NCBI GenBank assembly: GCA_017649565.1
Contig: JAGCGO010000082.1
Coordinates: forward strand, 1 to 64,000
Direction: 5' to 3'
DNA: 64,000 nucleotides
From: Fibrobacter sp.
Lineage (GTDB): Bacteria > Fibrobacterota > Fibrobacteria > Fibrobacterales > Fibrobacteraceae
This document shows, in pieces, positions 1-64,000 of the stretch (position 1 is the stretch's first letter; every line of letters begins with the position of its first letter). Position numbers and translations under genes: made by a program. Under the pieces are notes generated by a model. That model saw only the letters and a program-made list of their open reading frames with translations. It had not been told where the DNA came from and ran no database searches.

Positions 1-1
1 G

Positions 2-2560
2 GTGGTTCCGCACGACGACCCGACGCTCATGTTCACGAACGCGGGCATGAACCAGTTCAAGGCCATCTTCCTGGGCGACAATCCGAAGGGCTGGAAGCGC
101 GCTTGCAACAGCCAGAAGTGCCTCCGCGTGTCCTGCAAGCACAACGACCTCGACGTGGTGGGCCGCGACAATTACCACCACACCTTCTTCGAAATGCTCG
201 GTAACTGGAGCTTCGGCGACTATTATAAGAAGGAAGCTATTTCTTGGGCTTGGGAACTCCTGACTGAAGTTTGGAAGCTCCCGAAGGAACGCCTGTTCGC
301 GACCGTCTATCAGGACGACGACGAAGCCTGGCAGATTTGGAAGGACGTGTCCGGCCTTCCGGATGACCGCATCATGCGCTTCGACGCCCACAGCAACTTC
401 TGGGAAATGGGCGACACCGGTCCGTGCGGCCCCTGCTCCGAAATCCATTACGACCGCGGCGACCTCGCCACGCAGGCCGAAACGTTCAAGGACCCGATCA
501 AGGGCGTGAACGGCGAAAATGACCGCTACATCGAAATCTGGAATAACGTGTTCATGCAGTACGAACGCGTGAGCGACGGCTCCCTCATTCCGCTGAAGGC
601 CAAGAACGTCGATACCGGTATGGGTTTCGAACGTATCTGCGCCATTCTGCAGGGCAAGACCAGCAACTACGACACCGACGTGTTCACCCCGATCATCTCG
701 AAGATCGCCGAACTCAGTGGCGTTCCGTACAACGATGGCGAAGCCGGCACCCCGCACCGCGTGATTGCCGACCACATCCGCGCCATTTCTTTCGCTATTG
801 CCGACGGCGCCCTGCCCTCGAACGAAGGCCGTGGCTACGTGCTCCGCCGCATCCTCCGCCGCGCGAGCCGCTTTGCCCGCCTCCTCGGCCAGAAGAAGCC
901 GTTCATTTGCCAGCTCGTCCAGGTGCTCGCCGACACGATGGGCGATGCCTTCCCGGAAATCCGCGAACGCAAGGAATTCGTGGCCTCCGTGATCAAGAGC
1001 GAAGAAGAAAGCTTTATCCGTACGCTCGATGCCGGCCTCGAACGCTTCGCCGCCATCTCTGCCGAACTCAAGAAGGGCGACAAGATCCCGGGCGACAAGG
1101 TGTTCCTCCTTTACGATACCTACGGATTCCCGCCGGACCTCACCGGCATCCTCGCCGAAGAAAAGGGCCTCCTCATCGACGAAGAAGGCTACGAGAAGTG
1201 CATGGAAGAGCAGAAGGCCCGTGCCCGCGCGAACATGAAGCAGAGCATCAACACCATGGGCACCGAAGGCTGGACGCAGTACAGCGAAGAAAGCACCAAG
1301 TTTGTCGGTTACGAACTCTCCTCTTGCGAAACGAAGGTCGTCCGCTGGCGCGAAGACAAGGGCATCTTGAGCATCGTGCTTGAGACCTCCCCGTTCTATG
1401 CCGAGATGGGTGGCCAGGTTGGCGACAAGGGTACGCTCGTTTCCGCCGACCTCGAAATCGACGTGTTCGACACCGTGAAGGTGAACGACACCGCCCTCTG
1501 CCGCGGCAAGGTGAAGAAGGGTACGGCCAACGAAGAGACGATGGGCGCCGTGTTCATGGCTACCGTCGACAACGAACGCCGTGCCGACATCCGCAAGAAC
1601 CATTCCGCAACGCACTTGCTGCAGGCCGCTCTCCGCCAGGTGCTCGGCACCCACGTACAGCAGCAGGGTAGCTTTGTCTCCCCCGAAGTGCTCCGCTTCG
1701 ACTTCAGCCACTTCAACGCGATGACCGCCGAAGAAATCCAGAAGGTCGAAGACATCGTGAACGCCAAGGTGATGGAATGCCTGCCGGTCAACACCCAGGT
1801 GATGGGCGTCGACGAAGCCAAGGCGAGCGGTGCCATGGCCCTGTTCGGCGAAAAGTACGGCGAAGAAGTCCGCGTCGTGAAGATGGGTGCTTGCAACGAA
1901 GAATTCTCCAAGGAACTCTGCGGTGGTTTGCACGTGCAGAACACCGGCAACATCGGCCTCGTGAAGATTGTCTCCGAATCCAGCGTGTCCGCCGGCGTGC
2001 GCCGTATCGAAGCCGTCTCCGGCCGTAACGCCTTGAGCCTGCTCCGTGCCGGTACGCAGATTCTCACGGCTCTCCGTGAACAGCTCCGCTGCAAGGATGC
2101 CGACGTTCTCGACCGTATCCAGCAGACTTTCGCCAAGACGCAGAACCTGGAAAAGAGCCTGCAGTCCGTTAAGCTCGAACTCGCGACGCTCGCCGCCGCC
2201 GAAGTGCTGAAGGACGCCATCAACGTGGCGGGCGTGAACCTCTTCGTCCGCGAATTCTCCATGCCCGACGAGAAGTTCAAGGACCTGCTCGACGGCGTCC
2301 AGAACAAGCTCGCGACCGACTCCGTGGCCGTGATCGCCAACAAGGGCGAAGGCAACGGAAGCATCGCCGTGATGGTCGGCAAGGACGTTCAGGCCAAGGG
2401 CATCAAGGCCGGCGACCTGGTGAAGGAACTCGCAGCCGCTTGCGGCGGTAAGGGCGGTGGACGTCCGGACCGCGCCCAGGCCGGTACCCGCGAACCCGAA
2501 AAGATTCCGGGCGCTATCGCTAACGCCAACAACTGGATCCGTGCCAAGCTCGGTGCTTAA
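2..2560 (+). CDS. alaS: Alanine--tRNA ligase, 5'-truncated by the window edge
   Basis: Charges tRNA-Ala with alanine in the cytoplasm. The visible 852 residues start at the class II catalytic core (PHDDPTLMFTNAGMNQFK) and run through the tRNA-recognition region. The editing domain follows, with HSATH near residue 536 and CGGLH near residue 640 as the metal-binding motifs, and then a DHHA1-type C-terminal domain ending in GGKGGGRPDRAQAG. Compared with the usual family length of about 870-880, some 25-30 N-terminal residues lie upstream of the window, so the first in-frame GTG is not the true start. The frame is otherwise intact and uses GC-rich codons, as expected for a highly expressed core gene. 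A strong hairpin terminator follows. The family assignment is very secure. Confidence 0.98.
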   Translation: MVPHDDPTLMFTNAGMNQFKAIFLGDNPKGWKRACNSQKCLRVSCKHNDLDVVGRDNYHHTFFEMLGNWSFGDYYKKEAISWAWELLTEVWKLPKERLFATVYQDDDEAWQIWKDVSGLPDDRIMRFDAHSNFWEMGDTGPCGPCSEIHYDRGDLATQAETFKDPIKGVNGENDRYIEIWNNVFMQYERVSDGSLIPLKAKNVDTGMGFERICAILQGKTSNYDTDVFTPIISKIAELSGVPYNDGEAGTPHRVIADHIRAISFAIADGALPSNEGRGYVLRRILRRASRFARLLGQKKPFICQLVQVLADTMGDAFPEIRERKEFVASVIKSEEESFIRTLDAGLERFAAISAELKKGDKIPGDKVFLLYDTYGFPPDLTGILAEEKGLLIDEEGYEKCMEEQKARARANMKQSINTMGTEGWTQYSEESTKFVGYELSSCETKVVRWREDKGILSIVLETSPFYAEMGGQVGDKGTLVSADLEIDVFDTVKVNDTALCRGKVKKGTANEETMGAVFMATVDNERRADIRKNHSATHLLQAALRQVLGTHVQQQGSFVSPEVLRFDFSHFNAMTAEEIQKVEDIVNAKVMECLPVNTQVMGVDEAKASGAMALFGEKYGEEVRVVKMGACNEEFSKELCGGLHVQNTGNIGLVKIVSESSVSAGVRRIEAVSGRNALSLLRAGTQILTALREQLRCKDADVLDRIQQTFAKTQNLEKSLQSVKLELATLAAAEVLKDAINVAGVNLFVREFSMPDEKFKDLLDGVQNKLATDSVAVIANKGEGNGSIAVMVGKDVQAKGIKAGDLVKELAAACGGKGGGRPDRAQAGTREPEKIPGAIANANNWIRAKLGA

Positions 2561-2590
2561 TTAGACGAGATAGACAAAGCAATCCATGCC

Positions 2591-2624
2591 ACCCCCGCCT
2601 CTGAGCGGGGGTCTCCTTTTTTAT
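2591..2624 (+). terminator. Rho-independent terminator of alaS
   Basis: ACCCCCGC and GCGGGGGT form a perfect 8-bp stem around a 6-base loop, followed by CTCC and a run of T. It lies 31 bases after the alaS stop codon. Confidence 0.9.
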
Positions 2625-2943
2625 ATCCTAATTTCCCTTCAGCATGTACAGCATTTGTAATACGAAGTTGTTCAGAAACTTAGTGTGCAGGGTCGACGTC
2701 GTAATAAATTTGAAGGTGAAAGGCCTCGAATCGGGAACGATGGAGCTCCCGATCGAGTAGATAATCCTCCATTATCATTCATCAGAAAGAAAAGGGAGCT
2801 ACGAATAATATTGTGGCCCCTTTGTTTGTTGAACCCTAAACCTGCTTACCTGATTGCGGTGGCGCCTGTGATGGACACCACGCGGGGGCATTTTTTTTAA
2901 TTGTTTTTTTTATTTTTGTCAAAACTTTCAATAGGGGAAAATA
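2625..2943 (+). other. Gene-free stretch with several hairpins, possible structured leader or small RNA
   Basis: No convincing gene is seen here. Three potential structures are visible. Positions 2725-2757 form an 11-bp stem with one bulged base (CTCGAATCGGGA with TCCCGATCGAG). Positions 2788-2823 form an imperfect stem (AAAGGGAGCTAC with GTGGCCCCTTT). A GGTG/CACC pair near 2860-2883 is followed by GCGGGGGCA and eight T at 2891-2898, which looks like a terminator. The next gene starts 45 bases after the T run, behind a GGGG ribosome binding site. It could be a leader RNA of the downstream secreted protein, a free small RNA, or remnants of an older gene end. Confidence 0.35.
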
Positions 2944-5823
2944 ATGAAGAATTTAAAGGTTTTGGTTGCGTCGATAGTCTTGACAGCTGCATCTGTCGCG
3001 TTTGCAGGTCAGGAAATAAGCGGAAATCATCTATTGCTCAAAGACACTACCGTAGGTGTCTCTGGCCTATGGAACTGGATTACAGTTTCCGACACATTCA
3101 ACATCGGGACAGAGATAGTTCCGGCCCGCGGCACCTCGCCGTTATTCGCCAAGGATGACGGTTCCATTTTTGCCGAAGCATATATGGAAATTGGCCCGGA
3201 ACCGATGTGGACTCCGCAAGCAGCAGATTCTGGCCTTCTCAAGTACCCGCAAGCTCATATCGAAATGAAGTTCAAGAAGGACGAATGCGTTCAGGACAGC
3301 AGCTGCGGCGTGAACCTTTCTGCACTCGGCATCAAGTATGTTCGCATTACGTCAAAAGTTTCTGGTCCGATCCGTATGTCCGTCCTTAACGAACTGACTG
3401 CAGAAGAGGGTGCAGAACCGGGCGTGAATCTTCAAAACAGCTCTGACTACCAGACCACTATCTATGACCTGACCCCGTTTGATTATGGATTCAAGGGATT
3501 CGACGACAATAACTTCGGCGGCCTCTTTAACTGGGTTGACCTCAATAAGGCTCCGGAAGGATCTAGAATTATTAAACAGGTCACGGGACTCAAGTGGGAA
3601 CTCAGAGATAAAGACGGTGCCACAGGCGAAATTTCGATTAAGTCCATTGAATTCCTCGATGCCCAACAGAAAGTCGTCGAAACGAGTTTGCTTACTGGCG
3701 TAACAGGGGTTCGTTCCAACATCAACGATCCTTTACCTTCCTCAATAGCTAGTGGCGAACAACAAGAGCTAAAAGACACTACGGTCGGGGTCTCTGGCTT
3801 ATGGAACTGGATTACGTACTCTGACACCTTGGGTATCGGGACGGAGATAGTCCCGCCCCCCGGCACCTCGCCGTTGTTTGCCAAGGAAGACGGTTCCATT
3901 TTTGCCGAAGCATCCATGAAGATTGGTCCGGAACCAATGTGGACTCAGCAAGCAGCCGATTCTGGCCTTCTCAAGTACCCGCAAGCTTATATTGAGGTGA
4001 AGTTCAAGAAGGACGAATGCGTTCAAGACAGCAGCTGCGCCGTGAACTTTACTGAGCTCGGCATCCAGTACATTCGCATCAAGACAAAAGTTTCTGGTCC
4101 GATTCGCATGTCCGTCCTTAACGAAAAGACTGCAGAAAAGGACGCAGAACCGGGTACGATCATTCCGAATAGCGCTTATTACAAGACTACTACCTATGAC
4201 CTGACCCCGAAAGATTATGGATTCGTGGGATTCGATGACCATAACTACGGAGGCGTCCCAAACTGGGCGAACCACAGTAAGGCTCCGGAGGGCAGTAAAA
4301 TCCTTACCGCTGTCACTGGCCTCAGGTGGGAAGTCAAAGATAAAGTCGGTGCCATAGGCGAAATCTCGATTAAGTCCATTGAGTTCCTTGACGCACACGG
4401 GAACAACGTCAAAGCAAGTTTGCTTACTGGTATAGTGGAAACTCGTTCCAACACCAATGATCCATTGTATACTGTAATAGCTAGTGGCGAACGGCAAGCC
4501 TTACATGATACCACGGTAGGAGTATCTGGCCTGTGGAACTGGATTGCAAGCCACGATTTCCTGGATATAGGAACGGTGATGATTCCGGACTCCGGCGCTT
4601 CGCCGTTGGTTGCCAAGGGAGATGGTTCCATTTTTGCCGAAGCTTCTATGAAGATTGGCCCGGAACCAATGTGGACTCAGCAAGCAGCCGATTCTGGCCT
4701 TCTCAAGTACCCGTTCGCTTATATCGAAATGAAGTTCAAGAAGGATGAATGCGTTCAAGACGGCAGCTGCGGCGTGAACCTTTCTGCACTCGGTGTCAAG
4801 TATGTTCGCGTCACGTCAAAAACTTCCGGTCGTATCCGCATGTCTGTCCTTAACGAAAAAACTGCTGAAGAGGGAACAGAACCGGGCGTGTACATCCAGA
4901 ATAGCTATGGATACCAGGCTACGACCTATGACCTGACCCCGTATGAATACGGATTCGCGGGATTCGATGACCATAACCACGGAGGCGTCTTTGACTGGGT
5001 TAACCTCAATGAGGCTCCGGAAGGATCTGAAATTATTAAACATGTCACGGGATTCAGGTGGGAACTCAAAGCTAAAGAGGGCGGCATAGGCGAAATCTCG
5101 ATTAAGTCCATTGAATTCATAGATATGTATGGGAATGTTATTGATGCGTTCAATATCACCGGAATGGAAGGAGTTCGTTCCGTAATCAAGTCCTCTTCTT
5201 CCGCCGTGGTGCCTGAGTCCTCGTCTTCCTCTGTGGAACCCGTGGTCTCCTCTTTCTCCGTGGTGCCCGAGTCCTCGTCTTCCTCCGTGGAACCCGTGGT
5301 CTCCTCTTCCTCCGTGGAACCCGAGTCCTCGTCTTCCTCCGTGGAACCCGTGGTCTACTCTTCCTCCGTGAAGCCTGAGTCCTCTTCATCGAAAACGACG
5401 AAGTCTTCTTCCTCTGTTGCTCCTAAATCGTCTTCCTCGAAAAAGGCAACGTCTTCTTCGTCTGTCGCACCGAAATCTTCTTCTTCGAAGAAGTCGAAGT
5501 CCTCTTCGTCTGTTACACCTAAATCCTCCTCTTCAAAAAAATCGAAGTCTTCGTCCTCTGCTGCTCCTAAATCGTCGAGTAGTTCTAACAAGTCAAAGAA
5601 TGCGTTGCCGCTGAAACACATCGCATCAATGACTCATATTACTGTATCTGGAAAGCAAATCCTGATCAGCAATGCGATTCCGGGGTCTGATTATGCCGTA
5701 TTCACTATGCAAGGAAAGGTGATTACGGCAGGCAAGATTCAGAATAGAGTCGAGAACATAACGCTGCAGAATCAAGGCGCATTCCTGGTCCGAGTGGGGC
5801 ATGAAATTTTTAAGGTGAAGTAA
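2944..5823 (+). CDS. Secreted three-repeat protein with Ser-rich linker and T9SS-like C-terminal domain
   Basis: Function unknown; likely an exported or surface protein. Residues 1-21 are a signal peptide ending VAFA. Three near-identical 244-residue units follow, starting at residues 32, 276 and 520, each opening with a DTTVGVSGLWNW motif and holding a conserved Cys pair (KDECVQDSSC). The fold resembles a beta-rich, carbohydrate-binding-like domain, but I cannot name the family. Residues about 748-890 are a Ser/Pro/Lys linker made of two kinds of short tandem repeat. The last 70 residues (ISNAIPGSDYAVFTMQGKV to FLVRVGHEIFKVK) match the pattern of the type IX secretion sorting domain common in Fibrobacter. 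The ATG at 2944 follows AGGGGAAAATA. A terminator follows at 5840. High similarity between units suggests recent duplication. Confidence 0.85.
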   Translation: MKNLKVLVASIVLTAASVAFAGQEISGNHLLLKDTTVGVSGLWNWITVSDTFNIGTEIVPARGTSPLFAKDDGSIFAEAYMEIGPEPMWTPQAADSGLLKYPQAHIEMKFKKDECVQDSSCGVNLSALGIKYVRITSKVSGPIRMSVLNELTAEEGAEPGVNLQNSSDYQTTIYDLTPFDYGFKGFDDNNFGGLFNWVDLNKAPEGSRIIKQVTGLKWELRDKDGATGEISIKSIEFLDAQQKVVETSLLTGVTGVRSNINDPLPSSIASGEQQELKDTTVGVSGLWNWITYSDTLGIGTEIVPPPGTSPLFAKEDGSIFAEASMKIGPEPMWTQQAADSGLLKYPQAYIEVKFKKDECVQDSSCAVNFTELGIQYIRIKTKVSGPIRMSVLNEKTAEKDAEPGTIIPNSAYYKTTTYDLTPKDYGFVGFDDHNYGGVPNWANHSKAPEGSKILTAVTGLRWEVKDKVGAIGEISIKSIEFLDAHGNNVKASLLTGIVETRSNTNDPLYTVIASGERQALHDTTVGVSGLWNWIASHDFLDIGTVMIPDSGASPLVAKGDGSIFAEASMKIGPEPMWTQQAADSGLLKYPFAYIEMKFKKDECVQDGSCGVNLSALGVKYVRVTSKTSGRIRMSVLNEKTAEEGTEPGVYIQNSYGYQATTYDLTPYEYGFAGFDDHNHGGVFDWVNLNEAPEGSEIIKHVTGFRWELKAKEGGIGEISIKSIEFIDMYGNVIDAFNITGMEGVRSVIKSSSSAVVPESSSSSVEPVVSSFSVVPESSSSSVEPVVSSSSVEPESSSSSVEPVVYSSSVKPESSSSKTTKSSSSVAPKSSSSKKATSSSSVAPKSSSSKKSKSSSSVTPKSSSSKKSKSSSSAAPKSSSSSNKSKNALPLKHIASMTHITVSGKQILISNAIPGSDYAVFTMQGKVITAGKIQNRVENITLQNQGAFLVRVGHEIFKVK
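3037..5187 (+). repeat. Three direct repeats of 732 bp inside the secreted protein gene
   Basis: Units begin at 3037, 3769 and 4501, exactly 732 bp (244 codons) apart. Long stretches are nearly identical between units, for example the part coding for GPEPMWTQQAADSGLLKYP. The third unit is slightly changed towards its end. Confidence 0.9.
5212..5592 (+). repeat. Minisatellite coding for Ser-rich linker (54-bp then 48-bp units)
   Basis: A 54-bp unit coding PESSSSSVEPVVSSSSV plus one residue starts at 5212, 5266, 5320 and, partly, 5374. It passes into roughly 48-bp units coding SSSSVAPKSSSSKKSK. Such tandem DNA is prone to slippage, which would change linker length without shifting the frame. 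Confidence 0.85.
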
Positions 5824-5839
5824 CCGTCGCACTATACCC

Positions 5840-5868
5840 GCCCCCGCCACCATGCGGGGGCTTTTTTT
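5840..5868 (+). terminator. Rho-independent terminator
   Basis: GCCCCCGC/GCGGGGGC stem with a 6-base loop and a T7 tract, 17 bases after the stop of the repeat-protein gene. Confidence 0.92.
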
Positions 5869-5991
5869 ACTTACAACAGTTAAATTTAGTTTACAGCAAT
5901 TTCTTCTTACAAAATAGAGTGATATTTATTTAATGAAGTTTGTTCTCAACAGATTTCATTTATTCATCATTCAACAAACAAGAGGAAAAAC

Positions 5992-8610
5992 ATGAAAAAA
6001 ATATTAGGATTAGGGCTCCTAATGGTATCGTTAGCCTACTCAGAATACGTATCTTCTGTAGTAAAAGCTCACAGCCCAGAAGAAACATATTTCACAGATG
6101 GAGCCTATTCATATGCACCGGCAATAGTATACCATGATGGAGTTTTCCATCAATTCTATTGTTCTACTGGAACCAATACAGACATCTTTTTTTTTCACAA
6201 AGATGACTCAACCTTCAATATGCGAAAAGAGCTATACATGTACAAGTTCCTCGGCAGTAAAAAAAAAGTGAGAGTTCCTTACCATGGATTCATGGAATCT
6301 TGTGACCATATTCGGTACAGAACCTCCAAGAACGGAAGCTCTTGGTCACCCGCAAGAGTTGTCATGACGCAGACAGTATACAGCTCTAAAAATAGGCAAA
6401 AAATGACTTGCGATCCAGCTATTACACGGGGCGACGACGGTTATTGGTACTTGTATTATCAGGGAGAGACGGATGACTATGCTGGTACAACATATATATC
6501 GCGTTCCAAGACGATTGGCGGCCCTTATCTTACCTTAGACTCTTCTGGTAATTGGGAACGATGGCCAGAAAGGCCAGTAACTCTATTGAGAAAAAAAATA
6601 GATCCAACGTATAAAGATAAAGATAGGTATCAATATGGAGTGGGGCAGATTTCCGTCGTAAAGAAAGACGGAGTATATCACTTTTGGGTTGCAGATCATT
6701 TTTATACTAAAAATGATCAAGGAGAAATAGTTGAAAAAATGTTCGTAAGACACACAACTTCAACAAGTCCAACAAACTTACGCTTACGCAACGGCGTCAT
6801 GGACACAGATCAATGGAAAAAAATATCTATAGAAGGACGTACGTCCAGTAAAGACCTTAGCATGAACGTTGTTGAGTTCGGGGAGGTACGTTACAATGCC
6901 TCTATAGATTCATTTGAAATGTGGCTTTTGTCTAAATGCATGGGTGCAAACATGTATTTTTTAAAATACAGATCTAAAAATGGAAATAACTGGGAAAGAA
7001 TCGGCACAACAAACCATTTCGGAGGCCCTTATTACGATTTAAGTAATCTTGGCGTTTCGGGAGACGAAAATGGTTGGATATATGACCGTTACATATTATC
7101 TTTTGCAGGGCCAACGTTAGGCGTAAAAAAAAAGGCGTCAGATTTTCAACCCAAAGATAGGTACGGCAACGATAAACTATACGCATCATTTCCCTGGGCA
7201 ATGTACCAAATGATTGTTGGAGATTGGCAGACTAGTTCCATACAAATTAATTATAAGGAAAAATTTCCAAATATATCATCAAAGAAAATCGAATACATTT
7301 CGGGAGACTTTGATGGTGACGGCGTGACCGACTTGGCTGCAGTAGACAGATCATATAACAGTACCAAAAATCAGTGGAACAAGTGGTACATTCGCTCTAG
7401 CCAGAGCGGACAAAAAGGGGTCACAAACGTGCCATGGGGATTCCAATGGGCCGGAATGAGTGCAAACCACACGATTGTAACCGGAGATTATGATGGTGAT
7501 GGGAAGACGGACCTTGCCATTGTGGACAAGGAAAATGGTTCATGGTACGTCATTTCAAGCAGAACCGGTGGAAAACTAAAAACTGATAATACAACCGGAA
7601 TTAAGACTCCCGATAATAAAGAAATTTGGGGTTGGATTTTCCCGAATTGGGATAAGAACAATAGTCAAGTTTTAGCCGGAGATTATGATGGCGACAGAGC
7701 AACAGACTTCGCCATGGTAAACATTTCTACAAATAAATGGTATGTTTATTCAAGTAGGACCGGAAAACGACTAAAAACTGATAATACCCAAAATATTAAG
7801 ACTCCTTATAAGAAAGAAATATGGGGTTGGAATTTCCCGAATTGGGATAAAAAAAATAGCAAAGCTCTAGTTGGAGATTATGATAAAGATGGCATAACAG
7901 ACTTTGGTATGGTAAATGTTTCTTCAAAAAAATGGTATATATTCTCAAGCCAGACAGGAGATACGTTGAGAAATATCGGTAACGGGACAAAAATATGGGG
8001 ATGGGACGAACTAGAAGGATTATCCACTAACTCCATTATTACAACAGGAGACTATAATGGAGATGGCGCAGTCGACTTAGGTTATGTCGATTGGAGTCAA
8101 GGATTCTGGTTTTATTCCAGCTACAATCCATTTAATCCAACCCACTATTCTTGGGATCAAATGAAGTCTGATATGATAAATGTACCCAATCACAAAGTAC
8201 TTGAAGGTGATTACGATGGGGATGGAGCAACAGACCGCGCTTTCGTCAATTTAGATAACCAGGAAATTTATATATATTCTAGCGTAAGAAATTCAAAGGG
8301 AATCAATCAAGATATAAAGCATGTTTATCCATTCTCAAAAAGTGCCGTATTGAAAAAACAAATCCAAGAAGAAAAAGATATAGGCACAGAAATCGCCCCG
8401 ATTGCCAATGTGGCAAGGGTTTCCGTCGACGGAAGCAAGCTGTCCATTGTCGGCGCAAATATCGGGGACAAGGTTTCCATTATGGATGCCCAGGGCAGGA
8501 TGGTTTCTACATACGTCATGTCAAGGAACGATATGACCGTACAATTACCGTCAACGGGCGTGTACATTGTTCGTGTCGGTTCAACAAGCCACAAAGTTGC
8601 CATAAAGTAA
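5992..8610 (+). CDS. Secreted beta-propeller / FG-GAP repeat protein with T9SS-like C-terminal domain
   Basis: The product of 872 residues has a short signal peptide (residues 1-17). Residues about 18-405 look like a glycoside-hydrolase-type five-bladed propeller (APAIVYHDGVFHQFYCSTG near residue 42, DPAITRGDDGYWYLYYQGE near 141); the exact family is not certain. Six FG-GAP/VCBS calcium-binding repeats follow, with GDxDGDGxTDxAxV motifs starting near residues 438, 498, 563, 628, 686 and 739. The last 75 residues (VSVDGSKLSIVG to GVYIVRVGSTSHKVAIK) are a T9SS-type sorting tail. Base composition is clearly more AT-rich than in neighbouring genes, except over the C-terminal tail. That fits a transferred or shuffled body fused to a native tail. 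It probably acts on or binds plant polysaccharide outside the cell; this is inference. Confidence 0.8.
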   Translation: MKKILGLGLLMVSLAYSEYVSSVVKAHSPEETYFTDGAYSYAPAIVYHDGVFHQFYCSTGTNTDIFFFHKDDSTFNMRKELYMYKFLGSKKKVRVPYHGFMESCDHIRYRTSKNGSSWSPARVVMTQTVYSSKNRQKMTCDPAITRGDDGYWYLYYQGETDDYAGTTYISRSKTIGGPYLTLDSSGNWERWPERPVTLLRKKIDPTYKDKDRYQYGVGQISVVKKDGVYHFWVADHFYTKNDQGEIVEKMFVRHTTSTSPTNLRLRNGVMDTDQWKKISIEGRTSSKDLSMNVVEFGEVRYNASIDSFEMWLLSKCMGANMYFLKYRSKNGNNWERIGTTNHFGGPYYDLSNLGVSGDENGWIYDRYILSFAGPTLGVKKKASDFQPKDRYGNDKLYASFPWAMYQMIVGDWQTSSIQINYKEKFPNISSKKIEYISGDFDGDGVTDLAAVDRSYNSTKNQWNKWYIRSSQSGQKGVTNVPWGFQWAGMSANHTIVTGDYDGDGKTDLAIVDKENGSWYVISSRTGGKLKTDNTTGIKTPDNKEIWGWIFPNWDKNNSQVLAGDYDGDRATDFAMVNISTNKWYVYSSRTGKRLKTDNTQNIKTPYKKEIWGWNFPNWDKKNSKALVGDYDKDGITDFGMVNVSSKKWYIFSSQTGDTLRNIGNGTKIWGWDELEGLSTNSIITTGDYNGDGAVDLGYVDWSQGFWFYSSYNPFNPTHYSWDQMKSDMINVPNHKVLEGDYDGDGATDRAFVNLDNQEIYIYSSVRNSKGINQDIKHVYPFSKSAVLKKQIQEEKDIGTEIAPIANVARVSVDGSKLSIVGANIGDKVSIMDAQGRMVSTYVMSRNDMTVQLPSTGVYIVRVGSTSHKVAIK

Positions 8611-8649
8611 CCAAGAATCCGGTTCGCTCCAAAGGCAAAGAACCTTATC

Positions 8650-8686
8650 AAAAAGCGTGCAGGGCAAATTCCCCGCACGCTTTTTT
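8650..8686. terminator. Bidirectional terminator between convergent genes
   Basis: AAAAGCGTGCAGGG and CCCCGCACGCTTTTTT form a long stem around CAAATT, with A-rich and T-rich flanks. It can serve the propeller gene on the left and the minus-strand lipoprotein gene on the right. Confidence 0.88.
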
Positions 8687-8725
8687 AATCTAACCTATGG
8701 TTCTTTTGAACTATTCCGAGTCTTT

Positions 8726-9745
8726 TTAGTCCTTTATGCAGCGGACTGAGGAATAGATTTCATAGCCGTTGAAATCAAAGGTAATCGCGTCGTTTTCGCG
8801 TCCTCTTAACAAGAGGTAAGATTGGGTTGTGTGCGTGTAATACCAAAAGTATGCATATTCACCCATGGCCCTGAAACTATTGGAGCTGGCGATATAACAA
8901 CCGGAAGCCACAAAGGAAAGTCCGTATCTATCTGTCCCGGCCGCAAAGTCTGAGTCCCAGCCATCAACCGATTTCAACGGGCTCAATACTCCGCTTGTAA
9001 AGTCTACAATGGTACCCACCTCGCTCTTTGACGGGATATGCCGCCCGTCGGGGCAGATTCCTTGAATTGGAGCGTAACCTAAATTGCATGTTTCTCCAAA
9101 AGCGCATTTGCTGGAATTTAACGCCGCATCGCGGCTGTACAGGCGCCCGTAAAGTCTGCAGTAGCGTCTTTCATCGTTGAAGCAGGTGGATACTCCTAGT
9201 TGGTTGCCAGAATAGTTCAGGTTCTCCGCCATCCAGGTCACGCCATTTACTTTTACAGTCTTGTACGTCTTGCCGTCACGGTTGTCGGTCATGGTGCGGT
9301 ATCTAATAGACAAACTGAATTGGTCGCCCGCTATTAGCAGGAGAGACTCGATGTCTTGCTTGTTTGTCGAAGAACTGCTGTTCGAGGAGTAGCTACTCGA
9401 TGACTTGGATTTGGAAGACCGCGAACTGCTGGAGTCATCCTCTTCCTCATCATCACTGCTAGAGACATCTTCATCATCGACACTACTGGAACTTTCCACA
9501 CGTTCGATTTTTTTACCACGAGCCGTAAGCGTGTCTGATTCACCTGCCCAGATATACACGGAATCGTGGTCATCAAACGTGCAGACATAGTGGTCCTTGT
9601 CGTTGCCAACAATAGCTTCGCGTCCTTCGCGCGTTTCGTCACAGGGATTGTCTGCAAATTCCGAATTTGATGTAAGCGAAAGATCGGACTCGTTCGACGT
9701 AAATGAGGAGTCGGCTCCACATGCAGTAAAAATGATTGAGCCCAA
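8726..9745 (-). CDS. FISUMP-domain lipoprotein with doubtful start codon
   Basis: The C-terminal half carries the Fibrobacter succinogenes major paralogous domain (TIGR02145): DNRDGKTYKTVKVNGVTWMAENL, then QGICPDGRHIPS, ending SSVRCIKD. A Ser/Asp-rich linker precedes it. The only standard start in the open frame is TTG at 9745. It has no ribosome binding site and would give just eight residues before the lipobox cysteine (FTAC). Upstream, in frame, an ATA codon at 9791-9793 sits four bases after AAGGGG. Starting there adds 16 residues with basic residues, giving a normal lipoprotein signal (NHRTLRTIQQL, then a hydrophobic core). The true start is therefore probably 9793, as an ATA start or an ATG lost by mutation. 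Function unknown; an outer-membrane or surface lipoprotein. Confidence 0.8.
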   Translation of the reverse strand: MGSIIFTACGADSSFTSNESDLSLTSNSEFADNPCDETREGREAIVGNDKDHYVCTFDDHDSVYIWAGESDTLTARGKKIERVESSSSVDDEDVSSSDDEEEDDSSSSRSSKSKSSSSYSSNSSSSTNKQDIESLLLIAGDQFSLSIRYRTMTDNRDGKTYKTVKVNGVTWMAENLNYSGNQLGVSTCFNDERRYCRLYGRLYSRDAALNSSKCAFGETCNLGYAPIQGICPDGRHIPSKSEVGTIVDFTSGVLSPLKSVDGWDSDFAAGTDRYGLSFVASGCYIASSNSFRAMGEYAYFWYYTHTTQSYLLLRGRENDAITFDFNGYEIYSSVRCIKD

Positions 9746-9964
9746 AGATAGGCATGTAAGTTGCTGAATAGTTCTTAGTGTGCGATGATTTATACTTCCC
9801 CTTAAATCTTTGTTTTGCGCCCTTTTTAAGCCATATCTTACACTTTGACGACTTTAAGTTTATCGGCGAGGTCATATACGAAACACGTATTCACTACGGG
9901 CCGGGGTATCAAGTTTTGATAAAAATATGTATCTTGGTAAGAACGATTTCATCATGGAGCCCTT

Positions 9965-11410
9965 ATGGTCGATTTCCTTAACGCGGTTGACAGCGTCCTT
10001 TATTACCCCATCCTGATTATCGTTCTCGCTGCGGCGGGAATCTACTTCAGCATACGCACGCGGTTCGTGCAAATCAGGCTTTTCGTGGAAGCGATCCGTT
10101 CGCTTATCGAACGTCCGCACGAGGCCGGCGGGGTATCTTCGTTGCAGGCGCTGCTAGTGTCTACCGCATCGCGAGTGGGCACGGGGAACATCATCGGTGT
10201 CTCGACAGCGATTTGCCTGGGCGGCGCGGGAGCCGCATTCTGGATGTGGGTGCTCGCGATTATCGGCGCGTCGTCGGCATTTGTCGAAAGTACGCTGGCG
10301 CAGGTGTACAAGCATCGCGACCACCGCACGAACGCATGTTACGGCGGTCCGGCATATTATATCGAAAGCGCACTGCACAGCCGCTGGCTCGGCGTCGTCT
10401 TCGCGGTGTTCCTGATTTCCACATACGCATTCGGCTTCAATCTGCTTTGTTCCTACAACCTGCAGTCGACCTTCGAAACGTACAGCTTCTACAACCCGTC
10501 GGTGACGCCGTGGATTATCGGCATAATCCTTGCGGTACTGGTGGGTTTCTGCCTGTTCGGCGGCGGCAAGCGCATCGTCAAGACGACCGGCGTGCTCGTT
10601 CCGGTCATGGGCCTTTTCTACGTGATCCTCGCGACCATCATGCTGATTGCGCACTTCGACTTGATCCCGTCGGTGATTGTCGCGATTATGCAGGACGCTT
10701 TCGACTTCCAGGCGATCGGCGGCGGCATTGCGGGCTCCTGCCTGATGTACGGCATCAAGCGCGGGCTCTATTCCAACGAGGCCGGCGTGGGTTCCGCTCC
10801 GAACGCTGCAGCGGCGGCTCATGTTTCGCACCCGGTAAAGCAAGGGCTTGCGCAGATGCTTTCCGTGTACATCGACACGCTTTTCCTCTGCACGGCGACA
10901 GCCCTGATGTGCCTTGTTTCCGGCGTGCCGGGGAATGCCGACAATGCAGGCGCCATGTACGTGCAGCAGGCGGTTTCCACGACTTTTGGCGTTGCAGGCC
11001 CCGTGTTCATCACGATTGCCATGACGCTGTTCGCCTTCACGACGCTGCTCGGCAACCTCTACTACGTGCATAACGCGATAGCGTACATCAACAAGAAGAA
11101 GATGCCCGGCAAAAAGCCGATGGCAGCAATCCACATCGCCTGCAGCCTGGTGGTGCTCTTTGGCGCGGTGACTCCTATGGACGCCTGCTGGGCGCTCGCC
11201 GACATCACGATGGGCGGCATGGCGCTGATCAACCTGCCGGCGTGCGTCATCCTGGGCGGGGTCGCATTCAAGGCTCTCCGCGACTACGAATTCCAGCGCA
11301 AGCAGGGCCGCAACCCGGCCTTCATCGCAAGGCATATCGGCATGGATCCCGACAAGCTCGACTACTGGAAGCACAAGGAACGCGACGAAAAGGATCCGCC
11401 AAGCATTTAA
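9965..11410 (+). CDS. Sodium:alanine/glycine symporter (AGCS family)
   Basis: Inner-membrane transporter of 481 residues that takes up alanine or glycine with sodium (AGCS family, AlsT/DagA type). Visible family signatures are GTGNIIGVSTAICLGGAGA near residue 64 and SNEAGVGSAPNAAAAAH near residue 270. There are about ten hydrophobic helices and the length is normal. The ATG at 9965 has a weak GGAG upstream. The gene stands alone between a divergent FISUMP lipoprotein gene and its own terminator. Substrate specificity cannot be told from sequence. Confidence 0.93.
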   Translation: MVDFLNAVDSVLYYPILIIVLAAAGIYFSIRTRFVQIRLFVEAIRSLIERPHEAGGVSSLQALLVSTASRVGTGNIIGVSTAICLGGAGAAFWMWVLAIIGASSAFVESTLAQVYKHRDHRTNACYGGPAYYIESALHSRWLGVVFAVFLISTYAFGFNLLCSYNLQSTFETYSFYNPSVTPWIIGIILAVLVGFCLFGGGKRIVKTTGVLVPVMGLFYVILATIMLIAHFDLIPSVIVAIMQDAFDFQAIGGGIAGSCLMYGIKRGLYSNEAGVGSAPNAAAAAHVSHPVKQGLAQMLSVYIDTLFLCTATALMCLVSGVPGNADNAGAMYVQQAVSTTFGVAGPVFITIAMTLFAFTTLLGNLYYVHNAIAYINKKKMPGKKPMAAIHIACSLVVLFGAVTPMDACWALADITMGGMALINLPACVILGGVAFKALRDYEFQRKQGRNPAFIARHIGMDPDKLDYWKHKERDEKDPPSI

Positions 11411-11462
11411 GCCAGACAACACAGCTCGGCAAGAAGGCAACGACCGGCCGATAGATGTCATC

Positions 11463-11513
11463 CCCCCCGCAGCCTGTAGTGAGCCTGTCGAACTAAGCGG
11501 GGGTCTTATTTTG
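11463..11513 (+). terminator. Terminator of the symporter gene
   Basis: CCCCCGC and GCGGGGG form a stem with a longer inner loop (AGCCTGTAGTGAGC), followed by TCTTATTTTGTT, about 50 bases after the stop codon. Confidence 0.7.
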
Positions 11514-11607
11514 TTCAAAAATCATATTGTGGAAAATAAAATTTTTTATAAAATCGTCAAAAATAGGCTATTTTTACGCAAAAATTAAAATTTCATATTG
11601 TAGACTA

Positions 11608-11635
11608 TTGACTTTCGGAAATTCGGCGATATATT
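11608..11635 (+). promoter_or_regulatory. Promoter of module 1 (TTGACT-16-TATATT)
   Basis: TTGACT at 11608-11613 and TATATT at 11630-11635 lie 53 bases before the DUF4423 start codon. The -35 region is part of a block CTATTGACTTT shared with the three other modules. AT-rich DNA with a GGCTATTTTTACGCAAAAA block lies upstream, aligned with similar blocks in modules 2-4. Confidence 0.75.
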
Positions 11636-11688
11636 GAGTTACGAGGACGGGCAAGGGCCCACCCCCGAACCCGCCTCTAGGAGGAACA

Positions 11689-12522
11689 ATGAAACCACTG
11701 CTTGAATACAAGAGCTACCGCCAGTACATCGCGGACTACTACGCCGACAGGAAGGCTAGATCCTCGTTCTCCTGGCAACAGTTTGCAAGATTGGCAGGAT
11801 TCTCGTCGCCAGTCTATCTCAAGTACGTAAGCGAGGGACGCTTCAACTTGAGCGAGGCCGCCGCGGAACGCGTGGCCCAGGCCATGCACCTGGCCGAATA
11901 CGAACGTAAATTCTTCGTCGAGATGGTCAAGCTCGACCATGCAAACAGCGACGGCGAAAAGAGGGCGGCGGTCAGCAAGATGCTGGCGATCGCGGAAGGC
12001 CACAAGGCAAAAATCGTGGATGCGGAATCGTTCCGCTTTTTCGAAAGCTGGAAGAACCCGGTGCTCCGCGAACTGGCTCCCGCGATGCCGGGGGCGAAGC
12101 CGCTCGCGCTCGCCCACGCCTGCCGCCCGGAAATCAGCGCGGCCGAGGTCAGCGAGTCGCTGAGCTTCCTGGTCAAGGCGAACCTGCTCCAGAAGGACAA
12201 GGACGGGAACTACAGACAGACCGACAAGACGGTGACGACCGGCCCGATGGATTTCACCCCGCTGGCCGTGCGCGGGCTGCACCGCCAGATGGGTGAAATC
12301 GCCCTCGATGCCATCGAGGGCGTGCCGCAAGACAAGCGGCACTTCTCGGGCCTCACGCTCGGCATCACGCGGGAAGCCTACGAGGAAATCGTCCGGAAAA
12401 TTGCCGAGTTCCGCAAGGAAATTATTGCGATAGCGACGCGCGAACCCGCGACGGACGAAGTCTACCGTCTGAACGTGCAGTTCTTCCCGATGACAAACAA
12501 GAGTATCAATCAAAAGGGGTAG
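11689..12522 (+). CDS. TIGR02147/DUF4423 family HTH-like protein, module 1
   Basis: 277-residue member of the second F. succinogenes paralogous family (TIGR02147, DUF4423). Residues about 25-70 (FSWQQFARLAGFSSPVYLKY, then SEGRFNLSEAAAERVAQAM) have the layout of a lambda-repressor-like helix-turn-helix. The rest is the DUF4423 domain, with KNPVLRELAP near residue 117 and VYRLNVQFFPMTNKS at the end. No membrane segment, so cytoplasmic. The ATG follows AGGAGG by six bases. The stop codon overlaps the AGGAGG of the next gene, a FISUMP lipoprotein, so the two are translated in tight coupling. Inference: a transcription regulator of its own module. Near-identical copies occur at 14865, 19379 and 22329. 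Confidence 0.88.
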   Translation: MKPLLEYKSYRQYIADYYADRKARSSFSWQQFARLAGFSSPVYLKYVSEGRFNLSEAAAERVAQAMHLAEYERKFFVEMVKLDHANSDGEKRAAVSKMLAIAEGHKAKIVDAESFRFFESWKNPVLRELAPAMPGAKPLALAHACRPEISAAEVSESLSFLVKANLLQKDKDGNYRQTDKTVTTGPMDFTPLAVRGLHRQMGEIALDAIEGVPQDKRHFSGLTLGITREAYEEIVRKIAEFRKEIIAIATREPATDEVYRLNVQFFPMTNKSINQKG

Positions 12523-12531
12523 GAGGATATC

Positions 12532-14634
12532 ATGAAAAAGGAAACTCAAAACACGCTAGTGTATGATTTTATCGGGACGGCCTTCTGCCTGGTCATGGCG
12601 TTCGTGCTCATCCTGATGTTTTCAGGCTGCTCCAACGACGAATCCAAACAGCCCGTAGGTTCCCTGGGCGGTGCCGAAGAGGAAACCGGCATCTACGCAC
12701 TGTCGGGGCGAGCCGGTGATGTTTATCCGAAGTCGATGAGGTTGACAAAACCAAGTTCGAACGAGGGAAATGAAGGCATTCGCTTGACAGCCAAAAAAGG
12801 CGTTGTCGTGGTCATTCATGAATTGGACTCTCTAACTCTCGACACAACTGGACTTGTATTTGTGGACACTATTGACAACGAGAACGGGCAATTTGCTTTT
12901 GGAAAATTTTCATTAAATAGTCCATACACGTTAATCGAAATACAAGATTCTTGTATTGCCCATGATTGTCAAACACGTGGCGTGTGGGGTTCCGAGAATT
13001 ATAGAAGAAGTATCCCAGTTCCATGCAATTATGACTCGCTATACGAAGCTTGGGGTGGAGGCTCCATGCCCACCTCTTGTGGAATTCTCGATTCGACCAA
13101 ACATCCCATTCCTTTAAGCGCAATTCTTGACGTGCGGAAACATGACGAAATCAGCATCAACTCTCTAACTTACTTGAAAATTCCTCTTGTAAAAAAATAC
13201 TTTGCCGAGGGAATGGACTTCGCTGCGGCGAGCAAGAAAGCAGAACAGGAACTCCTTGAAAATTTTGGCATTTACGAGGATCTTGGGGACTTCGAGAGTT
13301 TAGAGAGCGTAAATGGGGAATTGTCTTATGTATTGCAGATGATGGCCCATATCACACGCACGAGATGTTCGAATGTCATGGGTTTCGAATGGAATCTCGC
13401 AGAAGCTATGGTCTTTTATTACAACATATCACCTGCTACAGTCGCTGCATTAGGAGGAATTGTAGAAGAGACTTACTTGAATACGTTGAGGATGATTGAT
13501 TATGAAATCGGTTATTTCCTCCATCTGAAAAACTACGGAACTTGCACGGAAGCTCGAGAAAACGAAACACATAACATTATAACCATTCCCGACTCCGAAA
13601 AAGATCTTTACTTCGGTTATGACAATGATCGGATTTTACGCCACACAACCGATCCAATAATGGCTTCAATAGTCTGCCGTTCAAAAAAATGGGTGCCGGG
13701 ATGGAAAAAGATAGATTACACAACCGGGACGATGGTAGACCCCCGCGATGGCAAAACCTACAAGACCGTTACGTACGATTGGGATGGCGTCACGCAAACT
13801 TGGATGGCCGAAAACTTGAACTACGCGGATACGACATCCACAAACACCGACAGCGCCCTAAAAAATAATTTGCTCGGAAACACAAGTTGCTGGAAGGGAG
13901 ACTCCTCTTGCGAATCATTTGGCCGTTATTATACATGGATGGCAGCCATGAATCTAGACTGGTCCTCTATCAAAATGACTTCATACGTACACGATTTTGT
14001 AATAGATGAAGAATCTGACAACTATATGGATAGCAATTATATATCGGACGTGGAAGAGATGTGCTTGGCAATAAAATATGATGATAATAATTTTTTCGGA
14101 GACACCTCTTACAACATCCAGTACGAATATTGCGGCGTAAAAACAACAAACAACGAATGTCATTCAACCGATACAGCCGCAAGCGTATTTGAATATTGCC
14201 ATCATAGATACAACCAGTCCTGCCGCTTAGATTGTTCCGGATTTATCCCACAATCGGGCCCCGTAGCCCATCAAGGCGTATGTCCGGACGGATGGCGAAT
14301 CCCCAACAAGGAAGACTGGATAATTTTAACCGAGAACATAGATAGACAGGGAGCTTTGTTTAACGATCCCATCGGAAGCGGTTTTGGAATTTACGAGGCG
14401 ATGAATGTGGAATTTGTCAATTCAGACGTTCCCGGGTTACAGATAACGGATGGAGCTTTTGATAAAATTATATTCGCTTCCGTTCCTGATATTAACGACG
14501 CTCCCGAACAAAGACCTGCTTTCATGTACGAAGTCTATTTTGGCTTTCAGCCAATCAGATACTTGAATACCTTTGGAAATATTGATTTCTATGAACTTAA
14601 TAAAGAAGTCAATGTCCGCTGCATCAAGAACTAG
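12532..14634 (+). CDS. FISUMP-domain lipoprotein, module 1
   Basis: 700-residue lipoprotein; the lipobox cysteine is Cys33 (LMFSGC) after a long signal segment. Residues about 80-130 look like a carboxypeptidase-regulatory-like beta domain (IHELDSLTLDTTG, then GQFAFGKFSLNSPYTLIEI). A helical region follows (FAAASKKAEQELLENFGIYED). The FISUMP domain starts at about residue 403 (DPRDGKTYKTVTYDWDG, TWMAENL) and includes GVCPDGWRIPNKEDW and a terminal VRCIKN. It follows the DUF4423 gene by nine bases. The first 37 codons are almost identical in DNA to those of the gene at 20222, whereas the middles diverge strongly, as in surface proteins under diversifying change. Function unknown. Confidence 0.88.
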   Translation: MKKETQNTLVYDFIGTAFCLVMAFVLILMFSGCSNDESKQPVGSLGGAEEETGIYALSGRAGDVYPKSMRLTKPSSNEGNEGIRLTAKKGVVVVIHELDSLTLDTTGLVFVDTIDNENGQFAFGKFSLNSPYTLIEIQDSCIAHDCQTRGVWGSENYRRSIPVPCNYDSLYEAWGGGSMPTSCGILDSTKHPIPLSAILDVRKHDEISINSLTYLKIPLVKKYFAEGMDFAAASKKAEQELLENFGIYEDLGDFESLESVNGELSYVLQMMAHITRTRCSNVMGFEWNLAEAMVFYYNISPATVAALGGIVEETYLNTLRMIDYEIGYFLHLKNYGTCTEARENETHNIITIPDSEKDLYFGYDNDRILRHTTDPIMASIVCRSKKWVPGWKKIDYTTGTMVDPRDGKTYKTVTYDWDGVTQTWMAENLNYADTTSTNTDSALKNNLLGNTSCWKGDSSCESFGRYYTWMAAMNLDWSSIKMTSYVHDFVIDEESDNYMDSNYISDVEEMCLAIKYDDNNFFGDTSYNIQYEYCGVKTTNNECHSTDTAASVFEYCHHRYNQSCRLDCSGFIPQSGPVAHQGVCPDGWRIPNKEDWIILTENIDRQGALFNDPIGSGFGIYEAMNVEFVNSDVPGLQITDGAFDKIIFASVPDINDAPEQRPAFMYEVYFGFQPIRYLNTFGNIDFYELNKEVNVRCIKN

Positions 14635-14677
14635 AGTCTCTCTCATAAAACCCCCTTGTTGTGGCTAGGAGGAAAAG

Positions 14678-14708
14678 GAAGACGGGCTTCGGCCCGCCTT
14701 CTTTTTTT
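14678..14708 (+). terminator. Terminator of module 1 with UUCG tetraloop
   Basis: GAAGACGGGC-TTCG-GCCCGCCTTC stem-loop followed by T7. The same hairpin recurs at 19124 and 22095. It is preceded by GGCTAGGAGGAAAA, a copy of the gene-junction ribosome binding site with no gene behind it. Confidence 0.95.
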
Positions 14709-14814
14709 CGCATTTAATATGTTGTTTGTATTATCAAAAATCACCATTTTTTGTAGTGCTATGCAAAATTTGCCTATTTTTTGCTAAAAACAAAGAAAAT
14801 TTATGATAAAACTA

Positions 14815-14843
14815 TTGACTTTTTAAAAAATCGGGTTTATATT
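14815..14843 (+). promoter_or_regulatory. Promoter of module 2 (TTGACT-17-TATATT)
   Basis: TTGACT at 14815-14820 and TATATT at 14838-14843, spacer 17. It lies 21 bases before the DUF4423 ATG and is preceded by AAAACTA and the shared TTTGCCTATTTTTTGC block at about 14770. Confidence 0.88.
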
Positions 14844-14864
14844 TGAATTCGTTAGGAGGAAACC

Positions 14865-15698
14865 ATGAAAGATGTACTAGAATACACGAACTACCGCCAG
14901 TACATTGCGGACTATTACGCCGAGAAAAAGGCCAAGTCCGCATTCACCTGGCAGGAGTTCACGCGAGCCGCAGGTTTTTCTTCGCCAGTTCACCTTAAAT
15001 ACGCGAGCGAAGGCCGGCTCAACCTGAGCGACACTGCCGCGAAACGCGTGGCACAGGCCATGCACCTCGTCGATTTCGAGCAGGATTACTTTTGCGAATT
15101 GGTCAAGCTTGACAACGCGAAGACCGATTCCGAGAAAAAGGCCGCCTTCAACAAAATGCTTGCAATTGCAGACGCCCACAAGGCTAAAATCATCGAAGGC
15201 GATTCATTCCGCTACTTCGAGAGCTGGAAAAATCCGGTTCTCCGCGAACTCGCCCCCTCGATGCCCGGGGCAAAGCCACTCGCACTCGCCCGCGCATGCC
15301 GGCCGGAAATTACTGCAGCCGAAGTGACCGAATCGTTGAACTTCCTGGTCAAGGCGGACCTGCTCAAAAAAGACAAGGACGGGAATTATGCACGGACCGA
15401 AACGGGCGTAACGACGGGACCGATGGACGTGACCCCAGTGGCTGTCCGCAGCATGCACCGACAGATGGGCGAATTCGCGTTGGATGCCATCGAAGGCGTT
15501 CCGCAGAACGAACGGCATTTCTCGGGCCTCACGCTCGGCATCACACGCGAGGCCTACGAAGAAATCGTGCAGAAAATTGCCGAATTCCGCAAGGAAATCA
15601 TCGCCATCGCAACGAGAGACACTGCAACAGAAGAGGTTTACCGTCTGAACGTGCAGTTTTTCCCGATGACAAACAAGGGTATCAATAAAAAGGGCTAG
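14865..15698 (+). CDS. TIGR02147/DUF4423 family HTH-like protein, module 2
   Basis: 277 residues, same length and domain plan as the copy at 11689: N-terminal HTH-like part (FTWQEFTRAAGFSSPVHLKY) and DUF4423. Differences from the other copies are concentrated at residues about 70-95 and in the tail. The RBS AGGAGG is six bases before the ATG. Its stop TAG overlaps the AGGAGG of the downstream lipoprotein gene. It probably acts on its own promoter or on the lipoprotein regulon; not shown by sequence alone. Confidence 0.88.
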   Translation: MKDVLEYTNYRQYIADYYAEKKAKSAFTWQEFTRAAGFSSPVHLKYASEGRLNLSDTAAKRVAQAMHLVDFEQDYFCELVKLDNAKTDSEKKAAFNKMLAIADAHKAKIIEGDSFRYFESWKNPVLRELAPSMPGAKPLALARACRPEITAAEVTESLNFLVKADLLKKDKDGNYARTETGVTTGPMDVTPVAVRSMHRQMGEFALDAIEGVPQNERHFSGLTLGITREAYEEIVQKIAEFRKEIIAIATRDTATEEVYRLNVQFFPMTNKGINKKG

Positions 15699-15707
15699 GA
15701 GGAAACC

Positions 15708-17432
15708 ATGTATTACTCAAAAATCGTCAGGCAGGTTGCCTGCAAAATGGCGCTGCTGCTCGCCTTTATATTCGCAGCATGTTCCGAGGACATAGCTACA
15801 TCTACACTCGCACATGAAGGCGGCTATACCGAAGAAACTGCATTTCTCGAAAACATCAAGGTGGTCGCGCAGGCAAGACGATTCGAGCCCGTTATCATTG
15901 ACTCACTCTTCGACTCCTCTGCGACTCGATTGATCAGTTCAGTTTTTCCGGGTTCTATCATAAGAATGTCTGAATTGGATTCCATCACTTTCCAAACAAC
16001 AGGTGCGGTTTACTATAGTCGCAGTGAAGATTCTACGGGGGTGTTCAGTTTTGATAGCATTTCGCTGAATAGCCCTTATGTTATGCTTGAGCTGTCTTCT
16101 CCTTGCTGCACATATAATGAAGCGGAAGAAAAAATTGCTTGGGCAGATGTATGCTACGTGAACGACGTTCATTATATACCATATAGTCTAATCGTTGATT
16201 TGCGAGAGTCTAGGAATGTCGGCATCAATGTGGTGACAACAATGGTGACAAAGCGTTTGCTGACTTTGATGAGCCAAGGAACGAGCTTTGAAGACGCCAA
16301 AGCGACGGCCGAAAGTGAAATACTCCGTGCTTTGGGCATCTATGGCGTTCCTTACCGCTTTGACAAGATCGTTTCTGATGAAAACCGCACGGAAATTCTA
16401 ATGGCAGACAATCTAGGCGTTTGGCTTATGACCAATTATACGCAGGTATCTACGTTGCGCATAACGAATTCGTTTGGCGGATCTGGCTCATTTAATGCGG
16501 ATTCTTCCATAAAGGACTTTCTTGATAAAAACGTGGACAGTTGGATCAAATCAGAATGGATTGACAAAGACGAAAAGGCATCTTTGCAAGACTACATGCA
16601 GAACTTCATGGCCGCCATTTATGGCCTTGGTCAGTGCACTGCCGAAAACGAAGGTTACAGCACCACATATCCTTATAGCGAACCTAAAAATTATCCTCTT
16701 AGCGAACTTAAAGAGATTGACTTTGTTTGTAAAACGGGAACATGGTCTTATCTAATTCATTATGCCGTCTCTGATAGCGTAGGAGCCGTCTTTGGACAGA
16801 TGACAGACTCCCGTGATAGCACAAAATACAAGACCGTAACATACAACATTGATGGCAAAACGCAAACCTGGCTTGCCGAAAACCTGAAATATAATTCCGC
16901 AGACGGCCTCTATTTTTGGCATGAAGCCATGAACTTGCCCGATTCTATAGCACTGGTTCCCTACGAATCTTGCATCGAAGAACAAAAATATTCATATTGC
17001 GACCGCATGCAAGTAGAAAAGAAGTATCTTGACTACGAAAAAATTTGGGCCATAACGGATTCTGTAAAGGCGGCCTCAAAAACCTACCAAGGGATATGCC
17101 CTGATGGATGGCATCTTCCCGACGCAAATGAATGGCAAACGTTGCGTGACTATGTGACAGAAAAGCTTAATTTGGACCTGTTAAGATTTGAAGATATTAT
17201 GGCAATCGCCGGATTCGGAGAATCTGATGCAGAAACCGGGTCGGTATATGCCGTTAAAATCGACAGTACAGTTCATTTTGATCAGAATTTACATATTCCT
17301 GTTTATGATCCTAGGATAAGCGCGGTTTTCATCCAAAACACAAGCTGGGCTTATGTCAGCATAGAAAGCGTGGAAGTCCTAACAGGATTTGTAGATAAAA
17401 ATCCACTTTTTGTCCGTTGCGTCAAGGATTAA
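15708..17432 (+). CDS. FISUMP-domain lipoprotein A, module 2
   Basis: 574 residues. Signal peptide with lipobox FAAC (Cys26). A beta-rich regulatory-like segment at about 80-130 (LSELDSITF-type wording, then GVFSFDSISLNSPYVMLEL). A helical stretch (FEDAKATAESEILRALGIYG). The FISUMP domain starts at about residue 366 in the variant form DSRDSTKYKTVTYNIDG, with TWLAENL and QGICPDGWHLPD, and ends VRCVKD. Several Cys residues in the middle may form disulphides. It is followed after 18 bases by a second FISUMP gene with its own AGGAGG, so this module carries two lipoproteins. Function unknown; surface location inferred from the signal. Confidence 0.86.
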   Translation: MYYSKIVRQVACKMALLLAFIFAACSEDIATSTLAHEGGYTEETAFLENIKVVAQARRFEPVIIDSLFDSSATRLISSVFPGSIIRMSELDSITFQTTGAVYYSRSEDSTGVFSFDSISLNSPYVMLELSSPCCTYNEAEEKIAWADVCYVNDVHYIPYSLIVDLRESRNVGINVVTTMVTKRLLTLMSQGTSFEDAKATAESEILRALGIYGVPYRFDKIVSDENRTEILMADNLGVWLMTNYTQVSTLRITNSFGGSGSFNADSSIKDFLDKNVDSWIKSEWIDKDEKASLQDYMQNFMAAIYGLGQCTAENEGYSTTYPYSEPKNYPLSELKEIDFVCKTGTWSYLIHYAVSDSVGAVFGQMTDSRDSTKYKTVTYNIDGKTQTWLAENLKYNSADGLYFWHEAMNLPDSIALVPYESCIEEQKYSYCDRMQVEKKYLDYEKIWAITDSVKAASKTYQGICPDGWHLPDANEWQTLRDYVTEKLNLDLLRFEDIMAIAGFGESDAETGSVYAVKIDSTVHFDQNLHIPVYDPRISAVFIQNTSWAYVSIESVEVLTGFVDKNPLFVRCVKD

Positions 17433-17450
17433 ATAAAGGAGGAACATCTT

Positions 17451-19076
17451 ATGAATATCGAAAAAATAGTCTTGGCATTCCTGATGCCACTCGCGTTTGT
17501 CGCCTGTCTTGAAGACAACAGCTTGGTAACAAACGCCCCTTCGAATGAACCTCCGAACGAATTTTCGAACGAAACGAACGCATCGTCTTCGAGCGAAGAA
17601 AATATTCCCGTTTCAAGTTCCAGTTCCCTGATTGACGAACCGGAGACTGTTTATAGGGGGATAGAAATCTATTCTTCAAAAAGGAGCGGCCTCATTAGAA
17701 TATTCGAATTGGACTCCGTAACTCTGGATACGACGAGATCGGTGGGTCATAGAAACCTTTATTCAACAACACCTCCTGTTGATACTGGTTACATTGTCGA
17801 CAGTCTTTCTGTGAAAAGCCCATATGTGAAAATAGTACGTACAGATTCATATCCAAGAACTGGTACTTTATACAACATTGTTGATTTACGCCAGTCGAAC
17901 GCCTTTGCAATAAGCAAGAAGACCACTTTTGAAAGCATCCGCACAGTTCATTTGATGAAGTCGGGAATGAAATTCGCCGATGCAAAGAAACAGGCAAGCA
18001 AAGAAATTCTTCAAACATTTGGCACCTATAGCGATTCGTTTGATAAAGACGAAGTAGAGAATATAAAGAATCAAGATTATGCGGGCTATATACATTTCAT
18101 TGACTGGTTTGTTCAATTCTCGACGGAAGACACCATTGCTACGTATTTTGAAAAATGCGGCAACATTACGTGCGATAAGGAATACCTGAAGAAGCGGTAC
18201 ATAACGGAAGCGGCGGATCTCGTGCGCCTGGGTTTGGCTCCCTTCCTAGGAAATTTCTATGCGCAATTAATCGATGCAGGGACATGCACCGCCGAAAAAG
18301 AAGGAGAATCATTTGAAACCGTTCGTTCAACTCAAGTAGCCTTGGGCGTTACGTTAAACTGCCTTTCTGGAGAATGGAGGTTCATGTATAAACAACCCGA
18401 ACATACCATGGGGACGATGACCGACGAACGCGACGGAAAAACGTACAAGACCGTAACATATAATTTAAACGGCACTACCCAAACATGGATGGCAGAAAAC
18501 CTAGCATACATCACGGACGGTCCGCAAGTTCCATGCGAAGACGATTCGATTTTTTGCGGATCGTATTTCGTAGAAAGCGCGTTAAATATGGACACCTCCT
18601 TGGTATATCCGTCAGTAGAATCTTGCATGGAGTACGAGTATGAGCTGTGCGATTGGTACACAGAAGAAGACTCTATGAGTGTCAGGGAGATCTGCGACCT
18701 TTCGTATCGTTTCGATCTAATAAAATCTATACCGCAAGTGGATTCCGTTATGGCAGAGAAAGGAGTTTATCAAGGCATTTGTCCTGATGGATGGCACATT
18801 CCAACAATGGAAGAAATAAATACTCTGTTTGATTATCTACTGGAATGGTATAATCCTTTTATTCCCAAGGAAGATAGAGATCTTGAACAAGATGATTTAA
18901 GGTATCGGGTAAGAGAGGCATTCTTCATCACGCCTTTGGGGGATCCGATTGGTTTCGGAATGGACCACGAATATGCAGATTTCCTTGTGATAGATGGTAG
19001 CTTGCCTGTTCCCTATCACTTCACAACTAATAATTATTTGCCAAATGTCGCTTTTGTCCGCTGTATAAAAGACTAG
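17451..19076 (+). CDS. FISUMP-domain lipoprotein B, module 2
   Basis: 541 residues. Lipobox FVAC (Cys19), then a short Ser/Asn-rich linker (NASSSSEENIPVSSSSS). A reduced beta segment follows (IFELDSVTLDTT) and a helical stretch (MKFADAKKQASKEILQTFG). The FISUMP domain starts near residue 323 (DERDGKTYKTVTYNLNG, TWMAENL), with QGICPDGWHIPTMEE, and ends VRCIKD. It is the only module member not directly preceded by its own DUF4423 gene. The lack of a terminator before it indicates co-transcription with 14865 and 15708. Function unknown. Confidence 0.86.
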   Translation: MNIEKIVLAFLMPLAFVACLEDNSLVTNAPSNEPPNEFSNETNASSSSEENIPVSSSSSLIDEPETVYRGIEIYSSKRSGLIRIFELDSVTLDTTRSVGHRNLYSTTPPVDTGYIVDSLSVKSPYVKIVRTDSYPRTGTLYNIVDLRQSNAFAISKKTTFESIRTVHLMKSGMKFADAKKQASKEILQTFGTYSDSFDKDEVENIKNQDYAGYIHFIDWFVQFSTEDTIATYFEKCGNITCDKEYLKKRYITEAADLVRLGLAPFLGNFYAQLIDAGTCTAEKEGESFETVRSTQVALGVTLNCLSGEWRFMYKQPEHTMGTMTDERDGKTYKTVTYNLNGTTQTWMAENLAYITDGPQVPCEDDSIFCGSYFVESALNMDTSLVYPSVESCMEYEYELCDWYTEEDSMSVREICDLSYRFDLIKSIPQVDSVMAEKGVYQGICPDGWHIPTMEEINTLFDYLLEWYNPFIPKEDRDLEQDDLRYRVREAFFITPLGDPIGFGMDHEYADFLVIDGSLPVPYHFTTNNYLPNVAFVRCIKD

Positions 19077-19123
19077 CACCCCCTTATCCAAAAACACCCC
19101 TGACCTGGGGCTAGGAGGAAAAG

Positions 19124-19155
19124 GAAGACGGGCTTCGGCCCGCCTTCTTTTTTTT
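19124..19155 (+). terminator. Terminator of module 2 with UUCG tetraloop
   Basis: Same GAAGACGGGC-TTCG-GCCCGCCTTC hairpin as at 14678, with T8. Preceded by a small CCCC/GGGG hairpin and by the orphan GGCTAGGAGGAAAA sequence. Confidence 0.95.
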
Positions 19156-19292
19156 GCACCCGGACGATCACGTCGTAGCGTTTTTTATGCGAAAATTATG
19201 TTATATATATCACAAAATATCAGTATTTTTACAGAAATTTTATAAATTTGCTGAATTTTAACCAAAAACACATATTTTTTATCACAAAACTA

Positions 19293-19321
19293 TTGACTTT
19301 TTAAAATTTCAGGTTTATATT
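19293..19321 (+). promoter_or_regulatory. Promoter of module 3 (TTGACT-17-TATATT)
   Basis: TTGACT at 19293-19298 and TATATT at 19316-19321, spacer 17, preceded by ATCACAAAACTA. The upstream block TTTGCTGAATTTTAACC aligns with the same position in modules 2 and 4. Confidence 0.88.
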
Positions 19322-19378
19322 TAAAAATGCAGACGACGCGGATCGCAAAGTCAAGGCGCCGTTTGCTAGGAGGAAACA

Positions 19379-20212
19379 ATGAAAGATGTACTTGAATACA
19401 CGAGCTACCGCCAGTACATCGCGGACTACTACGCCGAGAAAAAGGCCAAGTCCGCGTTCACCTGGCAGGAGTTCACGCGCGATGCGGGATTCTCTTCGCC
19501 GGTATTCCTGAAATACGTGAGCGAGGGCCGCGCCAACCTGAGCGAAGCGACCATCGACCGCGTAGCAGAGGCCATGCACCTCGTCGATTACGAACGGGAA
19601 TACTTCCGCGAAATGGTCAAGTTCGACCGCGCAAAGACGGACGCCGACAAAAAGGCCGCCTTCAACAAAATGCTTGCGATTGCGGACGCCCACAAGGCAA
19701 AGATCCTGGAGGGAGATTCCTTCCGCTACTTCGAGAGCTGGAAAAACCCGGTTCTCCGCGAACTCGCCCCTGCGATGCCCGGCGCGAAGCCGCTCGCTCT
19801 TGCCCGCGCATGCCGCCCCGAAATCACGGCCGCCGAGGTGACCGAGTCGCTGAACTTCCTGGTCAAGGCGGGCATGCTGAAGAAAGACGAGAACGGCAAT
19901 TACGCCCAGACCGACAAATCGATAACGACAGGACCGATGGACGTTACTCCCGTAGCCGTCCGCGGGATGCATCGCCAGATGGGCGAATTCGCACTGGAGG
20001 CCATCGAGGGCGTGGAACAGGACAAGCGCCACTTCTCGGGACTTACGCTGGGCATCACGACCGAATCCTTCGACGAGATCGTAGAAGAAATCGACGCTTT
20101 CCGCAAGCGCCTCATCGCCATCGCGACAAGGGAAACCACGACAGACGAGGTCTACCGCCTGAACGTGCAGTTCTTCCCGATGACAAACAAAGGTATCAAT
20201 AAAAAGGGCTAG
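19379..20212 (+). CDS. TIGR02147/DUF4423 family HTH-like protein, module 3
   Basis: 277 residues, same plan as the copies at 11689, 14865 and 22329. The HTH-like part reads FTWQEFTRDAGFSSPVFLKY and differs at a few positions from the other copies, notably NLSEATIDRVAEAM in the presumed recognition region. Codons are GC-rich and the DNA is very similar to module 2. The start follows AGGAGG; the stop TAG overlaps the AGGAGG of the next gene. Confidence 0.88.
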   Translation: MKDVLEYTSYRQYIADYYAEKKAKSAFTWQEFTRDAGFSSPVFLKYVSEGRANLSEATIDRVAEAMHLVDYEREYFREMVKFDRAKTDADKKAAFNKMLAIADAHKAKILEGDSFRYFESWKNPVLRELAPAMPGAKPLALARACRPEITAAEVTESLNFLVKAGMLKKDENGNYAQTDKSITTGPMDVTPVAVRGMHRQMGEFALEAIEGVEQDKRHFSGLTLGITTESFDEIVEEIDAFRKRLIAIATRETTTDEVYRLNVQFFPMTNKGINKKG

Positions 20213-20221
20213 GAGGACATC

Positions 20222-22051
20222 ATGAAAAAAGAAATTAAAAACACGCTAGTGTATGACTTTATCGGGACGGCATTCTGCCTGGTCATGGCGTTCGTGCTCA
20301 TCCTGATGTTTTCGGGCTGCTCCAACGACGAAAGCGACCCGTCAGCAATCTCCCTGGGCGGCTCCACGGAAGAGACGCGCATCTACGCCCTGGCAGGCCG
20401 CGCCGGCGACGTTTTGCCGAGACTAAGGAAACCGGAAGGTTCTGAAAATCCAGCCGGCTTTATACTTGCCGCAAAAGGAACCATCGTAACCGTTCACGAA
20501 CTAGATTCCGTAACGTTCGATACAACAGGCATAACCTTCGTGGACACCATCGACAACGATGAAGGTCGCTTTGAATTCAAGGACCTTTCCTTGAACAGCC
20601 CGTACGTGCTGATTGAGACACGGGAATTTTACGACTCTATCTATGTGCTAGTCGAAGGCTCCTTATCCGAGGATAGCGCCGTTACCGCATATCGCGATTG
20701 GTTCAAGGCCGTCGTTGATTTACGGGAAAAAAGCAAAATTAGCCTCAATCGGTTGACAAACGCCAAGGCCCCGTACTTGTTGAATTACCTTGCCGAAGGC
20801 AATTCCTTTGACGAAGCTAGCCAATTGGCAGAACGCGCCGTTCTCGAAAGTCTCGGGATATACGAGGACTTGGGATCCTTTGAAAATCTGAGCGACAGCA
20901 TTACCGAATTGTCATTTGTCGCCCAACTGTTGTTTAACTTGGCCGTAATTGACACAGTCCCGTTCGATCAGACGCCCAACTTCGATCTTGATCTCTTCCT
21001 TGTTTACTCCAATCCAGAGATAACCTCCAAATTTGACGACGCGTCACAAGTGTTCCTCTCGAACTCCAGAAAAGCGAATGGTTATCAAGTCGGCTATTAC
21101 GCCAGTCAGAACAATCTTGGAGAATGCACCGAGTCTAGGGAAGACGAAGTCCATACATTCAAAAACAATAGAGGTTTTTTTGATGTGGTGTGCCGCTCCA
21201 AAAAATGGGTGCCCGGATTCAAAAAGATGGATTACACAAAAGGGACAATGCAAGACCCCCGCGACGGCAAGACATACAAGACGGTTACGTACAACTGGGA
21301 TGGCGGAGCGCAAACCTGGATGGCCGAGAACCTCGACCTTGTAGACACGACCTCTTCAACCATCGATAGTGCGCTAAAGGTCAATTTGACGGGCAGCATC
21401 TTTAACCGCGAAAGGTTGAGCAACGCGGAGATGAGCGAGGTGTACGGTCATGTTTACCCCTGGACGGTCGCCATGAATATCGGAGACAGCGATATAGGAA
21501 GAATAGAATTTGACACTTGCGTTGTCTTGGCCAAAAAAAAGGACACAACCATAACCGAATGTGGCGCCGCCACTAGAGACGCTCTTCCCGAATTAACACA
21601 AAAAAACTATCAGGGAATATGCCCGGACGGGTGGAGAATCCCGACCTGGGACGATTGGAAAACACTGCTACAAAATATGGGAGCCGTGTATGGGATTGAA
21701 TATTCCAAGGTGGCAACCGTTCTCTACGACGAGACAGCGACGGGATTTGGACTGTACACCATCATCGAGCCCTCTAACTATATGATGAACGAAATTCACG
21801 AACAGTATGGCGATGACATATCCTCATTTTATTATAACATGTCATTTTATAACACAGCGCTCATTTTAGGCATGTACGATTATAACGACTTATTTATTGT
21901 AGCGGACACCTCTATGTATTCACTTGGGATCAAGCACAACTGGTTTAGTCTCAACAATGTAGAAGACAACCTTACCTTTGGAAAAGAGAATGAACGCTAT
22001 GAAGGTACCAATTTCTACATAACAGCGGAAGTCCGCTGCATCAAGAACTAG
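20222..22051 (+). CDS. FISUMP-domain lipoprotein, module 3
   Basis: 609 residues. The signal and first 37 residues (lipobox LMFSGC, then SNDES) are almost the same as in the gene at 12532. The regulatory-like beta segment (VHELDSVTFDTTGI, then GRFEFKDLSLNSPYVLIET) and helical stretch (FDEASQLAERAVLESLGIYEDLG) follow. FISUMP starts near residue 343 (DPRDGKTYKTVTYNWDG, TWMAENL), includes QGICPDGWRIPTWDDW and ends VRCIKN. The 5' and 3' ends, including the 3' flank and terminator, match module 1 closely, while the middle differs. Function unknown. Confidence 0.87.
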   Translation: MKKEIKNTLVYDFIGTAFCLVMAFVLILMFSGCSNDESDPSAISLGGSTEETRIYALAGRAGDVLPRLRKPEGSENPAGFILAAKGTIVTVHELDSVTFDTTGITFVDTIDNDEGRFEFKDLSLNSPYVLIETREFYDSIYVLVEGSLSEDSAVTAYRDWFKAVVDLREKSKISLNRLTNAKAPYLLNYLAEGNSFDEASQLAERAVLESLGIYEDLGSFENLSDSITELSFVAQLLFNLAVIDTVPFDQTPNFDLDLFLVYSNPEITSKFDDASQVFLSNSRKANGYQVGYYASQNNLGECTESREDEVHTFKNNRGFFDVVCRSKKWVPGFKKMDYTKGTMQDPRDGKTYKTVTYNWDGGAQTWMAENLDLVDTTSSTIDSALKVNLTGSIFNRERLSNAEMSEVYGHVYPWTVAMNIGDSDIGRIEFDTCVVLAKKKDTTITECGAATRDALPELTQKNYQGICPDGWRIPTWDDWKTLLQNMGAVYGIEYSKVATVLYDETATGFGLYTIIEPSNYMMNEIHEQYGDDISSFYYNMSFYNTALILGMYDYNDLFIVADTSMYSLGIKHNWFSLNNVEDNLTFGKENERYEGTNFYITAEVRCIKN

Positions 22052-22094
22052 AATCTCTCTCATAAAACCCCCTTGTTGTGGCTAGGAGGAAAAG

Positions 22095-22127
22095 GAAGAC
22101 GGGCTTCGGCCCGCCTTTCTTTTTTTC
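22095..22127 (+). terminator. Terminator of module 3 with UUCG tetraloop
   Basis: Same hairpin as at 14678 and 19124, with T7-8. The 45 bases before it (CTCTCATAAAACCCCCTTGTTGT and onward) repeat those after module 1. Confidence 0.94.
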
Positions 22128-22241
22128 CATTTTTAGCGAATCGCAGCATCTTCTTATTGTGAAATTTCACTATTTTTATCACAAAATTTAAACAAATGCC
22201 TAAATTTCAACAAAAACAGCAATTATTTATTGTGAAAACTA

Positions 22242-22270
22242 TTGACTTTTTAAATTTTTTGATGTATATT
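22242..22270 (+). promoter_or_regulatory. Promoter of module 4 (TTGACT-17-TATATT)
   Basis: TTGACT at 22242-22247 and TATATT at 22265-22270, spacer 17, preceded by GTGAAAACTA. A perfect 12-bp palindrome GTGAAATTTCAC lies further upstream at 22159-22170, followed by ATCACAAAAT. These are possible operator sites. Confidence 0.86.
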
Positions 22271-22328
22271 AAAAACGAAAACGGCGCGGGGCTCAAAAAC
22301 CGGGAAGCCGTTTGGTTAGGAGGAAACA

Positions 22329-23162
22329 ATGAAAGATGTACTAGAATACGCAAGCTACCGCCAGTACATCGCGGACTATTACGCCGACAGGAAGGCCAAA
22401 TCCGCATTTACTTGGCCGGAGTTCGCACAGGCGGCAGGCTTTTCTTCGCCGGTTTACCTTAAATACGTAAGCGAGGGCCGGTTCAACCTGAGCGATGCCG
22501 CCGTGGAGCGCGTCGCAAAGGCAATGCACCTGGCAGACTACGAACAGGAATACTTTGCCGAGATGGTCCAGTTCGACCATGCGAAAAAGGACGCCGACAA
22601 AAAAACAATCTTCAGAAGAATGCTTTCGATCGCCGAGGCACACAAGGCCATAATCCTGGAAGGCGACTCCTTCCGCTTTTTCGAGAACTGGAAGAACCCG
22701 GTGATCCGCGAACTGGCACCCTCGATGCCGGGCGCAAAACCGCTCGCGCTCGCAAAGGCGTGCCGCCCAGAAATCACGGCGGCCGAAGTCAGCGACACGC
22801 TGAAGTTCCTTGTCAAGGCGGGCCTGCTCAAGAAGGACGACGCCGGCAACTACGTCCAGACGGAAAAATCCGTGACGACCGGCTCCATGGACGTAACCCC
22901 CGTGGCCGTCCGCGGGATGCACCGCCAGATGGGCGAGTTCGCGCTCGACGCGATCGAGGGCGTCCCGCAGGACAAACGCCATTTTTCGGGCATCACGCTC
23001 GGCATCACGCACGAAGCCTACGAGGAAATCGTGGAGGAAATCGCCGAGTGCCGCAAGCGCATCATCGCCATCGCAACAAAGAGCGCTGCGACAGACGAGG
23101 TCTACCGCCTGAACATGCAGCTCTTCCCGATGACAAACAAGAATTCAAACAAAAAGGGTTAG
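22329..23162 (+). CDS. TIGR02147/DUF4423 family HTH-like protein, module 4
   Basis: 277 residues, fourth copy of the HTH-like/DUF4423 protein (FTWPEFAQAAGFSSPVYLKY in the HTH part). It differs from the others at residues about 82-100 (AKKDADKKTIFRRM) and ends NSNKKG. The RBS AGGAGG is six bases before the ATG; the stop TAG overlaps the AGGAGG of the downstream gene. Confidence 0.88.
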   Translation: MKDVLEYASYRQYIADYYADRKAKSAFTWPEFAQAAGFSSPVYLKYVSEGRFNLSDAAVERVAKAMHLADYEQEYFAEMVQFDHAKKDADKKTIFRRMLSIAEAHKAIILEGDSFRFFENWKNPVIRELAPSMPGAKPLALAKACRPEITAAEVSDTLKFLVKAGLLKKDDAGNYVQTEKSVTTGSMDVTPVAVRGMHRQMGEFALDAIEGVPQDKRHFSGITLGITHEAYEEIVEEIAECRKRIIAIATKSAATDEVYRLNMQLFPMTNKNSNKKG

Positions 23163-23171
23163 GAGGATACC

Positions 23172-24950
23172 ATGAATTACTCAAAAATAGCCAAGCAAAT
23201 GGTTTGCAAGACGGCGGTATTGCTCGCCTTGACTCTCGTCGCATGTTTCGAAGACAGCAGGTCGATTGCCGACGGAGGCACTGCAGAAGAAAGGGGGCTC
23301 CAGGCAAACAACGAGGTCCCTTGCGACACCGCATGCAATACAAAGGCCAACAATTTCAGCATTTCCGGAAGGGCGATGCGAACAGAAGTTCCTTCCCCGG
23401 AATCCACTATTCCCAATTCGTACGAAGCCACCTCGACCATGCAAGGCTCCTTTGTTCCATATGGTTCCGTTTTAAGATTGTCCGAGCTGGATTCGGTCAC
23501 GCTGGACACAACGGGAGTATTCTATTACACCCGCTGTACGGACACAACGGGACAGTTCAGCTTCGACAGCGTCTCGTTGAACAGCCCCTATGTATTGATT
23601 GAGCTCTTGCCCTATACCTACAACGATGATGAATGGGAACTCAACAAGAACGGGAAACTAAAGGATTTCTCCGACTCACTCCTCTACTACGGAATCGATT
23701 TCTCACGCGATCCCATCAACAACAACTACAGTGCAATCGTTGACTTGCGCACGACAAACGACATCGGGCTCAACATAATGACCCGCCTAGAGGCATCCCG
23801 CATAAAGCATCTTGTTAAAAACGGAACCGATTTCGCAACGGCAAAACAGCAAGCCGACAAAGAGGTCTTGGAAGCCTTGGGCATCTACAATGCGACCTTC
23901 GAATTCGACAAAAGCGATTTCGCCCAAGACACCAACAATTTCTTTATAGCGCTTACAGTTTATCATTCACTTTTCTCTTCTACTTCGATCTATTCCATAG
24001 CGCCCGACTACACAGCGCGAGCAGTCAACGCCTTTGGCGAAGCGGGATTGTTTACAGCAGACGATTCGGTCAAGGCAGCCTTATTAATGCGGCTTAAGCG
24101 TTGGATCACTTTTGACTCCGAGTATGCAAGCAACAACGAGAACACCTTCATGATCGGATACTTCGCAGCAACCATCGGTTTGGGAGAATGTACAGCGGCA
24201 CGCGAAGGCGATACAGTAGTAACAGAAGGCAACCAGGACCAATACCTGAACCTCGTTTGCCGATCGGGAGCATGGGTGGCAGAACCCGGACGATACAAAA
24301 TACTCGAGAGAGTCAGTTTCGAAACCGGGACCATGACGGACGACCGCGACGGGAAAACATACAAGACGGTCACATACGACATCGAAGGGACTCCGTATAC
24401 ATGGATAGCCGAGAACCTGACTTACAGCAGCGATTCCATCCAACCAGAAATCGGCATCGACTCCTCTGTATACAGGGCTTTCTATGGTTCTGGCTTTAGT
24501 AACGAAAGTGATTTTATAAAGTTCAAGAATTCCCTCGATTCTACATATTGGAATAACTTCGCGCGGTATGCAGAACAAGAGGTGATTGGCGCCGACACCA
24601 TCGTCATGGAAAGCGACCACTTCCAGGGCATTTGCCCCAGCGGGTATCACATCCCGACTCACAGGGAATGGTCACGCCTGCTGTACTTTACAGAATACGC
24701 TTCAGGATATTGCCCAGATTACCCAGGCTGTCAGGAATTCAAGGAAAATGACGGATTCGGATGGTACGCCTCGAGATATCTGCCTCAAATTGGATTTGGC
24801 GAAATCACTCTTGAAGCATTCGCAATCCTCGAACAAGGTGATGATGGAACCTGGTCAACACAGGCCCTCATGATGGCGAATTGGAAACCGAACTTACTGC
24901 CGACAAAGCAGATACCCAAATTCCTGTCCGTCCGCTGTGTAATGGACTAA
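23172..24950 (+). CDS. FISUMP-domain lipoprotein, module 4
   Basis: 592 residues. Lipobox LVAC (Cys25). The N-terminal 15 residues resemble the module 2 protein at 15708 (NYSKI/YYSKI, then CKTA/CKMA). A beta segment (LSELDSVTLDTTGVFYYT, then GQFSFDSVSLNSPYVLIEL) and a helical stretch (FATAKQQADKEVLEALGIYN) follow. FISUMP starts near residue 389 (DDRDGKTYKTVTYDIEG), has TWIAENL and QGICPSGYHIPTHREW, and ends VRCVMD. Function unknown; surface lipoprotein. Confidence 0.87.
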   Translation: MNYSKIAKQMVCKTAVLLALTLVACFEDSRSIADGGTAEERGLQANNEVPCDTACNTKANNFSISGRAMRTEVPSPESTIPNSYEATSTMQGSFVPYGSVLRLSELDSVTLDTTGVFYYTRCTDTTGQFSFDSVSLNSPYVLIELLPYTYNDDEWELNKNGKLKDFSDSLLYYGIDFSRDPINNNYSAIVDLRTTNDIGLNIMTRLEASRIKHLVKNGTDFATAKQQADKEVLEALGIYNATFEFDKSDFAQDTNNFFIALTVYHSLFSSTSIYSIAPDYTARAVNAFGEAGLFTADDSVKAALLMRLKRWITFDSEYASNNENTFMIGYFAATIGLGECTAAREGDTVVTEGNQDQYLNLVCRSGAWVAEPGRYKILERVSFETGTMTDDRDGKTYKTVTYDIEGTPYTWIAENLTYSSDSIQPEIGIDSSVYRAFYGSGFSNESDFIKFKNSLDSTYWNNFARYAEQEVIGADTIVMESDHFQGICPSGYHIPTHREWSRLLYFTEYASGYCPDYPGCQEFKENDGFGWYASRYLPQIGFGEITLEAFAILEQGDDGTWSTQALMMANWKPNLLPTKQIPKFLSVRCVMD

Positions 24951-24998
24951 ACCTTTATCATCCCAAGGGTAGGAGAAAGAGCCGGCCGCAAGGCCGGG

Positions 24999-25034
24999 AA
25001 AGGGTCGCGATTCCAGGGTCGCGGCCCCTTTTTG
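24999..25034 (+). terminator. Terminator of module 4
   Basis: AAGGGTCGCGA and TCGCGGCCCCTT form a stem around TTCCAGGG, followed by T5. A second small hairpin (CCGGCCGCAAGGCCGG) precedes it, after an orphan GGGTAGGAGAAAG. Confidence 0.85.
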
Positions 25035-25158
25035 CGCGATACAAACAACCCCGACAAACGTAAACAAACTTATACATTTAAATAAGGACAAACTATTCCT
25101 TTTTATTCCCTTCTGTTGTATATTACAATTATGTTACACAAAACCCCCTGGAGGCACT

Positions 25159-25800
25159 ATGGGTTTCTTAGACGCTTGCAAATCGTTCGCCAAATCGGTG
25201 AAAAATACAATAACCGACTACATCAAACATCCAGATACTAGAAATAACGAAATCAAGGTTAACGACATCAAAATCATCGACCGCTTTATATTCGATCCCG
25301 TGGACCAAGGAGACACAATCGAGCTGAAGGCGAATGCCCATATCCAACTGGACATAACACGCACAGCCCAAAACATCGACACAAAGCCCAAGAAAGCCAT
25401 ATTGGATGTCTTTTTCAAGAAGGGCTTCAAAACAAATGGGGCGTCTGCCCCAGAGAAATTTAGGGGCATTATACTTCCCTACATTGCAATGGATGATGAG
25501 GACGCGCACAAATACAACGCCGCAGCCTTCACCCATGATGGCCTATACGCATGGGAGGGTGTGATTGAAGAATACGGCATGAAAAGTGTCGAAGAGAACA
25601 AGGATTGGCACACGCTTACAAGAAGCGAATGCGACGACATCCTTCGCGGAGTATGGCGAGAATCCCACTTTGTTGGACGATTTGCGGCATCCGCCGGAGA
25701 TCTCGGAGTTATGTTAGCCGCAGGCGGTCCCGATCACTGGGGACACGACGACCTCAAATGCAAGCCGTTCTTCTCGGCAAAAATCAAGTATCTAAACTAG
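25159..25800 (+). CDS. DUF1353-like protein
   Basis: 213-residue cytoplasmic protein. The middle part carries the pattern of DUF1353: TNGASAPEKFRGIILPY near residue 94, then AAAFTHDGLYAWEG near residue 119 and SECDDILRGVWRES near residue 156. DUF1353 is mostly found in tailed phages and integrated phage remnants, and its role is unknown. No other phage gene is seen nearby, so this is an orphan. The ATG follows CTGGAGG by six bases. It converges with the nucleotidyltransferase gene on the other strand, with seven bases between the two stops. Confidence 0.65.
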   Translation: MGFLDACKSFAKSVKNTITDYIKHPDTRNNEIKVNDIKIIDRFIFDPVDQGDTIELKANAHIQLDITRTAQNIDTKPKKAILDVFFKKGFKTNGASAPEKFRGIILPYIAMDDEDAHKYNAAAFTHDGLYAWEGVIEEYGMKSVEENKDWHTLTRSECDDILRGVWRESHFVGRFAASAGDLGVMLAAGGPDHWGHDDLKCKPFFSAKIKYLN

Positions 25801-25807
25801 CAACAGC

Positions 25808-26926
25808 CTAGAAATCCAGCTTTTGTTCATCGTGGGCTCTCGAAAGGAAGAGCTCACGTTTTTTTATGCGCGCCGGAATCAGGAAAAGCGTGGCACGCCA
25901 GTAGCGCAGCTCCTTGAACAGTACGTTCACCGGGTCGAAGGGGAACCAGCGCAACATGCGCAGCCTGTCGTTGAACCAGCGCGGCACTCCCCTCAGCTTG
26001 GACTCCTTGCTGTACTGTCCGAAATTCCCGCCCTGCATTACCTGGCGGAGTAGCCAGCGTCCGCGCCATTCGTCGGGACGGCACAGCATCAGGCTTTCGT
26101 CCAGCCCGAACACGTGACCGAGCAGCCACATCACGCCGCCACAGGCCCGCATCATCGAAAGGCGCTTCATGACCGCGACGGCTTCGGCGCGCTCTGTATC
26201 GGTGGAGTGGAGCAGCAGTTCATAGTAGTCCATGTACTGCCGCAACCCGAGTCCCTTGCTAAAGAAGTGCTGCTGCAAGTGCGCAAGCTGCATCAACAGC
26301 GCAAACTGGATGGTCGGGGAATAGAAGCCCTCGGGAACCAGTACCGAATGCTGCACCTCGTCCAGCAAGAATGCCTTCAGTTCCTTGTCCCTGAAAGGTA
26401 TCCCCGAAATCGTGTAATGAATCTCGACTGGAATCCCGCCCTCGCCGAGCATCTCAACATGGTGGAAAAAGCTTCTCAGGTTCTTGTCGTCAGAAATCAG
26501 GCCATGTTCCTTGAGGAAGTCCACCACGCCCTTGAACCCGCCGGGAATCCAGATGTCGATATCCCCTGCCTGGCGCGCCAGCGGGTTGGGATAAAGCCGC
26601 GCATTCGCCTGGCCCTTGAGGATAACGCTGCGGCGGCCGTGATCTCCGAACAGGCGCGTAATGCGCGCGGCCTCGCGGTACATCTTCTCGTTCATGCCCC
26701 GGATGGACTCGGCGACGCAGGACCAGCGCAATGTCAGATCTTTAGGCGGACGCTTCTCCTTGGGCAGCTTGACAATACCGTCATAGACGATACCCAAGAC
26801 AGACTGCTGCTTCGCCATGACATACAGTTTCTGCCATTCCTCGTCGCTCAGGGTAAACAAAAAATCCTGCGAGGCTCCGAGAGCCACCTGCAGGATCTTA
26901 TAGAATGGTTCGACTAGCGAACGCAT
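25808..26926 (-). CDS. Nucleotidyltransferase family protein (NTP_transf_5-like)
   Basis: 372 residues. The motif LKGQANARLYPNP...RQAGDIDIWI near residues 98-127 is the nucleotidyltransferase signature of the PF14907-type family (K-G, then GDIDI for metal binding), followed by VEIHYTISG. The family is often found beside peptide-modification genes, but its substrate is unknown. It starts three bases after the stop of the 51-residue peptide gene, so the two are probably translated together. A peptide- or glycan-modifying nucleotidyl transfer is a reasonable guess, not shown. Confidence 0.82.
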   Translation of the reverse strand: MRSLVEPFYKILQVALGASQDFLFTLSDEEWQKLYVMAKQQSVLGIVYDGIVKLPKEKRPPKDLTLRWSCVAESIRGMNEKMYREAARITRLFGDHGRRSVILKGQANARLYPNPLARQAGDIDIWIPGGFKGVVDFLKEHGLISDDKNLRSFFHHVEMLGEGGIPVEIHYTISGIPFRDKELKAFLLDEVQHSVLVPEGFYSPTIQFALLMQLAHLQQHFFSKGLGLRQYMDYYELLLHSTDTERAEAVAVMKRLSMMRACGGVMWLLGHVFGLDESLMLCRPDEWRGRWLLRQVMQGGNFGQYSKESKLRGVPRWFNDRLRMLRWFPFDPVNVLFKELRYWRATLFLIPARIKKRELFLSRAHDEQKLDF

Positions 26927-26929
26927 ACC

Positions 26930-27085
26930 CTAGCCTTTGGAGTTGGACACTCCTTGGATATTGAGGCCGAGTTCGTCGCAATATTCAGCATCGCATTCCT
27001 CTTCGCCGCTCCCACTCAACAGGCAAGCCTGATGCTTGAGATCAATCAGTTCCATTTTCGGTGCAAGATATTCTTTCTTCTTCAT
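26930..27085 (-). CDS. Short Cys-containing peptide, candidate modified peptide or substrate
   Basis: 51-residue open frame: a basic start MKKKEYLAPKMELIDLKHQ, then CLLSGSGEEE, CDAEYCDEL and a Ser/Asn-rich end. It has three Cys and five acidic residues around them. GAGGGGG lies seven bases before the ATG. It sits between a secreted-protein gene and the nucleotidyltransferase gene on the same strand, three bases from the latter. The layout (leader-like basic/hydrophobic part, LSGS near the middle, Cys-containing core) resembles precursor peptides such as those of Bacteroidetes and Fibrobacterota, but no family can be named. It may be the substrate of the nucleotidyltransferase. Confidence 0.72.
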   Translation of the reverse strand: MKKKEYLAPKMELIDLKHQACLLSGSGEEECDAEYCDELGLNIQGVSNSKG

Positions 27086-27102
27086 TCTTCTGCCCCCTCA
27101 AA

Positions 27103-28083
27103 TTAACGAATTTTTCTCTTGTTGTCAAGGAACATGCCCCAGTTTGCGGGCTTCTCGCCGACTGTACGGCCCTTGAGGTCGAAACGGCGGTCGTCCATCT
27201 TGATTTCGCCGGTGAAGGTGTTCAGCTTGCCGATGGAAAGGGTGCTGTCGCTGTCCAAGAGGCGGACTTCGATGGTTTCGGGGAGTTCAATGTCTTCGGC
27301 GGCAGACGCCTTGTACAAACCGCGGCTACCATCCCTATAACGCAGGTATGCGCGCAGAGGCGGGAGATAGGCGCCAGAGCCGATTTTGACAAACTTTCCC
27401 GCATCTACATTCTTTTTTTCCTTGGCGGCATAGCCGTAGACACGGCTGATTTCCGAATCGCCGGCTTCCCATTTCTTGTACTTGTATGTCCCCGCGAAAA
27501 CAAAACCGGTCTGGTTACCCGTCGCAGAGTTGTACAACCACTTTTCGAGAACCTGATCCCTGGCAGTAGCCTGGAAATTTTTCGAGGTCGAAACGAACGA
27601 GATCTCCATAAGGTCCGCGCAACCCTTGGCTTTCGTATTGGCAATCATGAGGAACGGGGTGTGCTTGCTGAGATTGCCCATGGTATTCTTGCCGACAGCT
27701 TCCCATTGCCCCCTGGAATTGTTGAAGTCGGCAATTTCGTAGACAGTCACACAATTGCCGGTATACTTTTTATCAGTCTTGACATCCACCGGGAGCACAA
27801 TCGTGGAATTTGCCTTGAGCGGCGTATCGCGTTCAATAGTCACTACCATGGAATCCGCAGCCTTGTCACGGAGGCATTTGGCAGCGGTTTCATTAAAAAC
27901 GACCTTGGCGCTGTCCTTGGCAAAGGATTCCAGGTACAGCGTGTTGTTGGATTTATAATAGGCACCGCCAGTGAAGGAGCATGTCGGGTTTCCACTCGGG
28001 CGTCCAGCCCATACGGCAGTTGCCGAAAGCACCAGCGAAACGACAAAAACGGCTTTCGCCAGATAAGAATATCCTTGGTTCAT
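27103..28083 (-). CDS. Secreted protein of unknown function with T9SS-tail-like end
   Basis: 326 residues. Signal peptide of about 26 residues ending AVWA. The mature part contains four Cys (in GNPTCSF, AAKCLRD, TGNCVTV and KGCADLM) and a beta-rich middle (GFVFAGTYKYKKW, then VKIGSGAYLPPLRAYLRY). It ends RRFDLKGRTVGEKPANWGMF, which resembles the FDLQGR-type tail of secreted Bacteroidetes/Fibrobacter proteins. AAAAAAGGGTGGAAA precedes the ATG. It is first in a probable three-gene unit with the 51-residue peptide and the nucleotidyltransferase. Role unknown. Confidence 0.75.
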   Translation of the reverse strand: MNQGYSYLAKAVFVVSLVLSATAVWAGRPSGNPTCSFTGGAYYKSNNTLYLESFAKDSAKVVFNETAAKCLRDKAADSMVVTIERDTPLKANSTIVLPVDVKTDKKYTGNCVTVYEIADFNNSRGQWEAVGKNTMGNLSKHTPFLMIANTKAKGCADLMEISFVSTSKNFQATARDQVLEKWLYNSATGNQTGFVFAGTYKYKKWEAGDSEISRVYGYAAKEKKNVDAGKFVKIGSGAYLPPLRAYLRYRDGSRGLYKASAAEDIELPETIEVRLLDSDSTLSIGKLNTFTGEIKMDDRRFDLKGRTVGEKPANWGMFLDNKRKIR

Positions 28084-28345
28084 TTTCCACCCTTTTTTCT
28101 TTTGTTCGCAAATTTAAAAAAAGGGTTTATATATTAATAATCCAATTTAACGTTTTAAATCTTACGTTTTTCGTCGAAAATGTAAAAGCATTTCACAAAG
28201 TAATAATAAAAAAAGATTTCCGGTCAATATTGCAAACAACATAATAAAATCAATTCAAAACAGGAACATTTGTATTTTGCGACATGTTTGTTAATTATGT
28301 AATCAAATAATATCATACTGATACAGAATCACGGGTATCCTGCAT
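28084..28345. other. AT-rich intergenic stretch
   Basis: It holds the upstream region of the minus-strand gene that starts at 28083 (very AT-rich, with TATATAA near 28125) and otherwise no gene or clear repeat that I can see. Confidence 0.5.
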
Positions 28346-28374
28346 ATAAAAAGCCCGACCAAAGGGTCGAGCTT
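28346..28374 (-). terminator. Terminator of the collagen-like lipoprotein gene
   Basis: On the minus strand AAGCTCGACC-TTT-GGTCGGGCTT forms a 10-bp stem with one mismatch, followed by a short T tract (TTTATAT). It lies about 75 bases past the stop codon. Confidence 0.8.
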
Positions 28375-28447
28375 CTTTCATTTCGTTTTCAATGCGATCC
28401 TGACGGATGCATTTTCCATTCTTGGCACTATTGACGTTACAGCGCTT

Positions 28448-31400
28448 TTACATATCTGAGCAATCTGTCAGCCCCATTTCGTCAAGCGTCATCCACTTCC
28501 GGCGCTCAGAGTTGTAGAAATATTCCTTGCCGCCGTATTTACAGGGATTATCACAAGACGAACCTTCGAAAGCAGCCGGATCTCCATTCAGGACAGTGCA
28601 AATATTATTGATTTCGGTTTCTCTTACGCAACCGGTATAGTTCGCTGAGTCACTATGGAAAATGGTGTAGACTTGCGGGGCATCGAACCCATCCATGCTT
28701 ACACCATTTAGCATTACCACATAGCCATCTTCCCGTCTAACGAGTTCTGAATTGTAGGTGAGATTATAATAGCCACCGACCAGATCGTTGCACAGCGACC
28801 ACGCCTCTATGCATTCCGTCCCTTCTTCCTCCCATTTATGATTCACATAAGTCATCACCACGCGTTTCGTGTGGACGGGATCATCGATAGCGGCATAACC
28901 ACTGACCGACTCTTGACAGTATTCTCTCTGGGACTTGCAGATTTCACCCTCGCCAAATTCAATCCATTCGCTTGTCCTCTGGCTGTAATAGTATGTCTTT
29001 CCAGCGAAAACACAGGGATAATCACATGGTTCGTTATAGTCCGCATCCCATGCAAGATTTCGCCCAGGAGTGGCGATATTCGGGCAGTCCTCATTGGCGT
29101 CAAACATGTTCCAAGCGTAGGATCTGGTCGGAGTCCAGACTTCCTCGCAGAAGTAATTATTTCCGTCAAATACGACGATCGAATCCTTGGTGCTGGAATT
29201 GCAGGCCTTATTCAATTTGATATCAAGGTCATCCGCTTCGGACCAACGACAATTGCTATAGATACGGTTTACCAACACAGTATCACCGCTCTCCGTTTCT
29301 ACATCGACATAATCGCAATCGCACTTGAAAGAGTTCTTGCCCGTCGTCATGGACTTTTCCCATTCATATTCGTCCACCTTGTAAACCGAAGAAGGATTCT
29401 TCAGAGTTTCAGAGCACACCCCATGCTCGGCTTCGACGGGCTGCGCCTTGATCCACTTGCCCACGCCATCATCATCAAGCTTGCACGCAACATAATCCTG
29501 TTGCCCTGGCGCCACATAGATTGCACCCACTTTATTCACGTTATTCCCGTTAGCCTTATCGCATTTGCCCAACTGCATGCTGGCAAGAGTGTCTATATAA
29601 TTACGATATAACGGGACAAAAGATTTTCCCAAGGTATCACACCTATAGAAAAATACATGACCAGGAGCGGAGTACAATGTATCCTTTGTACCGGCATTGC
29701 ACTGTTTCCCGATGGCATACTCCTCATAAGCAACAGAATCTGCGCTAATATTGCCACTGGAATCAGCAACGCAGCGGAAATACTGAACGTAGCCTTTTCC
29801 CCCGATTCCAGATACATAAGACCCGACCTGTTCACCCTTGCAAAGAGCCTTTTTCAAATCGTAAGACCTGGCCCAAGATTGCCCGTTACACTCCATAACG
29901 ATTGACTCGCCAAGGGAATCCATCATAAAGTACTGGCCCGAGGTCGAATCATTGCATTTGCCAGCAAGAGCACTTACAATCTCATTGACCTCCTCTTCCG
30001 ACCTGCCAAAATTCCTTAAAGGTTCCCAAAGTTCCATTCTTCCTTTGCACCTGAAGTACTTGAAAAAGCCTCCTGTAACCGTAGTCTCGTAAATACCATT
30101 CCGTTTCGAGTCGCAAGCAGGCAGTTCGTAAGCATCAATCAAGCCTTTCTGGTTTATTTTGTATTCTGCTCCATCATTTTCACCTTTCATCAAGAAAAAG
30201 TCTACAAAGAACACCGGATATTCTGCCATAGATGTAGAACTGAAGGGAAGCGGCTCTTCAATCGCTTTCTTGAAGTTGCCTTCCTTACCGAAAAGTTCCC
30301 TATAATCGAAATAAACCCTGTTGTAATCAAAGACATAAGAATAATAACGTTCGTAATTCATAAGCAGCATGGGCCAAGCTGTTGCTACATACTTTTCATT
30401 ATGTTCAACCGAATCCGACATGTGGAAATCGACAGCGGCCAAATCCTTACCGAGGCCTAGAGCCTCCGTAATTTCGTCGTTTGCCTGCTTACTCGCACTG
30501 GCGAAGTTTGTCTCACCATTCTTCATGAGAGTCTCAATGCGGGCGGCCTTGTAGTCACTAATAAAATCAATGACAATGGTATCGCCAGCATCCATATCGA
30601 CAAAGGCCATGAACACCATATCGGAAAACCCGCTTCCGCGAGCAAGACTTACACGGAATTGGGCGTACGAATTCATCATGTTCGTCACATCGATTTGGCC
30701 CTCAAGGAAATGCACGGACATTTTCGATATTCCCATACTAGGCTCATCATAAATGGTCAATTCCTTCTTTTTCGAAAGTTGCATTTCCGAGACGAAGTTC
30801 TTCCCAGTCCTTTCGAAGTTGGAATCGACTTCCATCACAGTCAGCTCAGCCGTAGTGCTAAATCCAAGCTCTGATAATTGAGCGCCAGAACTATACGTGA
30901 ATCTCAGCATGACGGTCTTTTTGTAATGCTTGGTCAGGTTCTTATTCGGGACCAGCGTCGGCAACTGGATGACGCTCATGCCCGAGCCGCAAGCAATCTG
31001 CACGTTGATGAGGGACTCCTTCGTATCGGTCCAGCTCGAGTCGACGCGACAAGCAAGGGAATCAACCACTTCGCCGGTCACCTTCTTGGAAATGACCTTG
31101 GAGAGACTATCGACGTTCACTTCCTTGGCGTCCTTGCCGGCGTCACCCTTCTGACCGTTCTTGCCGTCAGCACCGTTCTTGCCGTTCTTGCCGTTCTTGC
31201 CGTCAGCACCCTTTTGACCGTTCTCACCGTCGGTACCGTTCTGGACAGTACCGATGGTCTTGCCATCGCATATGATCTTGTAGCCGGTGGAATCCTTTAG
31301 GGGCTCGGACTTGCATCGAAGGTCCACTGCTTCGGAGGCGTTGACCACGGACCACTCGCCATCGTTACAGACGTAAAGGACGCTCGTCGGCTTCACAAGA

Positions 31401-31558
31401 GTCATTTCGCCTTCGTTGTCATTGTTACAAGAAGCGCTATCGAGGGATTCCACGATAGCATACCCATCATTGTGAACGTTAGTAACGTCATCGCCGCAAG
31501 CAGCGAAGAAAATCGCCAGCATGCTGGCGACAGAGCCGGATAGAATTAGCTTTTTCAT
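28448..31558 (-). CDS. Large lipoprotein with collagen-like Gly-X-Y stretch
   Basis: 1036 residues. Signal peptide with lipobox FFAAC (Cys21). Residues 108-143 are 12 perfect Gly-X-Y triplets (GTD GEN GQK GAD, GKN repeats and so on to GKD). A region near residues 340-375 (FASASKQANDEITEALGLG) matches the helical stretch of the FISUMP lipoproteins, but no FISUMP domain is present. The C-terminal half consists of repeated Cys-rich units such as CDYPCVFAGKTYYYSQRTSEW and CDNPCKYGGKEYFYNSERRKW, about 100 residues apart. Outer-membrane or surface lipoprotein; an adhesive or structural role is inference. The terminator of the peptide gene upstream indicates its own promoter. Confidence 0.85.
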   Translation of the reverse strand: MKKLILSGSVASMLAIFFAACGDDVTNVHNDGYAIVESLDSASCNNDNEGEMTLVKPTSVLYVCNDGEWSVVNASEAVDLRCKSEPLKDSTGYKIICDGKTIGTVQNGTDGENGQKGADGKNGKNGKNGADGKNGQKGDAGKDAKEVNVDSLSKVISKKVTGEVVDSLACRVDSSWTDTKESLINVQIACGSGMSVIQLPTLVPNKNLTKHYKKTVMLRFTYSSGAQLSELGFSTTAELTVMEVDSNFERTGKNFVSEMQLSKKKELTIYDEPSMGISKMSVHFLEGQIDVTNMMNSYAQFRVSLARGSGFSDMVFMAFVDMDAGDTIVIDFISDYKAARIETLMKNGETNFASASKQANDEITEALGLGKDLAAVDFHMSDSVEHNEKYVATAWPMLLMNYERYYSYVFDYNRVYFDYRELFGKEGNFKKAIEEPLPFSSTSMAEYPVFFVDFFLMKGENDGAEYKINQKGLIDAYELPACDSKRNGIYETTVTGGFFKYFRCKGRMELWEPLRNFGRSEEEVNEIVSALAGKCNDSTSGQYFMMDSLGESIVMECNGQSWARSYDLKKALCKGEQVGSYVSGIGGKGYVQYFRCVADSSGNISADSVAYEEYAIGKQCNAGTKDTLYSAPGHVFFYRCDTLGKSFVPLYRNYIDTLASMQLGKCDKANGNNVNKVGAIYVAPGQQDYVACKLDDDGVGKWIKAQPVEAEHGVCSETLKNPSSVYKVDEYEWEKSMTTGKNSFKCDCDYVDVETESGDTVLVNRIYSNCRWSEADDLDIKLNKACNSSTKDSIVVFDGNNYFCEEVWTPTRSYAWNMFDANEDCPNIATPGRNLAWDADYNEPCDYPCVFAGKTYYYSQRTSEWIEFGEGEICKSQREYCQESVSGYAAIDDPVHTKRVVMTYVNHKWEEEGTECIEAWSLCNDLVGGYYNLTYNSELVRREDGYVVMLNGVSMDGFDAPQVYTIFHSDSANYTGCVRETEINNICTVLNGDPAAFEGSSCDNPCKYGGKEYFYNSERRKWMTLDEMGLTDCSDM
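31130..31237 (-). repeat. Collagen-like Gly-X-Y coding repeat
   Basis: Twelve uninterrupted codon triplets of the form Gly-X-Y. The nucleotides repeat in short 9- to 18-bp units (for example GGCAAGAACGG three times), so copy number could vary by slippage. Confidence 0.85.
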
Positions 31559-31636
31559 CTTTCTCCTTTTTTATGGTTTTTCCATACAAACTTAGTAAAT
31601 AAAAATAAACAGAATAGAAAACGGACAAAATTCTTA

Positions 31637-31674
31637 CAAAAAAAATAGCCGTGGCCCTCATGAGCCGCAGCTAT
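31637..31674 (-). terminator. Terminator after the 91-residue peptide gene
   Basis: On the minus strand ATAGC...GCTAT closes an imperfect stem around GCGGCTC/GGGCC and is followed by eight T. It lies 42 bases past the peptide stop codon. Confidence 0.82.
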
Positions 31675-31715
31675 CTTTTGCGAGATCGATTATCGCAGGA
31701 TGGATACCAGAAGGA

Positions 31716-31991
31716 TTACCTTCCTCCCAGCTTGCCTTCCAATTTGATATTCTCCTTGACATCCAGTTTGGCGTCCGCCTTAAGATTCTCTCTGGCATTC
31801 AACACGGTCATTCCTCCACTAGGATTGACAGTAGGTCTGACAATGTGCGGCGGATCAGTCACGATACCCGGGTTTCCAATAGGACGCGGACCACCAGTGG
31901 AACCATCGACAGCGCCCTTTATGCCGCCTTTCACCTGCTTCACGTCACGATTCGCAGTGGCCTTCTGAATGTTGATTTTTGCATTATCCAT
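31716..31991 (-). CDS. 91-residue peptide next to radical SAM enzyme, candidate RiPP substrate
   Basis: Small protein with no Cys, Trp, Tyr or Phe. N-terminal basic part (MDNAKINIQKATANRDVKQ), then Gly/Pro-rich central part with four GG steps (KGGIKG, TGGPRPIGNPG, PSGG), and a C-terminal alternating charged/hydrophobic part ending LEGKLGGR. AAGGAG lies seven bases before the ATG. It follows the radical SAM/SPASM gene by 30 bases and ends at its own terminator, so the pair is a two-gene operon. Composition and context suit a ribosomally made substrate peptide, but it matches no precursor family I know. It could instead be an unrelated secreted or structural small protein, though no signal peptide is visible. 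Confidence 0.75.
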   Translation of the reverse strand: MDNAKINIQKATANRDVKQVKGGIKGAVDGSTGGPRPIGNPGIVTDPPHIVRPTVNPSGGMTVLNARENLKADAKLDVKENIKLEGKLGGR

Positions 31992-32021
31992 TTTTTTCTC
32001 CTTGTGTTTGTTGGGGTTGGT

Positions 32022-33143
32022 TTAGAGAACATCTTCCGCCTTGCCCTCTCTTTGGAGCTTGGCGGCAAATTCGTCGCATATAGAGCATAGGATACGTTCG
32101 TGGGTGCACACCTCCGGCGAAACACCGAATACGCTTCCTGTAGTATAGAAGGACGTGCAGCCGCATTCATGGGCGGAGCACCTGTGCATGATTCCGCAAC
32201 CCTCGCACTCCTTCTTGTCGGTTTCGAGGAACCTATAGACTTCCTGTGCCGCAGGGCTGTCATAGACATGGTCTTCCTTGTCCAGGACATTTCCCAAAAG
32301 GTACGGGGCATTCTCCTTGCTGGAGATGAACCTGCTGCAAGGGAAAACGTTCCCGTTCGTCGCAAATCCGATCGTGCCCTTGAGAATGTCGCACGAGCAA
32401 TTCTTTTTCTTGAGGTTCAGCACATGGTACAATATGTGGTCCTGGATAATCTGAATGTAAAAGTCGCTCTTTTCCTTCTTGAGATTGTACCAGAGTTCTG
32501 CAAGCTTGCGGTACTCCACCGCCAGCGCATCCATTTCATCGACAGTCCAGTGGCCATCGAAGTCGACCAGGTTCTGGACCTGCGTAAATCCCTGGTCCTT
32601 GAGCCACAATACAGAATCCGTAAGGCCGGCAATGTTGTGCCGCGTCGTCACGGAAAGCGGGAAGGCGCTCATCTTGACCAAGGCCGGGATAAACGGGGCG
32701 ATGGCCTCGAAACTCCCCCTGCCATCGACAGTACGTCTCGATATGTCGTGACGCGAGGCGGGACCATCTAGGGACAGATAAATAAAAAAGTTTTCCTTCT
32801 CAAAGAATTCCAGGATTTCATCGTTGAGAAGCGTACCGTTCGTATTGACACCAAATTTCAGGCGGAAATCATCGGGAAGCTCGGAACGGCGACGTTGCAC
32901 CAAGTCCTTAAGATAAGCAGTCCCCTTGCGGATGGCGTCAAAGCGCAAGAGCGGCTCTCCGCCAAAAAAGGTAACGGCAATAAGTTTCTGCTTAAACTCA
33001 ATCGTCTTTTCCAACGTATAACGCAAGCATGCTTCCATCACCTCGTCACTCATAACGGCACAGCGTTCTTCATGACTCTTCTTATAATAGCAATAGCCAC
33101 ACCTAAGGTTACAATTTTCAGTCAGACTTAATAAAATTCTCAT
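32022..33143 (-). CDS. Radical SAM/SPASM domain protein, candidate peptide maturase
   Basis: 373 residues. The radical SAM cluster motif CNLRCGYC is at residues 11-18, with the FFGGEPLL motif near residue 60. The C-terminal SPASM-type region has many Cys: CSCDILKGTIGFATNGNVFPC, then CEGCGIMHRCSAHECGC and CTHERILCSIC. SPASM proteins carry auxiliary iron-sulphur clusters and mostly modify peptides or act as sulfatase maturases. The start site MRILLSLTENC leaves the normal short lead before the first cluster. The neighbour is a 91-residue peptide, not a sulfatase, which favours peptide maturation. No transporter or PqqD-like partner was seen beside it. Confidence 0.88.
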   Translation of the reverse strand: MRILLSLTENCNLRCGYCYYKKSHEERCAVMSDEVMEACLRYTLEKTIEFKQKLIAVTFFGGEPLLRFDAIRKGTAYLKDLVQRRRSELPDDFRLKFGVNTNGTLLNDEILEFFEKENFFIYLSLDGPASRHDISRRTVDGRGSFEAIAPFIPALVKMSAFPLSVTTRHNIAGLTDSVLWLKDQGFTQVQNLVDFDGHWTVDEMDALAVEYRKLAELWYNLKKEKSDFYIQIIQDHILYHVLNLKKKNCSCDILKGTIGFATNGNVFPCSRFISSKENAPYLLGNVLDKEDHVYDSPAAQEVYRFLETDKKECEGCGIMHRCSAHECGCTSFYTTGSVFGVSPEVCTHERILCSICDEFAAKLQREGKAEDVL

Positions 33144-33266
33144 ACTTTTCTCTCGTACAAGCTATATATATAAAATAAAGTAAAAGAAAACAAAGTAAAA
33201 TAATTATTACATACAAGGTCATAGACCCGAGGTTCAAGGCTCGGGGCTCGAGAAATGACCGCCAAG

Positions 33267-33298
33267 GAAAAAAAAGGCGCCGCACATGCTGTGCGGCG
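33267..33298 (-). terminator. Terminator of purF
   Basis: On the minus strand CGCCGCAC-loop-GTGCGGCG forms a perfect 8-bp stem, followed by CC and eight T. It lies 33 bases past the purF stop. Confidence 0.93.
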
Positions 33299-33331
33299 AC
33301 CCATTTTCTTGAGGCTTACTTTATTGTAACC

Positions 33332-34810
33332 TTAATCCTTTTTCGACTTGCAGGAGCATCCTCCGTTCTCGCAGGGGCAATGGTAGCAGTCACCGGTCTC
33401 GGTATAGTCCTTGCCGCTCCAGCAGTACGTACAGAGCTGGTCTTCCGGGAGTCCGATAGCGTGAATCAAGTCATCGATGCGCTGGAAAGCAAGCGTGGTC
33501 AGGTTCAGGTTCTTGCGGATGTACTCCACCATTCCCTTGTACGCTTCGCTGTTCGGGTCGGTGTACTTTTCGATATCAGCGTTCTCGCCTTCCATCTCGC
33601 GGATGTAGCGGCGCGTAATCAGGTCGTACACGCTCTTGGAACGGGAGAAGTTGATGAACTTGCAAGGATAGACAAGCGGAGGACAGGCAATGCGCATGTG
33701 GGTTTCCTTGCAGCCCAGGGAATAGAGCTTCTGGGCCTGCTTGCCGAGCTGGGTGCCGCGAACGATGGAGTCGTCGCAGAACACGAGACGGCGGTCCTTG
33801 ATGAGTCCCGGGACGGGAATGAGCTTCATCGAGGCTACATGTTCACGCTGGCGCTGATCCTGCGGCATGAACGAGCGTGCCCACGTGGGAGTGTACTTGA
33901 CATAGGGGCGGGCGAACTTGACGCCGGCCTCGTGCGCATAGCCCAGGGCGTGCGACGTGCCCGAGTCGGGAATACCGCAGGCGGCGTCGGCTTCCGTCGG
34001 GGTACGCTTGGCAAGCGCGGAACCGCACCTGTAGCGCGTCATCTCGACATTGCGGCCTTCGTAGCTGGAGGCCGGATAGCCGTAATAGACCCAGAGGAAG
34101 GAGCATATCGCCATTTTCTTGCCGGGTTCGGCGAGCGTGGTCACGGAATCCGGGGTGATTTCGACAATCTCGCCGGGACCAAGGTCGCGTACGTATTCGT
34201 AGCCAAGGTTGTAGAGCGCGCAGCTTTCCTGCACGACAATCATCGAGCCTTCTTTCTTACCCAGGATAATGGGAGTGCGGCCCCATTTGTCGCGGCTCGC
34301 ATAGAACTTGCCCTTGCTGTCCATGAGGAGCACCGAGCAGCTGCCCTTGACCTTCTCGTGCACGTACTTGAGGCCATCGACAACCGAGTCCTGCGTAGCG
34401 ATGAGCGCGGAAACGACTTCCGTCGGGCCGACCATGCCGCTTGTCGTCGAATACTGGAGCTGCATGCAGTTGTTGCGGAAGAGTTCGTCCTTGAGTTCCT
34501 CGATGTTCGTCAAGAGACCAACAGTGACAATCGCGAAGGTCCCGAGCTTGGACGTCATGACAAGCGGCTGCGGGTCGGTGTCGGAGATGACGCCGAGACC
34601 GACCGAACCGGAAAAGGCGGACAGGTCATGTTCAAACTTGCTGCGGAACGGGGTGTTCTGAATGTTGTGGATCGAGCGGTGGAAAACTCCGTCCGATTTC
34701 AGGACGGCCATGCCGCCACGATGCGTTCCGAGATGTGAATGATAATCGGTTCCGTAAAAAAGGTCGCAGACGCAATCGCCCTTTGATACAACACCGCAAA
34801 AGCCGCCCAT
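33332..34810 (-). CDS. purF: Amidophosphoribosyltransferase
   Basis: First committed step of purine synthesis: PRPP plus glutamine gives 5-phosphoribosylamine. The N-terminal glutamine amidotransferase (Ntn) domain begins at Cys5 (MGGFCGVVSKG), so a four-residue propeptide must be removed. GTHRGG follows near residue 32. The PRPP-binding motif RLVFCDDSIVRGTQ is near residue 344. The ATG at 34810 is chosen because AAGGAGT precedes it and the family start lies there; the frame stays open upstream to 34903 but would overlap the DUF1653 gene. The C-terminus is unusual, with a Cys-rich extension (CTYCW, then DCYHCPCENGGCSCK) that could hold a metal or Fe-S site. Confidence 0.95.
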   Translation of the reverse strand: MGGFCGVVSKGDCVCDLFYGTDYHSHLGTHRGGMAVLKSDGVFHRSIHNIQNTPFRSKFEHDLSAFSGSVGLGVISDTDPQPLVMTSKLGTFAIVTVGLLTNIEELKDELFRNNCMQLQYSTTSGMVGPTEVVSALIATQDSVVDGLKYVHEKVKGSCSVLLMDSKGKFYASRDKWGRTPIILGKKEGSMIVVQESCALYNLGYEYVRDLGPGEIVEITPDSVTTLAEPGKKMAICSFLWVYYGYPASSYEGRNVEMTRYRCGSALAKRTPTEADAACGIPDSGTSHALGYAHEAGVKFARPYVKYTPTWARSFMPQDQRQREHVASMKLIPVPGLIKDRRLVFCDDSIVRGTQLGKQAQKLYSLGCKETHMRIACPPLVYPCKFINFSRSKSVYDLITRRYIREMEGENADIEKYTDPNSEAYKGMVEYIRKNLNLTTLAFQRIDDLIHAIGLPEDQLCTYCWSGKDYTETGDCYHCPCENGGCSCKSKKD

Positions 34811-34859
34811 AAAGACTCCTTGGCAAAAAGAAAAACCGTTTTTGCCAAAGTTAGAAATT

Positions 34860-35102
34860 TTAGACGATTTCCGTAAAGCGGTCGACCTCGGTCCCGTCGG
34901 CAAGCGTCACCTTGCTTTCGAAATCCGCCCGGTCGCGCACCCAGACCGTCCCCTTCGGGTGGTCGGGTGTTTCGTATTCGCTGCGGTAAATGACCAGGGG
35001 CTTGACCGTCTCGCAGTCCAGCGCATCCGCCATGACGACGGTGTAGACCATCGTCTCCTTCTTGTAGTGGCGGTATACGTGACCGGCAATCGCCCTGGAC
35101 AT
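34860..35102 (-). CDS. DUF1653 family protein
   Basis: 80-residue protein with the DUF1653 pattern: GHVYRHYKKETMVYTVVMADAL near residues 7-28, then VIYRSEY and GTVWVRDRADFESKV. Such proteins are small beta-rich cytoplasmic proteins of unknown function. It lies 18 bases after the secreted repeat-protein gene and 49 bases before purF, so all may be read from one transcript. Length is normal. Confidence 0.85.
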   Translation of the reverse strand: MSRAIAGHVYRHYKKETMVYTVVMADALDCETVKPLVIYRSEYETPDHPKGTVWVRDRADFESKVTLADGTEVDRFTEIV

Positions 35103-35120
35103 CCTGCGATCCGGAAAACC

Positions 35121-37157
35121 TTAGCGGGCGTTCACCGCGTGGACGCTCTGGCCGACGCGGAGCATGTAGTTACCCGAATGCGGCAGGGTGATGGTCATGT
35201 CCGGGGTGTAGGCAACACCGCTCGAGATCATGCGGCCGTGGACATCGAACAAGGCGTAAGCGGCACCGACGCGGGCACCGGAGACCTGGACCTGACGACC
35301 GACGGTAGCGACACTGAGCTGCGGCACCAGGGAGGACACGTGAATGGCGTTCTCGCCGCCCTTGTCTCCGCTCTTGCTGCTAGAGCTATTCTTGCCGGAC
35401 TTACCGGAAGAGCTGGACTTGCCGCTATCATCGCCAGCGCTGGAACTGCTGGAGTTTGCACCAGGCTTCGCCTGCGGATGGACGATTATTTTCACGTCGT
35501 TGCCAGGCATCTTGAACGTGAGGGTCGTCTTCGCGCCGTTATCTTTCTGGCTGAGACTGGCAAGGCCCTCGGCTTCCAGAGAGAATCCGGAATATCCCGA
35601 AACAAGGGTGATTGTCACCTTTATTTCTTCGCCCAGCTTGGCGGTCTCCGGAGATACGCACTTGAGATCGCCGCAACCCGTCACGGTTATCTTGTACTCG
35701 GCAACCTTGTACGTCGCCTTCACAGTCACGTCGGATGCAGGCATCTTGAACTTGTAATCAGAGCCGTCCTTAGTCAATTTCACATTCTTGCCAGCCTTGG
35801 TCTTGACCGACAGGGATTCCATCGCATAGCCCGGCTCGGGATCCACGCGAAGCGTAATTTCGTTCCCTTCCATGGTGGCGTTCGGATACTGCTTCGAGAA
35901 CGAGCCCCCCATAAAAATGGAACCGCTATCGCTCTTAACGATATTGACATAATACAGGCCGTTATCTTCTTCGTCGGACGAGCCTGTGGCGCTGCTGCTA
36001 GAGGTTCCTTCCCCGCCGATACTGCTGGAAGATCCATCCTGCGAGCCTTCCGGATTCCCGGAAGAAGAAGACGAGGCAGAAGCCACCTTCTTGAAGCCGG
36101 CCATAATCACCGTGTCAAAACCGGGGACATTGTACGTGTAGACGCCATTACTCCCGGAGGTCTTCACCGTCACCGATTCATCACCGCTCTTAACCACCTT
36201 CACAAAATCTATCTGGTAGTTTTCGGCAGGCGTCACGGAGAACTCGACTTTAGAACCGTATTCCCGAAGAGGATCGCCGCTATACGACACAGAGCCATTG
36301 GCCTCGCCGCCATTGAGACTGACCCTGTATTGCTGCTTCTGGGACGTCATCGTAAAGGAAACGTCGTTCGACGGCATCTTGAATACGTAGATTGTCGTGT
36401 CTTTGTTGTCCACCTTGGAACAGATATCACTGTTGACAATCCCATCCATACTCAAGCTAGAAGGCCAGTGGCTTTCGGTGCCCAGAATCTTGATAGTCAC
36501 CGAGTCACCGACATTTGCAGAATCCGGAGCGGAACAGTTCAGGTTTTCGCATCCGTTGAGGGCAATCTTGAAACGGGTCGGTTTGACCATCAGGCTTTCC
36601 GCAACGGTAAAGGTCACGTCATGGCCAGGCATGGCGAACGAGTATATGTAATCTTCGCCCTGATGGCTTGTTGAGATGAGGCTGTCAGCAAGTCCTCTCA
36701 CACCCATCTTATAACCACCCTTCAAGGTGGAAGGCATGGTAATGGTGACGGTCACCTGGCTTCCGAATTCATGCACGGAAGCCTCGGGGCAAGTCAGCAG
36801 GGTGCAGCCGTTGACAGCGACATTGTAGGAACCCTTCTTGAACGCCCCCGAGAGGGTCACGTCAGACATAGGCATTATAAAGCTGAAGTAGTTGGTAGAA
36901 TCTTCTTGTAATGAAACTTTTTTTGTAGTATCATCCGTTTGGAAAGCTCTTGCCTGGTCCAAAACATACCCTGTAACCGGCGCATAATGCACCACGACCT
37001 GTTCGCCGGCATACACCGTTGTATCTGAAGCAAACCCGTTTCCAAAGAATTGAATTGTCCCGTTCGGGACGTTAGCAGCTTCCACTTTGAAAGTGCTTTT
37101 TACCGCAAAAGCCGCACTACACACGGCCAACAATACAAGAGCAAATTTCCTTATCAT
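35121..37157 (-). CDS. Secreted beta-repeat protein with Ser-rich linkers and T9SS-like tail
   Basis: 678 residues. Signal peptide (1-18, ending AAFA). At least six repeats of 75-90 residues of the bacterial-repeat type follow, each ending in a YxFxMPxxDVT motif (FSFIMPMSDVTLSGAF, YSFAMPGHDVTFTVA, YVFKMPSNDVSFTM, YKFKMPASDVTVKATY and others). Two Ser-rich linkers lie at about 360-395 and 575-605. The end (QLSVATVGRQVQVSG to GNYMLRVGQSVHAVNAR) is a type IX sorting-domain-like tail. Probably displayed on or released from the cell surface; binding partner unknown. AAGGAGACAA precedes the ATG. It follows the Nudix gene by 36 bases. Confidence 0.85.
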   Translation of the reverse strand: MIRKFALVLLAVCSAAFAVKSTFKVEAANVPNGTIQFFGNGFASDTTVYAGEQVVVHYAPVTGYVLDQARAFQTDDTTKKVSLQEDSTNYFSFIMPMSDVTLSGAFKKGSYNVAVNGCTLLTCPEASVHEFGSQVTVTITMPSTLKGGYKMGVRGLADSLISTSHQGEDYIYSFAMPGHDVTFTVAESLMVKPTRFKIALNGCENLNCSAPDSANVGDSVTIKILGTESHWPSSLSMDGIVNSDICSKVDNKDTTIYVFKMPSNDVSFTMTSQKQQYRVSLNGGEANGSVSYSGDPLREYGSKVEFSVTPAENYQIDFVKVVKSGDESVTVKTSGSNGVYTYNVPGFDTVIMAGFKKVASASSSSSGNPEGSQDGSSSSIGGEGTSSSSATGSSDEEDNGLYYVNIVKSDSGSIFMGGSFSKQYPNATMEGNEITLRVDPEPGYAMESLSVKTKAGKNVKLTKDGSDYKFKMPASDVTVKATYKVAEYKITVTGCGDLKCVSPETAKLGEEIKVTITLVSGYSGFSLEAEGLASLSQKDNGAKTTLTFKMPGNDVKIIVHPQAKPGANSSSSSAGDDSGKSSSSGKSGKNSSSSKSGDKGGENAIHVSSLVPQLSVATVGRQVQVSGARVGAAYALFDVHGRMISSGVAYTPDMTITLPHSGNYMLRVGQSVHAVNAR

Positions 37158-37193
37158 ATTTGTCTCCTTTTCCTTAACATGCCATTAATATAG

Positions 37194-37736
37194 CTAATTG
37201 CGGCCCCGCAAAACACCCAGCCAGCCATAGTCTTTTGGATGCTCTACGAATTTTGCGGAATTTTGCGCATATAGCGTAAAAAACTCATCCAGGGACATCC
37301 AGACGAAATCGTCCACCTCGCCCGGCTGCGGTACCAGACGGGAGGCTTCCTCGTCGGTAGCGAACGTCCGGTACGTATCATAATACTCGTTGTCAAGATA
37401 TGTCCCGCCATTCAATACGCATTCGTGGGTCGCCTCGAAAAGGTACTCGAGATCCTCGGGGGACTTGACCAGGCCCAGTTCCTCGCGGAGTTCGCGGATG
37501 GCGGCGTTCTTGCTGGAATCGCCCGCCGAGATATGCCCGGCACAGCTAGTATCGAGCAGGTTCGGGTTGTTTTCCTTGAGGTGGCTGCGCAGCTGGAACA
37601 GGACCTTGCCTTCGCTGTTGAAAACCCAGATGTGTACGGTACGGTGCCAGAGGCCTTCGGCATGTACGCGGGTGCGGCCGCAGGAATAGCCCGCGGGGGT
37701 ACCGTCCGGATTCAGGATATCTATCTGTTCTTCCAT
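37194..37736 (-). CDS. Nudix hydrolase
   Basis: 180-residue Nudix protein. The Nudix box reads GHISAGDSSKNAAIRELREELGL at about residues 71-93, with Asp in place of the first Glu and the catalytic REXXEE-type helix intact. The upstream WHRTVHIWVF and overall plan are like the IPP-isomerase/YfcD branch that hydrolyses nucleoside diphosphate-linked substrates; the substrate is unknown. The start MEEQIDIL is chosen because GCGGAGG lies seven bases before the ATG. A longer frame would reach 37781 without a ribosome binding site. Confidence 0.88.
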   Translation of the reverse strand: MEEQIDILNPDGTPAGYSCGRTRVHAEGLWHRTVHIWVFNSEGKVLFQLRSHLKENNPNLLDTSCAGHISAGDSSKNAAIRELREELGLVKSPEDLEYLFEATHECVLNGGTYLDNEYYDTYRTFATDEEASRLVPQPGEVDDFVWMSLDEFFTLYAQNSAKFVEHPKDYGWLGVLRGRN

Positions 37737-37797
37737 ACTAAACCTCCGCGACAAATATAGGTTAATCGGGCACGGCGGCATTATCTATCTTTATACC

Positions 37798-38910
37798 ATG
37801 ATATTCGATAGAGACGTATTGACAGGACTCCTGCGGAAAGCGGAGCAGGAAGGCGTGTTCCACAAGGCGGTGGCCGGGTTCATACTGCCCGACGGGAGCC
37901 GCGAGATTCTCGCGCTCAACACGCCCGAAGATACCGTCTTCGACATTGCGAGCCTTACCAAGGTGTGCCCCACGTCGACACTTGCCCTGTGCTATATCCT
38001 GGAAGGCCGCCTCTCTATCGACGCGAAAGTCGCCGACTACATCCCGGAATTACAGACAAACTACCGTGACGATGTCCGGGTATTCCACCTGCTCACGCAC
38101 AGCCTCGACTACCGCGTGCCGATGAAGACGCTTAGGACGCTCAGCCCCGAGGGAATCCTGAACGCGCTGTACACGTACCAGTTCGAAAAGGCGCCCGGCG
38201 AAGATTTCAACTACGGGAACCCGGCAAGCGTGCTCCTGGGAATCATACTGCAGCGGCTGGCGGGCGCGGACCTGCAGCAGCAGGGCCGGGAGCGGTTCTT
38301 TGAACCGCTCGGCATGAAGCGCAGCGGCTGGGACCCGCTCACGCGCGACTGGAACCCCGTCGCGAAGGGGGAAATCGCTCCCACCGAGATCTGCAGCTTC
38401 AGGGCCCGCGAAATCCAGGGCGAAATCCACGACGAGAGCGCCTGGGTGCTGCGCCAGCTGTTCCCGGTCGGCAGCGCCGGCATGTTCAGCTGCGTGCCCG
38501 ACCTGCTCCAGTTCGTGCAGATGGTGCTGAACGACGGGACGGCCACGACATCCGACGGCAAGGCCATACAGGTCGCGCCGAAGGGTATTCTTAAAATGGT
38601 CAGCGAGAACGCCTTTGCCCGCGAAGATGCAGCAAGGTTCATGCCCGCGGGCGCCACCGCCGCAGAAGGCGCCTGCACAGCCTTGGGCTGGGAACTTGCC
38701 CAGGGCAAGTTCATGGGGTCGCGCGTGTCGCCCCGTGCCTTCGGCAAGACGGGCTTCACCGGCGCAAGCATCGTCGCCGACCCCATCGCAGGCGCCGCAG
38801 CCGTATTGCTGAGCGACTTCACCTACCCGCACCGCGAACCAAACGCCGACCGCATACACGCCTTCCGCGCAAGCCTCGCCGACGCGTTCTTCGGGAATCT
38901 CCGGGCATAA
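37798..38910 (+). CDS. Beta-lactamase-fold serine hydrolase
   Basis: 370 residues of the serine beta-lactamase/class C penicillin-binding fold (PF00144). The catalytic SLTK motif is at residues 52-55, YGN at 139-141, and a plausible third motif (KTGFTG) is near residue 315. No signal peptide is obvious, so it is probably cytoplasmic or non-classically located, which argues for an esterase or peptidase role rather than antibiotic resistance. It is divergent from the Nudix gene, with about 60 bases between starts. Confidence 0.85.
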   Translation: MIFDRDVLTGLLRKAEQEGVFHKAVAGFILPDGSREILALNTPEDTVFDIASLTKVCPTSTLALCYILEGRLSIDAKVADYIPELQTNYRDDVRVFHLLTHSLDYRVPMKTLRTLSPEGILNALYTYQFEKAPGEDFNYGNPASVLLGIILQRLAGADLQQQGRERFFEPLGMKRSGWDPLTRDWNPVAKGEIAPTEICSFRAREIQGEIHDESAWVLRQLFPVGSAGMFSCVPDLLQFVQMVLNDGTATTSDGKAIQVAPKGILKMVSENAFAREDAARFMPAGATAAEGACTALGWELAQGKFMGSRVSPRAFGKTGFTGASIVADPIAGAAAVLLSDFTYPHREPNADRIHAFRASLADAFFGNLRA

Positions 38911-38936
38911 AAGAAACCCGGGACAAAGCCCCGGGC
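38908..38936 (-). terminator. Terminator of the DksA-type gene
   Basis: CCCGGGGC-loop-CCCGGG hairpin followed on the minus strand by TTTCTTTT. It overlaps the 3' end of the convergent serine hydrolase gene. Confidence 0.8.
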
Positions 38937-38961
38937 ATCCTAAAATTCCCCTCGGTCGAGC

Positions 38962-39435
38962 CTAGCGGCCGGAATTCTTGCGCATCATTTCCTTGCGCTG
39001 CTCTTCGGCAAAGAGCTTCGCCATCTCGATGCGGTTGTTTTCCTGTTCCTTCTTCTTGGTCTCTTCCTTGCAGTTCACGCACTTGGTCGCCGTCGGGACC
39101 GCGATGAGGCGGGCCTTCGGGATGAGTTCCTGGCAAACCTTGCACACGCCGAAAGTGCCCTTGCGGATACGGGTGAGCGCTTCCTCGAGGTACACGAGGT
39201 ACTTGCCTTCGCGGGCGGCAAGCGAGAAGTTCGTCTCGAGGGAGTTATAATCCGTCGCGGAATCGGCACTGTCGGAATCCGCACCGTCGCCGGCCTGGGC
39301 CTTCTGCCCCTGGAACACGTTGGCCTTTTCGGACTCGCTCTGGGCAGTCACCAACTGGCGGCGCTTTTCCAGCAGCATCTCCTCAAAAAACTTGAGATCG
39401 GCATCGCTCATTCTTGCGGGTTTCTTCTCGGCCAT
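38962..39435 (-). CDS. DksA/TraR-type zinc finger protein
   Basis: 157-residue protein with an N-terminal coiled coil and a C4 zinc finger formed by Cys98, Cys101, Cys119 and Cys122 (CKVC and CVNC). This is the DksA/TraR plan; such proteins bind in the RNA polymerase secondary channel and modulate transcription with ppGpp. The presumed coiled-coil tip holds DSDSADSATDYN near residues 53-64, which may supply the DxxDxA-like acidic tip. A charged tail (about 30 residues) after the finger is longer than in E. coli DksA. Confidence 0.9.
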   Translation of the reverse strand: MAEKKPARMSDADLKFFEEMLLEKRRQLVTAQSESEKANVFQGQKAQAGDGADSDSADSATDYNSLETNFSLAAREGKYLVYLEEALTRIRKGTFGVCKVCQELIPKARLIAVPTATKCVNCKEETKKKEQENNRIEMAKLFAEEQRKEMMRKNSGR

Positions 39436-39533
39436 AATATGTACTCCTTCTAGTAGAGTGGGACGCGTTGCACCTGGAGTGCTCGTTGTCGTTGTAATCT
39501 ATCCTTTTTGTTTACAAAAAGCAACAGCAAATG

Positions 39534-40448
39534 TTAAAAAATATCCACATTCAGTTTGAGGCCCTGCTTCTTCAAGTCCTCGATTAGGGCGTCAATATCG
39601 GCCGCCGTACGGTCCAATTCCTGCGACAACTTGCCTTTTTCGGCTAAAAACAGCCCAACCGAGTTGTCGTCGGCCTCGATTTTCTTCGCAAGTTCGTCCG
39701 CAGCACCCTGGAGGGATTTTGTCTTCTCGATGAGATTCTTGACTCGCGGGAGCATCGGTTTCGCCTTCTCGGCCATGTCGTCGCCCTTGGTCGCAACCTC
39801 GTCCAGGTCGGTTTTCACCTTGGTAAGAATGTCGCTGCAGTCGCCCATAAGGCTGTCGAAACTGGACCTCCACCCCTTGATTCGCGAGGCAACGGTGAAA
39901 GCAAGGCGGTTCGCCTTCCTGCCCACGCGCATGATCTGCTCGTCCATCGGCTGGATGACGGTACTGTCCGTCTTTTCGAGTTCCACGCGGAGCTCGCGGA
40001 TGTCGGCGAGGATTTCACGCAAGCCCTTGGTAATGCCCGAGGCGCCTTCCTCGTAAAATCCCTTCACGGTATCGCCGTCGGCCACATATTCCTTGCCGTC
40101 GCCGGAAAGCACGTTGAGTTCGCGTTCGCCCATGAGCCCTGCGGTAATGAGCCTGAACTGAGAATTCCTGGGAATCTTCGTGCTGGCGAGGACCTCCGCC
40201 GTAACATAGACGGCGTCTTCGGCCAGTTCCACCTTGAGCACCTGACCGCAGCTGATACCGCGGACAGCGACCCGGTTACCCGGCATGAGCGTACCGATCT
40301 TCTCGAAACTCACGACAAAGACCATACGCTTGTGGTACGGGCTGGACGGATGATAGAGGAACCATGCGCCACATATCCCCACAAGCAGCACTATCGCGAT
40401 GCAGAGGGGGATTATGTTACGCCTTATCTTGTAAGCAACGTTATTCAT
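39534..40448 (-). CDS. MlaD/MCE-domain lipid transport protein
   Basis: 304 residues. One membrane helix (about 13-31), then a single MCE domain at about 40-125 (VSFEKIGTLMPGNRVAVRGISCGQV, ITAGLMGERELNVL), and a long helical periplasmic tail (LREILADIRELRVELEKTD and onward). MCE proteins bind phospholipids in the envelope. It starts two bases after the hprK stop (TAAAGATG), so translation is coupled. No permease or ATPase partner is adjacent, so its transporter must be elsewhere. Confidence 0.9.
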   Translation of the reverse strand: MNNVAYKIRRNIIPLCIAIVLLVGICGAWFLYHPSSPYHKRMVFVVSFEKIGTLMPGNRVAVRGISCGQVLKVELAEDAVYVTAEVLASTKIPRNSQFRLITAGLMGERELNVLSGDGKEYVADGDTVKGFYEEGASGITKGLREILADIRELRVELEKTDSTVIQPMDEQIMRVGRKANRLAFTVASRIKGWRSSFDSLMGDCSDILTKVKTDLDEVATKGDDMAEKAKPMLPRVKNLIEKTKSLQGAADELAKKIEADDNSVGLFLAEKGKLSQELDRTAADIDALIEDLKKQGLKLNVDIF

Positions 40449-40450
40449 CT

Positions 40451-41482
40451 TTATTCATACGGGGACCAGTGCTGCGGGTCGACCTGCAGCAGGTCGTCAG
40501 TGTATTCGCCCTTCGCCTTGGCCTTGATTTTCTGCATCAGCGTCTCGTTGAAGTCCTGGGCGACATTCTGCCCGTTCATCTTCATCAGCGCGTTCATCGC
40601 GATGACTTCGGAAATCACGGTCAGGTTCTTGCCCGGCGCGACCGGGATGATCACCTTCGGGATAGAAACTCCCATGATGGATTCCTGCTGCTCGTTCAGG
40701 CCCGTGCGGTCATAGCTCACGTCCTGCCTCCAGGGCTGCAGTTCCACGATGACCTCGATCTTTTTCACCTTGCGGATGGCGTGAATACCGAACATCGAGC
40801 GGATGTCGAGAATTCCCACGCCGCGGATTTCCATGTGGTGCCGGATAAGCGGGTCGGGACGGCCGACGATACAGTTACCCACGTGACTGATATGCACGAC
40901 GTCGTCGGCGACCATGCGGTGGCCGCTTTCGACAAGGTCCAGGACACATTCGGACTTGCCCACGTTGCTGTCGCCCACATAGAGCATGCCGATACCGTAG
41001 ACGTCGACAAGGCTCCCGTGGATGATAGCGTGCGGGGCGAAGTACTCTTCCAGAATGCGCTGGGAGAGCTTGTTGAATTCGTAAGTGTGGAGCGTCGTAA
41101 AGAACAGCGGGATATGCAGCTTGAGGCACATCTCCCGGAGTTCCTTGTGCGGAGTCTGGTCGTGCGTCACCACCCACATCGGGGCGTGGAACACGGAAAG
41201 GTTGTCAAATATCTTCTTGCGCGCCTCGGCGCCTATGGATTCCAGGTAGTTCCATTCGGTATGGCCGACCACCTGTATCTGCTGCGAGCTGTACACCGCC
41301 GTATAGCCAGCCATGGCAAGCCCGGGACGGTGAATGCCGCTTTCGGCAATGAAGGAGTCCAGGTCCTCTTCCGGAGAACACTGCACCAGCTGCAAGTCTT
41401 TGCCGTAATGGCAAAAAAAGTCCCGCACCGAGAGCTTTTCCCGGTGCAGGATCTTGAGATCTTTCAGTCTTGTGTCCGCCAC
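40451..41482 (-). CDS. hprK: HPr kinase/phosphorylase
   Basis: 343 residues. N-terminal HprK domain, then the P-loop GDSNVGKSE starting at residue 170 and the family signature MEIRGVGILDI at 217-227. It phosphorylates and dephosphorylates HPr on Ser46 and so links carbon state to gene control. It starts with GTG four bases after the hpf stop. Location beside hpf and rpoN is the arrangement known from many Gram-negative bacteria, where it works with an incomplete phosphotransferase system. Confidence 0.95.
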   Translation of the reverse strand: MADTRLKDLKILHREKLSVRDFFCHYGKDLQLVQCSPEEDLDSFIAESGIHRPGLAMAGYTAVYSSQQIQVVGHTEWNYLESIGAEARKKIFDNLSVFHAPMWVVTHDQTPHKELREMCLKLHIPLFFTTLHTYEFNKLSQRILEEYFAPHAIIHGSLVDVYGIGMLYVGDSNVGKSECVLDLVESGHRMVADDVVHISHVGNCIVGRPDPLIRHHMEIRGVGILDIRSMFGIHAIRKVKKIEVIVELQPWRQDVSYDRTGLNEQQESIMGVSIPKVIIPVAPGKNLTVISEVIAMNALMKMNGQNVAQDFNETLMQKIKAKAKGEYTDDLLQVDPQHWSPYE

Positions 41483-41485
41483 TGC

Positions 41486-41803
41486 CTATGCCAAATCGGA
41501 AAGCGGCTGTGCGCGGTGGTCGTTCTGCTTGTCATTGGCCTTCTTCAGCTGGATCTTGGCGCGTTCGAGAGCGACATCCACGGCCTTGCCCATGTTTTCT
41601 TCGTCGGCAGATGCAACGACTACGGAACCGGTGATGTTGATGGAGATTTCGCAATGACGCAGGTGTTCCACTTCGTGGTCCAAGATGACGGAGGCACTAG
41701 TAATGTTCGGGTAAAAACGGGCGAGCTTATCCATTTCTTCCTGGATACGATCCTGGAGACCGGCAGATGCATTAAAATGACGAGCAGAAAAATTGATATC
41801 CAT
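41486..41803 (-). CDS. hpf: Ribosome hibernation-promoting factor, short form
   Basis: 105 residues, the short HPF/YfiA form (MDINFSARHFNASAGLQDRI to AKIQLKKANDKQ). It binds the 30S decoding region and inactivates ribosomes in starvation. ACGGAGG precedes the ATG. It lies 150 bases downstream of rpoN and four bases before hprK. Confidence 0.94.
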   Translation of the reverse strand: MDINFSARHFNASAGLQDRIQEEMDKLARFYPNITSASVILDHEVEHLRHCEISINITGSVVVASADEENMGKAVDVALERAKIQLKKANDKQNDHRAQPLSDLA

Positions 41804-41954
41804 GATAAAACCTCCGTTAGTTATCGTAAGTTATGGCGCGGAAGGTATCTTTCCGTTCCGCATTAAGAGTATATACATCTTTTTTTGTAAAAAAAGCAAA
41901 CTTTTCGCACATTTTTGTTACAAAAACAGCATCCAAACGAGAATAATGCCCAAA

Positions 41955-43595
41955 TTACACCGTTTTCCGCAATCTGGCCGGCAGGATTTTCAGCTCTTCC
42001 TCCCTGTACTTGGCCACCGTGCGGCGGGCAACCTTGATTCCCTGCTCCAATAGCTTGTCGGCAATGGCCTGGTCCGAAAGGGGCTTTTTCTTGTCTTCCG
42101 CGGCCACGAGGGCCTTGATCGTGTCCAAAATCTTGGCGGACCCTACCACCTCGGCATCCGAGGACTCCCCCTGCTTGACACCCGAGGTAAAGAAGTCCTT
42201 GATCTCGCGGACTCCGAAGGGGGTCTCGACGTACTTTCCGTTCGTCACGCGGTTCACGGTGCTCACGTCGCGGCCCACGTCGTCGGCGATTTCCTGCAGG
42301 ATCATCGGCTTGAGTGCCGCCGGGCCCTTCTCGAAAAATTCCTTCTGGCGCTTGACGATGGCGCGCATGACCAGTTCCATGGTGGAATGGCGGTTGTCCA
42401 CGGCCGTCATGAACTCCTTCGCGCGGCGGAGCTTGTCCGCAATGAAGTCGCGGTCGGCCTTGGGGAGATTCCTGTTCTGCAGCATGTCGAGGTACATCTT
42501 GTTGATGCGGAGCGACTTCTGGCTCCTGGACTTGAACACCTCGACCTCGAAATGGCCGCGCTTCTCGTAGACGCGCATGTCCGGGGAAATCGACATGGAG
42601 GGGGCGTTGGATATCTGGAGGCCGGGATGCGGCGTGAGGCGGGCAAGGCTACCCACAGCCTGCTGGATGGCGTCGGTAGACACTCCCAGCTCCTTGGCAA
42701 TCTTTGCATACCGCAGCGCGTTCAGGTCGTCGAAATGCGTCTCGAGGATGCGGATGGCAAGCTCGGGGAAATCCGGGATGGCGTAGGCCTGGATCAGGAA
42801 GCATTCCCGCAAGTCGCGGGCGCCAATGCCGCGAGGCTGGAACGACTGCAAGACGTGGAAGGCCTCGCGGACAGGGAGCGATGCCTCGTCCAGTTCCAGT
42901 TCCGACGAAAGCACCGACTCGATTTCCACGACGAAGGCATCGCTCGCCATTGCCCTCGCAATGGCCGCGCCCGCCTTGAGCCCCTGCACGAACCCGTTCT
43001 CGTCCAGGGAATTGATGAGGTATTCCACCAGGCTACGGAAATGCGTATCGTCGCAGCCGGCCTCGCGCAGCTGCTCCTGCAGCTCGTGCGTCCCGTTCCA
43101 TTCGCGCAGCTGGTTCTTGAGCTTGTCCTGCAGGCTCAGGTCAATGTCTTTAACAGGGCGGTCCCATTCGTCGTCCGGGTCCGCAGGCCCCGCATTCAAG
43201 TCCTTGAAGGGAGCGTCGGTGTCGGAGTAGCCGTCGTTCAGGTAGGAACCCCAGTCCAGTTCGGCATTCGTCGCACCGTCGAGCATGCCGCGGTCTACCG
43301 CAGCACTGTCGTCCAGGTCGCCACGCTCGTATTCGCGCGGGTCCATGGCCTCGCCCGGGTTCGCCTCGTCGTCACCACGGGAATCCCTGTTCTCGGCCTC
43401 GGCGGCATAGTCCTCGTACGAAATGTCGTCGCCGCCGTCGTCCAATTCCAGAAGCGGGTTCGCCTCGACCTCCTCCTTGATGGCGGTCTCCAATTCCAGC
43501 GAGTTCTTCTGCAAAATCGTCACGGACTGCAGCAACTGCGGCGAGAGCGTCTGCTCCAGCCGCTGGCCCTGTCCAAGCTGCATCGTAACGTCCAT
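41955..43595 (-). CDS. rpoN: RNA polymerase sigma-54 factor
   Basis: 546 residues. The N-terminal activator region has MQLGQGQRLEQTLSPQLLQSV, then a long acidic linker (about 50-160), the core-binding domain, and the C-terminal RpoN box ARRTVAKYREE that reads the -24 element. It starts ten bases after lptB. Length is slightly above the usual 480-500 because of the acidic linker. Confidence 0.97.
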   Translation of the reverse strand: MDVTMQLGQGQRLEQTLSPQLLQSVTILQKNSLELETAIKEEVEANPLLELDDGGDDISYEDYAAEAENRDSRGDDEANPGEAMDPREYERGDLDDSAAVDRGMLDGATNAELDWGSYLNDGYSDTDAPFKDLNAGPADPDDEWDRPVKDIDLSLQDKLKNQLREWNGTHELQEQLREAGCDDTHFRSLVEYLINSLDENGFVQGLKAGAAIARAMASDAFVVEIESVLSSELELDEASLPVREAFHVLQSFQPRGIGARDLRECFLIQAYAIPDFPELAIRILETHFDDLNALRYAKIAKELGVSTDAIQQAVGSLARLTPHPGLQISNAPSMSISPDMRVYEKRGHFEVEVFKSRSQKSLRINKMYLDMLQNRNLPKADRDFIADKLRRAKEFMTAVDNRHSTMELVMRAIVKRQKEFFEKGPAALKPMILQEIADDVGRDVSTVNRVTNGKYVETPFGVREIKDFFTSGVKQGESSDAEVVGSAKILDTIKALVAAEDKKKPLSDQAIADKLLEQGIKVARRTVAKYREEELKILPARLRKTV

Positions 43596-43605
43596 CTAAA
43601 ATCTC

Positions 43606-44343
43606 CTAGTCCAGGCGGAAGCTGTCGCCCAGGTAAATGCGCCTTGCCTCGGCGTCGTTCGCAAGGTGCTCCGACGAACCTTCCGTCAGCACCTGGCTCT
43701 TGTACATGATGTAGGCGCGGTCCGTAATCGAGAGCGTCTCGCGCACGTTATGGTCGGTAATGAGGATGCCCATGCCCTTGTCCTTGAGCCCCGAAATGAT
43801 GGACTGGATGTCGGCCACGGCGATGGGGTCAATACCCGCGAAAGGTTCGTCCAGCAAGAGGAACGAGGGATCGCTCGCAAGGGCGCGCGCAATCTCGAGG
43901 CGGCGGCGTTCGCCACCCGAGCAGCTCATCGACTTCGTCTTGCGGATATGCGTAATCTTGAATTCCTCGAGCAGTTCTTCCAGGCGGCGCTTGCGTTCAC
44001 GACGCTTCATGTCCTGCGTCTCGAGGATGGCCATGATGTTGTTCTCGACGGAGAGCTTGCGGAAGATGGAAGCTTCCTGCGGCAAGTAGCCAAGCCCCAG
44101 GCGGGCACGCTTGTACATGGGCTTGTCCGTCATTTCCACGTCGTCCAAGAAGATGTGCCCCGCGTCGGGACGGACCATGCCCACAATCATGTAGAACGTG
44201 GTCGTCTTTCCGGCACCGTTGGGACCGAGCAGGCCGACAATCTCGCCCTGCGACACGCTGATGGACACGTCGCTCACCACCTGGCGTCCCCCGTAAATCT
44301 TGCGCAGCTTGTCGGTGCGAATGGTACTGACTAGGTTCTTCAT
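43606..44343 (-). CDS. lptB: LPS export ABC transporter ATP-binding protein
   Basis: 245 residues. Walker [10 protein letters not shown] near residue 39, the Q-loop, signature CSGGERRR near residue 139, Walker [13 protein letters not shown]. LptB powers extraction of lipopolysaccharide by LptFG. Its ATG overlaps the lptA stop by four bases (ATGA), and rpoN follows. The position in an lptC-lptA-lptB-rpoN row confirms the role. Confidence 0.97.
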
Positions 44344-45707
44344 GGTTTACCCTCCGTCTTTGCGGGTTCCTTTTTCTTCGATTCGGGAGCCGGAGAAATC
44401 TTTGATTCGGGCGTCTTCCTAGGTGCGGGAGCAGGTCCGTTCTTCGCCTTCGGCGCAGGCGCGACAACCTTTTCCGTAGGAGCGGGTGCAGCGACTTTCC
44501 CTGTAGAGTCTTTTTTCGCTGCAGCCTTTGCAATCCTGTCCTGTGCCAGCTTGCTTAAGGAATCAAGTTCCGCTGCCTTTTTCTGTCGGGCAGTCTTTTC
44601 CATGTCCACGTAACGTCCGCTCGCCATGGTACCGCCGCCCAAGAGCCTAAGCGACTTCACGGCATTCTTCTGCGCATCGAAAAGAAGGTGGATCGTATCG
44701 CCCGTAGCCTCGTTCTTGCCCGCTACGGTACGGTCCTTCTTCACGAAAAAGTACGTACTCTGCGCCTTGCCCGCCACGACAGCGCGGTCCATCTTGCCCT
44801 TCTTGAAATAAAGGTCCAGACGGTCGCCATCCATCAGGTTGCGGTAATCCTTCAAGTCGTTTTCGTAAAAGAATCCATGTGCATTCAGGTTCACATACAA
44901 GCGCTCAATCTTGCCATCAATGAACTCGGCATAAAGTGTATCGCCAAAGGCCTCGGTCACGTGCCCCGGAGCCCCGCGCTTGTCCTCTTCTTCCTGCACG
45001 CCATGCGCATTGCGGATAACGAGAGCGGACTTGAGGGACTTTCCCGACGAGTCCAGCACCATAAAGATGGAATCACCCGTAAGGTGGTAGTTCTTCATGT
45101 CGCAAGTCGGATGTCCTGTCAGCGAAAGCCAGTTGTTCTTGCGGTCGAAATAGCCCGTGTCGCAAGTGACTATCATGTCCTTCTGCGTGAGTTTCACGTT
45201 CTTGTACGCCTCGGCAAACGATTCCTTCTTGTTGAAGATGATGCGGCGCGCCTCGATCGTCACCGTATCGACGGTACTGTCCTTGTGCGTCTCGAACTGG
45301 AAAAGCTTGGGCCTGTCGGGCATGGTGAGGATTTCCTGCTCGCGGTCGTAGATCAGGTACTCGCCCTTGAAGGCGTAGGTGTGCGCGGAGTCCCCGGCAT
45401 TCACGTCGCCGCGGGCGGTGGCCATGCTGTTCTTTTTCTGGTAGATGCCCTCGTGCGCATGGATGTAGCCGGAGGGATGCGTAAAGAGGAAGCCCCCGTT
45501 GCATGTCACCATCTCGGCGTCCTTGTTCCACGTGGCATGCTGCGTGCGGAACTCGATGCTGTCGTGGACAAAGAGGACCCGGCCCTGCAGGTGCAGGATA
45601 CCGCGGGTGCGCGCGACATTCAGGCTGTCCGCATGCTTCATGATAAGCGGCGAAGACGAGAATGCGGACGACACGAGCAACAAGAGGAGGACAGCAAGGC
45701 GCATCAT
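44340..45707 (-). CDS. lptA: LptA/OstA-type periplasmic LPS bridge protein, long form
   Basis: 455 residues. Signal peptide (1-17). OstA-type beta-jellyroll repeats cover residues about 20-360 ([42 protein letters not shown]). A Lys/Pro/Ala-rich tail ([17 protein letters not shown] and onward) takes the last 70 residues. E. coli LptA is about 185 residues, so this is a long version with more beta strands. It overlaps lptB and lptC by four bases each. It should carry lipopolysaccharide across the periplasm. Confidence 0.88.
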
Positions 45708-46765
45708 TTGCCGCCCCCGGAAGAATCTTTTTTCGCGGGAGCCGGAGCGGATGCTGGCGCGGGCTTAGGCGCGGGAGCGGACTTAGGCGCCGGTGCGGCT
45801 GTTGCGGGTGCGGCCGCCGCGGAATCCTTCCCGTGACGCGAGCGCATGTGGTGCATCAGGGACTTGCGGGACTGCTTGAGCATTTCCGCATCGGCATCCG
45901 CGTTCATCTCGCGCGGGCCGGTAGACGTGTCGGGCGGCGGTTCGGCAGCCGGAGGAGCCGGAGATGGCGCTGTTCCTGCGGCAGGGGTCGCCGGGGCGGG
46001 CTGGCCCGCCTGGGGAGCCGGTGCAGGCTGGGCAGGGTGTGGAGCCGGCGCCGCATTCTGTGCGGCATTCTGGGCATTCTGCGCGGAATCGGCCTTCAGG
46101 GAATCCAACGCATGTTCCTTCGCTTCCTTCTTGTCCTCTTCTTTCAGGCGTTTTGCCGCATCCTGGAAAATGGCCGTCACGTTCGCGAGGATTTTCCAGT
46201 TGTCCATCCTGGCATCGCTCTCAAAACCTTTACCCTGCAGCACGTCGCCGTCTTCGGAAACCACGCGGACATAGCTTTCGGTACGCACAAGGTTGTCTGC
46301 CTTGTTCCAGATAAGCGAGTCGGCACGGACCGAGGCGCCCTTCGGGGTCAGGGCGTACACGTGCCCGTAGGCGTTCACGTAAGTAAACTTCATGTCAAAA
46401 CGGCCGGAGTCCGCACGCAGGAACGCCGCACGCTCGCCCACGGAATCGTAGATGTCCACAAAAATCGGGCGGACGAACACGATTTCCCTGTCGGCCCAGC
46501 GTTCCAGGTAGGCCGTCTTCAACTTCCACGAAAGGACGTTACCGTTGTAGCTGTCGAGCAGGGTAGTGTCGGTAAAGAGCATCTGCGGGCGGTCCACCTG
46601 GATCCACGGCTTCTCTTCCTCGATTTCCTCGCAAGCGGAAAAAATTACGGCACAGCAAAGCAGGAACACGGCTGCAAGGGTCGAAGCCCCGGCGCCGTTC
46701 CATTTTTTCAGGTCATGCAATATATCTTGCAATGTACCTTGCATATTATGCAAAAATCGTGCCAC
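45704..46765 (-). CDS. lptC: LptC-like LPS export protein with long Pro/Ala-rich tail
   Basis: 353 residues. A hydrophobic segment ends in a lipobox-like FSAC (Cys45), then an LptC-type domain follows (LSWKLKTAYLERW, RFDMKFTYVNAYGHVYAL, ADSLIWNKADNLVRTESYVRV). The last 145 residues are a low-complexity Pro/Ala/Lys tail (QPAPAPQAGQPAPATPAAG), absent from E. coli LptC (about 190 residues). The first methionine follows AAGGT weakly, so the start could be a little downstream. It is first in the lpt-rpoN row. Confidence 0.85.
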   Translation of the reverse strand: MARFLHNMQGTLQDILHDLKKWNGAGASTLAAVFLLCCAVIFSACEEIEEEKPWIQVDRPQMLFTDTTLLDSYNGNVLSWKLKTAYLERWADREIVFVRPIFVDIYDSVGERAAFLRADSGRFDMKFTYVNAYGHVYALTPKGASVRADSLIWNKADNLVRTESYVRVVSEDGDVLQGKGFESDARMDNWKILANVTAIFQDAAKRLKEEDKKEAKEHALDSLKADSAQNAQNAAQNAAPAPHPAQPAPAPQAGQPAPATPAAGTAPSPAPPAAEPPPDTSTGPREMNADADAEMLKQSRKSLMHHMRSRHGKDSAAAAPATAAPAPKSAPAPKPAPASAPAPAKKDSSGGGK

Positions 46766-46829
46766 AAGTACAATTTACAAATTATAATGCGCAGGAAAAA
46801 GCCAAAAGGGCCTGCACGGGCACAGGAAA

Positions 46830-48845
46830 TCAGGGACGGAGCTTGTTGCTGTTCACGACATAGCGCCAAGCCTCGGCAGCATCGCGCATCGCCTTTTCCG
46901 TATCGGCGAAGTCGGCAGGGGGTGCCTGCAACCGACGTCCGGTGACAAAGCCCTCGGCAAGGTGCAAGGTATCCCAGTCGGGGACAGTCCGCGTGGCAAA
47001 CACCGAGGACGCCTCGGGGTCGTCCATGTTGCCGTAGTAGGTCAGGGAATCCCGCTGCATGGCAATGTCTGCAAGACGGAACGCAAACACCGGTGCGTAC
47101 TGGGAAGTCGCCCTGAACTGGTAGGTCGGAGTCTTCGCAGAGGAGTCGGCCGAATCCGCCTGGGCAAGCGAGTCAGCCGGAGAAACCGTATCTGCCGGAA
47201 CTTCTTCTACGACATGCTCCAAAAGCGTTTTACCGACAAAGTTGTTCGACACGTCAAGACCGAGATAATCCAGGACCGTCGGGGCGATGTTCACCTGCGA
47301 AACCACTTCCGTCCGAAGGCCAGGCTCAATGCCGGGACCGGCCACCATCAGCGGCACCCAAGTGTAGCCCTCCTGCACCGTACCGATGTATTCCGGAGTC
47401 GTATGCTGTGCATTGTTGCCGAACGCATGGTCGCCGATGACGACAATCAGCGTCTGCTCCGCGCGCGGCCCCTTCTCGATTTCGTCGAGGACAATACCGA
47501 CGGCGCTATCCATGTAGGCGACCGACCTCACGTACGCCTCGTCCGGATCTTCCGGCGTGGGCCCGTATTCGGAGGGGATAGTAAAGGGCACGTGCATGGA
47601 AGTGCTCATCCAGTTCATGAAAAGCGGCTTGTCGGCAGGGCGCGAAGCGTAGACCTCGCGGAAACGGTCCGCCAGGGGAACGTCGTGCTGGTTCTCGCTC
47701 CTGAATTCCCAATGATCGAACCATGCCTCGAACCAGGGATCCAGCTTGTCGAAACTCGGTTCCGTCGCCGTGAGCACCTCGGTATGGTAACCCGCATCCG
47801 CAAGAATCTGCGGCAGCGTGCGCAGGCGCGTTTCCGGGTAATCCGAGAGGAACGACTTTGTCGGGTGGCTCCACACGCCCGCCAAGATTCCGAGGAATCC
47901 CTCGACCGAGGGGTAGCCCACGCTGCGGGCGTTCGGGTAGTAAAGACTCTTCTTGGAAAGGCGGCAGAGGTTATGGAACTTCTCGCAAGCCGTACCGATA
48001 CGCATATCACCCGACCAGCCGCGGAAAGTCTCGATGGTGAGGAAGATGACGTCGGGCCGCTCGGCGAGCGGTTTCGCCTTGAACTCGGCGATGGAGACCG
48101 CTTCGCGCGGGGCTTCCTTCCAGAAGGGGAATTCCTGCGACGGATCTCCCCCAAGCAGGCGAATTCCGGCCTCGTAGCCCTCGCCCTTCACAGGGTCGGC
48201 AAAGTTTTCGCGGATTTCTCCGGCAATACGCCAGAAGACAGGACAGGCACGGTTCCAGCACATGTTGTTCGGAACAAGCCAGACACGGGCACTCAGCCCG
48301 ACCGTAGCGACAAGCAGTGCCATCCCGAGCATGGCAAGCGATGCCCTTTTGCGTACGGCACCGAACCACTTCCAATAAAGTCTACGGTAAAGCATGACCT
48401 CGGCCATGATCATCACCACGGCCCAGCCGATACTCAGAGAGAAATGTCCGATACCGCCGATAAAGATTCGCCCGACAAGCCCCATGTCGGATGCCGCGTT
48501 GGAATACGTACCGAAGAAGGAGAGAGAAAGATGCTGGCCCATCCAGCGCACCAGTTCGTCGTCGCCCCCGCTAGAGACAATGTACACGCCCGCGATAACA
48601 ACGGAAAGCACACCCCATACCTTGCGCAGGGCATGTCCCTTCAGCAAGAGCGAGACCATGCCGAACACAAAGGCGATAGCCATGGCCATGCCCGCCTCGA
48701 CAACCAGCGACTGTGGAAGGAATCGGCTCCAGTCCTCAACAATGGGACCGCCCGTGGGCGCGTCCATCAGGTAGAGGAAACAGAGCTGCGCAGCGCGCGC
48801 AACCCAGAGGATACCGCCAAACAGGACCCAGTATAACTTCTCCAT
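46830..48845 (-). CDS. LTA-synthase-like sulfatase family membrane protein
   Basis: About 671 residues. Five or so membrane helices in the first 200 residues, then an alkaline-phosphatase-superfamily (sulfatase) domain: RPDVIFLTIETFRGW near residue 265, GYPSVEGFLG, MSTSMHVPF and GDHAFGNN. This is the plan of LtaS-like and phosphoethanolamine transferases that move polar head groups onto envelope lipids or glycans. The ATG at 48845 is preferred because AGGATGGG sits eight bases upstream; a methionine three codons earlier has no spaced site. Substrate unknown. Confidence 0.88.
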   Translation of the reverse strand: MEKLYWVLFGGILWVARAAQLCFLYLMDAPTGGPIVEDWSRFLPQSLVVEAGMAMAIAFVFGMVSLLLKGHALRKVWGVLSVVIAGVYIVSSGGDDELVRWMGQHLSLSFFGTYSNAASDMGLVGRIFIGGIGHFSLSIGWAVVMIMAEVMLYRRLYWKWFGAVRKRASLAMLGMALLVATVGLSARVWLVPNNMCWNRACPVFWRIAGEIRENFADPVKGEGYEAGIRLLGGDPSQEFPFWKEAPREAVSIAEFKAKPLAERPDVIFLTIETFRGWSGDMRIGTACEKFHNLCRLSKKSLYYPNARSVGYPSVEGFLGILAGVWSHPTKSFLSDYPETRLRTLPQILADAGYHTEVLTATEPSFDKLDPWFEAWFDHWEFRSENQHDVPLADRFREVYASRPADKPLFMNWMSTSMHVPFTIPSEYGPTPEDPDEAYVRSVAYMDSAVGIVLDEIEKGPRAEQTLIVVIGDHAFGNNAQHTTPEYIGTVQEGYTWVPLMVAGPGIEPGLRTEVVSQVNIAPTVLDYLGLDVSNNFVGKTLLEHVVEEVPADTVSPADSLAQADSADSSAKTPTYQFRATSQYAPVFAFRLADIAMQRDSLTYYGNMDDPEASSVFATRTVPDWDTLHLAEGFVTGRRLQAPPADFADTEKAMRDAAEAWRYVVNSNKLRP

Positions 48846-48857
48846 AGAACCCATCCT

Positions 48858-48892
48858 AAAAAAAGAACCGACCTATAGACACTATAGGCCGG
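48858..48892 (-). terminator. Terminator of iorAB
   Basis: On the minus strand CCGGCCTATAG-TGT-CTATAGGTCGG forms an 11-bp stem with one wobble pair, then TTC and seven T. It lies just after the iorB stop. Confidence 0.92.
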
Positions 48893-48903
48893 CAATACGA
48901 ATA

Positions 48904-49377
48904 TTAACCTTCACGACCAAGCATGAACGCCTTCTTGTTCCCTTCGTGGAACTTTTCGGCGAAGAGCTTGTTCAGTGCGACTTCCCACTGTTCGACAGTG
49001 AAGTCGAAGTGCTTGCTCAGCTTGCCGAGCATCGCGACGTTCAGGGCCTTCACGTTCTCGAGCTTCGAGACGTCGATGTCAGCCGGAGTGAGGAGCACGC
49101 CGCCCTGCTTGAGGAAGGCCTCGTTCACCACGACCTGCGTCTCGTCGAAAACCACCAGGTAGTCGGCTTCGCCCGTCGGGATCATCGGGGACTGGACTTC
49201 TTCGTCCTTGGCAAAACGCACGTCGGAAGCGATGGAACCGCCGCGCTGGCTCATGCCGTGCACTTCGGCCTTCTTCACGTCGTAACCCTGTTCGAACACG
49301 AGTTCCGCCATCACGTCGCTCGCCTTGATAACGCCTGTGCCACCGAGGCCGGCAAATTTCACGTTAACTACGCTCAT
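48904..49377 (-). CDS. iorB: Indolepyruvate ferredoxin oxidoreductase beta subunit
   Basis: 157 residues with the family start NVKFAGLGGTGVIKASDVMAE and GMSQRGGSIASDVRF, which bind the pyrophosphate part of CoA. With IorA it oxidises aryl pyruvates to aryl-acetyl-CoA, or runs in reverse for aromatic amino acid synthesis from the acids. It starts 11 bases after iorA. Length is a little short for the family (about 190). Confidence 0.92.
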   Translation of the reverse strand: MSVVNVKFAGLGGTGVIKASDVMAELVFEQGYDVKKAEVHGMSQRGGSIASDVRFAKDEEVQSPMIPTGEADYLVVFDETQVVVNEAFLKQGGVLLTPADIDVSKLENVKALNVAMLGKLSKHFDFTVEQWEVALNKLFAEKFHEGNKKAFMLGREG

Positions 49378-49388
49378 AAAAACTTCTC

Positions 49389-51056
49389 CTAAAAATTGCC
49401 GTTCTTCTTTGCAGCAGCTTCAGACTCGGCGAGAGCCTTTTCCGCCTTTTCCTTGTTGGCCTTGTCCCAGGCGAGGATGCTCTTGAGTGCGAGGATGCAG
49501 GGGCTCTTCGCCACGATGAGCGTGAGCTCGTCCCTCTCGAGCGCTTCCTTCACGAGACGCTTGAATTCCTCGGGTTCCTTGACCTGGTTGACTTCGTAGA
49601 CGTTGTCGAAACCGGCAGTCTTCGCGATGGCGCCGTAATCGAGCTTGTAGGCCGGGCTATGGTCGAGATGACGGCCCGTACCCGGGTGTTCCTGCTGACC
49701 CGTCATGGCGGTGATGCTGTTGTCGAGGATGATGACCACGTGGCCGGTGTCGGGGCGGTTGTAGCCCGCTTCCACGAGGCCGGTGATACCGCTGTGCACG
49801 AAGGTGGAGTCGCCAATCACGGAGACGACCTTCTTGGCCTGTTCGCGCGGGAGCACGTTACGGAGACCAATGCCCATGCCGATAGCGGCACCCATGTCAA
49901 TCATGTAGTCCATGGCGCTGATCGGCGGGAGTGCGGCGAGCGTGTAGCAGCCGATGTCACCGGAAACGATGCAGTCGAGTTCCTTGAGCACAGCAAACGA
50001 GCTGCGGTGCGGGCAGCCCGGGCAAAGCATAGGCGGCTTGCCCTTGACCGGGACCGGATCCGGATTCCTGTCGCCAGCGATAATGCGGCGCACGCGGTTC
50101 ACGTCGAGTTCGCCGAAGCGGAAAATCGGGTCGAACTTGGATTCGCACTGGATACCGGCGGCCTTGATGTTTTCGGCGAGCCACGGGTCGTTCTCTTCGA
50201 TGACCATGAGGCGCTTGCCTTCGAACTTCTTGGCGAAATCCTTGATGAGCTGCATCGGCAGCGGGTAGGTCATGCCGAGCTTGAGGATGCTCGCTTCCGG
50301 GGCGGCTTCACGCACATGGTGGTAGCTGATACCGCTCGTGATGATACCCATGTCGGCGCTGCGCATTTCCACCTTGTTCGGGCCTTCGGCGACGTTCCAG
50401 GCTTCCATCTCGTCCATCTTGGCGCGGAGCTTGCGGCCGGCGGGCTTACTGAAGCCCGGCACCATCACGTGGCCGGCGATATTGCGTTCGAAGTTCGGCA
50501 CCATGGCCGGGAGCTCTTCCTTCGGGACGACGATGGACTTGGAGTGGTCCACGCGGGTGGTCATGCGAAGGATGACCGGAATCTTGAACTTTTCGCTCGT
50601 CTGCACCGCAATACGGAAGAAGTCGTAGGCTTCCTGGGAGTTGGAAGGTTCGAACATCGGGCAAACGGATGCCTTCGCATGGTTGCGGGTATCCTGTTCG
50701 TTCTGGGAGCTGCCCTGGCCCGGGTCGTCGGCAACGATCCACACCATGGCACCGTCCACGCCCGTGTAGGTCGCAGTGTAGAGCACGTCGCTAGCCACGT
50801 TGAGGCCCACCATCTTCATGGTGACCACGCTGCGGGCATGGCCAAAGGCTGCACCCAGGGCCACTTCGGCGGCAACCTTCTCGTTCGGGGCCCACTGGGC
50901 ATACCCGCCGAGTTCAGAATAATCCTCGAGGATTTCGGTAGAGGGGGTACCCGGGTAACCCGCGGCAAACTGCACGTTGCAGTGGCGCATGGACAACGAG
51001 ATGGCCTCGTTTCCCGAAATCAGCATCTTTTTCGCATTCGGATCAAAAGCTGGCAT
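49389..51056 (-). CDS. iorA: Indolepyruvate ferredoxin oxidoreductase alpha subunit without ferredoxin domain
   Basis: 555 residues. N-terminal pyrimidine-binding domain (AAGYPGTPSTEILED), then LCPGCPHRSSFAVLKELD and the thiamine-pyrophosphate-binding GDIGCYTLAALPPISAMDY, GDSTFVHSGITGL. Known IorA proteins go on with two [4Fe-4S] clusters at the C-terminus; here the chain ends in a Lys/Ala/Glu helix (KANKEKAEKALAESEAAAKK) with no CxxCxxC. Electron transfer must then go through another protein, or the enzyme differs. The frame and neighbour iorB are intact, so this is not a recent truncation. Confidence 0.92.
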   Translation of the reverse strand: MPAFDPNAKKMLISGNEAISLSMRHCNVQFAAGYPGTPSTEILEDYSELGGYAQWAPNEKVAAEVALGAAFGHARSVVTMKMVGLNVASDVLYTATYTGVDGAMVWIVADDPGQGSSQNEQDTRNHAKASVCPMFEPSNSQEAYDFFRIAVQTSEKFKIPVILRMTTRVDHSKSIVVPKEELPAMVPNFERNIAGHVMVPGFSKPAGRKLRAKMDEMEAWNVAEGPNKVEMRSADMGIITSGISYHHVREAAPEASILKLGMTYPLPMQLIKDFAKKFEGKRLMVIEENDPWLAENIKAAGIQCESKFDPIFRFGELDVNRVRRIIAGDRNPDPVPVKGKPPMLCPGCPHRSSFAVLKELDCIVSGDIGCYTLAALPPISAMDYMIDMGAAIGMGIGLRNVLPREQAKKVVSVIGDSTFVHSGITGLVEAGYNRPDTGHVVIILDNSITAMTGQQEHPGTGRHLDHSPAYKLDYGAIAKTAGFDNVYEVNQVKEPEEFKRLVKEALERDELTLIVAKSPCILALKSILAWDKANKEKAEKALAESEAAAKKNGNF

Positions 51057-51181
51057 AGCGTTCCTTTTCTTGTGTCAAATTGTCCTTAAGGCATGGCCTT
51101 AAACGCACGCAAATATAGAAAAAAACCAAATGTATTATATATTTACACAACAGCACAACCAATCAAACGGGAGCACCCATT

Positions 51182-51949
51182 ATGAATTCCAGAATTATAG
51201 ACACCGCAAAGGCCTTGGCCATGAGCATTCCCTTCGCCATCGCGCTATGCATGGTGGCCTGCAGCGGCGACAGCAGTAACGCCAGCAGCGCAGGAGACGA
51301 CGAAACCGAAATAGATAGCGGCAAGGACAACGCCAAGTCCAGTTCTTCCGAAGCCGAGTCCAGCTCCTCCAGCGAGGAAGATTTTAGCAATACCCGTCAT
51401 GTCTTCGAGAACGCGGGCTCCATAAATTTCAAGGAAGGCTGCGACCACCTTGACATAGACGATGAAATATGGGCCTACTACACAGTTCTCAGCAGCGAAA
51501 CTTTTGGAGAAAGGCGTCTGGAACACTATGTGCTGGTCAACGACACCACCTATGTCGATTCGCTATACATCCGGGGCACAGGCTCTATGAGACAACTGGT
51601 GTGTTCAAGACCCGGTGATCACAGAGGAAGCTATAGTGGTACAAAGTGGAAGGGAACTGACGATGAACTGGAATGTTTCGATGACGAGGGCATCAAAACC
51701 ATCACCATTTGGGAATTTTCCACGACCGACGACGTATTTTTCTGGGGTCTGGATGATGAAGAAACCAAGCAAGCCCTAAAGGAAAAACGGGAAAGGCTCT
51801 TTAACGAGCTCAAGGACGAATGCAAGTCGGAAACATCAAAGAAACTCGAATCAACGAAAAAAGACGAAGAAGAAGAGGTAGAAGAAGAGAACGAGGAAGA
51901 AGGGGAAGAAGAGAACGAGGATGAGAACGAGGAAGAGGAAGAGCCTTAA
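51182..51949 (+). CDS. Lipoprotein with Ser linker and Glu-rich tail
   Basis: 255 residues. Signal peptide with lipobox MVAC (Cys27), then a Ser/Glu-rich linker (SSSSEAESSSSSEED). A small domain with four Cys (residues about 70-190, including EGCDHLD, LVCSRP, ELECFDDE) follows, then a helix and a tail of 35 residues that is mostly Glu. It is unlike any family I can name. It stands alone, with an AT-rich upstream region. Confidence 0.75.
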   Translation: MNSRIIDTAKALAMSIPFAIALCMVACSGDSSNASSAGDDETEIDSGKDNAKSSSSEAESSSSSEEDFSNTRHVFENAGSINFKEGCDHLDIDDEIWAYYTVLSSETFGERRLEHYVLVNDTTYVDSLYIRGTGSMRQLVCSRPGDHRGSYSGTKWKGTDDELECFDDEGIKTITIWEFSTTDDVFFWGLDDEETKQALKEKRERLFNELKDECKSETSKKLESTKKDEEEEVEEENEEEGEEENEDENEEEEEP

Positions 51950-52028
51950 CGAACTCATGCGTTAAATACCCCCTCACGTTTCCATAATGTAACATATTTT
52001 ATGCTTGCGAATATATTATATTAAAGCC

Positions 52029-53654
52029 ATGGAAAATCTATTCCATTCAATCGTGGCTATCGCATGCGCCTTGGTGCTGCTGGTTTCCCTCCCGCAATTC
52101 CACAAGATGTGGGACAGGCAGGACATGAGGGACCGTGCGTTCGTAAGACTCATCCTCTGGGTCATCCTGTTCTGCTTTAACGACGCTCTCTGGTGGCTAC
52201 TGGCCACGGAGTTCCCGGACCAGACCACCCTCCTTTTCGCCTGCTCTACCGTCTATCACGGGGCCGCCGCGGTCACGGCCTACCTCTGGCTGAGCTACAC
52301 CCTTTACTACCTGGGCAAGCGCGTCAAGTACGCCTCGGTCCTGCGTATTGCGGCGATGGTCCTTGTCGCCATCCAGTTCGGGCTCCTGCTCCTGAACATC
52401 CCGAATAGCTTCCTCTTCTCCGTCAACAACGCCGTGCTCTACCAAGAGACCAGCGCGATGCGATTCCTGTTCTGCAGCCAGTACGCGACCTACATCATCA
52501 TTGCGCTCCTTTGCCTGTTCAAGATGAAAAGCGGCACCCCAAAGGACCGCCGCAAGTTCCTGGCCATGTTCCTGTGCGTGCTCGCCCCCATCTGTTGCGG
52601 CATTCTCCAGATGCTGTCCCCGCTGAGCCCCTTCTACGTCATCGGCTACATGCTCGGCTGCTGCGTCATCTTCACGCATGTTGTCTTGCACATGACCAAG
52701 GTTTCCACCTACCAGCAGGACAATGCCATCATGGCGGCGCTCTCGGCCGACTTCGACATGATCTGCTATATCGACATACAGCGTAACGAAGCGCGATTCC
52801 AGACGTTGAGCCCCAAATTCCAGAAAATCCTGGACGAAACGGTCGACAAGGATCAAACCAACCTGCAAAAACTCGACCAGTTCCTGAAAGCCGTCGTCGT
52901 GCCGGAAGACCTCCCGCAGATCATCAAGGACGGCTCCTGCGAACAGGCGGTCAGTTCGCTGTCCCAGGACATTTCCTACACCATCCGCGTCCGCGTCAAG
53001 ATAGACGGCACGACGGAATTCTACGAAATGAAAATCGTGCACGACATGGACAACAAGCTGGCCGGCTGCGTCCTGGGCATGCACAACATAAGCCACGTGG
53101 AACGCATCAAGGAAGAGTCGGAAAAACTCAGGAGCGACCTCCAGAAGACCACGATCATCGCAAACAGGGACCCGCTCACCGGCGTGAGCAACCGGGCGGC
53201 ATTCAACCAGAAGCTGGAAGACCTCCACCACGAAATCCTCCATGAAAAGGAAGTCAAGTTCGCCATCATCGAATGCGACCTGAACAACCTGAAGCTGGTC
53301 AACGACCAGCTCGGTCACGAAGCGGGAGACTTATTCATCAAGAAGAACTGCCGGGCATTCTGCGAGACGTTCAAGCACAGCCCCGTCTACAGGATTGGCG
53401 GCGACGAGTTCGTCATCATCGCGCAGGGAAGCGACTACGACGAACGGGATGCGCTCATGGACAAGCTGCGCTCCCTGCAGGAGCACAACGACCCCGTGCA
53501 AGCAGACAAGGTCTCGTTCGCGGCCGGCATCGCCGAGTACAACCCGCAAATCGACGAATCGGTGGCGGACGTGCTGAAGCGCGCCGACTCGTTCATGTAC
53601 ATCAACAAGAAGCACATCAAAAAGCGCGAACCCGTCCAGGAAGCGTGGGAATAG
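52029..53654 (+). CDS. Membrane diguanylate cyclase (GGDEF protein)
   Basis: 541 residues. About six membrane helices in residues 1-215 form an input domain of unknown family. A PAS-like segment (about 235-350) follows, then a GGDEF domain from RDPLTGVSNR (near 380), with the catalytic GGDEF at 457-461. It makes cyclic di-GMP from two GTP. The inhibitory RxxD site is not obvious. The ATG at 52029 is preferred to an upstream TTG at 52005. A TATATT-like box right before it suggests a very short leader. Confidence 0.9.
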   Translation: MENLFHSIVAIACALVLLVSLPQFHKMWDRQDMRDRAFVRLILWVILFCFNDALWWLLATEFPDQTTLLFACSTVYHGAAAVTAYLWLSYTLYYLGKRVKYASVLRIAAMVLVAIQFGLLLLNIPNSFLFSVNNAVLYQETSAMRFLFCSQYATYIIIALLCLFKMKSGTPKDRRKFLAMFLCVLAPICCGILQMLSPLSPFYVIGYMLGCCVIFTHVVLHMTKVSTYQQDNAIMAALSADFDMICYIDIQRNEARFQTLSPKFQKILDETVDKDQTNLQKLDQFLKAVVVPEDLPQIIKDGSCEQAVSSLSQDISYTIRVRVKIDGTTEFYEMKIVHDMDNKLAGCVLGMHNISHVERIKEESEKLRSDLQKTTIIANRDPLTGVSNRAAFNQKLEDLHHEILHEKEVKFAIIECDLNNLKLVNDQLGHEAGDLFIKKNCRAFCETFKHSPVYRIGGDEFVIIAQGSDYDERDALMDKLRSLQEHNDPVQADKVSFAAGIAEYNPQIDESVADVLKRADSFMYINKKHIKKREPVQEAWE

Positions 53655-53666
53655 CTAAGGACGAAA

Positions 53667-53687
53667 TGGTCAGACACTGTCTGACCA
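53667..53687. other. Perfect 21-bp inverted repeat (hairpin)
   Basis: TGGTCAGACA-C-TGTCTGACCA, with flanks GAAA and ATTTT, 13 bases after the stop of the diguanylate cyclase gene. It shares its CAGACACTGTCTG core with an element at 62583. Either a weak terminator or a mobile hairpin element. Confidence 0.75.
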
Positions 53688-53783
53688 ATTTTATACTTGC
53701 TTTTACACCAAAAAGTTCATATGTTTGTCTACAGACAGGGTAGAAGAGCTCCCACCTGAGAAAAAAGGAAGCTCATTAGATGA

Positions 53784-53822
53784 GACCGTTTTTTATTGAG
53801 ATATAAAAACGGTCTTTTTTTT
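53784..53822 (+). terminator. Rho-independent terminator before the toxin-antitoxin pair
   Basis: GACCGTTTTT and AAAAACGGTC form a 10-bp stem around ATTGAGATATA, followed by T8. Confidence 0.88.
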
Positions 53823-53850
53823 GTTTATGAGAAAAATGGGAAAAAAATGT

Positions 53851-53880
53851 ATTGACAATGTCAATACCAAAAGGTATATT
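53851..53880 (+). promoter_or_regulatory. Palindromic operator and promoter-like boxes ahead of the toxin gene
   Basis: ATTGAC-AAT-GTCAAT (53851-53865) is a perfect inverted repeat. It overlaps TTGACA (53852-53857), and TATATT follows after 17 bases (53875-53880). It suits autoregulation by the CopG-type antitoxin. The -10 box touches the toxin ATG, which is odd (see findings). Confidence 0.7.
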
Positions 53881-54105
53881 ATGAACATAAAAATAAGCGA
53901 GCACGCGGCGCAAAGGATGGCGGAACGGAATATTTCCGAAGACGCGGTCCGGAAAGCGTTCGATGCCGAGGACTGGGAATCCTACGATGTGTCCGAAGTT
54001 GACGAATCCGCCATAATCCTGACAAAGACAATCAACGGGAAAAAATGGTCTTTCGTTTTTAACTGGGAAACAGCAACACTTATCACCTGCTTTCCGAGGA
54101 GGTAA
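53881..54105 (+). CDS. DUF4258/BrnT-like toxin of a toxin-antitoxin pair
   Basis: 74 residues. The motif ISEHAAQRMAERNISEDAVRKAF near the N-terminus and the C-terminal WSFVFNWETATLITCFPRR are typical of the small DUF4258/RelE-like RNase toxins (BrnT and relatives). AAAAGG lies six bases before the ATG. It ends three bases before the antitoxin start. Toxin-first order is as in BrnTA. An in-frame extension to 53821 exists but has no ribosome binding site and crosses the operator. Confidence 0.8.
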   Translation: MNIKISEHAAQRMAERNISEDAVRKAFDAEDWESYDVSEVDESAIILTKTINGKKWSFVFNWETATLITCFPRR

Positions 54106-54108
54106 TAC

Positions 54109-54435
54109 ATGTACAAGGGACTTACCAAAAAAGAGATCAAAATTGCCAAGCACTACGAGAATATAACGGAAGCCGAAGCTGATGCGGAACACAAGTGGGC
54201 CGAGGCAAATGGTCTGTCTTTTTCCGGTCCGGGAGCATTGTCTAAGGCAATTGCCACAGCGAAAGAACGCCGCAAGCAAATGGTGTCCATGAGGCTTGAT
54301 CTCGAGAACATTGAAGGCATGAAGGAACGCGCAAAGGTTGAAGGAATCCCTTACCAAACACTCATCAATTCCGTTCTGCACAGGTTTCTCAACGGCGATC
54401 TTGTTTCGAAGGATTCTCTAAAGACGGCCGTGTAG
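54109..54435 (+). CDS. CopG/BrnA-type antitoxin
   Basis: 108 residues. The C-terminal half (VSMRLDLENIEGMKERAKVEGIPYQTLINSVLHRFLNG) is a ribbon-helix-helix of the CopG-antitoxin family (PF12441-like). The N-terminal half should wrap the toxin. Its GAGGAGG lies in the last codons of the toxin gene, so translation is coupled. It should repress its own promoter through the ATTGAC/GTCAAT repeat. Confidence 0.85.
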   Translation: MYKGLTKKEIKIAKHYENITEAEADAEHKWAEANGLSFSGPGALSKAIATAKERRKQMVSMRLDLENIEGMKERAKVEGIPYQTLINSVLHRFLNGDLVSKDSLKTAV

Positions 54436-54584
54436 CGGCCTTGCCTCTAAAGTTTTCGTATATATATTCTCAAGTTTCGGCTTAACGTTTTCCGTTGATT
54501 TCCAGAACGTGCTCTGGCAAACCAACAATCATAAAATTTGTCAAAAATCCAGATTTTTTGACAGAAAATGCTATAAAACAGCAA

Positions 54585-55592
54585 TCAGTACCGCGCGGTC
54601 ATTTTTCTAGCCGTGTCACGAATCATTCGCTGAAGCGACTTAGGTTTTTCAACGTACGCGATGTCGCCAAAGAACATAACCCACTGTTTTAGGTAATCAT
54701 TCACCTCCCCCTTTATCGTCACACGTAAATTCTCTTTACGTTCCTCGATGCGCATGGATAAATTGTAAGGACGTTCCCTAAGCGTATTCCATATATGTTT
54801 TTCAAACAGGATGACAATTTCCTCGGTCTTGGGAGATTGTTCTCCCAGCAGGAAAGCCCCCGAGGTAACCCGGGCCCGCAAAGATTCCAACACCTTCGGA
54901 TCTTCCGTAAACTGTTCGCGTGTGAGCTTTGCCGATTCAATGCGGCAGAGCTTTAAAGCATAGGTCGCTCCTGGATTACTCTGCGACACGCATCCGACAT
55001 ATATATCTCCATGATGCACAACAATCATCAGAGGGACACGGGTTTTCTCGGAGACATTCCCCCAGTTGTCTAGGTAGCGTAACTGCACCTTACGCCGTTC
55101 ACCAATTGCCCGCAAGATCGTGTACAATACTTTTGCCGAATTTTCCTCAAAGCTAGGAGGAGTTCCCATAAAGAGTATTCGTGAATTCAGTGCGGAATAA
55201 AGTTGCGAAAGCGTATCCTGGGATTTTTTCGGGAGACTTTCGCCAATCTTTTCCGTAAGGTCAGAAATCAGCGCCGACGATGCCGGATACATATTCGCAA
55301 TGCGCTTCAAGAACACCAAATGCAACAGTGTATCGCTGAATTCAGGGAACACGAGTTTGTCAGCTTTAGGAACAGCGGCCTGGTAATACACCTTGCCGAA
55401 TTCTGTGACACGCTCGATGTAATTGCCTGGAACATTGACAAGGGCAACCATGTCGCGCTGCACATTACGCAAATCCGTCTCGGGGATCTCCAAGTTGTGC
55501 ATGATTTCGACTATGGAATAGCAGCGCGTGTAATGCGCCAACAAGAATACAAAGATATGTACCATCCGTTCGCCACGAGCCATTTCCGCCAT
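54585..55592 (-). CDS. WYL-domain transcription regulator
   Basis: 335 residues. N-terminal winged HTH (RMVHIFVFLLAHYTRCYSIVEIMHNLEI, then LRNVQRDMVAL), a WYL domain at about 155-225 (GERRKVQLRYLDNWGNVSEKTRVPLMIVVHHGDIYVGC), and a C-terminal WCX-type extension. Such proteins (PafBC, BrxR, CapW types) sense nucleic-acid or nucleotide ligands and often control defence genes. The ATG follows GGAGG by five bases. It is divergent from the tandem AAA+ gene, with a perfect palindrome between them (55644-55660) as the likely binding site. Confidence 0.9.
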   Translation of the reverse strand: MAEMARGERMVHIFVFLLAHYTRCYSIVEIMHNLEIPETDLRNVQRDMVALVNVPGNYIERVTEFGKVYYQAAVPKADKLVFPEFSDTLLHLVFLKRIANMYPASSALISDLTEKIGESLPKKSQDTLSQLYSALNSRILFMGTPPSFEENSAKVLYTILRAIGERRKVQLRYLDNWGNVSEKTRVPLMIVVHHGDIYVGCVSQSNPGATYALKLCRIESAKLTREQFTEDPKVLESLRARVTSGAFLLGEQSPKTEEIVILFEKHIWNTLRERPYNLSMRIEERKENLRVTIKGEVNDYLKQWVMFFGDIAYVEKPKSLQRMIRDTARKMTARY

Positions 55593-55643
55593 AAAGCCTC
55601 CGTTTTACCATTGTCTTCCTTTCCAATAATATATAAAAAGCAC

Positions 55644-55676
55644 ACGACAATAATTGTCGTCTCCTGATTTTATATT
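55644..55676. promoter_or_regulatory. Operator palindrome and -10 box between WYL and AAA+ genes
   Basis: ACGACAAT-A-ATTGTCGT (55644-55660) is a perfect 8-1-8 palindrome. The core GACAATAATTGTC is followed by 12 bases and then TATATT (55671-55676) reading right. It lies over the -35 position, as for a repressor or WYL activator. The same core and spacing occur at 59569. Confidence 0.85.
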
Positions 55677-55700
55677 GCATTGCAAAAAGAGGCCCTTGCA

Positions 55701-58034
55701 ATGCAATTACATTTTGAAAACACACCAGATAAATATATTGCCAACTCTCTTAAAAGGCTAGAAAGCGAGCGCTCTATAAAGAAAGAACAAGATTCGCGGC
55801 AACCGTTTATTGATTTAAAGCTCATGGAATATTGGGTGCGCTTTATGCGCATGTACCCTGATGGTTGCTGTAAAGGATTTTGCGATTATTACATGACAGA
55901 ACCGTATCTAATAGAATTCGCCGACAGAATTTACGACATTCGCAATCAAATTGATTTTCCACAATACACCATTGCAGAAATAGACGAAAAAAGATACCAT
56001 ACAAACGAGCTGCTTGAAGAATTTCACAAAAACAGAGATTTACGTTTTGCCAAGCAATTTTTCGACATCATCGTCTATTTAGATAAAGCCAACAATTGCG
56101 TAAGACAAGTTCTTGTGCAAGTTATTGACAAATGTGCCTCCGATTGGATAAGAAAGGGATGCGCATCCGACGACACCTCATTGAAAAGATTATTTGAACT
56201 AAAAAAAATATTCCATCTCTCTGACGAAGCGATTGAAGTGGTTCTTTATCTATGGCTCCGCAACCACAATCGCCTATTATTGAAACTAGAACCGTCCCGT
56301 ACAAAGGATGAGATTTTCTTTGATTACAACGAACGCGGTTCTTTCAAACGAATCGCACTTCTTACTGGGCTTGAACCGAGCGTAATCCAGAAGCTCTGTT
56401 CCAAAGAAAGTCCGCTTATCAAATTTCATCTGGTTCAAATGGAAGAGACCTTTCGAAACGCAGATCTCAGAATCAAGCGCAAAGAACTGTATCTCGCCGA
56501 CGATGTCAGCAATTTTCTCTATGGTTTTTCAAGCATATCCCACATAATCAACTATAACGTAGCCGAACCCCCGATTGTTCCATTTGAACAGATTGCCGCG
56601 CAGAACCAACACGCATTGTTTACACTGCAATTGTTACAGAACCATAAAAAAGGCACTCCGCTCAACATCATGTTTTATGGTAAAGAGGGGACAGGCAAAA
56701 CGGAACTAGCAAAAGCCCTAGCGAAAAAGATGAACGTTCCGATGCTTTCGATAGGCCTTGGTGAAGAAACAATGGGCGAAGAAGCCCTGCTTCACCACCG
56801 TTTGCGATCCATGCTATTGGCAGAATGGGATTGCGAAAGGGACGGCGGATTCATCTTGATGGACGAAGCAGATCTTGTGCTGAACAAGGGAGAAAAAGGT
56901 TTGCTCAATATCATGTTCGAAAACTTGAAAGTGCCGGTAATCTGGATAACAAACAATATCGCCTCCATAGAAAACAGCACTCGTCGCCGTTTCGATTATG
57001 CCATCGAATTTTCAATATTCGGAAAGCAGGAGCGCGTAGCCATATGGCAATCCGTGCTAAAAGCACAGCACGCAGAAACCATGATGGATGCGGAATCGAT
57101 TGAAAAGATTGCAGCCGAAATTCCCGTGATGGCCGGTAGCGCCACCCTGGCCGTCAAAGCAGCAAAGCAGTTTTCCACAGACGTAAGCAGCGGCAACACT
57201 ATTGGGATTGCGCAGCAGCAGCAAATCATTCGCGAAGTCGCCAGTTCCCATGCAAAACTTCTAGGAATCGAAATCTCAAACAACAAGCAGCAGCAAACCG
57301 GATTTTTCCGCAAAGACTACATTCATCTTTCAGGTAGCTGCAACGATCCTCTTCATTACGTGATTCCCACATTACAGAATTTCGGCTCGAGGTTGAGACA
57401 AAGTAAAGATACGGAGTCCCGCGAAAACCTGAACATCCTTCTATACGGCCCTCCGGGAACAGGAAAAACGGCTTTCGCGAATCACATTGCTCACAATATC
57501 CTGCACCAGGACATAATCGTAAAACGCGCAAGCGATATCTTGGGCGGGCTTGTCGGTGAAACGGAGCGGAACATTCGCAACATTTTCAAGGAAGCTGAGC
57601 AAAACAACGCCATACTGTTCATCGACGAGGCGGACAGCTTTTTAGAAAGTCGGGCTGAGGCACAGCACCACTGGGAAGTTTCACAGGTCAACGAATTCAT
57701 TTGCCAGATGGATGCATTCAACGGACTATTTATCGCCGCAACAAATTTTGAGCGAACTCTAGACAAGGCGATAAGACGAAGGTTCCAATTGAAAATCGCA
57801 TTTGATTATTTGGCTCACGCACAAGTAAAAAACATTTGGAATGATTTTTTCGGATGTGAATGCCCCGAGACCATCCTCAAACAAGGCGAAATCTCCATCA
57901 GCGACTTTGCGACCGTCCACCAAAGACTCCGTTACATGCCCGAGAAAATCAAAACAACCGAGCTCATAACGAAATATATGCTTGACGAAATCAACAACAG
58001 AGACGACCACCACGGACGCAAACTGGGACTGTAA
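55701..58034 (+). CDS. Tandem AAA+ ATPase
   Basis: 777 residues. An alpha-helical N-terminal part of about 300 residues of unknown family comes first. AAA+ domain 1 follows (Walker A GKEGTGKT at 327-334, Walker B FILMDEADLVL), then AAA+ domain 2 (Walker A GPPGTGKT at 583-590, Walker B AILFIDEADSFL, arginine finger region RRRFQ). Both sites look active. Domain 2 is like FtsH/Vps4-type remodellers. The ATG at 55701 is chosen because AGAGG precedes it and the -10 box is 25 bases upstream; a TTG at 55680 lies at the transcript start. Divergent from the WYL gene, so probably under its control. A role in phage defence or protein remodelling is inference. Confidence 0.88.
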   Translation: MQLHFENTPDKYIANSLKRLESERSIKKEQDSRQPFIDLKLMEYWVRFMRMYPDGCCKGFCDYYMTEPYLIEFADRIYDIRNQIDFPQYTIAEIDEKRYHTNELLEEFHKNRDLRFAKQFFDIIVYLDKANNCVRQVLVQVIDKCASDWIRKGCASDDTSLKRLFELKKIFHLSDEAIEVVLYLWLRNHNRLLLKLEPSRTKDEIFFDYNERGSFKRIALLTGLEPSVIQKLCSKESPLIKFHLVQMEETFRNADLRIKRKELYLADDVSNFLYGFSSISHIINYNVAEPPIVPFEQIAAQNQHALFTLQLLQNHKKGTPLNIMFYGKEGTGKTELAKALAKKMNVPMLSIGLGEETMGEEALLHHRLRSMLLAEWDCERDGGFILMDEADLVLNKGEKGLLNIMFENLKVPVIWITNNIASIENSTRRRFDYAIEFSIFGKQERVAIWQSVLKAQHAETMMDAESIEKIAAEIPVMAGSATLAVKAAKQFSTDVSSGNTIGIAQQQQIIREVASSHAKLLGIEISNNKQQQTGFFRKDYIHLSGSCNDPLHYVIPTLQNFGSRLRQSKDTESRENLNILLYGPPGTGKTAFANHIAHNILHQDIIVKRASDILGGLVGETERNIRNIFKEAEQNNAILFIDEADSFLESRAEAQHHWEVSQVNEFICQMDAFNGLFIAATNFERTLDKAIRRRFQLKIAFDYLAHAQVKNIWNDFFGCECPETILKQGEISISDFATVHQRLRYMPEKIKTTELITKYMLDEINNRDDHHGRKLGL

Positions 58035-58073
58035 TTGGGGAGATTGGTACAATTTTTGGCAAATAGACGTATT

Positions 58074-58147
58074 TTAATCCATTATAATGGACTAATTTTT
58101 AAATTTTAGTCCATTTTAATAAGCAAAAATATATATTTTAGTCCATT
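58074..58147 (+). repeat. Iterated TTAGTCCATT sites upstream of the AAA_14 gene
   Basis: TTAATCCATT at 58074, TTAGTCCATT at 58106 and TTAGTCCATT at 58138 are direct repeats exactly 32 bp apart. An inverted copy AATGGACTAA at 58086 forms the palindrome TCCATTATAATGGA with the first. The last copy ends 13 bases before the start codon. The layout suggests several binding sites for one regulator. Confidence 0.8.
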
Positions 58148-58159
58148 AAGAGGTGGCTT

Positions 58160-59446
58160 ATGGACGAAAAGAAATTATTGCAGGTTCTGGCGGAACAAAA
58201 AGAGGAAATCACCACGAAACACAATTCCTGGGTGTCGCGTTACGAGGAATCCTTGTTTGAACTGAACAGTTCGCTTGCGCAGGTGGTCATCGGGGTTCGT
58301 CGTAGCGGAAAATCGACACTTTGCCACAAGGTTCTGCAAGATCACGGCATTAACTATGCCTATGCAAACCTTGACGACGACCGGTTGATGTCGCTTACTA
58401 CTGAAGATTTGAATACGCTTCTGCTTTGCCTTTATCAACTCTATGGCACAGACATCCAATACATACTCCTCGACGAAATCCAAAACGTGGATGGATGGCA
58501 TTTGTTCGTGAACCGTCTTTTGCGCCAGGGACTGCACGTGTTTGTGACAGGCTCCAATGCAAAATTGCTGAGTAGCGAACTTGCCACGCACCTGACCGGA
58601 CGTTATAATGAAATCCGTCTCTATCCGCTTTCGTTTACTGAATACTGCGCTTTTCATCAGGTGAATCTGCATGATATTACAACCAAGGCCGAAGCCGCTC
58701 GGAAATCGGCATTTCTTGAATACCTGCAATATGGCGGATTCCCGGAACTGCAAAGTGTCAGCAACAAACGCGCCTATATACAAAGTTTGCTTGATTCTAT
58801 AATACTAAAGGATATTGCCGGACGCTTCAAAATCCGACATGCCGAAGTTCTTCGAACCATTGCAAATCATTTGATCAACAATTCTTGCCAAGAAACCAAT
58901 TACAAATCTTTGGCCGAGAATTTTGGACTAAGCAGCACCACGACTGCGATAAAATATGTGGATTATTTGAAACAAGCTTTTTTGATTGGACTGTTGAACA
59001 AGCATTCGTTCAAAAGTAAAATTCGCCTTCGCAACAACAAGGCATATGTGATTGATACGGGGTTCATCACCAATCGTGAAAACGCGCTCTCGCAAGAGAA
59101 TCTGGGTTGGCGACTTGAGAATGTGGTTTACATCGAGTTGTTGCGACGAGCCGCAAAGAAGTTTGACGATGTTTACTACTACAAGCGCTCATCGCAATCT
59201 AAAGAAGTGGATTTTGTCGTTTGCAGACAAGGCAACGCTAAGGAACTTGTGCAAGTCGCATACGAGATAGAATCGACCAAGACATTCAACCGAGAAACTT
59301 CGGCTTTGATTAACGCATCCGAAAGTTTGCGATGTGATAACCTGACCTTGGTGTGTTTTGAAGAAAGTCGCGACGAACTTGTAAAAGGCAGGACCATCCG
59401 CATAAGAAACGCTCTGGAGTGGAGTCTTGAGCCTGGGAAAGTGTAG
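58160..59446 (+). CDS. AAA_14/DUF4143 family ATP-binding protein
   Basis: 428 residues. AAA_14 domain with Walker A GVRRSGKST (45-53) and Walker B YILLDEIQNVDGW (near 105), then LTGRYNEIRLYPLSFTEY. The C-terminal DUF4143 domain has KRSSQSKEVDFVVCRQG, a PD-(D/E)XK-like pattern. These proteins are common in gut and rumen bacteria; their role is unknown. AAGAGGTGG precedes the ATG. It has its own upstream region with repeated sites and may be separate from the AAA+ gene before it. Confidence 0.92.
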   Translation: MDEKKLLQVLAEQKEEITTKHNSWVSRYEESLFELNSSLAQVVIGVRRSGKSTLCHKVLQDHGINYAYANLDDDRLMSLTTEDLNTLLLCLYQLYGTDIQYILLDEIQNVDGWHLFVNRLLRQGLHVFVTGSNAKLLSSELATHLTGRYNEIRLYPLSFTEYCAFHQVNLHDITTKAEAARKSAFLEYLQYGGFPELQSVSNKRAYIQSLLDSIILKDIAGRFKIRHAEVLRTIANHLINNSCQETNYKSLAENFGLSSTTTAIKYVDYLKQAFLIGLLNKHSFKSKIRLRNNKAYVIDTGFITNRENALSQENLGWRLENVVYIELLRRAAKKFDDVYYYKRSSQSKEVDFVVCRQGNAKELVQVAYEIESTKTFNRETSALINASESLRCDNLTLVCFEESRDELVKGRTIRIRNALEWSLEPGKV

Positions 59447-59636
59447 AATAACCTCTTTTTTCGTGTTCCACCCTGTAAAAATTTGATTATTTTTGCCGAA
59501 CCTTGAATGGGTAATCGCATTAACTCCACGCTTTTTTTTGTGGGGCATGCAAAGAGGCCGGTTTAGAAGACAATTATTGTCGCCTAGCAATCGTATATTC
59601 ATACTACGGCAAAACTCACGGAAATGCGAGGACCTT
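59447..59636 (+). promoter_or_regulatory. Upstream region with operator palindrome and -10 box of the small-protein cluster
   Basis: GACAAT-T-ATTGTC at 59569-59581 is the reverse complement of the core at 55646-55658. Twelve bases later TATATT (59594-59599) forms a -10 box, giving a transcript start near 59606. Shared GCAAA(AA)GAGGCC words occur near both sites. No gene is seen in the rest of the stretch. Confidence 0.82.
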
Positions 59637-59717
59637 ATGAGAAAACTGATGAACTTGATAAACCCGCTAGTGAAATCGATTCGGAACTACTGTATTGACT
59701 GCTGGCTCAAACAATAG
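59637..59717 (+). CDS. 26-residue peptide, first in the cluster
   Basis: MRKLMNLINPLVKSIRNYC then IDCWLKQ. A small basic amphipathic peptide with two Cys three apart. GAGG lies seven bases before the ATG, and the predicted transcript starts about 30 bases upstream, so it should be translated. It may be a leader, a membrane-active peptide, or a partner of the zinc finger protein that starts ten bases later. Too short to assign by homology. Confidence 0.5.
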   Translation: MRKLMNLINPLVKSIRNYCIDCWLKQ

Positions 59718-59727
59718 GGCGCGAAGC

Positions 59728-59943
59728 ATGACTTACTACTGCAAGAAGTGCGGCCAATCCTATTCGGATTTTGCGTACATGACGCGGCACGCCAATTGTC
59801 CTAAAGGCGGCCATTGTGAACCCTATGAAGGTCGTGAAACAGGTCCCTGGCATTGTAAGAAATGCGGGCGAACCTACACGGATTTTAAATATATGCTTCA
59901 GCATACTTACTGCGAAAAAGGCGGCAAGTGTGAGCCGTTTTAA
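59728..59943 (+). CDS. Small double zinc-finger protein
   Basis: 71 residues made of two near-identical 38-residue units. Zinc ligands are Cys5, Cys8, His21 and Cys24, then Cys43, Cys46, His59 and Cys62, a C2HC pattern. Each unit ends GGxCEP with an extra Cys (30 and 68). The units share CKKCG(Q/R)(S/T)Y(S/T)DF(A/K)YM. Likely binds DNA, RNA or a partner protein. Its ribosome binding site is weak, so translation is probably coupled to the 26-residue frame upstream. Confidence 0.8.
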   Translation: MTYYCKKCGQSYSDFAYMTRHANCPKGGHCEPYEGRETGPWHCKKCGRTYTDFKYMLQHTYCEKGGKCEPF

Positions 59944-60050
59944 GGAGCAGTTCTGAGGAAAAATGTATGAATAAATATTACCATCAATGCCCCAAAGAGA
60001 GAAAAATATTATTTTAATGTTGAGCAAATTGAACTAAAAAAGGATAGCCC

Positions 60051-60701
60051 ATGTCAGAGAAAAATGATCTAGAGAAACAATTTGAAAACATGATTGTCCT
60101 TATTGACAAATTCGGAAAATCTGGCGTTGCCAAAGATGCCTCATCACTAGCTTCATCTACGGCAGATTTCGCTGGCAATGTAGCTTCTTCTGTGGCTAAC
60201 ATCGCATGCAGTGCCACAGGGGCTATTAAAGACGTCACTCTTGAAGTAATAGATCTTCCCAAAACTATTTTAGAAACCAGACAAAAACAAAAGGAATGGG
60301 AACACGAAGAAAGAATGCATGAAAAAGAATTGCAGTATAAGGAAAAATTTATCAAAGAACAAGGAGAAATACTAAAATTTGCCATAGAAGCCTCCTTAAA
60401 GGTCTATGATAAAAAAGTAGATTTTTTCACAAAACGACTCGAAGATCTAGAAAAAACACATTGTATGGAACAAAAATTACTAAATGAAAGAATCGCCCAC
60501 CTTGAAACAGAACGAAAAAATTGTATAGACAACATTGAGGCATTCACACGGTTATCTACCGATATAATGTATTTAGAAGACAAGAGCTCTGAACTAGAAA
60601 TACATTACTTAAACGCCAAGGGAAATCTTGATGATTCAATAAAGGCCTTGAATTTAGAACTGCCAAACCATTTTGGGGCCAACTTTATTGGGAGAGAATA
60701 A
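60051..60701 (+). CDS. Coiled-coil protein with Ala/Ser-rich helix
   Basis: 216 residues, function unknown. Residues about 28-68 are Ala/Ser/Gly-rich (ASSLASSTADFAGNVASSVA), and could form a small-residue helix pair. Residues about 78-180 are a long charged coiled coil (KQKEWEHEERMHEKELQYKEK). AAAAGGAT precedes the ATG. It ends one base before the next gene, so the two are coupled. Confidence 0.75.
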   Translation: MSEKNDLEKQFENMIVLIDKFGKSGVAKDASSLASSTADFAGNVASSVANIACSATGAIKDVTLEVIDLPKTILETRQKQKEWEHEERMHEKELQYKEKFIKEQGEILKFAIEASLKVYDKKVDFFTKRLEDLEKTHCMEQKLLNERIAHLETERKNCIDNIEAFTRLSTDIMYLEDKSSELEIHYLNAKGNLDDSIKALNLELPNHFGANFIGRE

Positions 60702-60702
60702 A

Positions 60703-61599
60703 ATGAGTTCTCAAGTCCTTATCACAATTTTAGCAGCCGCGCTGCTAATTTTTTTATTTTTCTTCATTCTATTGCTCATAAGGAAAAAAGAACAAAAAAA
60801 AGAACAAGAAAAAGCAAAAAAAGAAAAAGAACAGGCCGTTTTAAACAATAAAATATCAAACACTGCTCAAATTATTTTTGACGAAATAAAAGACATTGAT
60901 TTAATACCTAAAGCTCTAAATTTTATTGCTAGTTATGAAAAAGAATTAAAAACCTTGAAGAAGAATCAAAAAAGATGGGAAAAAGAGTACAATATCGAAC
61001 AAAGTAAAAATTTTGTATCCAAACTATGGGGTGGAAAAAAGCGAAAAGAAGCAATAAACAATAAGAGAATCGAAATTTTATCTAAGATAGCTGAATACGA
61101 AACCGAGAACTCCACTGAATACAAGAAATGTTTAGGTATATTGGAAAAAATTGACATTTCTTTTTACAACGAAAACAAATCTTCGGTCCAAAAAAAATAC
61201 GGAGAACTTATAAGCAATAGGCAAAAAGAAATAGAAAAAGAAAACACAGAAAAGCAGCGAATTAACGAAGAAAGAATAAGAAAACTTGTTTATTCTAAAC
61301 GTATTCCGCAAATGATAGGAAGGTTAGAAGAATACGTCATCTTTTTGCAAAAACATACACGAGAACACACCAACATAAATTTAGAATCCTTGAGATATAT
61401 TGAAAACAGCCTAGATGAGATTCGTGCTATTAAGGACTATCTAGATCAAAAAGACATGAATAAACTAGAAACATGCTCTCAAAAAATCATGTTTATACTT
61501 AAAAATTACAGGCTAGATGAAATGTTCCAAATAGATATACGTAGAGTTGAAGAATTGTTTTCAAAAATTATAGATAAAGTAGACTCAATATCATGTTAA
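60703..61599 (+). CDS. Membrane-anchored coiled-coil protein
   Basis: 298 residues. One N-terminal membrane helix (about 4-25, VLITILAAALLIFLFFFILL) followed by a very Lys/Glu-rich stretch and a long coiled coil. The plan (single anchor, large cytoplasmic helix) fits a membrane-tethered sensor or effector. It starts at ATG 60703, one base after the previous stop, with GGGAGAG as its ribosome binding site. No family recognised. The DNA is very AT-rich. Confidence 0.75.
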   Translation: MSSQVLITILAAALLIFLFFFILLLIRKKEQKKEQEKAKKEKEQAVLNNKISNTAQIIFDEIKDIDLIPKALNFIASYEKELKTLKKNQKRWEKEYNIEQSKNFVSKLWGGKKRKEAINNKRIEILSKIAEYETENSTEYKKCLGILEKIDISFYNENKSSVQKKYGELISNRQKEIEKENTEKQRINEERIRKLVYSKRIPQMIGRLEEYVIFLQKHTREHTNINLESLRYIENSLDEIRAIKDYLDQKDMNKLETCSQKIMFILKNYRLDEMFQIDIRRVEELFSKIIDKVDSISC

Positions 61600-61650
61600 G
61601 GGGATTCCTTGTCTAACAAAACTTGCAAACTACGTCAGGGAGAATCTCTT

Positions 61651-62331
61651 ATGAAAAATCTCACCAAACAAATTTTCGCACCCATTTTCGACAATATGAA
61701 ATTGGCTGAAAACGATTTTTGTCAAAAATGCAACGCAGCATACAAGACTCCGTTATTGCCTTGGATTGTTGGCGGAGAATACGAAAACTCAAAATATCGG
61801 TTGATGATTGTGGGAAAGCCGCATCGTGGTGATGCAGTACCTATTTCCAAACATGCAGGTACAATGGATTATTGCATTGATTGGTTAATGAATTGTTCTT
61901 GGGCATATTGGTCCTATTCACGAGAAATCGCTCAGCAATTGTATGGCTCTACGGGAATGAACCAAATAGTCATGACAAACGTGGTAAAGTGTACAAATAC
62001 TGAAGGCAAAGATACCACAACGAATGAGATGCTTGACAATTGTATTCAAAGGAATGGGGTTATCTGGAGAGAAATCCGAGAAACGAAACCACTCAATATT
62101 TTATTCTACACTCATAAACTTTGCGCTAGCTATCTACAAGCAATTCCATTCCAAAAGGAACTGATAAAAGAAGAAAGAAAAAGCGTAATGTGCGGAGCCA
62201 AGACAATGCCCTGGTGGGAAAGAGTTATTTTGACTGATTGGGGAAAAGTCAAAATCCTAGTCACAAATCACCCAGAAAGAATGGACAAGGGCGATTACAT
62301 AAAACTTATAACTGACTGGGTAAGAAAGTAA
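61651..62331 (+). CDS. Uracil-DNA-glycosylase-superfamily-like protein
   Basis: 226 residues. The order of motifs follows the UDG fold: LMIVGKPHRGD at 51-61 (as in VGEAPG), MTNVVKCTN at 108-116 (as in NVVKCRPP), a middle Cys plus EIRETKPLNILFY, and LVTNHPER at 203-210 (as in the HPS motif). The first motif has Lys/Pro/His/Arg instead of the usual Glu-Ala-Pro-Gly, so catalysis may differ. Two CxxC-type Cys (24, 27) near the start could bind metal. The ATG at 61651 has AGGGAG upstream; a TTG start at 61609 behind AAGGGG is possible. Last gene of the cluster. Confidence 0.7.
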   Translation: MKNLTKQIFAPIFDNMKLAENDFCQKCNAAYKTPLLPWIVGGEYENSKYRLMIVGKPHRGDAVPISKHAGTMDYCIDWLMNCSWAYWSYSREIAQQLYGSTGMNQIVMTNVVKCTNTEGKDTTTNEMLDNCIQRNGVIWREIRETKPLNILFYTHKLCASYLQAIPFQKELIKEERKSVMCGAKTMPWWERVILTDWGKVKILVTNHPERMDKGDYIKLITDWVRK

Positions 62332-62332
62332 T

Positions 62333-62356
62333 AGCGACCCTAAACTAAGGGTCGCT
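62333..62356 (+). terminator. Hairpin after the UDG-like gene
   Basis: AGCGACCCT-AAACTA-AGGGTCGCT forms a perfect 9-bp stem right after the stop codon. No T tract follows, so it may be a weak terminator or an RNA-end stabiliser. Confidence 0.6.
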
Positions 62357-62369
62357 TCAGAATTCTTGG

Positions 62370-62486
62370 TTACTTGATTACCGAAATGATAGCTTGAGCA
62401 TCCTTCGTATTATTAGATGTCTTGGCTATCACGCAATTTTGGGAATCTTTCATATCGCATAAGCCTTGAGAAGAAAGCCAATGATT
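62370..62486 (-). pseudogene. Possible remnant of a gene end
   Basis: An open frame of 38 residues with no start (NHWLSSQGLCDMKDSQNC, then VIAKTSNNTKDAQAI) ends at a TAA on the minus strand. It has protein-like composition, but it is preceded in frame by a stop codon and has no ribosome binding site. It may be the broken 3' end of a lost gene next to the restriction locus. Confidence 0.25.
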
Positions 62487-62556
62487 TCATTGTAAAAAGA
62501 ATAATTAGAATGATCCAGGTACTATATGGCACAATTTTTGGAGTGATTACGTAAAA

Positions 62557-62679
62557 ATGGGCTTACTGCTAAGGGTGAATTCCGCAGACACTGTCTGCGA
62601 AATTTCCTTGGAATAAATCAGGAAAAAATTAATGGGCCCATCTAAGAGTGAAATTCGTCAACACAGTTGACGAATTTCC
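62557..62679. repeat. Tandem pair of hairpin elements with covarying stems
   Basis: Two units 75 bp apart both begin ATGGGC, continue CTAAG-GTGAA and end AAATTTCC or GAATTTCC. Unit A (62557-62607) holds the stem CGCAGACA-C-TGTCTGCG. Unit B (62632-62679) holds GAAATTCGTCAAC-ACA-GTTGACGAATTTC. Stem sequences differ but pairing is kept. Confidence 0.75.
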
Positions 62680-62789
62680 ATAGGTTCTATAATTGCAATC
62701 ATAGAACTTTAGAATTCATCGATTGGAAAAGTTCGTTGAGGGTTTTATAAGCCTCGCTTCAAGACTCAAGTAATACTTAGCCATCTGAT

Positions 62790-64000
62790 TCATGCGGAAA
62801 TCGAGCGGATTATGATTTCGTCAATTTGCTCTCTCAGAACAGCGATTTCTTTTTTTATTCGTTGTTGTTCGTTTATTTCTTTTCGGATTTCATCAACAAT
62901 ACTCTGCTGAATAGCCAAATTTGGAAGAGGAACAACAAAATCTCTTAATTCTTTAAGAGACACTTTTACCATTGTTTGGTTCTTCCCTTTAGTGCAATAT
63001 TTGAAATAGCATCGGCCAATAAAACTATTAAATACATAAGCCATATATTTTTTATTGACATAATTATCAAAATTTATGCGAATCATCAAATCAGGGTATA
63101 TTACATCTTGATTATCGTCCTCCTTGATATTGGCAACAGCAGCCAACGCGACAAGATCTACAGTGTTTCCTCTACTTACAAAGAAATCCTGGTCCCTTAC
63201 ATAATAAGAGCTCAGGTCACTCTTTTCCATTGAGCTATACTTTGGATTATCAAAGGATAATTCGCCGCTGTTTGATATAGCATCAATTCCTAAAATCCGA
63301 TAGCCATTCTCACTATCATTACATACTGGCGACCAACCATTTTTTACAGATACAATATGATGTCCTAAATATGTGCTGCATTCTATTTTTTTTGTTATGA
63401 GGTCTTGGAACGCTACAGACTTATTCCATCTGTAACTCAATCTTAATGTTGAATTGGATTTTGCAAGACTTACGTTAGCAATTTTGATATTCTTTCTTTT
63501 TTCAATCTGGATATAATCCTGAAAATCAAGACCAAACCTTCGCTGAAAAACGGTGTCAATTATGGTTTTTATAGAATGCTTACGTTTTTTTAGAACCGCT
63601 ATTTTCTTTTCAATAGGATTGATCGATTTTATGGTGTCTATCTGTTCTTGCTTACTCAATTGTCGCACAGGAATTCGCAACAAATCCTTAACCTTATATG
63701 TAGAAATCCCTATTCCTCTGTAAATATTGTTATCTATAATGGATTTCAATTTTTTTAACCGAAGAAGGTACAAAACATATTTCTTTTCCCAACCAGCTTT
63801 TACAGAAAAACAGTAAAAACCATTTGAAAAGACAAACTCTTCTAAGTTGAAGTTTTCAAACAACAATGCGGGAGATCTGGCAAGTCTTAAACTTGATATC
63901 AGAATAAGATTATTTGTCAAAGCATATTTCAATCGGTCAGGATGATCATTTAATGAAACAGGCTGATAATCGATGATATCTCCGTCTTCATCTATATAGG
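62790..64000 (-). CDS. Type I restriction specificity subunit (HsdS), 5' part beyond the window
   Basis: 404 residues visible; the frame is open to the window edge (YIDEDGDIIDYQPVSLNDHPDR precedes a TTG at 63932), so the true start lies outside. Two target-recognition domains are separated by conserved helices: NPIEKKIAVLKKRKHSIKTIIDTVFQRRF near the middle and ELRDFVVPLPNLAIQQSIVDEIRKEI, then REQIDEIIIRSISA at the end. HsdS sets the DNA target of a type I enzyme. The methylase and translocase genes are presumably beyond 64000. The DNA is AT-rich, as for the cluster to its left. Confidence 0.88.
   Translation of the reverse strand, partial: YIDEDGDIIDYQPVSLNDHPDRLKYALTNNLILISSLRLARSPALLFENFNLEEFVFSNGFYCFSVKAGWEKKYVLYLLRLKKLKSIIDNNIYRGIGISTYKVKDLLRIPVRQLSKQEQIDTIKSINPIEKKIAVLKKRKHSIKTIIDTVFQRRFGLDFQDYIQIEKRKNIKIANVSLAKSNSTLRLSYRWNKSVAFQDLITKKIECSTYLGHHIVSVKNGWSPVCNDSENGYRILGIDAISNSGELSFDNPKYSSMEKSDLSSYYVRDQDFFVSRGNTVDLVALAAVANIKEDDNQDVIYPDLMIRINFDNYVNKKYMAYVFNSFIGRCYFKYCTKGKNQTMVKVSLKELRDFVVPLPNLAIQQSIVDEIRKEINEQQRIKKEIAVLREQIDEIIIRSISA

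Follow-up and report, generated by a model that had tools for sequence, protein, structure and literature searches.

A shared operator-promoter links a WYL regulator gene, a tandem AAA+ ATPase gene and a candidate defence cassette in Fibrobacter

Background

Among the described regulators, DriD from Caulobacter crescentus (PMC12340889) comes closest to the WYL protein analyzed here: according to the available part of the report, it has the same wHTH-WYL-WCX fold, recognizes the same ACGAC-N7-GTCGT site, serves several promoters from one regulator, binds over a poor -35 element at a fixed distance from the -10 element, and has a bidirectional promoter at the regulator gene. The same text differs from our case in that the DriD targets are DNA-damage genes (didA, bapE, recJ, dnaG) and no defence island, DriD does not activate its own gene, and no AAA+ partner is described. 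We could recompute the DriD spacing at two of the three published promoters, bapE being the exception. The mycobacterial PafBC and SiwR (PMC11804915, PMC5656591, PMC10693628) are also WYL activators and respond to ssDNA or genotoxic stress, and the PafBC motif TTGTC-N12-TAnnnT, with a contact at the -26 region (PMC11804915, PMC5656591), is similar to the arrangement found here; however, in the accessible portions of these papers PafBC is heterodimeric and its site is not a palindrome, the target of SiwR is a single operon next to it, and neither of them runs a defence island.

WYL regulators of phage defence are represented by BrxR of the BREX islands (PMC9122601), which has R-BOX1 and a putative R-BOX2 in its island, and by CapW of CBASS (PMC9122588), which uses a palindrome, acts in both directions and has ssDNA as its ligand. 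Both are, however, described as repressors: the BrxR box lies downstream of the promoter and the part of the report at hand mentions no operator-tagged exchangeable cassettes, while the CapW site covers the -10 element and, in the text available, serves one adjacent system. RptR (PMC12255303) likewise regulates a defence island through conserved sites, but in the excerpt consulted it is a non-WYL protein, a repressor that binds a directly repeated 6-bp palindrome. Activation of the DriD type and the regulation of defence by WYL proteins are each already known, separately. In the open-licence literature we found no multi-cassette regulon that joins the two, and the published WYL controllers of defence that we found serve the adjacent island only, through one or two boxes; the coordination of many bacterial defences is poorly known.

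The window, i.e. the whole stretch of DNA analyzed (64,000 nucleotides), corresponds to positions 1-64000 of contig C97 in a Fibrobacter sp. genome of 3,452,024 bases in 120 contigs (90% complete, 6% contamination). The family survey covered 111 genomes, many of them MAGs; the counts of genomes and loci given below come from related genomes and therefore should not be read as independent observations. Simple rules were used to call the ORFs.

Results and discussion

Operators and promoters in the window

The preliminary description called a WYL regulator (335 aa, wHTH, WYL and WCX; 54585..55592, minus strand) and a tandem AAA+ ATPase (777 aa; 55701..58034, plus strand), both of which are borne out by Pfam (WCX, 5e-9; WYL, 2.9e-6; AAA, 7.6e-44, in two stretches). 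It also placed a palindrome between these two genes, the reverse complement of its core ahead of a cluster of small proteins, and a TATATT box exactly 12 bases past the core at both sites. All of these are present: operator 1, ACGACAATAATTGTCGT, at 55644..55660 (core 55646-55658), common to the divergent WYL and AAA+ promoters; operator 2, GACAATTATTGTC, at 59569..59581; and -10-like TATATT boxes on the plus strand at 55671..55676 (AAA+ promoter) and 59594..59599 (cassette promoter). A further TATATT, absent from the preliminary description, lies 12 bases off site 1 on the opposite strand and faces the WYL gene (55628..55633, minus strand). Site 1, with TATATT at 12 bases on both strands, is thus a two-way promoter, and the N12 distance between core and box is identical at the three promoters of the window (WYL, AAA+ and cassette). 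Site 1 matches the DriD-type sequence ACGAC-N7-GTCGT exactly, site 2 reads AAGAC-N7-GTCGC (outer arms: left AAGAC, right GTCGC), and the -35 regions of these promoters match TTGACA at 0-2 of 6 positions.

The exact core occurs three times in the source genome, compared with ~0.10 copies expected from base composition, and all three copies are on contig C97 (55646, 59569 and 78104). The third (78104-78116) is located 14 kb past the window, behind a prs-like gene (by reading) and beside a terminator-like hairpin; TATATT at offset 12 was sought there on either strand and not found. The extended pattern GACANNNNNTGTC-N12-TATATT has four oriented matches in this genome and none for the reversed control. 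When up to two mismatches are allowed, the core exceeds its reversed control only modestly (44 vs 25), so that the signal resides in its exact sequence and in the constant spacing. The claim that the pair of motifs is hard to explain by chance hence stands, and the exact motif is rare genome-wide. The two sites could also be coincidental, or stem from duplication of a promoter stretch within this island, with no regulon behind them; in favour of this, one of the three exact copies lacks a promoter box. However, the sequences flanking sites 1 and 2 differ, and the operator with its spacing recurs in relatives with other gene orders, which leaves this explanation extremely improbable. A chance or frequent motif was also considered as a candidate and was ruled out by the exact-core, oriented-spacing and WYL-anchored counts.

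In the 111 genomes of the family, GACAATNATTGTC was found in 34 (reversed control: 1/111) and GACANNNNNTGTC-N12-TATATT in 71, with the reversed control of the latter giving a single match in each of three genomes. The sites are clustered, e.g. five within ~7 kb in G037:C98. Other regulators may account for some of the matches that lack the TGTCG form. At ten loci (L052, L054, L056, L058, L059, L066, L067, L070, L074 and L080) the 13-bp core falls, by frame reading, within conserved sequence coding for a signal peptide, and this coincidence raises the raw counts of the motif; these loci, which are among the GACAATNATTGTC matches, were dropped from the regulon argument because the core lies in coding sequence and not in a promoter.

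The regulator and its operator in related genomes

A protein search identified 82 matches of the WYL gene in 57 of the 111 genomes, and one stretch of up to 20 kb (shorter at contig ends) was taken around each match. The search for GACA-N5-TGTC with C before or G after it, no -10 box being demanded, yielded 139 palindromes in the 82 stretches. With both directions counted, 96 TATATT boxes stand at offset 12, against four at the remaining offsets between 0 and 34 (one each at 6, 11, 13 and 24); the relaxed TAnnnT also peaks at offset 12 (135 cases), the runner-up offset having 19 cases. In the close clade (28 loci with a WYL protein at least 51% identical to that of the window) a palindrome is centred 45-163 bases upstream of the WYL gene in 26 loci, and the other two (L125, L126) have a one-mismatch copy before it; offset 12 towards the WYL gene is kept in 25 of the 26, the exception being L121 with 11. 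The preliminary site list was thus right about the operators of the AAA+ gene and the cluster, but it overlooked the WYL gene's own operator, present in 28/28 close relatives if the two one-mismatch copies are included. In the majority of the other 54, more distant WYL loci the region directly upstream lacks such an operator, and a few distant clades carry their own variant before the WYL gene, e.g. GCGACATCTTTTGTCGC. Distant WYL/AAA+ pairs (L137-L145, L184, L185, L117, L118, L156) have the operator variants GACATCTTTTGTCGC and GACAGTAKTTGTCGC and are possibly parallel regulons in the same genomes.

For the location of sites we counted oriented TGTCG sites with N12-TATATT in the 28 genomes that have a close WYL gene. 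As many as 82 of these 99 sites fall within 20 kb of any WYL gene (2.2 expected), 72 of them within 20 kb of a close WYL gene. Of the 17 more distant sites, several lie beside cassettes on short contigs or near contig ends (G032:C45, G033:C71, G043:C2), and the others, including C17:18022 in the source genome, are without explanation. These 17 sites, together with matches in genomes that lack a close WYL gene and the similarity of the core to a Fur-type box, speak for a different owner of the palindrome, i.e. another cellular regulator (e.g. of the Fur or LexA kind) with WYL, AAA+ and the cassettes as its clients. The concentration of the great majority of sites near WYL genes argues against such an owner, no client is as regular as the WYL gene itself, and the site equals the half-sites given for DriD in the part of its report at hand (PMC12340889). 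We consider this explanation improbable and keep it as a minor one because some sites do lie away from WYL genes. WYL, AAA+ and cassettes occur in relatives with shared sites and not independently without them, which supports the earlier proposal of a single regulator, most likely the WYL protein, for both transcripts; its binding to the operators we infer.

The predicted fold of the WYL protein has DriD as its closest match, although full-length DriD alignments have an rmsd of 13-14 and the aligned folds are 14-17% identical. BrxR and CapW rank below DriD and do not outscore the unrelated single wHTH domains listed with them. The sequence alone, compared with the PDB, returned no chain at E 1. 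Two arginines of the predicted recognition region, R42 and R46, are invariant in 20 WYL relatives.

On these grounds we propose that the WYL protein likely binds the operator as a DriD-type transcription activator that would switch on an anti-phage island (probability roughly 0.6). Within the same regulon it could instead repress in the manner of BrxR and CapW, covering the promoter until it is released on binding ssDNA, as both these WYL proteins are reported, in the sections available, to repress defence genes and respond to ssDNA (PMC9122601, PMC9122588). An operator over the -35 region could indeed block the polymerase, and an operator at the WYL promoter is what is seen with autorepressors. 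However, according to the same sources CapW sites overlap the -10 element (PMC9122588) and BrxR has its box downstream of the promoter (PMC9122601), whereas all three operator cores in the window end 12 bases upstream of TATATT, neither over the -10 element nor downstream. The site takes the place of the missing -35 element (no more than 2/6 TTGACA matches) with a spacing that is base-exact in 96 of 100 boxes, as in DriD promoters, and the folds of BrxR and CapW score below that of DriD. We regard repression as rather unlikely, though the most serious of the competitors. The activator DriD is a better parallel, in site geometry and predicted fold, than the BrxR and CapW cited in the preliminary description.

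The AAA+ partner and the DUF4143 ATPase

The best PADLOC match of the AAA+ protein is IetA (1.3e-44, to the second AAA domain). The gene is present in 21 of the 28 close stretches (12 convergent and 9 divergent with WYL) and missing from the stretch in seven. Its own operator is directly upstream in 19 of the 21; L125 has a one-mismatch copy and L132 runs off the contig. In G058 the gene is split in two frames. Among the other 54 WYL loci, a relative of the AAA+ protein (27-44% identity) was found in 26; in 20 of these it lies within 500 bp of the WYL gene, and in 23 the two genes point the same way. WYL and AAA+ thus form an old pair, which the operator accompanies within the close clade; the distribution of the AAA+ protein was taken from the 82 WYL-anchored loci and from 13 contig loci, the latter all from Fibrobacter or Fibrobacterales.

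An AAA_14/DUF4143 ATPase (58160..59446, plus strand; PADLOC PDC-S01, E-value 3.3e-99), missing from the gene list of the preliminary description, sits between the two transcripts. Its upstream region is operator-free in the window, and an operator precedes the 88% identical relative in G032 (L116). Several copies of TTTTAGTCCATT are found ahead of this gene, in the window (58070-58160) as well as in G032 (L116), and are perhaps its own regulatory repeats.

The cassette in the window

The window has a remnant of a conserved cassette head that is longer in relatives (59491..59543, plus strand; 89-91% identity to the relatives' head). Past operator 2 and its -10-like box follows a conserved leader, CGGCAAAAC...GCGAGGA...ATG (59608..59639, plus strand), a motif shared among operator-promoters: GGYAAAAC occurs 8-11 bases past the -10 box in 8 of 142 distinct operator-promoters, with 0.56 expected anywhere in 70 bases. 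The 26-residue peptide reported earlier exists as a 26-codon ORF at the leader ATG (59637..59717, plus strand), but relatives keep the leader and not the frame, and judging from these sequences the peptide is a doubtful component, probably not a conserved part of the cassette. The double zinc finger (71 aa; 59728..59943, plus strand) does match C2H2-like fingers, but weakly, just under the Pfam cut-off (zf-C2H2, 1.3e-4).

The coiled-coil protein CC1 (216 aa; 60051..60701, plus strand) belongs to no Pfam family; its homologue search returned only CC1 itself among 715 candidates, and a 29% identical protein is present in L106. CC2 (298 aa; 60703..61599, plus strand) is, from its sequence, a coiled-coil protein with an N-terminal hydrophobic stretch, and L106 encodes a 24% identical protein. 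The last protein (226 aa; 61651..62331, plus strand) was assigned to the UDG superfamily by comparison of its predicted structure, which has the UDG fold; the NCBIfam Arch_udg match is weak (E-value 0.019), and the sequence profile of the family gave chance matches only against the PDB. Five cysteines (C24, C27, C114, C131 and C181) are invariant in 22 sequences of this family, the Fe-S cluster being a candidate only. Compared with Family 4 uracil-DNA glycosylases and UdgX it is 13-16% identical and has GKPHRG and HPER in place of the family 4 motifs GEAPG and HPS.

The small-protein cluster is operator-led, as described earlier, but it is only one of several exchangeable cassettes found behind the operator. 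The flanking toxin-antitoxin pair and type I restriction locus mentioned earlier are also there, the former as a DUF4258 protein with a CopG/BrnA-type antitoxin (53881-54435), the latter recognizable by an HsdS-like protein. A pair resembling the DUF4258 protein and its antitoxin adjoins a GTPase cassette in L205, and L203 has an antitoxin-like gene.

Genes behind operators in relatives

Altogether 58 gene families lie behind 93 oriented operator-promoters in 32 loci. Pfam matches include a PLD-domain protein (4.4e-14), a Fic protein (3.9e-13) and a PIN protein (5.3e-15) with an antitoxin-like gene; further operator-led products are a weak GNAT match, a YhgA-like protein, a GyrA-like fragment, PD-(D/E)XK proteins, GmrSD proteins, an AAA_5 + McrBC pair, dynamin- and septin-like GTPases and EcsC proteins. 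PADLOC identified LeoA (8.9e-183), LeoB (1.9e-125) and PDC-S26 (8e-43), and a second LeoA/LeoB pair (8e-167, 1.2e-147) in L100 is behind a one-mismatch operator. Genes of no defence-like character are led by operators as well, including FISUMP-type proteins and uncharacterized small proteins, and some operators have no called gene behind them. The gene order varies between loci, while the operator and its spacing are constant. The LeoA/LeoB dynamin systems (Eleos type) resemble the window cassette in that their copies in relatives sit behind the operator with zinc-finger or UDG-like genes; they differ from it in their GTPases, as no GTPase or Leo match was found for the proteins of the window cassette in Pfam or PADLOC.

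Behind the AAA+ gene in L128, L131 and L124 we found a 337-345 aa protein that matches subunit A of DNA gyrase/topoisomerase IV (PF00521, 6.5e-53; positions 4-172 of the 432 in the profile), with its own operator directly before it in two of the three loci.

A possible mechanism

As an activator of the DriD type, a WYL dimer would bind ACGAC-N7-GTCGT across the position where the -35 element is missing and, as DriD does, anchor RNA polymerase there to make up for its absence. By analogy with the closest relatives, infection or DNA damage would give rise to ssDNA that binds in the WYL domain and acts as the trigger. The constant partner would be the AAA+ protein, and the cassettes would be exchangeable effectors that enter the regulon because their promoter carries the operator; judged from gene content, the output would be anti-phage defence. 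Among the least certain steps is the role of the AAA+ protein, which could arm the cassettes or act as an effector itself. The weakest is the effector of the window, putatively a membrane-anchored coiled-coil pair, with the zinc-finger protein and the UDG-like DNA-binding protein as sensor; this cassette occupies the place of the relatives' dynamin-like GTPases and may couple the sensing of odd DNA to the membrane.

We put at about even odds the broader reading of a plug-in immune regulon, in which the WYL activator and its tandem AAA+ partner make up a constant core, unrelated anti-phage cassettes (dynamin-like, type IV restriction, nuclease, toxin-antitoxin and zinc-finger/UDG) are swapped behind a standard operator-promoter head, and each newly acquired defence answers immediately to one ssDNA alarm. 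Here one base-exact operator links the regulator, the ATPase and changing defence-like operons in 28 genomes. If this reading holds, ssDNA arising in infection would act as a common alarm that sets off the entire island at once, new defences could be wired in through their promoter, and the operator could serve as a search tag for undescribed defence genes of rumen Fibrobacter, e.g. the zinc-finger/coiled-coil/UDG cassette.

A hairpin element at cassette heads

Cassette heads in relatives are preceded by an imperfect hairpin element of ~175 bases (L104:11898-12073, minus strand; L116:3719-3894; and relatives), in which 13 predicted pairs are changed on both sides. Most of the element is missing from the window, where the remnant at 59491-59543 is left, and the covariance model found none in the source genome at E 0.001. 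The Rfam search with three cassette-head loci gave no match up to E 1. In the family, the covariance model detected the element in 75 of 111 genomes (E-values are rough), often as several intergenic copies away from cassettes. The hairpin element is an undescribed structured RNA or repeat family.
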